The notes beneath the pieces were generated by a model. That model was not told where the DNA came from, ran no database searches, and saw only the letters and a list, made by a program, of their open reading frames with translations. From positions 1 to 24,465 of IMG/VR virus record IMGVR_UViG_3300009165_000547: a stretch of DNA of 24,465 nt; one strand, given 5' to 3'. This DNA comes from a virus. Below, one piece after another: positions 1-24,465 of the stretch (position 1 is the stretch's first letter; every line of letters starts with the position of its first letter). The position numbers and the translations under genes were made by a program.

Positions 1-2721
1 GCCAAGAGAATCAAATGTTCCGGTTCCGGCAGTTTGCTTATAAATGTCGCCACCAGTAAAACCACCATCATACGTTTCGTAAGTACAAGCGTACACATCG
101 CCAGTAGTATTATTTACAGCAATACCACTCCAATATCTTGACGTACCACCAATGGCCGTAAATGTTCCCTCTATGCCGCCGGTATTCTTATATATATCTC
201 CCTGCCATTCAACCGCATATATGTTGCCGCTGGAATCCGCACCCATGCCGTACCATTCCCTGTCCGTCTGTCCGGTAGCATTAAATTCACCAAGGGTATA
301 TGCCGTACTCGATGGGTCATATTCACCCTGATAAATATAAGTGGTTGTTCCGGTAGTGGTAACCAGATACGGGATTAAGATTACTTCCCTGCCAAGCGAG
401 TCGTGCGCTATCGCCAACGACGTTTCGTAGTATTTAACACCATCGGTAGATCGGTAAACATATTCAGTCCAAGTGTCAGTTGCAAGGTTATAGACGAAAT
501 GCCGCTGCCCGGTAATGGTGGTTCCTGCCGCATTTCTGGTAAGCAGATTTACATGATACAACTGCTTTCCGGTATGATATGCACTATCAATAAAATGCTC
601 TGCGCCAGCAGCAATATAACTATCTACAACGCTCTGTATTCTGGACGGCATCATGTTACCGTCAGCATCCATGCCGCCGCCGCTGATATTTTTGAACGTG
701 CCGCCGTTGTAGAGTATAAAGCCAGCGTGGGACAGCCAGATAGCCGCATCTGTGCCGACGGGCTGAATACTTCCGCTAGCGATACAGCCATAATTGCTGG
801 AAACTACGTCTTTTGCTAAGGCCGCTACGCCGTCATCGGTCACGCTCTCGCTGAACATATCAAGTAGCCAAGTCCTGCGCTTCTTGAACACCAAGAGGTT
901 TTTACGTAACGGGCAAATCCCGGTTACGGTGTCGCCGTCCTTGGGGTCAAATGTCTGATAGTTTGCGGACGGCATCAGTTCTGGTTCGTCCAGGCGGCTC
1001 CAATGTAATGTGCCATCAGCATCTATTAGCCACAAACGGCTACCGGCCCCAAGCACAAACTTGCCAAGCGGAGGCATATCGTGGTCAAATTCAAGCGTTG
1101 ACAGCGTGTCCCTGATCGTATCATCATCTGCCGTGAGCGTGATCGTGGCGTTGGCGTTTGCTACTTCACGGTCATAATAGGCGTATGAACCGGGTTCGCT
1201 GTATAGCGTTCTGTAAATGCGGATATGGTCAACGTCCGATTCCGTACAGGCGGACACGGTAACGCTGATCGCTGAACCGGCCACCGTTACCTGCGAGGAC
1301 GGGCTTGGATTGCCCTCTACGACATAAGTGCCATACTTCTTGACATAAGTATAATAGACGTTATAATTGCCAGCGGTAATTTCGCCGCCAGATGCACTTG
1401 CAGTAATCGGGGCATCATTCGGGGCGGGGCAACCAAGCGTATGATATGATGTGGCATCATCGAACCAACGGTTGATATTGGTTCCGTCAACCCTAAACGC
1501 CCTATCTTGCAGGGCCGTCCAGCAGGGGTGAACCGTATCGCCAGATGTCAGGTCGGTTAGTATGTCTGCCCACGTAACATCATAGTCGGTTGTGCCAGTA
1601 ACCGTGCCGCCGATTACCTTAGTTTTGGTAGCCGCTACTGCTTGTGTCATTTTCTTGACAGAAGCAGAGGTTATATCGCCACCCCAAGAGGTTGATGGGA
1701 CAAATTTTAAAGCATCAGTATTTGTACTGGTTACATCGTATGAATACTCGCCGCTGGCAGTAACCACACCGGCAAGTTTGTTGCCAAGATATATCGTAAC
1801 GCTCTGCCCAGTGTATGCGGCCAATGCCGGATACCAGTTAGACGGCTCATAGTATGTCAGTTCTGCGCCGTTCAGATACCAACTGCTCGGCGAATGGGTG
1901 CTTTCAGTATAATCATAGTTCGATGGCGTATTGGCCCCGGCAGGGTCGGCCAGCCTGACAACCGAAACCCAATTATCCAGCGTGGCCGGGATACGGGGGA
2001 ATGTCTTGTTGATTGACCCAACCCAATCGCTTGACGGCGTAAATGTCAGCAGGGCCGCGCTAGTGCAGTAGCGCACAATAAACGTATGTGTTCCGGTAGA
2101 TGCAATAACGCCAGCAGTTATGCCGCCCATTGTTACCGTCAGCCCCGTCCCGCTGGTATGCGTAACGTGCATCCGTATAACATACGAACCACCAATAACG
2201 GGGGTAAAATCGTTGCATATCAGGGCCGTGGTGGCTCCGGCGGCATGAGTCCAGGTATTTAGCCATACGACCTTAACGCTACCCTCTTTGGTTGTCCAAT
2301 CATACGTGCTATCGGTATGTGCATAAGTCCAGTTGCTCCCGGCAGTTGACACGGCGGGGCAGGTAACGCCGACAACAACACGATACTTGGTGGCTGCAAC
2401 TACCGCCGTTTCACCAGTGGCTGTTAGCGCAGTCGTACCGGAAGCGTGAGTCCATTTGCTTGAGCCGTAACTCCACGATGCGCCAGGGTCAGTCCATCCG
2501 GCGAAATTCGCTATTTCCTCTGCTCCAAATGCCGAGGTGTACGTTTCGCTATTGTCAATATCTGCGAAAATATAGCGTGTGCCGTCTGCCTTGAGTAGTT
2601 CAAATACCTCTTTCGTGCCACGGCCAGACAGGCAACCAGCCGTGTTGGATAGTGCCCTCTCGTACATTCTGCGCTCTGCCGTTCCGTCTTGTAAGATGGT
2701 AACATTCTCGGCCTTGCTCAT
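1..2721 (-). CDS. Tail hub / DNA-stabilisation (gp10-like) structural protein, C-terminus beyond window
   Basis: The frame is open from the window's left edge to 2799; the first ATG is at 2721, giving at least 907 codons. The N-terminal pattern (PFAPWKGLYLDG, then GG, then MSKAENVTIL and an ERR motif) resembles short-tailed-phage hub proteins of the P22 gp10 kind; this is inference from recall. Two copies of a WTHA-(S/A)-G segment lie near residues 89 and 157, suggesting jelly-roll repeats. A fibronectin-like stretch (GNYNVYYTYVKKYG, then NPSPSS) is near residues 440-510, followed by blade-like sequence from about 545. Near the edge there are two copies of a unit with (N/D)(I/V)YA then GDIYK, as in beta-propellers. 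The gene follows the adaptor directly. The start is uncertain: about 26 coding-looking codons lie upstream of 2721 with no ATG, GTG or TTG. A tail fibre or other tail protein remains possible. Confidence 0.7.
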   Translation of the reverse strand, partial: MSKAENVTILQDGTAERRMYERALSNTAGCLSGRGTKEVFELLKADGTRYIFADIDNSETYTSAFGAEEIANFAGWTDPGASWSYGSSKWTHASGTTALTATGETAVVAATKYRVVVGVTCPAVSTAGSNWTYAHTDSTYDWTTKEGSVKVVWLNTWTHAAGATTALICNDFTPVIGGSYVIRMHVTHTSGTGLTVTMGGITAGVIASTGTHTFIVRYCTSAALLTFTPSSDWVGSINKTFPRIPATLDNWVSVVRLADPAGANTPSNYDYTESTHSPSSWYLNGAELTYYEPSNWYPALAAYTGQSVTIYLGNKLAGVVTASGEYSYDVTSTNTDALKFVPSTSWGGDITSASVKKMTQAVAATKTKVIGGTVTGTTDYDVTWADILTDLTSGDTVHPCWTALQDRAFRVDGTNINRWFDDATSYHTLGCPAPNDAPITASASGGEITAGNYNVYYTYVKKYGTYVVEGNPSPSSQVTVAGSAISVTVSACTESDVDHIRIYRTLYSEPGSYAYYDREVANANATITLTADDDTIRDTLSTLEFDHDMPPLGKFVLGAGSRLWLIDADGTLHWSRLDEPELMPSANYQTFDPKDGDTVTGICPLRKNLLVFKKRRTWLLDMFSESVTDDGVAALAKDVVSSNYGCIASGSIQPVGTDAAIWLSHAGFILYNGGTFKNISGGGMDADGNMMPSRIQSVVDSYIAAGAEHFIDSAYHTGKQLYHVNLLTRNAAGTTITGQRHFVYNLATDTWTEYVYRSTDGVKYYETSLAIAHDSLGREVILIPYLVTTTGTTTYIYQGEYDPSSTAYTLGEFNATGQTDREWYGMGADSSGNIYAVEWQGDIYKNTGGIEGTFTAIGGTSRYWSGIAVNNTTGDVYACTYETYDGGFTGGDIYKQTAGTGTFDSLG

Positions 2722-2799
2722 GCCGCCGGGAACGGTTACACCGTCAAGGTACAGCCCTTTCCACGGCGCAAACGGTATCTGCTTCTTTTCGATAGCCGC

Positions 2800-3426
2800 T
2801 TACTCACCGACATCATAGGTTGACGGAAGAACCCTGCGGCTAGAGGCGGTTTGATCTGTCATAACCACCAATCTAAGCGATTTCAAATCTTCAAAATACT
2901 GCATTTGAGCCATTTCCCTGGTCTGCTCATCACGTATCATCTTGGAATTAATGGCGGCTTTAAGGGCAATAAGCCCCTCGTATCCTGGGACAAATTCTGG
3001 CGTAGCGGCATCGGTTGAGAGTTCTGACGGCGCATAAGTGTACCAGCAGGTGTAGGCATAAATCGTATCTGGAACTGCGTTGAAATAAATGCGCCGACCA
3101 GCGGTGTCCCAATATGTCGGCTCGGAACTGGTAAGCGTATGGTCGAATAACTCATAACTTTTATTCGTCAGGATATTGCCATCACTATCAACGAGTTTGT
3201 TTATCATAACCGAATCTGACGGAACCGAAGCATAGGCCGTAGCCGCCGCCGTTGACACCGTGCCGCTTTTAAAGAAAAACTTGTAATTCCACTCGTTGAT
3301 CTTGGCAATTAACTGCTTGTAAGCCCGATTGATTTCCCTGTTTGCCAGCGCGGACGAAATAATAGCCGTGTGCGGCTGGTCAACCCAATCCCTAAACTCT
3401 GTCACCAACTCGCTACGGGTTTTCAT
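2800..3426 (-). CDS. Head-tail adaptor (connector) protein
   Basis: The 208-residue protein starts at an ATG preceded by AGGAGG at good spacing. The N-terminal region is helical (MKTRSELVTEFRDWVDQP, then ANREINRAYKQLIAKINEW). A beta-rich centre contains SVPSDSVMINKLVD, and YTCWYTYAP is followed by FVPGYEGLIALKAAIN and a final helix. This helix-beta-helix layout is typical of the adaptor proteins that dock under the portal in short-tailed phages (P22 gp4 and SU10 adaptor type). The gene sits immediately before the hub-like gene, where a connector is expected. Its TAA stop is in the same frame as the downstream gene's open frame, which matters for that gene's unclear start. The function is inferred from sequence pattern and position. 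Confidence 0.65.
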   Translation of the reverse strand: MKTRSELVTEFRDWVDQPHTAIISSALANREINRAYKQLIAKINEWNYKFFFKSGTVSTAAATAYASVPSDSVMINKLVDSDGNILTNKSYELFDHTLTSSEPTYWDTAGRRIYFNAVPDTIYAYTCWYTYAPSELSTDAATPEFVPGYEGLIALKAAINSKMIRDEQTREMAQMQYFEDLKSLRLVVMTDQTASSRRVLPSTYDVGE

Positions 3427-3434
3427 TCGGCCTC

Positions 3435-3797
3435 CTAATTATTGTAGAAATACAATGGCTTATCAACAACGGTTCGCAAGATGTCCCGCTTCACAACGCC
3501 ATTAATGTCATCATCCTCAATCTTCTGTTTCTCGGCTGCTTCTTCACTCTGCCGTATGGATTTCTCAACGGCTTCTTCCATGTCGGCTGTGCGGCGAATG
3601 GAGCGGCCCACTTGCTCCAATACCCACTTGTTACGATCCCACGGCGGCTTTATCGTCCACCGCTCCCTATCACGCCACACGATGCTATAATAGATATGGT
3701 CGGGGCCGTAACCATCACGAACCTCATAGACTTTTACGCCGCTCATTCCCATCAGTTTGCGGGCGCTTTTGTCGTAACTATCGTGTCTGGTTCTCAT
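3435..3797 (-). CDS. Hypothetical structural-region protein, 120 residues
   Basis: I do not recognise this protein. The start ATG at 3797 is preceded by AAGGA at short spacing. The N-terminal part contains YEVRDGYGPDHIYYSIVWRD and a WTIKPPWDRNKWVLEQ segment rich in aromatic residues. The second half, roughly residues 65-105, is charged and helical (ADMEEAVEKSIRQSEEAAEK). It overlaps the preceding gene by 20 bases and ends 8 bases before the adaptor gene, so it belongs to the late operon. A virion or assembly role is inferred from context only. Confidence 0.75.
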   Translation of the reverse strand: MRTRHDSYDKSARKLMGMSGVKVYEVRDGYGPDHIYYSIVWRDRERWTIKPPWDRNKWVLEQVGRSIRRTADMEEAVEKSIRQSEEAAEKQKIEDDDINGVVKRDILRTVVDKPLYFYNN

Positions 3798-4083
3798 CTT
3801 CCTTACGCAACCTATTTTCCAACCAATTCCTATAAAAACTTACATAATAATTGGGCGGCCTAGTTGCCATATCTTTTGCCATTAAAAGATATGCTTCATC
3901 TGGATCGTTTGTTTTATATTTGAGAAATATAAGTTCCCTCTCCAAATAATTTATCTGCCTTTGCATATCACAGATATACTCCCAAACCGTATCGGGGCCG
4001 AAATCTTGGCCGTGGTATTTCAAAAATTCATCCCTGGATTTTTCACCAGAGATGCTTTCTTGTATAATGTCGGCGGCTTCCAT
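3778..4083 (-). CDS. Hypothetical late protein, 101 residues
   Basis: The start at 4083 (MEAADIIQESISGEKS) is chosen because GGAG lies seven bases upstream and the preceding gene stops at 4085, just before it. The same frame extends upstream to 4239, but that extension lies inside the preceding gene and reads as Arg/Pro-rich shadow sequence. The protein is helical and charged (VWEYICDMQRQINYLERELIFLKYK suggests a coiled coil around residues 30-55). It ends with an Arg/Glu-rich tail that overlaps the next gene by 20 bases. I do not recognise the family. Confidence 0.7.
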   Translation of the reverse strand: MEAADIIQESISGEKSRDEFLKYHGQDFGPDTVWEYICDMQRQINYLERELIFLKYKTNDPDEAYLLMAKDMATRPPNYYVSFYRNWLENRLRKEDENQTR

Positions 4084-4084
4084 T

Positions 4085-4606
4085 TTATGCTCCGGCCTCA
4101 TTCGCCTTGTTATAGATTTTCCACGCCTTGCCCCAAGCGGCCTGAAACGGAGCAACGCCCTGGCTCTTGGTGTACCAATCATTAAAGAATGTTTTAAATG
4201 TTTCCTTGTCCATGCCCTTGGGGAACTCGGAGAAGTCAATGGCCTTGTCTGTTCCCGGCTCAGTTACGGGTGCTTTAGCGGCCTCGGCCTCTGCCAACTT
4301 GCGCCGCAATTCTGCGTTCTCGGCCTCAAGCGACAACTTCTCACGCTCACCACGGCTCTGGAACGGAACTTTATAAAGTTCCCGATAAACAGCCAAAGCA
4401 TTATCACTTTCAAATTTGAACGACGGATTTTTCAAATTTGTGGCAATAATATCATACGCCTCATCAGCCGTCTTACCCTTTAGGGCGTGTTCATACCATA
4501 GCCGATTGCGGTAATCGCCGTTCAGCGGTTGCGGCTTGGCACGCCGCTTCTGCTCAACCTTCTTCGCCATGTCATCAAGTAAACTTGCAAGTGCATTCTC
4601 GTTCAT
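4085..4606 (-). CDS. Hypothetical late protein with coiled coil, 173 residues
   Basis: The ATG at 4606 has AGGAG six bases upstream. Residues 1-85 are helical and mixed-charge (NENALASLLDDMAKKVEQKR, then DYRNRLWYEHALKGKTADEA). A heptad-like segment around residues 87-110 (REKLSLEAENAELRRKLAEA) predicts a coiled coil. An Ala/Pro linker follows, then a C-terminal block (FPKGMDKETFKTFFNDWYTK). It lies between two hairpin-bearing junctions downstream of the capsid genes. I do not recognise the family. A virion-assembly or small structural role is only a positional guess. Confidence 0.72.
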   Translation of the reverse strand: MNENALASLLDDMAKKVEQKRRAKPQPLNGDYRNRLWYEHALKGKTADEAYDIIATNLKNPSFKFESDNALAVYRELYKVPFQSRGEREKLSLEAENAELRRKLAEAEAAKAPVTEPGTDKAIDFSEFPKGMDKETFKTFFNDWYTKSQGVAPFQAAWGKAWKIYNKANEAGA

Positions 4607-4639
4607 CTAAAACTCCTAATAAGAGTGCGGGCTATACGC

Positions 4640-4679
4640 CCCGCTTGCTCTAAAGCGGGAGGGGGCCATGACGGCCCCC
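4640..4679 (-). terminator. Tandem intercistronic hairpins
   Basis: There are two adjacent inverted repeats in the gap between two late genes. CCCGCTT (4640-4646) pairs with AAGCGGG (4653-4659) around a six-base loop. GGGGGCC (4661-4667) pairs with GGCCCCC (4673-4679) around a five-base loop. No run of T follows on the minus strand, so a classical intrinsic terminator is not certain. A partial terminator, mRNA-end stabiliser or processing site is equally likely. Confidence 0.55.
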
Positions 4680-4700
4680 ATCCCTGAGTGTGTGCCAATG

Positions 4701-5207
4701 TCAAGCATCGGCCTGCGGCTTTATGGCCGCATCTTTTATTTGTTCACCCGCCGAGGTGTCGGGGGTTACTACTTTCTTTTCTTCTTTATACGCATCATTT
4801 AAAATATCAAGGACGACAAAATCCTTATTGCTGACAACGAGTTTCTTTTTAATGTCATCGGGAGTTTTGTCTATAATATCAAGATATTCGATTGGTGAAT
4901 ATTCCACATCCAACTCTGTGTTCAGCAATTCCCCCCATTCCTTTTCAAAACCGGGATACTTTTCATCTTTTGGTTTTGGGAATTTGTAAAATTGCTGCCC
5001 ATTTTCACCATGCTCTAGGGTGCAATACTCTTTCAAAATACGTTCACGGACAGCACCGTATAATTGAACCTCGGATTGCATACTACGCAAAACGCGCTTG
5101 ATCTTTGCCCACAATCCAATGGGCAAATCCATATCAACCAATTTTTGCAAAAGGTTGATCCAACCATTAGGGTTGCTACCATCGGCGAGTCCAAACAAAA
5201 TTTTCAT
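4701..5207 (-). CDS. DUF1617-like phage protein
   Basis: The protein has 168 residues from the ATG at 5207, which has AGGAG six bases upstream; an ATG two codons earlier abuts that site and is less likely. After the N-terminus comes LLQKLVDMDLPIGLWAKIKR, then an EVQLYGAVRERILKEYCTLE segment, FEKEWGELLNTELDVEYSPI and a hydrophobic DFVVLDILND near the end. The pattern 'LPI...K..R.....EV..Y...R..IL.KY' followed by 'F..E...LLN.E....' matches my memory of the small DUF1617 proteins found near capsid or tail genes of siphoviruses. The C-terminal tail is charged and Lys/Glu-rich. The family call is from recalled pattern and the molecular role is unknown. Confidence 0.5.
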   Translation of the reverse strand: MKILFGLADGSNPNGWINLLQKLVDMDLPIGLWAKIKRVLRSMQSEVQLYGAVRERILKEYCTLEHGENGQQFYKFPKPKDEKYPGFEKEWGELLNTELDVEYSPIEYLDIIDKTPDDIKKKLVVSNKDFVVLDILNDAYKEEKKVVTPDTSAGEQIKDAAIKPQADA

Positions 5208-5229
5208 AACCATCTCCTATTTTTAGGCT

Positions 5230-5251
5230 AGGGCCGGTTTTACCCGGCCCT
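5230..5251 (-). terminator. Intercistronic hairpin
   Basis: AGGGCCGG (5230-5237) and CCGGCCCT (5244-5251) form a perfect 8-bp stem with a six-base loop, in the gap after the 597-residue gene. No T run follows on the minus strand. It may attenuate or protect the 3' end of the upstream mRNA. Confidence 0.55.
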
Positions 5252-5264
5252 GCCAGATTTACAA

Positions 5265-7058
5265 TTAAGAAGTATAGACGTTGCAGTACCAAGTAACCCC
5301 GGCACTAACGTCCCTAAACAGAGGAATCTTTCCAGCACCGCTAGAGGCCGCTCCGGTAGTCCAAGCAATATCAACGGCAGCGTTCACATGCAGAATGGCA
5401 GTAAGCGCGTTGCTTGAAATGTTCGTGGAGAACAGATACAGCGAACCAGGATTATCCCCACTTTCGGCCACGTAATGAAAACGACCACCGATGATGGCAA
5501 CGGCATTTTGCATCGGCGTTCCGGTGTGAGAAACATAAATGCCGTCATTGCGGGTGCAAACAATATTGGAACCGCCAACCGAACTGGCCGCCATCGTAAT
5601 CCAAGTAGAACTAGCGGCCACCGTACCGGCAAGAGTCCCGGTCATGGTCACATCGGTTTCAACCGCACCGTAACCGTCACCCATATTCCCGGCGGCACAA
5701 GAACCGTACAGTTTAGCAATACGGCCAGCGGCACCCATGACAGAACTATTAACGTCAATCGGCAAGGTGCAAGAGCCGCTAGGAATATAAAGACCAACCG
5801 GCCATTGATAACTGGCACTCGCAACCGAAGTACCAAACGCAGCAAGCGTGCCAGAGGCGACGGCGGCAGCGCCATTGTTAAATGCCAGGAAACCATACAA
5901 GGGGGTGGTGCAAGTGATGTTGGCATGACCACCGGGGCGAGCAACCACGCAACCATGACCTCCTGTGGTATATGCAGAATTAAGAACAACAGCCGCACCA
6001 GTGCCCTCAAACGTACCCATCAAGCCGCCGTGAATGTGCGTAAGCGTAGCACCCTTGGCGCACATCTGACCAATTAGCCCGTAGGTTTCCTGCGCCACGG
6101 TAATGGAACTTCCGGTAGCGATATGACGGAACCTGCCGCACTTGGCCGAGTAAGCCGTGGTTAGGTTAGACGTTGACTCTCCGAATACTCCGACAATATC
6201 CAGTTGCCCATCAGCATAAAAATTCTGTGCGGTAGAGAACGGAATGGAACTGCCAGAAGCACCAGAGCCAACCCAATCGCCAATTCGCAGACCGCACTTT
6301 ACAACGCCCTTGGGCATATAAATACCGAAATCCCAGGCCTGTGTAGGCGTGGCACCGCCAAGGTTGTCATCAGCAAATACACCATAGGCAACAAGTTTAC
6401 CGGTAGATGTAACTGTCTTGGTGGCATCAACGCTCAATCTTGAAGCAACGCCGCAGAGATAGTGATTGGCGGCTATCGTCAGATCGTTGGCAACAGAAAT
6501 CCAACCATGAACTCCAATCCCACCGCAACCAGTATTGGCGTTGGCCCCACCAGTATTGACGGTATTCCCGCCAACCAGTTCCAGATAGCCACGAATACCG
6601 TTGGTGTAATCGGCAGAACAGGTAATACTGGTATTGATTTTAACCTGTCCCAAAATGCCGTCGGCGGTAATGTCGCCAGCGTTGGCTTTAAGGTACAATC
6701 GGCCCTTAATGGCCTTAATATTTCCGCTGGTAACGGCAACGCCGCCATCTTCGGCAACAACCTGCAACGCATTGGTAATGCTTGAAGTAAGCGTAACACC
6801 GCTGGTATTTGACGTACCAACCGAAGTAACACCAAGACCGACAATACCCTTGCTGGTATCAAGCACAACGGCCTTGCTAGCCTGCGCCGTGCCAATAGCC
6901 GTGATACCGTCAATATAGGTCAATTCGGCTGCGGCAAGAGCCGAGCCATTCAGATAAATTCCACCACCCAAAGTGGTATCCACATTCATCGGCCCCTCTA
7001 TGGCAACGTGCTTGCCAAGAGCCGCCGTACTTTTAATCCTAATAACTTTTCCGAACAT
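5265..7058 (-). CDS. Putative capsid decoration / head fibre protein
   Basis: The 597-residue protein starts at an ATG with AAGGAG upstream and lies directly after the major capsid gene. It is very rich in Gly, Ala, Ser and Thr and nearly lacks charged stretches. The motif AELTYIDGITAIGTAQASKAVVLD near residues 44-68 is the 'LDGIT..GTA.ASKA.VLD' signature common in phage surface structural proteins (known pattern). The rest has repeated beta-strand units with recurring 'Y..GIYMPKG', 'VGLYIPSG' and 'GRFRHIA/GRFHYVA' elements, suggesting a duplicated beta-solenoid or beta-sandwich. The position and strong translation signals fit an abundant virion protein bound to the capsid. A tail spike or fibre is the alternative. 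Confidence 0.65.
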   Translation of the reverse strand: MFGKVIRIKSTAALGKHVAIEGPMNVDTTLGGGIYLNGSALAAAELTYIDGITAIGTAQASKAVVLDTSKGIVGLGVTSVGTSNTSGVTLTSSITNALQVVAEDGGVAVTSGNIKAIKGRLYLKANAGDITADGILGQVKINTSITCSADYTNGIRGYLELVGGNTVNTGGANANTGCGGIGVHGWISVANDLTIAANHYLCGVASRLSVDATKTVTSTGKLVAYGVFADDNLGGATPTQAWDFGIYMPKGVVKCGLRIGDWVGSGASGSSIPFSTAQNFYADGQLDIVGVFGESTSNLTTAYSAKCGRFRHIATGSSITVAQETYGLIGQMCAKGATLTHIHGGLMGTFEGTGAAVVLNSAYTTGGHGCVVARPGGHANITCTTPLYGFLAFNNGAAAVASGTLAAFGTSVASASYQWPVGLYIPSGSCTLPIDVNSSVMGAAGRIAKLYGSCAAGNMGDGYGAVETDVTMTGTLAGTVAASSTWITMAASSVGGSNIVCTRNDGIYVSHTGTPMQNAVAIIGGRFHYVAESGDNPGSLYLFSTNISSNALTAILHVNAAVDIAWTTGAASSGAGKIPLFRDVSAGVTWYCNVYTS

Positions 7059-7077
7059 TTGTATTCTCCTTATACAA

Positions 7078-7097
7078 GGGGGAACCGAAGTTCCCCC
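7078..7097 (-). terminator. UUCG-capped hairpin after the major capsid gene
   Basis: GGGGGAAC (7078-7085) and GTTCCCCC (7090-7097) form a perfect 8-bp stem. On the minus-strand RNA the loop is UUCG closed by C-G, the exceptionally stable cUUCGg tetraloop. It lies between the major capsid stop and the ribosome-binding site of the next gene. No U run follows, so it may be an mRNA stabiliser or processing boundary rather than a complete terminator. Confidence 0.65.
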
Positions 7098-7122
7098 AGG
7101 TAAGTTCAGTTACGCCGCCACA

Positions 7123-8370
7123 CTAAGCCTCGGTAATATCAAACAGGGCCATGTTGGACTGAGGGAACGTGGTTCCGTAGTTCCACCAGCCACGATAAAT
7201 CTCATAGAACGACTGATAACCCTCAAAGCGGTTAATGGTGCTGCCGCCGTAGTTATCCCAACCCTCAGGGCCACCGCTGTACTTAACCATGTAATTGCTG
7301 TTGGGCATATACAGGGTATTCGGGGCTGAACGGTAATCACCGTACAGGCGAATATCATGCCCGCTATAAGAGAAGCCGAGAGTTTCCGGCATACCCTCTT
7401 TGGCAGACATATTGACCGTGGGCTGCTGCTCATCACGGAAGGTGTTGTAAACCGCACGAAGCGTCTTGGGCGAACCCATAGCGAACTTGGGCAGTCTGGA
7501 CAGACCCACGTTGCCAACGCCGAGTTCAAGCAGTTCATAGAAACGGTCAAGGGTGAACGCCTCGGCAGTACCAGCGGAAGAACCGTACTTAACCGTGGCC
7601 TTGGCGTAGTTATAGGCATCACGATTAAGACCCTCAAAATCGCCATAATACGGGTCGGTGTCGGAACAAATGGTCTGGATGCCATTCGTAAATTTGGTGG
7701 TAGCGCTGGAAACGCTGGCGGTAAAGGTGTCCTCAATATAAACATTATTGGTATTGGCGACACTAGTGGACGTACCGCTAACGGTAACGGTCAGCGTGGT
7801 CGGGTTGATGTCGGTAATGGTAAGGCTATTGCCGGTAATTGTTCCAGCCGCACCCGTTGTATAAGTATCAATCCTCATGCCCACCCGCAGCCAGCGCACG
7901 GAATCTACGGTAAAGCCGCCAGCGGCATCATCATCGGAAGTGCAGGTAGCCAAAATGCCGTTGCCAGCAGTATGAATGGAATGGTCACGCAGAATACGGT
8001 AAACATCATAGGTGCCATTACGCAGGTCGAGCAGGTCGGTAACAATCGCCTCGGCACCCTTGCCCAGATGCACGGTTTCCTCGGAATACTTCATAATGGC
8101 AAGCAGTTTCTTGATATACAAAGAGCCTTTCGCATAGGCGGGCTGAACGCCAGCGGGATGCGCCACGTTCTCACCGGAATACCCGGCACTTTCGGGCAGT
8201 TGATACTGGAGCGTAAAATTCACCAGCGATTCGCCAGCGTGTTTCTGGGGATCGCACTTAATAAAATTAAAAAACCAATCCTCTTTGTTCACGCTCTGCG
8301 CCACTTTTTTCATGTGCGCTTCGCGGGTAGCGTTACTATAAGTTGAAAGTGTTGAAATATCGGAAGCCAT
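7123..8370 (-). CDS. Major capsid protein
   Basis: The 415-residue protein has a start preceded by TAGGAGA and lies between a scaffold-like gene and a decoration-like gene. The N-terminal half (KKVAQSVNKEDWFFNFIK, then ESLVNFTLQYQLPESAGY, then YIKKLLAIMKYSEETVHLGK) has the long-helix and extended-loop look of HK97-fold coat proteins. A Thr/Gly-rich beta region around residues 150-225 (GNSLTITDINPTTLTVTVSG) looks like an inserted surface domain. The C-terminal part contains PKFAMGSPKTLRAVYNTF, HDIRLYGDYRSAPNTLYM and an aromatic end. The assignment rests on order, length and pattern. The capsid is built from many copies on the scaffold and portal encoded just upstream. Confidence 0.85.
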   Translation of the reverse strand: MASDISTLSTYSNATREAHMKKVAQSVNKEDWFFNFIKCDPQKHAGESLVNFTLQYQLPESAGYSGENVAHPAGVQPAYAKGSLYIKKLLAIMKYSEETVHLGKGAEAIVTDLLDLRNGTYDVYRILRDHSIHTAGNGILATCTSDDDAAGGFTVDSVRWLRVGMRIDTYTTGAAGTITGNSLTITDINPTTLTVTVSGTSTSVANTNNVYIEDTFTASVSSATTKFTNGIQTICSDTDPYYGDFEGLNRDAYNYAKATVKYGSSAGTAEAFTLDRFYELLELGVGNVGLSRLPKFAMGSPKTLRAVYNTFRDEQQPTVNMSAKEGMPETLGFSYSGHDIRLYGDYRSAPNTLYMPNSNYMVKYSGGPEGWDNYGGSTINRFEGYQSFYEIYRGWWNYGTTFPQSNMALFDITEA

Positions 8371-8385
8371 TTCTATCTCCTAAAT

Positions 8386-9441
8386 TTATCCATTTTGTTG
8401 TTTTGCGAGGCGCAGGGCGTAGGCCACCATGTCCTCGTTGTTAAGCAACTGTACGTCCTTGTCGGCGGCACTCGGCTTAACTTCGGATTTACCGCCGCCA
8501 CCGGAAGATGATTTAATCATGGTCGGGCCAGCCTCTTTCTTTTTGGACTGTTTCTCGGCAAACTTGTTCTCTAACGCTTCCCGTAGTTTTGGATTGGCAT
8601 CGAGTAGTTTGTCAAGATTGTCCACGCTGGACAAACCCACGGTTTCTGAAATATACCGCAAGCCGTCCTCTACTGAAATATACGGCTCACCATTCAAAGA
8701 ACGAATCTGATTTTCGGCTAAGACTTTGGCTAGGGTCAATTCCCTCCATTCTGGAGTGGCTGGTACGCCGTACTCCTTTGCCTTTTCCATGAAGGTAATG
8801 TTGAACTGTTGTGCGGCGATTTTCTGCTGTTCGGCTTGGAAAACCTGCCGTTCACCATCTCGCTCCCGCTGAATCTGCGCCACCATTTCTTTGGTCTCGC
8901 GGATTTCCTTGCGGTAGTTAGCCAGTTCCTCTCCAAAATCTTCCTTTTCTTTTTCAAAGAGTTTGGCGGCATCTTCTTTGGCCTTTCGCTCGGCATCTTC
9001 CCGGCCCTGCTTCAAAAGAGCCTGATAGTTTTTCTCTATCTCGGCGGCCCTCTGCAACTTGGGTGTCAATCCACTCATCACGGACGCTTGGATTAACTTG
9101 CCCTCTTCACTAAGGCGGGAACTGTCGAGCCGTGCCAGATCGCCATGAACTCTCAGTTCGTTCTTAATTTCTTCCGGCGTATAGAGCGGCTTGGTTTCTG
9201 GTTTAGCCGTGTCGGGTGCTGGCGTTTCGGCCTTTACCTCGGCTTGCGGTTCTTCCTTTACCTCGGCCACTTCTTCTTTAGTTTCTTCTTTTACTTCCTC
9301 TTTCGGTTGATCGTCCGCAACGGCCTCTTTCTGCTCTTTCTCTGTTTCACCATGAAGCATAGCCATCGCTTCATTGAATGTCTGATCTTCTAAACTCTGC
9401 GTTGCGATTCCGTTAGATTCGTTTTTGTTTTCGTCGGACAT
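8386..9441 (-). CDS. Capsid scaffolding protein
   Basis: The 351-residue protein has a strong AAGGAG site. The first 100 residues are extremely acidic with Lys/Glu/Val/Pro repeats (EEVKEETKEEVAEVKEEP). A long predicted coiled coil runs from about residue 120 to 215 (KNYQALLKQGREDAERKAKE, then RKEIRETKEMVAQIQRERDG). A Lys-rich segment with Gly run (SSSGGGGKS) lies near residue 315. Disordered acidic N-terminus, central coiled coil and basic C-terminal region are the known design of internal scaffolds that bind coat subunits. It sits between portal and coat genes, as in P22-like phages. No protease motif is visible. Confidence 0.8.
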   Translation of the reverse strand: MSDENKNESNGIATQSLEDQTFNEAMAMLHGETEKEQKEAVADDQPKEEVKEETKEEVAEVKEEPQAEVKAETPAPDTAKPETKPLYTPEEIKNELRVHGDLARLDSSRLSEEGKLIQASVMSGLTPKLQRAAEIEKNYQALLKQGREDAERKAKEDAAKLFEKEKEDFGEELANYRKEIRETKEMVAQIQRERDGERQVFQAEQQKIAAQQFNITFMEKAKEYGVPATPEWRELTLAKVLAENQIRSLNGEPYISVEDGLRYISETVGLSSVDNLDKLLDANPKLREALENKFAEKQSKKKEAGPTMIKSSSGGGGKSEVKPSAADKDVQLLNNEDMVAYALRLAKQQNG

Positions 9442-9444
9442 AAA

Positions 9445-11391
9445 TTAAACTCCTTGGAGTGCTTGCGCTTGCTCCATATCATTAGGAACGGGTTGGCCCG
9501 TTGCCTGCCTGCGATTTGCTCCGGCCTCGGCCCTCTCGGTGGCCGTGTCTGTTTGCGGTTTCTGGTTCCCCGGCCCCATCATGGGCGGGGGCTGTTGCGC
9601 CATCATTTGTTGCATCATCTGCGCCTGCATACGCATATTCATTTCGGTAATATATCCGTCAATGGAGGCGCGTTGCTCGGTGGTCAATTTCATCCATTCC
9701 GGCTTCTTGGTAAAATCAGTAAACACCTTGATATGAACCGGATAGTTGGCATACTGGCTGACCTCAACACTATTGCCAAGCAATATCTGCTCAAGGTAAA
9801 CCCTGGCCTGTTTCTGGTCAAGGAACGTATCTTCCGACAACTTATTCAAGCCGCCGTATTCCATAACCTGCTTGCCGAAAGATTGCCAATCGAAACCCTG
9901 TATTTTGTCGAACAGGCCAGTAGTGGCAAACTGAATCATCTGATCCATACGGGCCTCTTGACTCTCGGAGAATCCGGCACCAATATCACACGTAAAGTCT
10001 GGAGATTTTAAATACTTATTGGCATTAAACCATTGCACTTCTGGCATCCGGTTATCGCCAAGAATCTCAACTTGACTTTTTTCTGGATAATACTTTTTGG
10101 CAAGGAAAAACCAGCGGCGCATGATGTTCTGCATATAATCAGAAGTTTCCGCAATATCTGGTGCAAAGATTACAGCCGTGCTTTGTTTCAGTTCCTTGAT
10201 AACTCCGGGGCTGGTCTGCGAACCACGATAGGGAATGTCGCCAGAATCAGATTCGGCAAATCCGGTTATAAACCTCATCTTGCGTAAAATATCCCACCAG
10301 CGGCCTGCGATCTGTTCTGGAACCGGGATGCCCTGTTTTAGTTCCGGCATATCATTGTCATAGTCAATTCTTTCGCTTTCTTCATTTTTAAATGCGGATT
10401 GAAGAACGCTGGAATTTCTATTTACAAGCCACTTTCCAACACCCATGAACGAGGCGTTGCCCTGCACAATGCTTTCAACACGGTTCATATCCCTCTGCGG
10501 AACCAGAATGTCCTTCAAAACCCCATCTCCGCATAATTCGTCTGGTAGCGGCTTAACACGGAACGTAAAAAACGGTAGCATGTCCGGCTCGGTATTATCT
10601 TCGTCAACCAGAACCTTGCCACCGGCCACTATAACGTGCTTGCCATTGGGGTAGTCCCGACACGCCTTAAACCAAATGTCATTAACTATAACAGTATTAT
10701 CTTTTCCAGACTGGGCGGATATATAGTCATCAACACGCTTGCCGCCAGCGATACGCTTTTCGTCTATTTCGGCTTTTTCGTCTGCCTTTAAAGAATCTTT
10801 CGGCAGATTAAATAATTCCTCAGTAAACGCCTTGTCTTGTGGAAAACCATCTGAGGCCCAAAGCATATCTTCATCACGCCTAGCGCCAGCATTACAGCGG
10901 AAATAAAATGGATTAATTGTAGCCCATTCAACTTCACCGACATAATTTCCGCTTACTTTTCGCTTATCGTAATAAATTTTTCCAATCCCAAGCCCAGTAA
11001 TTGCCCCCCATTGAACTTGATGGCGAAGTATCTTGGAACCGAAAACACAGTTTTTCCACCAATGCTCTATCATGCCATTTCCGACCTTGACCGTATTAAT
11101 GTCCTCATCTTCCGTATTGCTCGGAAGCGGACGGAACTTGGGCATCGGATCGTCTTTAAGCATTTTAGAAACAAATAGGTTTACAAACGGTCGGCAAGCA
11201 TTATAGATACAACGGGCCTCTCTCGCTACGTTTACTTCACGCAAAAGGCCAAGCGTCTGATCCCAATAGCGGTACTGATCGCCACGGTAGAATGCGTATT
11301 CCTGCGCCCACAATCCGTGTTTGTTTGTGGTTATCGGATGTTCCTTTATGTTTTCTTTAACCCAAGCAATCCAATCTGTTTTTTCAGCCAT
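9445..11391 (-). CDS. Portal protein
   Basis: From the ATG at 11391, preceded by an AGGGTGG-like site, the protein has 648 residues; a GTG three codons upstream is possible but lacks spacing to a site. It begins MAEKTDWIAWVKENIKEHPI and contains YRYWDQTLGLLREVNV, a TINPFYFRCNAGARRDEDM block and VPQRDMNRVESIVQGNAS. A FITGFAESDSGDIPYRGSQT segment is followed by the long-helix stem. This is the familiar layout of portals that form the dodecameric DNA channel at one capsid vertex. The C-terminal 70 residues are Met/Gln-rich (MQAQMMQQMMAQQPPPMM) and then polar, probably a flexible barrel or tail. It lies between TerL and scaffold. Confidence 0.88.
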   Translation of the reverse strand: MAEKTDWIAWVKENIKEHPITTNKHGLWAQEYAFYRGDQYRYWDQTLGLLREVNVAREARCIYNACRPFVNLFVSKMLKDDPMPKFRPLPSNTEDEDINTVKVGNGMIEHWWKNCVFGSKILRHQVQWGAITGLGIGKIYYDKRKVSGNYVGEVEWATINPFYFRCNAGARRDEDMLWASDGFPQDKAFTEELFNLPKDSLKADEKAEIDEKRIAGGKRVDDYISAQSGKDNTVIVNDIWFKACRDYPNGKHVIVAGGKVLVDEDNTEPDMLPFFTFRVKPLPDELCGDGVLKDILVPQRDMNRVESIVQGNASFMGVGKWLVNRNSSVLQSAFKNEESERIDYDNDMPELKQGIPVPEQIAGRWWDILRKMRFITGFAESDSGDIPYRGSQTSPGVIKELKQSTAVIFAPDIAETSDYMQNIMRRWFFLAKKYYPEKSQVEILGDNRMPEVQWFNANKYLKSPDFTCDIGAGFSESQEARMDQMIQFATTGLFDKIQGFDWQSFGKQVMEYGGLNKLSEDTFLDQKQARVYLEQILLGNSVEVSQYANYPVHIKVFTDFTKKPEWMKLTTEQRASIDGYITEMNMRMQAQMMQQMMAQQPPPMMGPGNQKPQTDTATERAEAGANRRQATGQPVPNDMEQAQALQGV

Positions 11392-11393
11392 TT

Positions 11394-11711
11394 CTACCAC
11401 CCTTTATCAATGGGCACTTCGTGGTACTCGCCGTCATCACACAACCGCCTGACTGTCGCCGGGGCATTTTCCTTAATCCTGACAATATCTTCTATCTTGG
11501 CGGCGAAGTCTTTATTGAATGTAACCTTGAAAAATGACACCATCTCTGCCATTTTAGCATTGTTATCTTCCAATGCGCCACGTATAAGTTGGCTTACCAC
11601 CCATTCCTGTTCGTTCAGTTTAAGAATTTTATGCAGAAACCACGCAATCCCGGCCAGCAGGGAGATAATCGAAATGCTAATAAAAGCGTTCAATATCACG
11701 ATAAGACTCAT
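11394..11711 (-). CDS. Small single-pass membrane protein
   Basis: The 105-residue protein starts at an ATG after AAGGGGGGT and overlaps the end of TerL by 35 bases; it ends just before the portal start. Residues 4-26 (IVILNAFISISIISLLAGIA) are a clear transmembrane helix. The remainder is a soluble helical domain (EWVVSQLIRGALEDNNAKMA, then EDIVRIKENAPATVRRL). A membrane protein inside the packaging block is unexpected. A holin- or inner-membrane spanin-like function is possible from shape alone, but no lysis gene is nearby. No lipobox or second hydrophobic segment is seen, and the family is not recognised. Confidence 0.75.
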   Translation of the reverse strand: MSLIVILNAFISISIISLLAGIAWFLHKILKLNEQEWVVSQLIRGALEDNNAKMAEMVSFFKVTFNKDFAAKIEDIVRIKENAPATVRRLCDDGEYHEVPIDKGW

Positions 11712-13290
11712 GTACCCCCCTTAAATTTTCAACGTCGTCATGGTGTTTCTTTCTCTCGTCATATTCCTTATTGATGGAAGCCCAAATACGGTGGTTTTCC
11801 TCGTTGTCCAAATCCTGTTGCGTCTTGATAATTTCCGGCTTGTATGCAATATCGAGAATATAGGCCATAGCGTCCATAAGGTCGTCGCCACGCCGCATAT
11901 CTTCGCCACGGAACTTATACATTTCATCTTCCAGTTTACGCAGGCCACGAACCATGAACAGCCGCCCATCTTCCAGAACGCTGGTCATGGCCTTTATGCG
12001 CTCCGGCTTGGTGCGGTTGCCTGGTTTCAGTTCTATTAGGCCAAAATTGATGCCGGTTCTGCGCTTTTCTTCGATGAGCCGTTTCTGCACAAATCCGAAT
12101 GAGCGAGTTTCAACGCCGACAACTTTCAGATTGTCCTTGAAGCGTTGTGCTACCTCAAATATTTTGTCGGTGGTTCCAGTATCTCCCCACTTGTCTTTCT
12201 CGGCGTATAGGACATAAAAATTGTTCTGCTGGTCAACCCCGATAACCACAATGGCACTATCGTCAGCCCACACCTGCTTGGAATAGGCGAAGTCGCAGAG
12301 CAGGAACACATTCATTTTCTTGTCAATATCATTCGGGCTAAAATAATTTACCTTGTCCAGATCGAAGCCGACGGAGCCGGGAGGCCTTGGGTCAAGCATG
12401 AACTGTCTGAGCCATGAGCCATAGGCCGATATGCCGTTGTCTATCTTCTCATCTCTGGTTTTCAAAACCTTATCAGTTGGAAATCTGTCATCCCAAATCG
12501 AGTTGCCTTCCGCTATGCCCAACATTTCAGACATGGGCTTTCCAACCCTGTCGTCGCCGTGGAAAACGCCGCCAATTCTATCGTCAACCAGTATCGGGTA
12601 GCGGAGCGTCATAACGCCGTGCCTGCGGCGGCTGATGCGCCGGGTAACGCAGTCATGGGCAAACGGAGTGCCGATAAGAATAATCGGCGCACCAGGCTCC
12701 ATAGCAGGCTCAACAACCTCGTCTATGTAGCGCACGTTTTGGTCAACAATGTCAATGGAATACGCTTCTTCGGGATTTTCCATGTCATCCCCGATGAAGC
12801 GGCCTATTCTGTTTTCCTTGTATCTAAGGCCAGTTTTCTGCGAGTTGCGGCCCCTGGACAATATCTGAAAATCAAACGGGTGTTCGCCGTCGCAACTCAT
12901 TTCAATCAACTGTTTCCTATCCTTTATCATCTTGGCATTGGGAAACATGATGGAGAATTTCTCCGACTTGAGAAAATCGGAGCAACGGCTTATGATTCTC
13001 TGCGCCGCATCATCGGCGTATGAGGTTATGACGGTGAACTTTAGGCCGTTGTAAACGCTGTCATGGGTGGTTAGCAGTTCGGAGATCAATAATGTTTTGG
13101 CCGCACCACGCATACACTCAATGACGATAATATTTACGTCCTTGGGCCTGTTCTGGATACGGTTAATCATGTCATAATGAAACGAGGCGAACTTGTTTTT
13201 AAAATACTGCGGTGCCCACACCCGACCGGCAAACAGCGGCTTTTCCTTGCAGGCAAGGTTTAGGTTATGCAGTTGTTCAGCGTCGTTCAT
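11677..13290 (-). CDS. Terminase large subunit (ATPase/nuclease)
   Basis: This 537-residue protein is the DNA-packaging motor that hydrolyses ATP and cuts the concatemer. Walker A is at residues 59-66 (CMRGAAKT) after a hydrophobic strand. Walker B is FIGDD at 165-169, followed by Glu171 as likely catalytic carboxylate. The coupling motif ILIGTPF is near 204-210. The RNase-H-like nuclease domain starts with LLCDFAYS (Asp333) and includes WADDSAIVVIGVD. It ends with RRGDDLMDAMAYIL (Asp469/470, Asp473), which fits the third acidic position. The length is typical of the family. The start ATG lacks a clear ribosome-binding site. The gene lies six bases after a 69-residue gene and overlaps the membrane-protein gene. 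Confidence 0.95.
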   Translation of the reverse strand: MNDAEQLHNLNLACKEKPLFAGRVWAPQYFKNKFASFHYDMINRIQNRPKDVNIIVIECMRGAAKTLLISELLTTHDSVYNGLKFTVITSYADDAAQRIISRCSDFLKSEKFSIMFPNAKMIKDRKQLIEMSCDGEHPFDFQILSRGRNSQKTGLRYKENRIGRFIGDDMENPEEAYSIDIVDQNVRYIDEVVEPAMEPGAPIILIGTPFAHDCVTRRISRRRHGVMTLRYPILVDDRIGGVFHGDDRVGKPMSEMLGIAEGNSIWDDRFPTDKVLKTRDEKIDNGISAYGSWLRQFMLDPRPPGSVGFDLDKVNYFSPNDIDKKMNVFLLCDFAYSKQVWADDSAIVVIGVDQQNNFYVLYAEKDKWGDTGTTDKIFEVAQRFKDNLKVVGVETRSFGFVQKRLIEEKRRTGINFGLIELKPGNRTKPERIKAMTSVLEDGRLFMVRGLRKLEDEMYKFRGEDMRRGDDLMDAMAYILDIAYKPEIIKTQQDLDNEENHRIWASINKEYDERKKHHDDVENLRGVHESYRDIERFY

Positions 13291-13296
13291 TGTTTT

Positions 13297-13506
13297 TTAT
13301 TTTGAAATATCCCATCCCCAACAAACACTCTCTGGCAGACTAACATCAATTATTCGATAGTATTTGTTTTTAAAAAACGAAATCTCAAAAAAATACAAAC
13401 ACACCCTTAAAATATTGTCGTGTCTTGAAATTGAAATCGCTCCTGGCCCGAAAATCTTATGTAATCGGCGTAGATCATGGCTTAATTTTTTAAACTGAAT
13501 AATCAT
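13297..13506 (-). CDS. Hypothetical small protein between terminase genes
   Basis: The 69-residue protein starts with an ATGA overlap with the stop of the small-terminase gene, implying translational coupling, and ends six bases before TerL. It is basic in the N-terminal half (MIIQFKKLSHDLRRLHKIFG) and aromatic in the second half (LYFFEISFFKNKYYRIIDV), with a CWGWD end. I do not recognise it. Its fixed position between the two terminase genes suggests a packaging accessory role, which is inference. Confidence 0.65.
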   Translation of the reverse strand: MIIQFKKLSHDLRRLHKIFGPGAISISRHDNILRVCLYFFEISFFKNKYYRIIDVSLPESVCWGWDISK

Positions 13507-14195
13507 TGTTTTATTTCTTCCAAGTCAATCGGCTTGTTAAAGTAATTCTCTTTAACCATAGACTTTTCAGCGTCCAAGGCCACGCCACGGTTTTGTTCAC
13601 CCTGAGAACGGGCGTAGTCGTTGGCCTCTTTGATTATCTCTTGCGGCAAGTCAAGCCCCTTTCGCTTAGATGCCCTATCCTTGTTCTTTTCCTCGTAATA
13701 GTTCTTGTACGCCTCGATACTGCGTATATCGCCACGGTCTATGTTCACTCCCCACTTATACATGGCAAGGGGATACAGGCCGAGCATACGCTTTTCCATG
13801 TCTGCATTGATAAAGTCGGTAACTTCTGGGGCATTTTTCCACGCAATCAGTGTATTGTGGGAAACTCCGAGGATCGGGGCCGCCTCTTCTAATGTTTGTG
13901 GATTTCTAAGGTGCGCCGGGGTCTCCAGCCAACGGGCATACGCCATCTTTTCGTCATAATAGACAAATGTGCGCCGCCCAGACATGGCCTTGAACATGGC
14001 GTATTCCTCTGCCAGATTGCAGGGGTCTTTGAAATTGAGGTATTCAAGGACAGTTTGGTTGATAATGCCGGAGCCGCCGTCAATTTTTTCTACTGCCGCC
14101 TTGCTTGCGGCATCTTGGCGATCTTTTTTCTCTTGTTTGGTGGCGGCCCTGCGTCTATTCTCAAACTCTTTTTCTTCTTCCGACATGGCCGACAC
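13503..14195 (-). CDS. Terminase small subunit
   Basis: From the GTG at 14195 the protein has 230 residues (ATG alternative at 14186). The N-terminal 35 residues are highly charged. A helix-turn-helix lies at about 101-122 (TLEEAAPILGVSHNTLIAWK), as in small terminases that recognise the packaging site. A helical oligomerisation-like region follows (LYPLAMYKWGVNIDRGDIRS, then EAYKNYYEEKNKD). Neither start has a ribosome-binding site. The same frame stays open upstream to 14333 and encodes a Cys/His-containing segment (CPYIYKEG at the start, GLCAAHARQ at the end) with no ATG, GTG or TTG, so the true N-terminus is probably longer. The gene lies directly before TerL, as usual, and is coupled to the 69-residue gene by ATGA. 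Confidence 0.82.
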   Translation of the reverse strand: MSAMSEEEKEFENRRRAATKQEKKDRQDAASKAAVEKIDGGSGIINQTVLEYLNFKDPCNLAEEYAMFKAMSGRRTFVYYDEKMAYARWLETPAHLRNPQTLEEAAPILGVSHNTLIAWKNAPEVTDFINADMEKRMLGLYPLAMYKWGVNIDRGDIRSIEAYKNYYEEKNKDRASKRKGLDLPQEIIKEANDYARSQGEQNRGVALDAEKSMVKENYFNKPIDLEEIKQ

Positions 14196-14329
14196 TTGCC
14201 GAGCGTGTGCCGCGCACAGACCGCCCCATCTTATCGAGCCATAAGCCGAATTGCACTTGTCGCCTATGCTTACCTTACCAGACTTAACGGCTTCATCGCC
14301 CTCTTTGTAGATATATGGGCAATTAATTA

Positions 14330-14638
14330 TTATTTACCGTAATCTGGATTATCCCTTGTTCGCAGATAAACAATAGCCCTAGCCAAACTGTTAATGTTAT
14401 CCTTGAATAATCCAATCCCCAAATTGCAGTAGTGGCACAAAAGGCCACGAATGTTCCCGGTAGTATGGTTATGATCTACAACAAGTCTCTTTGTGCCAAT
14501 TGGCTCATTACCGCAAATGGCACATTTTCCACCAGACCATGCAAGCATCATGGCGTAGTCCTCTTTTGATACCTTCCGGCACAGTTTGATATGTTTTGTA
14601 CCTTCGCTAGCCTTTTTCTTTTTGCGCCCTTTCTTCAT
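14330..14638 (-). CDS. HNH endonuclease, recombination endonuclease VII type
   Basis: The 102-residue protein opens with a very basic tail (MKKGRKKKKA). The zinc and catalytic core is complete: CAICG at residues 39-43, VDHNHTTG at 54-61 with the HNH-type DH-N-H, IRGLLCHYCN at 63-72, then GLFKD and an ending helix ARAIVYLR. This is the endonuclease VII family pattern (T4 gp49 relatives) that cleaves branched DNA or supports terminase cleavage. It is the first gene of the late operon, next to the small terminase, a common arrangement. There is no ribosome-binding site before the ATG. A TTGACA box lies about 36 bases upstream, so the leader is probably only a few bases. Confidence 0.9.
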   Translation of the reverse strand: MKKGRKKKKASEGTKHIKLCRKVSKEDYAMMLAWSGGKCAICGNEPIGTKRLVVDHNHTTGNIRGLLCHYCNLGIGLFKDNINSLARAIVYLRTRDNPDYGK

Positions 14639-14650
14639 TTTTATATACTT

Positions 14651-14679
14651 GGGATAGTATAAATTTTACCCATTGTCAA
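14651..14679 (-). promoter_or_regulatory. Candidate late promoter
   Basis: On the minus strand a perfect -35 box TTGACA occupies 14679-14674. With 17-base spacing the -10 would be TATCCC (14656-14651), a poor match; a better hexamer, TATACT (14661-14656), is only 12 bases away. The weak -10 spacing suggests that activation by a phage factor is needed. The predicted transcript would start within about ten bases of the HNH start codon. Confidence 0.4.
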
Positions 14680-14745
14680 CTATTTGTGGGAAATAATTAC
14701 ACGGTCGTATAAATATTATCCGACCTAAAGTAGCGTAAATATTAC
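14657..14745. promoter_or_regulatory. Three operator-like sites
   Basis: Related elements are centred at about 14664 (GTATAAATTTTACC, 14657-14670), 14714 (CGTATAAATATTATCCG, 14706-14722) and 14740 (GTAAATATTAC, 14735-14745). The middle one lies inside a near-perfect 23-bp palindrome (14703-14725) with GGTCG/CGACC arms. Centre spacings are 50 and 26 bases. The sites flank and overlap the candidate late promoter, consistent with cooperative repressor or activator binding. Confidence 0.5.
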
Positions 14746-14779
14746 ACAAAATACTTTTTTTACATAAATAAGTTTGTTG

Positions 14780-14808
14780 TTGAAATATCTCGGTAATTAT
14801 ACTATTAT
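14780..14808 (+). promoter_or_regulatory. Early promoter, probably leaderless
   Basis: TTGAAA (14780-14785), a 17-base spacer and TATTAT (14803-14808) match the sigma70 consensus at 5 of 6 positions each. The start codon of the first early gene begins seven bases after the -10 box, on the expected +1. No ribosome-binding site precedes it. Confidence 0.65.
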
Positions 14809-14814
14809 TGTGGC

Positions 14815-15033
14815 ATGGAAACAAAATGGATTTCTGTTAAGGATCGGTTGCCGGAAGATGGGGTGGAGGTTTTGATTACAGATGGGGAAAACATCGATGT
14901 TTCTTTTTGCGAATTAACATATTTCGGTGACGATCCAAACGAAATGGAGTGGTTCGGTAGAATTAGTCCGTGGCATTTTGGCAATATAACCCATTGGATG
15001 CCGCTACCCGAACTGCCGAAAGGAGTAAAATGA
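14815..15033 (+). CDS. DUF551 family protein
   Basis: This 72-residue protein is the first gene of the early operon. It carries the DUF551 signature at both ends: WISVKDRLPEDGVEVLI near the N-terminus and HWMPLPELPKG near the C-terminus, with aromatic residues between. DUF551 proteins are common small phage and prophage proteins of unknown biochemical role. No ribosome-binding site is present; the predicted transcription start coincides with the A of the ATG, so translation is probably leaderless. Its stop overlaps the next gene's start as ATGA. Confidence 0.87.
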   Translation: METKWISVKDRLPEDGVEVLITDGENIDVSFCELTYFGDDPNEMEWFGRISPWHFGNITHWMPLPELPKGVK

Positions 15034-15290
15034 AATATAAATATGCCATAAAGAATAATGAAACTGGAGAGATTAGAATTGCTGAAGGGTGTTGTGAATA
15101 TGAAGAACATAACACTGTTTGGTTTCTTACAGATGGTAATTATGGGTGCGATTGTAACAGAGAACTTGAGTGGCATCGTGCGATTGACGAAGATGATAAT
15201 TGGGAAAACACTAAATGTGGAAAAACGGAATTTTCCATTCCGTATTTAATTCTTGAAGATGGAACAAGAATAAATGTAGATGGAGATTAA
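15030..15290 (+). CDS. Small phage protein with WFLTDGNYGCDCNR motif
   Basis: The protein has 86 residues from the ATG at 15030, which follows AGGAG and overlaps the previous stop (ATGA). The open frame extends upstream to 14970, but that part lies inside the DUF551 gene. The centre carries GCCEYEEHNTVWFLTDGNYG followed by CDCNRELEWHRA, then a Cys and YLILEDGTRINVDGD at the end. The WFLTDGN...CDCNR pattern recurs in small proteins of many phages (recalled, no named function). Four Cys near the middle could bind metal. Confidence 0.75.
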   Translation: MKYKYAIKNNETGEIRIAEGCCEYEEHNTVWFLTDGNYGCDCNRELEWHRAIDEDDNWENTKCGKTEFSIPYLILEDGTRINVDGD

Positions 15291-15295
15291 TAAAA

Positions 15296-15523
15296 ATGAC
15301 AACAATATCAATAAGTAATTGCGACAATGGCTACTTGGTCAGCGCAACGCATGGATTTCTAAGCATTGGCCCAGAACTAACATTAGTGTTTTCCAATCTT
15401 GACGATGTTATAAAATGGGTGCGGGAAGAATTTTCTGAACCTAATAATTTTGAAACAGACGAATCTCCAGATTTGGTAAAGGAAGAAATGGAAAAGATAA
15501 ACAAAAAGATTGAGGAGGATTGA
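15296..15523 (+). CDS. Hypothetical acidic early protein
   Basis: This 75-residue protein starts six bases after the previous stop; no good ribosome-binding site is visible. The first 45 residues form a beta-like segment (TISISNCDNGYLVSATHGFL) leading to LDDVIKWVREEF. The rest is acidic and helical (EEMEKINKKIEED). The 'NGYLV...VF..LDD...W....F' arrangement is typical of small phage proteins that I cannot assign. It overlaps the region upstream of the next gene by its stop codon. Confidence 0.65.
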   Translation: MTTISISNCDNGYLVSATHGFLSIGPELTLVFSNLDDVIKWVREEFSEPNNFETDESPDLVKEEMEKINKKIEED

Positions 15524-15525
15524 TA

Positions 15526-15927
15526 ATGGTAAAATTTATAACGATTATTCCAAATCGCGGAAAGAAAAAACTAACCAAATTACAATTAGAATCTTTTAGG
15601 ATTAACCATCTACTCCTAAACAAAGAAGAGAATAAGAAATATGTTGTATATGGGAAAAGAATAAACAAGAATGGTGGTGTCACGATTGCCATTCTCGATG
15701 AAATTAATTGCGAAGTGTGCGGAACATCAACACGGGCAGAAAAAATACCTGGCAAATGGTTCCCACAAAATATAGGCTCGGCCACGATAAGGGGAACGGG
15801 AGAAAAATTTAATGTCGTTAAGTGTCCGTCTTGTGGGAAATACTGTTCTTTGAGTGACAAATATGAAATGATAAAAGAAATAACCGACACAAATGGCAAG
15901 ATAGATAAAGAGATTGAGGGGGAATAA
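15526..15927 (+). CDS. Early protein with split zinc ribbon
   Basis: The ATG at 15526 is seven bases after AGGAGG and gives 133 residues; a TTG two codons upstream is less likely. The N-terminal half is basic (NRGKKKLTKLQLESFRINHL). The second half has CEVCG and CPSCGKYC pairs about 40 residues apart, spaced like a zinc ribbon. A nucleic-acid or protein-binding role is plausible, but the family is not recognised. The C-terminal tail is acidic and helical. It is one of several Cys-pair proteins in this operon. Confidence 0.7.
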   Translation: MVKFITIIPNRGKKKLTKLQLESFRINHLLLNKEENKKYVVYGKRINKNGGVTIAILDEINCEVCGTSTRAEKIPGKWFPQNIGSATIRGTGEKFNVVKCPSCGKYCSLSDKYEMIKEITDTNGKIDKEIEGE

Positions 15928-15928
15928 C

Positions 15929-16126
15929 GTGATAGACCAAGAACAGAAAAACAACCAAACAGCATACGACATTTACATTTCCGTGCTTACAACGATGCGG
16001 CATTATCCTAAATTACAAAATCCGCTATTGCAGCCGTGGGAAATATCTCAAATGCTGAATGACGGCGTTCCGGTTAAGGAAATAAAGCGGATCGCCCTGG
16101 GAATTGGCGGTAATTCGGAGGTATAA
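15929..16126 (+). CDS. Hypothetical small early protein, GTG start
   Basis: The GTG at 15929 lies six bases after GAGGGGG and one base after the previous stop; an upstream TTG in frame lies inside the previous gene. The 65-residue product is VIDQEQKNNQTAYDIYISVL followed by TMRHYP and a helix-turn-helix-like part: QPWEISQMLNDGVPVKEIKR. That pattern (W-E-I-S-Q-M-L..G...K-E-I) resembles a short DNA-binding HTH, but the protein is too small to be sure. The stop is followed at once by the FmdB-like gene. Confidence 0.65.
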   Translation: MIDQEQKNNQTAYDIYISVLTTMRHYPKLQNPLLQPWEISQMLNDGVPVKEIKRIALGIGGNSEV

Positions 16127-16127
16127 A

Positions 16128-16316
16128 ATGCCGAGATACGATTTTTTTTGCGGTAGATGCAACAAGGAAATACGGGATATTGTGCTTACGCTAAAGGAAT
16201 TTATGGACGGGTATAAGTGTCCGCATTGTGGTGAGAAGATGGAAACGCTTATAGACAGTATAATCCCCTTTGTGCTAAAAGGCGACGGATGGACGAGCGG
16301 GGGGAGGAGTAAATAG
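16128..16316 (+). CDS. FmdB-type zinc ribbon protein
   Basis: The 62-residue protein starts at the ATG at 16128 after GGAGGT. It begins MPRYDFFCGRCNKEI, has YKCPHCGEKM about 20 residues later and ends FVLKGDGWTSGGRSK. MPxYxFxCxxC, CPxCG and the closing FxLKGxGW are the signature of the FmdB / putative regulatory zinc-ribbon family. The biochemical role is not established and regulation of gene expression has been proposed for the family. The GTG of the next gene overlaps its stop. Confidence 0.82.
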   Translation: MPRYDFFCGRCNKEIRDIVLTLKEFMDGYKCPHCGEKMETLIDSIIPFVLKGDGWTSGGRSK

Positions 16317-16513
16317 TGCCAGAAAACCGCTACCGCCTATCCGATCAGGGCGTACTGCTATACTGGAATTTCGACAAGCGTATGTGGCTACCAACCGATT
16401 GCCCGTACAGTATGCGGCATTGCGGTGAAACGTGCAGGTATTTTAAACTTAATGGCAACATGGCCAAGTTCAAGTGCCATGAGCCGGAAACGATATGGGA
16501 ACTGGAGGAATGA
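16316..16513 (+). CDS. Cys-rich small protein, GTG start
   Basis: This 65-residue protein starts at GTG, overlapping the previous stop, with GAGGAG upstream. It contains YWNFDKRMWLP and a Cys cluster: CPYSMRHCGETCRYFKLNG, then a fourth Cys in KFKCHEPETIW. The C-x5-C-x3-C-x12-C spacing could bind a metal ion. I do not recognise the family. It ends in a stop overlapping the next start. Confidence 0.7.
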   Translation: MPENRYRLSDQGVLLYWNFDKRMWLPTDCPYSMRHCGETCRYFKLNGNMAKFKCHEPETIWELEE

Positions 16514-16692
16514 TGGCTAACGATAGCAAAACCCTACCGCCTGGTTTGTGGGTTTCAGATGATGGCCGAATATTTATGACAAGGTGCCCCAAATGCCATC
16601 GTGAAAATTATGCTCCGGCAGTTTCTGCAGGAATTTGCGCTTGGTGCGGTTATGATGCCAATGAGGATTACGGAGAAAAACATGATGAGTAA
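16513..16692 (+). CDS. Small zinc-ribbon protein
   Basis: The protein has 59 residues from the second of two consecutive ATGs (16513), which is better spaced from GGAGG. The sequence MANDSKTLPPGLWVSDDG leads to RCPKCHRENYAPAVSAG and ICAWCGYDANEDY, a CxxC-x14-CxxC ribbon. The compact ribbon resembles rubredoxin-like or ribosomal zinc knuckles, but no named family is recognised. The downstream gene overlaps its 3' end by 11 bases. Confidence 0.7.
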   Translation: MANDSKTLPPGLWVSDDGRIFMTRCPKCHRENYAPAVSAGICAWCGYDANEDYGEKHDE

Positions 16693-16915
16693 AAAAAACA
16701 ACGATCCAGACGACATTGAGATTGACGACATTTACGGCATTATAGCCTCCATGCGTAAAGCCAAGGAAAAATACTGCAAGGACAACGGCATAGAGGGATC
16801 AAATTTCTGCGCCGACATAACCGTGTTCCAGATGGACTCGGCCTACGAAACGCCCCTGCGCCGTGTGGAAGATAGCGAACACGGCTACGCTAGGTGGTGG
16901 AAAAGTAATGATTAA
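16682..16915 (+). CDS. Hypothetical acidic early protein
   Basis: From the ATG at 16682, six bases after GGAG, the protein has 77 residues; a second ATG at 16685 is possible. It starts MMSKKNNDPDDIEIDDIYGI, then a helix (SMRKAKEKYCKDNGIEG). A segment FCADITVFQMDSAYETPLRR ends in HGYARWWKSND. The aromatic C-terminus (YARWW) and two Cys are the only notable points. It overlaps the next gene by eight bases. Not recognised. Confidence 0.65.
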   Translation: MMSKKNNDPDDIEIDDIYGIIASMRKAKEKYCKDNGIEGSNFCADITVFQMDSAYETPLRRVEDSEHGYARWWKSND

Positions 16916-17102
16916 ACTGAACCTGCTGAAACCGAAGGCCGTTGTGTCAACGGTGAACCATAATGTTTTCGATATAGTTACAGTAAACGCTTTTCTTGCT
17001 AGTGTATATGCCAAGAAGAACTTAATAAAAAAGCGAGAAAACGGATCAATGCTTATCTTTAGAAAAACAGATTACCTGATCGTAAACGACGGTGGCAGAT
17101 GA
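16908..17102 (+). CDS. Small protein of the NLLKP group, copy 1
   Basis: This 64-residue protein starts MIKLNLLKPKAVVSTVNHNV and continues with DIVTVNAFLASVYAKKNLIK, then MLIFRKTDYLIVNDGGR. It is basic, hydrophobic and of unknown function. Its first nine residues recur almost unchanged in the genes at 17099 and 17565, with mostly synonymous codon changes. It begins inside the end of the previous gene, and its stop overlaps the next gene's start codon. Confidence 0.7.
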   Translation: MIKLNLLKPKAVVSTVNHNVFDIVTVNAFLASVYAKKNLIKKRENGSMLIFRKTDYLIVNDGGR

Positions 17103-17227
17103 TAAGAATTAATCTTCTAAAGCCGAAGTGGAGCGGGACACTCAATGGGTTAATTGGTTACTTAAAGAGGCTAGAATATGGACGATTACAGTTAGCGTGG
17201 GATAAATATTATATGGATGGAAGATGA
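17099..17227 (+). CDS. Small protein of the NLLKP group, copy 2
   Basis: This 42-residue product starts MIRINLLKPKWSGTLNGLIG and ends with KYYMDGR. The ATG overlaps the preceding gene's stop, and its own stop overlaps the next start (ATGA). The shared N-terminal peptide with flanking genes argues that it is translated despite its size. The remainder (YLKRLEYGRLQLAWD) is a basic amphipathic helix. No function is known. Confidence 0.6.
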   Translation: MIRINLLKPKWSGTLNGLIGYLKRLEYGRLQLAWDKYYMDGR

Positions 17228-17397
17228 CCTGCGCCGCCTGTAACTCCGAAGCCACCGAGATCAGCCGGGAAACCATACCCGCCGCCGACTACCCGCCAGA
17301 ATACGAAATTAAAACCGAACCCAGGGTCAGCGTAGCCTACTCGTGCCCCGTCTGCAAATTGAAATTCTGGGTGTTTGAGCCAATAACACCGTCTTAG
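17224..17397 (+). CDS. Small zinc-ribbon protein, 57 residues
   Basis: The ATG at 17224 overlaps the previous stop. The product has MTCAACNSEATEIS, a Pro/acidic middle (IPAADYPPEYEIKTEP) and YSCPVCKLKFWVF: a CxxC-x38-CxxC arrangement as in zinc ribbons. Codons are strongly G/C at third positions, unlike neighbouring AT-rich genes, suggesting separate origin or recent arrival. An antisense open frame of 111 codons across this region is its shadow. The function is unknown. Confidence 0.6.
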   Translation: MTCAACNSEATEISRETIPAADYPPEYEIKTEPRVSVAYSCPVCKLKFWVFEPITPS

Positions 17398-17529
17398 ATA
17401 AATCCCACAAACCCCAAATTCGGCCAATAACGGCCCCGCCAAGCCACGATCACACCACACCAAGTACAATCTATCACAAACAACACAACCGTCGCTCCTA
17501 GCGCATCCTCGCAACGAATTTAAACACTG

Positions 17530-17558
17530 TTGACAAAAATACAAAATTACTACATAAC
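17530..17558 (+). promoter_or_regulatory. Early promoter, probably leaderless
   Basis: Perfect TTGACA (17530-17535), a 17-base spacer and CATAAC (17553-17558, 4 of 6). Six bases, TGGGGC, separate it from the ATG, the same geometry as the promoter at 14780. The predicted +1 is the A of the start codon at 17565. Confidence 0.55.
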
Positions 17559-17564
17559 TGGGGC

Positions 17565-17789
17565 ATGATGAAAATTAATCTGTTGAAACCAACACCAAAG
17601 CGACCGGCCTATGACGTTTGGTTCAAATACGAAAAACCAGACAGCCTAATAGATCGGCTGAAAAATGATATTACGCTGATTACGCCACGAAATAATTTCG
17701 TTGCTTGCTTTTATAATGAAAACTGCGCCATACCGCACACCACCGGAACACAATACGTAATGCTACACGGCGAAATATATCAAGTGTGA
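17565..17789 (+). CDS. Small protein of the NLLKP group, copy 3
   Basis: This 74-residue protein starts MMKINLLKPTPKRPAYDVWF, then KYEKPDSLIDRLKNDITLIT, FVACFYNENCAIPHTTGT and QYVMLHGEIYQV. It shares only the N-terminal peptide with copies 1 and 2. It lies alone behind its own promoter, not in the overlapping operon, and the predicted mRNA begins at its start codon. The beta-rich C-terminus with two Cys is unlike the other copies. Function unknown. Confidence 0.72.
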   Translation: MMKINLLKPTPKRPAYDVWFKYEKPDSLIDRLKNDITLITPRNNFVACFYNENCAIPHTTGTQYVMLHGEIYQV

Positions 17790-18106
17790 AACTCTATGAT
17801 AACGATTAAAAACTACCTGGGAGTAAAGACGAGGGTGTACGTATCCCCAAACACCCAACTAACCACAGTACCCGGCATAGCATAGTACTAAGCCACGCTT
17901 GGGACAGATAAGATATGTTATGTAAACCAGCCTGATTTGATGCCCATTTCCGGGCCGTGTCCGTCTCGATCCGTGCGCATTCCAGACAGCATTCAATGGC
18001 AGCATACTACCTGAAATTATATAAATATCTTTTGCGGATCAGGGGAGACGGAAGCGGGAGAAGGTAGCTGCCCTCCTGTTTTGTTACGCTCGATACTATC
18101 AAATTG

Positions 18107-18121
18107 ATATCATTGTGATAT
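18107..18121. repeat. 15-bp palindrome, possible operator
   Basis: ATATCA, TTG, TGATAT: perfect six-base arms around three bases. A second palindrome with the same 6-3-6 layout overlaps the promoter at 18408-18422. Confidence 0.45.
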
Positions 18122-18187
18122 TGCCTGGCACAAATAGTAATATATCTTTTATGTATATTAAAGATGTATTTTTTCTTCAATATCTTT

Positions 18188-18263
18188 TCTTATAGTCTTA
18201 TTCTTCAGAAGAAGAAGAGAAGAAAAGAATAAGACATAAGACAGAAGAGAAGAATATAAGACA
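18188..18263. repeat. Long hairpin and ATAAGACA direct repeats
   Basis: GTCTTATTCTT (18195-18205) pairs perfectly with AAGAATAAGAC (18225-18235); pairing continues outward for about six bases with one bulge. The loop is purine-rich. The octamer ATAAGACA occurs three times (18229-18236, 18236-18243, 18256-18263). A perfect TTCTTC-A-GAAGAA palindrome overlaps the loop side. Iteron-like repeats next to a hairpin would suit an origin, but this is a guess. Confidence 0.5.
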
Positions 18264-18385
18264 CGGCCTCATTCCTTATTTCCAGCCGAAAGTTATTCCA
18301 GGCCCCGTATGATTGTACCATGCTTTTTTAGTGATCTTCCCCGCCTGCATTTTAAAATAAATCTTTTTTTTGTTTGCTTGTTTTG

Positions 18386-18422
18386 TTGACAGAATAACAA
18401 ATCTATTACATATCTTATATGT
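18386..18422 (+). promoter_or_regulatory. Promoter with overlapping palindrome
   Basis: TTGACA at 18386-18391 is followed at 17 bases by CATATC. A perfect 15-bp palindrome ACATAT-CTT-ATATGT (18408-18422) covers the -10/+1 region, as an operator would. A second GTTGACA follows at 18421-18427. It drives the gene at 18451, which has a normal GGAGG leader. Confidence 0.5.
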
Positions 18423-18450
18423 TGACAAATTAAAACAATGGAGGACTTAA

Positions 18451-18675
18451 ATGACAAAAAAACAAAATTCTTATTTTGGCAGTGATGGTAAATTGTTGGT
18501 ATTGAAAACATGGATATATAAGGATAAGTCGTATTCTGCCCGGCGCGGAACGGATGATTGCATAGGAATAGTTAGCGATGAAAACTATTATGCTTGTGGA
18601 AATTCTGGTATTGACTATTGCTATGACGAAAAAGACATCGACAATTTATTTTTAAAAATGATGGATGGTAGATAG
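18451..18675 (+). CDS. Hypothetical early protein
   Basis: This 74-residue protein starts six bases after GGAGG. The sequence MTKKQNSYFGSDGKLLVLKT leads to WIYKDKSYSARRGTDDCIGI, then YYACGNSGIDYCYDEKDIDN and a short helix. It contains three Cys. The pattern suggests a small beta-rich domain, but I do not recognise it. It follows the non-coding control stretch and opens the second early gene group. Confidence 0.7.
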   Translation: MTKKQNSYFGSDGKLLVLKTWIYKDKSYSARRGTDDCIGIVSDENYYACGNSGIDYCYDEKDIDNLFLKMMDGR

Positions 18676-18681
18676 TATAGC

Positions 18682-18703
18682 TCCCGCCGCACATAGGGCG
18701 GGG
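18682..18703 (+). other. GC-rich hairpin before a ribosome-binding site
   Basis: TCCCGCC (18682-18688) pairs with GGCGGGG (18697-18703), one G-U pair, eight-base loop. It sits five bases before GGAGG (18709-18713) of the next gene. It may modulate translation or mark an mRNA end. Confidence 0.4.
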
Positions 18704-18721
18704 CTAATGGAGGATTTAAAA

Positions 18722-18916
18722 ATGGATAACGGAAGCATTTTTAAGTTGGGATTGAGGGATCAGTTCATTACCGTTTACAAAAAACAAGTTGCTGAGAACG
18801 TCGCCATGTTGGAACTTGAACCTGACGACATGCGGCGCGTCTATAAGTTCATGGTTGACAACTGGTTGAATCCCGGCGATGCCGAAATGGTAGCCGGTGA
18901 AATGAACCTGATTTAA
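18722..18916 (+). CDS. Hypothetical early protein, 64 residues
   Basis: The start at 18722 has GGAGG eight bases upstream; the frame extends further upstream into the hairpin, which is not coding-like. The sequence MDNGSIFKLGLRDQFITVYK is followed by a helical domain: NVAMLELEPDDMRRVYKFMV, then NWLNPGDAEMVAGEMN. It is acidic and probably all-helical. Not recognised. Confidence 0.68.
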   Translation: MDNGSIFKLGLRDQFITVYKKQVAENVAMLELEPDDMRRVYKFMVDNWLNPGDAEMVAGEMNLI

Positions 18917-18931
18917 TCCGCTCCATGATCC

Positions 18932-18955
18932 CCGGCAATGGCTATCCGTTGCCGG
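18932..18955 (+). repeat. Intergenic hairpin, copy A
   Basis: CCGGCAA (18932-18938) pairs with TTGCCGG (18949-18955) around the ten-base loop TGGCTATCCG. Stem core and loop resemble the hairpin at 20416-20443. A smaller ATCG/CGAT palindrome follows before the ribosome-binding site of the next gene. Confidence 0.5.
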
Positions 18956-19011
18956 TATTGATGAAACGGATCGCCAGATGAACGAATCGCGGCGATATGG
19001 AGGATTTATTT

Positions 19012-19563
19012 ATGAAAAAAGAAAACAAGTGTTTGCTAAAAAAAAGAAAAAGTCGCGCCTTCGGGAAGGATGTTTTTCTTTTGGGGGAAAATGAAGAAGG
19101 TCAATATCTTTGGCTTGAATCCCCAAAATGGGATTGCGATTGGTATTGGGGTTTTGGCTATATTGAGATATACAACAGGGGGCGGCATATAAACCCGGAA
19201 AACGCCACAGACACTATATCCCATAGCCATTTCAGCGGATTGGTTGGAGAACAAGAAAAATACGACATAGAAAAACGCGCCTTTGTCAAGGGAGAATATA
19301 TCCGCAATGTTTACGATTCTCCCGAATTGGAAAAAACGGTTTTCGATATCGAAACGGGTTGGAAGTTGTCAGAATTATTCAGGCAATTTTATTTATTGCG
19401 TGAAATGTCGGACTTTTGCCATAAAGAAAAGCCAGGATGCCACATAATGGATTCTCCGGTAGATCATGGCAATATGGGCGACTGGTATTACAAAATCAAT
19501 AATGAAATGATCCCCCGCATAACTGCCGAGATAATCCGCATTTTATCGCCAGAGGTAAAATAG
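19012..19563 (+). CDS. Conserved phage protein with WDCxWYWGFGY motif
   Basis: The protein has 183 residues from the ATG at 19012, eight bases after GGAGG; the ATG at 18997 overlaps that site and is rejected. The N-terminus is very basic (MKKENKCLLKKRKSRAFG). Next come VFLLGENEEGQYLWLESP and the aromatic motif KWDCDWYWGFGYIEIY, then SHSHFSGL. A helical C-terminal half contains KLSELFRQFYLLREMSDFCH. The WDC.WYWGFGY...H.HF combination is familiar from phage and bacterial hypothetical proteins, but I know no function. Cys and His residues in the motif could bind metal. Confidence 0.75.
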   Translation: MKKENKCLLKKRKSRAFGKDVFLLGENEEGQYLWLESPKWDCDWYWGFGYIEIYNRGRHINPENATDTISHSHFSGLVGEQEKYDIEKRAFVKGEYIRNVYDSPELEKTVFDIETGWKLSELFRQFYLLREMSDFCHKEKPGCHIMDSPVDHGNMGDWYYKINNEMIPRITAEIIRILSPEVK

Positions 19564-19566
19564 CCC

Positions 19567-19791
19567 ATGCAATCCGACAACTATACCCTTGACGAAATGC
19601 TGTCTTATGCTTTTCCTGATGAAAAAGAAAGGCCTAAGCTGATTGTTCACGAAATGAACACTTTAGACATGGCGAAGCGGATTAAGCAGCTTGTCTCATT
19701 GCTTGATATGAAAAATATCGAAATTAATCTGCTGCGCCGTGACGTTTCTAGGCTTCGCGCCGTTATTAGAAAACGGGCGAATTTGAATTAA
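19567..19791 (+). CDS. Small coiled-coil protein
   Basis: This 74-residue protein begins three bases after the previous stop. The N-terminal half (NYTLDEMLSYAFPDEKERPK) is acidic. Residues 30-70 form an amphipathic helix (MAKRIKQLVSLLDMKNIEIN, then LLRRDVSRLRAVIRKR) with leucine heptads, so a dimerising coiled coil is likely. There is no visible ribosome-binding site; translation may be coupled to the preceding gene. Not recognised. Confidence 0.68.
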   Translation: MQSDNYTLDEMLSYAFPDEKERPKLIVHEMNTLDMAKRIKQLVSLLDMKNIEINLLRRDVSRLRAVIRKRANLN

Positions 19792-19802
19792 AGGAGGAAA
19801 AA

Positions 19803-20039
19803 ATGAAATTTGACAAACATGGTAACGGAAATGGCTATGATGATCTTTACATTCTACCAGAAAATGATGAGGAAAACAAGGCCGTCATTTCGTTTCTCAC
19901 CAAGGGAAAATTTTACTTTGAAAGATCATTTTCCAATATTCCCGGAAACGATTGGTTCGGAAAGTCTTTTATAGACGTTCCATTTTGCGAATATCTAAAA
20001 ATGGAAATAATACAAAGCGTCGGCAGTTTGAAACAATAG
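19803..20039 (+). CDS. Hypothetical early protein, 78 residues
   Basis: AAAGGAGG lies immediately upstream of the ATG at 19803. The sequence MKFDKHGNGNGYDDLYILPE leads to NKAVISFLTKGKFYFERSF, then NDWFGKSFIDVPFCEYLKME. It is rich in Phe and Asn, probably a small alpha/beta fold. Not recognised. Another open frame overlapping its 3' part is a shadow. Confidence 0.7.
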   Translation: MKFDKHGNGNGYDDLYILPENDEENKAVISFLTKGKFYFERSFSNIPGNDWFGKSFIDVPFCEYLKMEIIQSVGSLKQ

Positions 20040-20094
20040 CCTACGTTTTGCATTTTGGTGGAAAGAAATTTTTAATAAAAAGGAGAATTAAAAC

Positions 20095-20403
20095 ATGGAA
20101 AGCAAAAACAAGTTTACGCCGGGGCCGTGGAGCATTAATAACAATATTGGAAGAAAGGGGGAAATTGGCATACTTGCCGATAGCGCCCCATGTATAATCG
20201 CCATCATGGGCAATCAAAAGGAATGGCCCACGGAGGCATACAAAAATGCCCGCCTAATCGCCGCCGCGCCGAGAATGTATGGCGCTCTTGAAATGATAGA
20301 AAGGGACATAGATACGGCCCTTCTATATAAAAGAATTTCCAAGAAAACAGCTGAGGACATTTTGGAAACTATATCGGAGGTAATGGCGGAAATAAAAGAA
20401 TAG
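20095..20403 (+). CDS. Conserved phage protein, FTPGPW / NARLIAAAP type
   Basis: This 102-residue protein follows AAGGAG. It carries KFTPGPWSINN at the N-terminus and NARLIAAAPRMYGALEMIER near residues 57-76, the two signatures of a very widespread small phage and prophage protein. Between them is a beta segment (EIGILADSAPCIIAIMGNQK). The C-terminus is helical. The family's function is unknown. It is typical of accessory early genes. Confidence 0.82.
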   Translation: MESKNKFTPGPWSINNNIGRKGEIGILADSAPCIIAIMGNQKEWPTEAYKNARLIAAAPRMYGALEMIERDIDTALLYKRISKKTAEDILETISEVMAEIKE

Positions 20404-20415
20404 CCTTTTTCCTTT

Positions 20416-20443
20416 TGCTGGCAATGGCCTACTGTTGCCAGCA
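20416..20443 (+). repeat. Intergenic hairpin, copy B
   Basis: TGCTGGCAA (20416-20424) pairs perfectly with TTGCCAGCA (20435-20443) around the ten-base loop TGGCCTACTG. GGCAATGGC and GTTGCC are shared with the hairpin at 18932. A CAGC/GCTG mini-hairpin follows directly, then GAGGAGGT. Confidence 0.55.
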
Positions 20444-20468
20444 GCAGCGAAATGCTGAGGAGGTAACT

Positions 20469-20690
20469 ATGGAAAAAGAAAGGTCAATGACTTTGCAAGA
20501 AAGAAAGGCGGCGCTGTTTGGGGAAATATGCGCCCGTCTTGATAGAAAATGTAATGATTGTATGTTGGGGGATTCAATGGGCTACGAATTATGCAAGGAT
20601 TGGCTTAAATGCTCAATTCCCGATGATTGGCAAACCGCCATTTTATCCCTGGACGATCCGGCTAACTGGCCGCATATTTTCGGCGAGTAA
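20469..20690 (+). CDS. Cys-rich early protein, 73 residues
   Basis: The ATG at 20469 follows GAGGAGGT. The frame is open upstream through the hairpin, and an ATG at 20425 is in frame, but the ribosome-binding site favours 20469. The sequence has SMTLQERKAALFGEICARLD, then RKCNDCMLGDSMGYELCKDW and LKCSIPDDWQ: five Cys (C..C..C pattern) plausible for metal binding. The end is LSLDDPANWPHIFGE. No family is recognised. Confidence 0.68.
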   Translation: MEKERSMTLQERKAALFGEICARLDRKCNDCMLGDSMGYELCKDWLKCSIPDDWQTAILSLDDPANWPHIFGE

Positions 20691-20706
20691 AAAGAAAGGA
20701 GGAAAT

Positions 20707-20970
20707 ATGAAAAAAGAATTTAAGTATGGTTTGTTTTGTTATTTTGAAAATGGCAAAGACACGGAACACCTTGATGGTTGGGATGAGTTTGGCAACAATA
20801 AAAAGGAAATGATAAAACTTGCCAATGATGTTGGCCGACTTGAATGTTGGCATGATGATTGGTCCGAGTCTGCCGAAATTACTATTGAAATATGGGAAAA
20901 TGATTATAGCGGTATGTGGGGAAATTCAGGTGAGCCGATTTATAGAAAAACATTTATGGCCGGAAAATAA
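20707..20970 (+). CDS. Hypothetical acidic early protein, 87 residues
   Basis: The ATG at 20707 follows AAAGGAGG. The sequence starts MKKEFKYGLFCYFENGKDTE and continues with HLDGWDEFGNNKKEMIKLAN, RLECWHDDWSESAEITIEIW and a YRKTFMAGK end. It is acidic and rich in Trp and aromatic residues, suggesting a small beta-sheet domain. Not recognised. It precedes the membrane micropeptide by three bases. Confidence 0.7.
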   Translation: MKKEFKYGLFCYFENGKDTEHLDGWDEFGNNKKEMIKLANDVGRLECWHDDWSESAEITIEIWENDYSGMWGNSGEPIYRKTFMAGK

Positions 20971-20973
20971 CCC

Positions 20974-21063
20974 ATGCAAAAAGAAAGTTTGCTTTGCTGG
21001 CTCGAGGATGTCCTGGCCGGTTTAATCGTGGCGGCGTGTATTTTGTTGCTGATGATGGTTTAA
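20974..21063 (+). CDS. Membrane micropeptide, 29 residues
   Basis: A complete 29-codon frame reads MQKESLLCWLEDVLAGLIVA and then ACILLLMMV. Residues 13-29 are a single hydrophobic helix with a short charged head. It starts three bases after the previous stop and ends 16 bases before the next gene, filling the gap exactly. There is only a weak GGAA upstream, so coupling to the upstream gene is likely. Small one-helix proteins of this kind are common in phage early regions. The function cannot be inferred. Confidence 0.55.
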   Translation: MQKESLLCWLEDVLAGLIVAACILLLMMV

Positions 21064-21079
21064 AAAGGAGGATATAACT

Positions 21080-21604
21080 ATGTCAACAATTCATATTAAA
21101 GGTAAAAACGATCCAAGATTGCCGTTATTTAGTTTTTTGGCTGCGGCCGCTATGGATAAAAAAGAAAAGCATAATCTGCATTATCTGTTTTATGAGGCAA
21201 AAAGAAAGCGCCTTTGGGCCACGGACGGACACCGGGCGCATATTGCTTTTATTGACATGGGCGAAGAAAACAGAGTTTTTGATGTAGTAACGAAAAAGAA
21301 AGGCGAAATACTGCTTGACGAAATGACGGGGAACGATATTCCGCAAGCGCCTAATATCTCCATCATTCTATCAAATATCCGTGTAATAGCAAGGCAAGCG
21401 GTTTCCATAAGCAACAAAACTCCAGAGCTTGCCTATGTCAACCTTATGCGCCTATGGCAAAAGGCGATCATACGGCAATACTTTTTTGATGATCTGGCGC
21501 TTTTCTCTAATACCTGGACGGCGCTTATTCAAGATGGTGAAGAAAGCGCCATAGCATTTAAAAGCGAAAAGTGCCTGGCCGTGATAATGCCGATTAATGT
21601 TTAG
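21080..21604 (+). CDS. Possible sliding-clamp-like protein
   Basis: This 174-residue protein follows AAAGGAGG. Residues 34-58 (HYLFYEAKRKRLWATDGHRA followed by HIAFIDM) contain the ATDGHR motif familiar from the first domain of DnaN-type beta clamps. The rest alternates strands and helices (EILLDEMTGNDIPQ, then SAIAFKSEKCLAVIMPI at the C-terminus). The length is about half of a bacterial beta clamp (around 370 residues), as in reduced phage clamp-like proteins. It might aid processivity or recombination. The assignment rests on one motif and is tentative. Confidence 0.4.
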   Translation: MSTIHIKGKNDPRLPLFSFLAAAAMDKKEKHNLHYLFYEAKRKRLWATDGHRAHIAFIDMGEENRVFDVVTKKKGEILLDEMTGNDIPQAPNISIILSNIRVIARQAVSISNKTPELAYVNLMRLWQKAIIRQYFFDDLALFSNTWTALIQDGEESAIAFKSEKCLAVIMPINV

Positions 21605-21682
21605 CAAAAAGAAAGATTCATGTTGAAAAAAACACGAATCTATCGCATAATAAGTACATGAGGAAAAAGAAAGGAGGCAACA

Positions 21683-22498
21683 ATGTGTAAAGCATTTTCG
21701 GCTATTGTAAAGAAGAACGGTGATGTATTGTGGAAATTCGGCATGGATTCTCATTCCGACATTTTGAAACATTTTAATATCCCAGACAATGAGGATGAAA
21801 AAGAAAGGCTTGAATTTGCCAGGATCGAAATATCTCCGGCAAACAATAACTATCTTAAACCAGACAAATGGCAATTCAAACTCGATGAAAGCATAACCCC
21901 GGCCTGGTGGACAAAATCATATCAAGTATTTTCGGAAACCGAACACAAAAAATGGCTGAAACAATTTCATAAAATAATTATTAACAAAGAGATTGTAATT
22001 CCATTTAATATCGTGCCGCCCAAAAAAGTTTTAAAAAAACATATTGCTCTGTTAAAAGAATGGGGCAGCGTTTTGGACAGCGTTGGGGACAGCGTTTGGG
22101 ACAGCGTTAGGGACAGCGTTGGGGACAGCGTTGGGGAAAGCGTTTGGGACAGCGTTAGGGACAGCGTTAGGGACAGCGTGTGGGACAGCGTGTGGGCCAG
22201 CGTTAGGGACAGCGTTGGGGACAGCGTGTGGGACAGAGTGTGGGCCAGCGTGTGGGCCAGCGCGTGGGCCAGCGCGTGGGCCTATGCCGGATCATTTTTT
22301 AATCTTCCCAGAGATTCTTGGGAATACACCGAAAAAATTGATACAAAAAAATATCCATTCCAGCCGTTAGTTAATTTATGGGAAATGGGAATTGTGCCAT
22401 CATTTGATGACACTACTTGGCGGCTTCATGCCGGAAAAGATGCCAAGATAATTTTTGAAATATCGCAGAAAGACCTAAAAGGTAAGGAGTTGAAATAA
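21683..22498 (+). CDS. MCKAFSAIV-type phage protein with tetrapeptide repeats
   Basis: This 271-residue protein has a strong AAAGGAGG site. The first 120 residues ([20 protein letters not shown], then [20 protein letters not shown] and ITPAWW) match a phage-borne protein type I have seen before, with no known function. Residues 129-200 are 18 tandem tetrapeptides of pattern S-V-x-D/A with Trp, Arg or Gly in the variable position. The C-terminal 70 residues are unique ([20 protein letters not shown], then [13 protein letters not shown]). The repeat probably forms a regular helix or solenoid whose variable position displays Trp and Arg. The stop overlaps the next start. Confidence 0.78.
22067..22282 (+). 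repeat. 18 tandem 12-base units within a coding region
   Basis: The array consists of 18 in-frame units of about AGCGTTNGGGAC. Units 1-14 mostly end in GAC (Asp); later units carry GTGTGGGCC and then GCGTGGGCC, so Asp gives way to Ala and Val to Ala. The gradient in unit composition indicates stepwise duplication. The array is prone to copy-number change. Confidence 0.9.
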
Positions 22499-22641
22499 TG
22501 AGTAATGAAGAATTAAGAAAATCGGCGATTACTGGATTGAGGAAATGCCAAGAAAGCAGAGATCAAGAAATGGCCCACTTGGATGCGGACGAAATTTTAT
22601 GTAAACTATTGGAAGACCTTGGGTTTGATTACGATATTTAA
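22498..22641 (+). CDS. Small helical protein, 47 residues
   Basis: The ATG at 22498 overlaps the previous stop (TAATG) and has AAGGAG upstream. The product is [40 protein letters not shown] and LGFDYDI. It is charged, apparently all-helical, with two Cys. It ends 16 bases before the Bet gene. Not recognised. Confidence 0.6.
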   Translation: MSNEELRKSAITGLRKCQESRDQEMAHLDADEILCKLLEDLGFDYDI

Positions 22642-22657
22642 AAAAGGAGAGATAAGA

Positions 22658-23617
22658 ATGAGCGAAAGTTTAGTAAAAACAAACAATGTTCTGGCGGTGT
22701 GGGAAAATCTGAATGATGTCCGGGCGCAATTTGGCCCGACATTGACAGATAAAGAATTTGCTTTTTTCGTAACCCTTGGAAAGAGTTTTGGTGCGAATCC
22801 GTTTTTGAGGGAGATTTGGGCGGTAAAGTATGATGCAAAATCTCCGGCCAGCATATTTCTTGGACGGGATATGTACAGGAAAAAGGCCCAGGAAATCCCA
22901 GAATATAACGGGCATTTAGCGGAGGCCATATACGAAAAAGACAATTTCTCTGTTGAAAACGGAATCCCCAAGCACTCCTATTCTAGTTTCGGAAACCGTG
23001 GGAAATTGCTTGGGGCTTATTATTTAGGGTGGAGCAAAAAGGCAGAACACCCGTTTTACGTTTCTGTTCGCTTTGAAGAATACAACCAGGGATTTGCCCT
23101 TTGGAAAAGCAAGCCGGAAACGCAAATAAAGAAAGTTGCCGAGGCGCAGGGATTAAGAGGTCAGTATCAGGGTGTTTATAAGGGAACTTATGACGAAAGC
23201 GAACAATGGGCCGTTGAAAACAAAGTTAATCCCAAAGCCAATGTCATACCGCCTCCGGCCACCCAGGCCAAGGTGGAGCCGATGCCCGATGAACCGAAAT
23301 ACCATCCCACCGAAAAAGAAATCGAGGAAATTCACGAAGAAGAAAGACAGCAGGCGGAACCAACCGAGCCGCCATCAGAAAGCAATATGCTGAATTTTGA
23401 CGAGAATAGCATTGACGGCCTGAGGAATAAGATCAGGGACGAGGCCGCGTCGGCTTTCCCCAATCCCCCGTCTTTTTCTCTATGGCTGAAAACATTGACA
23501 TCCAATGAGGAAAAGGGGTTCCGTGGCATTGAATCCGTTGACCAGAGCAAGTCAATTCCTCAGTTGCGTTTCATTCTCGGCTCACTCAGAAAGAAAGTTG
23601 CGGACAGCGGAAAATAG
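22658..23617 (+). CDS. bet: Bet-type single-strand annealing recombinase
   Basis: The protein has 319 residues from the ATG at 22658 after AAGGAG; upstream in-frame codons lie inside the preceding gene. The Bet (Red beta-like) pattern is clear: LTDKEFAFFVTLGKSFGANP, FLREIWAVKY, SIFLGRDMYRKKAQEIPEYN, a GHLAEAIYEKD segment and RGKLLGAYYLGWSKK. The core ends with KPETQIKKVAEAQGLRGQYQ and TYDESEQW. These proteins bind single strands and anneal them with complementary DNA, working with a 5'-3' exonuclease. After residue 190 comes a Pro/Glu-rich linker and a C-terminal helical part (RNKIRDEAASAFPNPPSFSL, then QLRFILGSLRKK), probably for partner contact. The exonuclease gene follows at once. Confidence 0.92.
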   Translation: MSESLVKTNNVLAVWENLNDVRAQFGPTLTDKEFAFFVTLGKSFGANPFLREIWAVKYDAKSPASIFLGRDMYRKKAQEIPEYNGHLAEAIYEKDNFSVENGIPKHSYSSFGNRGKLLGAYYLGWSKKAEHPFYVSVRFEEYNQGFALWKSKPETQIKKVAEAQGLRGQYQGVYKGTYDESEQWAVENKVNPKANVIPPPATQAKVEPMPDEPKYHPTEKEIEEIHEEERQQAEPTEPPSESNMLNFDENSIDGLRNKIRDEAASAFPNPPSFSLWLKTLTSNEEKGFRGIESVDQSKSIPQLRFILGSLRKKVADSGK

Positions 23618-23618
23618 C

Positions 23619-24215
23619 ATGGCACTTGAATTTAACGAAGAAAAGCACGAATACAAATGGGATGGACGTTTGGTTCCTGGGGTTAGCAATATTATTGCTC
23701 CGCTTAGAGATTTCAGCGGCATACCGCAACTAACCCTTGAAATCAAGCGAGAATGGGGCAAGGCGGTGCATTTATACACGGCCATGTATGATGATGGAAC
23801 TTTAGACAAAGATCGCTCTAAATGGGACGAGCGCATGATTCCGGTGGTTGACTCATGGTGCAGGTTTAAAGAGCAGTTTATGCTGGACGATAAGAATATC
23901 GCCATCGAGCAAAAACTGTATTCCAGCGTTTTCCGCTATGCCGGGACACCAGATCGCATTTACAAAAGCCAAAATATCATTGTGGACATTAAAACGGCGG
24001 CTAATCCGCAACCTGCCAGCGGCGTTCAGTTGGCCGCATATTCCCGTTTGGCAGAGGAAAACGGCTTGGTTTACGATGACGGCAGATGCAGATTGATCGA
24101 GGTATGCTTGGCCGATGACGGAACATTTAAAACCAAACAATACGAATTTAAGGAAAACTGGAATATCTTTATGTGCTGCTATTCCATTTACGGATTTACG
24201 CATGGAGGCAAGTAA
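23619..24215 (+). CDS. PD-(D/E)XK exonuclease
   Basis: This 198-residue protein starts one base after the Bet stop. The nuclease core is visible: an N-terminal GKAVH at 47-51, an acidic Glu97 (IEQKLYS), AGTPDRI at 108-114 with Asp112, VDIKTA at 122-127 with Asp123 and Lys125, and QLAAYSRLA from Gln137. This is the RecB-like order H, E, GxPD, DxK, QxxxY. It likely resects DNA for Bet, as lambda Exo does for Red beta, although the fold family differs. The N-terminus has the VPGVSNII phrase seen in phage RecB-like nucleases. Cas4-type iron-sulphur Cys are absent. Confidence 0.85.
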   Translation: MALEFNEEKHEYKWDGRLVPGVSNIIAPLRDFSGIPQLTLEIKREWGKAVHLYTAMYDDGTLDKDRSKWDERMIPVVDSWCRFKEQFMLDDKNIAIEQKLYSSVFRYAGTPDRIYKSQNIIVDIKTAANPQPASGVQLAAYSRLAEENGLVYDDGRCRLIEVCLADDGTFKTKQYEFKENWNIFMCCYSIYGFTHGGK

Positions 24216-24465
24216 TGTCTGACGAAACTGCAATCGTTCAAGAATATGCAGAAAAGGCAGATGCCCTTGTCCATCGTTCACAATCTCTGGTCATACACAA
24301 CCAGGAAGAGAGAGAATTGGTGGCTACCGTGGCTCTGGAGGCGAGATTTATAGACGATGAGGCAGAAGTTAGGGAGAAAGAAATAACTAAACCCCTAAAC
24401 GAAGCCCTAAAGAAAGTCAGGGAATTATTTAAGGACGGCGTAAGGACTAAATGCTCCACGGCCCA
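24215..24465 (+). CDS. Coiled-coil early protein, C-terminus beyond window
   Basis: The ATG at 24215 overlaps the exonuclease stop (TAATG), with GGAGG upstream. The first 83 residues read MSDETAIVQEYAEKADALVH, then a helix with QEERELVATVALEARFIDDE and LNEALKKVRELFKDGVRT. This resembles coiled-coil proteins often found next to phage recombination or single-strand-binding genes, where they may act as chaperone or scaffold. The family is not recognised with certainty. The frame is open at the right edge. Confidence 0.7.
   Translation, partial: MSDETAIVQEYAEKADALVHRSQSLVIHNQEERELVATVALEARFIDDEAEVREKEITKPLNEALKKVRELFKDGVRTKCSTA

Follow-up and report, generated by a model that had tools for sequence, protein, structure and literature searches.

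A phage terS frame that stays open upstream of its first standard start codons, as far as an Endonuclease VII-type HNH gene

Endonuclease VII-type HNH genes stand directly before phage genes of quite different function: terS in Synechococcus phage 7B11-B and in the Mycobacterium prophage prophiGD43A-4, a DNA polymerase gene in PZL-Ah8, and an internal virion protein gene in Tarrare and Rambo. A related arrangement is described for Hafnia phage Ca, where an HNH gene in the packaging block, between a lysis gene and TerL, overlaps its neighbouring ORFs; starts there are predicted at GTG/ATG and the empty site is known (PMC8861465). Prokaryotic ribosomes are considered to re-initiate frequently where the intercistronic distance is short (PMC5972666). 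Starts at AUU or AUA, very rare in bacteria, are documented for the E. coli genes infC and pcnB (PMC9410913, PMC1780047) and for infC, cvfC1 and ccpN in S. aureus, in which an extended Shine-Dalgarno (SD) sequence supports the weak codon and reporters starting at AUU or AUA give ~10–30% of the AUG yield (PMC13009471). In the available part of a review of phage TerS, the HTH is N-terminal and zinc fingers are mentioned only for the herpesvirus TerS (PMC9611059).

The window analyzed here is one complete virus record from IMG/VR, 24,465 bases long and of metagenomic origin, in which an Endonuclease VII-type HNH gene is followed by terS on the same strand (Table 1). As in the pairs above, a PF02945 protein lies directly ahead of the next gene, whose open frame reaches the HNH stop; the relatives differ in that their next gene has an ATG, GTG or TTG, often with an SD inside the HNH 3′ end, whereas here neither is found at the HNH stop. 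Like that of Hafnia phage Ca, the HNH gene is part of a packaging block and in contact with the next reading frame, but we find no empty-site relative of the insertion in the collections searched. The reading we prefer, to which we assign a probability of roughly 40%, is that the open frame is a genuine 5′ part of terS and that translation of TerS starts at the HNH stop, likely by SD-less re-initiation at ATA or ATT.

An HNH gene that touches the terS frame

The HNH protein matches PF02945 at 79.1 bits against a curated cut-off of 23.6, and its gene adds to the cases in which an Endonuclease VII-type HNH gene is placed at the beginning of another phage gene: it is located at a 5′ gene boundary, like the sampled relatives, with the TerS frame touching its stop. 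That sample comprises 17 homologous HNH genes from phages infecting many hosts, each paired with the same-strand gene that follows it, and is small, non-random, drawn from partly related phages and dependent on annotators' start calls. The next gene overlaps the HNH end by 1–20 nt in 12 of the 17 pairs, among them two terS genes (7B11-B, −11; prophiGD43A-4, −8), and otherwise begins at +10 (one pair) or at +46 to +71 (four pairs), with none beyond 71 nt. In the window, the codons ATA, ATA and ATT lie at −4, −1 and +2 relative to the HNH stop and the first GTG and ATG of the TerS frame at +134 and +143, respectively, and gaps of 51–94 nt exist in the late block, mostly before SD-bearing genes. 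On this comparison, the positions of the neighbours would argue, indirectly, against a TerS start at GTG 14195 or ATG 14186. The sampled pairs suggest an annotation rule, namely that behind Endonuclease VII-type HNH genes the next start be sought at the HNH stop.

Table 1. Features of the HNH–terS–TerL region discussed in the text (window coordinates).
Feature	Coordinates	Strand	Basis and remarks
Endonuclease VII-type HNH gene, 102 aa, no SD	14330..14638	-	PF02945 79.1 bits, E 2.3e-22; PHROG 2914 E 1.4e-28
TAA closing the TerS frame upstream; landing codon for a −1 slip out of the HNH gene	14334..14336	-	sequence
Candidate non-standard starts ATA 14333, ATA 14330, ATT 14327	14325..14333	-	sequence; overlapping the HNH stop or 2 nt behind it
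Stretch of 49 open codons ahead of ATG 14186 (46 codons before GTG 14195), probable 5′ part of terS	14187..14333	-	C-x21-C-x12-C-x2-H; open frame, translation, ambiguous codon score (best of six frames), shuffles
GTG, first standard start codon of the TerS frame	14193..14195	-	no SD; G+C-rich upstream
ATG, first ATG of the TerS frame	14184..14186	-	no SD
TerS part, highly charged, clearly coding, predicted helical at low confidence	13998..14186	-	+0.37 bits per codon; low-confidence model
TerS core with HTH region	13503..13997	-	46.8% identity to annotated DNA-packaging protein; weak PHROG terminase small subunit matches
Terminase large subunit (TerL)	11677..13290	-	PHROG 38 E 9.8e-57

The C-terminus of the HNH protein (14330–14345, minus strand), ...YLRTRDNPDYGK, resembles ...YLSTNGHYGT and ...YLLDKGHYGK of Synechococcus phage 7B11-B, in which the Tyr-Gly codons of the HNH gene (TATGG) provide the ATG of the next gene; the corresponding Tyr codon here is TAC, which yields no ATG, and its position is also outside the TerS frame. 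In several HNH genes of this type (L028, L037, L041), the SD (GGAGG) of the overlapping next gene codes for the conserved C-terminal residues, EG or GG, that follow AI[KT]YL. The idea that the HNH gene is an intron-borne homing endonuclease was discarded, as no Rfam intron match is present in 13900–15000 at E values up to 10.

Coding potential of the open stretch

Read on the minus strand, the TerS frame contains no stop from below TAA 14336–14334 down to GTG 14195, and zero in-frame ATG, GTG or TTG codons upstream of that GTG, just as a prior sequence-only reading of this DNA had described; the translation runs IIINCPYIYKEGDEAVKSGKVSIGDKCNSAYGSIRWGGLCAAHARQ, then V (GTG 14195) followed by SA, then M (ATG 14186) followed by SEEEK. 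Scored with a codon model built on eleven window genes, 14333–14187 has +0.04 bits per codon in this frame, the best of six, and −0.12 to −0.40 in the other five. The in-frame value lies at about the 5% tail whether compared with true-frame or with wrong-frame segments, and the codon statistics of the stretch are ambiguous. The adjoining 14186–13998, at +0.37 bits per codon, is clearly coding, and the start of TerS must therefore lie at or upstream of 14186. Dinucleotide-preserving shuffles of the stretch leave the frame open in 5.0% of cases, reproduce a loose C..C..C-x2-H/C pattern in 0.5% and combine pattern and openness in 0.06%, where the Cys/His motif is a post hoc choice. A separate small gene in another frame was considered and rejected, the other two forward frames holding 4–5 stops. 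The openness of the frame, its rank among the six, the outlying contexts of GTG 14195 and ATG 14186 (see below) and the positional habit of the HNH neighbours lend indirect support to the stretch belonging to TerS, and we estimate at about two in three the chance that it is the TerS N-terminus, now or recently.

The spacing of the Cys and His residues is C-x21-C-x12-C-x2-H, and not the C-x18-C-x11-C-x2-H counted in the sequence-only reading, which had likened the layout to small zinc-binding modules; the three Cys and the His are present, but the spacing was wrong, and neither a family match nor a homologue accompanies them. Searches of the stretch against Pfam and PHROG at E values up to 10 return zero family matches, and weak NCBIfam matches at E 0.13 or higher, with scores near 11 bits where the cut-offs run into the hundreds, were treated as noise. 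Translated in all six frames, the window contains three further patterns similar to C..C..C-x2-H, none of them in a frame that would otherwise pass for a gene. Structure models of the stretch reach a pLDDT of 71 in the best case and 52–58 in the other four, with no fold match found for them, and an AlphaFold model of the full TerS protein (pLDDT 38) is uninformative. A duplicated copy of the HNH zinc site within the stretch was also considered and dropped, since 43% of shuffles score equally well. A zinc finger at this site is at present an unproven reading of the Cys/His residues.

Where TerS translation may begin

AGGAG-type SDs lie upstream of most genes in this phage, and most window genes form anti-SD duplexes of −5 to −12 kcal/mol. 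GTG 14195 and ATG 14186 form one of only −1.7 kcal/mol, which bears out the earlier remark that neither has a ribosome-binding site. The 20 bases upstream of these two codons are 25–30% A+T, as compared to 45–90% at all 25 other window starts, and only 1 of those 25 has more stably folded surroundings. Such an outlier context is as expected for sequence inside a gene, and the upstream context argues, indirectly, against a TerS start at either codon. The strongest SD-like pairing among the candidate codons (−7.6 kcal/mol) is found at CTG 14219, in frame, with a spacing that is apparently too short. Further downstream, AGAGGA (anti-SD −6.0 kcal/mol) precedes an in-frame ATG (13995–13997, minus strand) from which TerS would be ~164 residues long, near the 168-residue TerS of MW202803; since the sequence above this ATG is strongly coding, it could at most serve as an additional, internal start.

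At the 5′ end of the open stretch, the HNH stop (TAA, 14332–14330) overlaps ATA 14333 by 4 nt and ATA 14330 by 1 nt, and ATT 14327, 2 nt on, is the only candidate past it; the three codons had been placed immediately after the stop, which is right for ATT and not for the two ATA codons. Their contexts are A+T-rich, weakly folded and within the normal range for this phage, with an anti-SD pairing of only −3.0 kcal/mol. We infer that a mobile Endonuclease VII-type HNH gene came to lie directly before terS with its 3′ end at the terS start, that ribosomes finishing HNH would re-initiate without a Shine-Dalgarno sequence at ATA 14333, ATA 14330 or ATT 14327, and that the product would be a low-yield protein with (M)NCPYIYKEG... 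at its N-terminus, or with one or two further residues ahead of it. If used, these would be the same codons as in the bacterial AUU/AUA starts of E. coli and S. aureus, likewise with low yield; the S. aureus cases, however, carry extended SDs and were established by experiment, while ours carries none and is deduced from the genome. The absence of an SD at ATA/ATT is the main weakness of re-initiation as an explanation, softened only in part by the frequency of re-initiation and by HNH and TerL, genes of the same block, which also lack an SD. Unlike most genes here, both the TerL (13290, minus strand) and the HNH (14638, minus strand) start combine the lack of an SD with an A+T-rich, weakly folded leader.

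If re-initiation at the HNH stop is real, this would be a case of a free-standing mobile endonuclease gene established exactly where a packaging gene begins, with translation of the packaging gene made dependent on the mobile gene through a start codon that gene finders miss. The fullest version of this proposal, in which a packaging gene naturally starts at AUA/AUU, without an SD, via ribosomes terminating on HNH, and also gains an undescribed zinc-binding N-terminal domain, is doubtful as a whole.

A lost start is nearly equal in standing to re-initiation at ATA/ATT, if still a tentative reading by itself: the HNH gene or a later mutation would have removed the original start, leaving TerS to be made weakly from GTG 14195, ATG 14186 or possibly CTG 14219, with the stretch as a recent fossil. 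In its favour, the coding-like signals of the stretch apply here too, with a weak score, standard codons are available at 14195 and 14186, and ATA/ATT lack an SD; moreover, the HNH gene of Hafnia phage Ca, overlapping both neighbours and present or absent in one culture, indicates that such insertions reshape gene ends (PMC8861465). Against this reading, GTG and ATG have no SD and a context unlike that of all other starts, and 46 codons are still free of stops, so that the loss would have to be recent.

An untranslated leader is less probable. Here TerS would start at GTG 14195 or ATG 14186 without an SD, and 14196–14329 would be intergenic, open by chance and perhaps carrying packaging signals, a view consistent with the 5% chance of openness, a codon score that overlaps wrong-frame values, the chance recurrence of C..C..C-x2-H patterns and the few other genes that also lack an SD. 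It must contend with the outlying start contexts, with the fact that none of the 17 gaps between HNH and next gene exceeds 71 nt, and with the stretch itself, in which no RNA structure, terminator or notable repeats were found. We regard a sequence error or minority variant, where the real or dominant phage has a standard start at the HNH stop that is missing from the assembly, as more unlikely again: the record is a single metagenomic one with no second copy and the candidates sit exactly where the next gene of the HNH relatives starts, but wrong bases are rare in assembled short-read contigs. Finally, a programmed −1 frameshift near the HNH end yielding an HNH–TerS fusion, as had been suggested before, fits the TerS frame being −1 relative to HNH and touching it at 14333–14330, but is essentially excluded because the landing codon is TAA 14336–14334, which a tandem slip would put in the A site, while GGT AAA is not a slippery X-XXY-YYZ heptamer, a P-site slip would require Lys-tRNA to re-pair from AAA to UAA, and no unusual RNA structure lies downstream (z −0.25).

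TerS relatives and the packaging block

Over a stretch of 47 residues, the TerS core shares 46.8% identity (E 5e-5) with a protein annotated for DNA packaging, and its matches to PHROG terminase small subunits are weak (E 0.013–0.015). With the HTH-type small terminases of MW202803 (annotated as DNA-packaging protein) and L027, it shares the motif W-L-x2-P-x2-L-R-x-P-x-T-x-E-E ... L-G-V-S ... W, and in each case TerL and portal follow, here with one small ORF between TerS and TerL. The difference is at the N-terminus, where our TerS has ~110 residues ahead of the HTH region, made up of the charged, helix-like part and the Cys/His stretch, whereas in the two distant TerS relatives the protein starts close to the HTH, with no such extension. 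The small ORF (69 codons, 13297–13506, minus strand) overlaps the TerS stop by 4 nt, has no PHROG match and has a negative codon score.

We find no homologue of the stretch in phages, plasmids, IMG/VR or GTDB genomes, including by tblastn of phages and plasmids, where the matches that do appear are antisense to annotated genes. Scans of IMG/VR and GTDB with TerS, the stretch, TerL, the major capsid protein, portal and an HTH alignment give no usable relative, an alignment of TerL was too divergent for scanning, and two custom HTH DNA patterns return chance matches or one distant TerS without the extension. No close relative of this phage is present in the collections searched. Its major capsid protein (7123–8370, minus strand) matches PHROG 14242 and has no match among 50,697 phage records. 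Elsewhere in the window, a 12-base tandem repeat of 17.8 copies (22061–22274, plus strand) lies inside the ORF 21683–22498 and encodes protein repeats.
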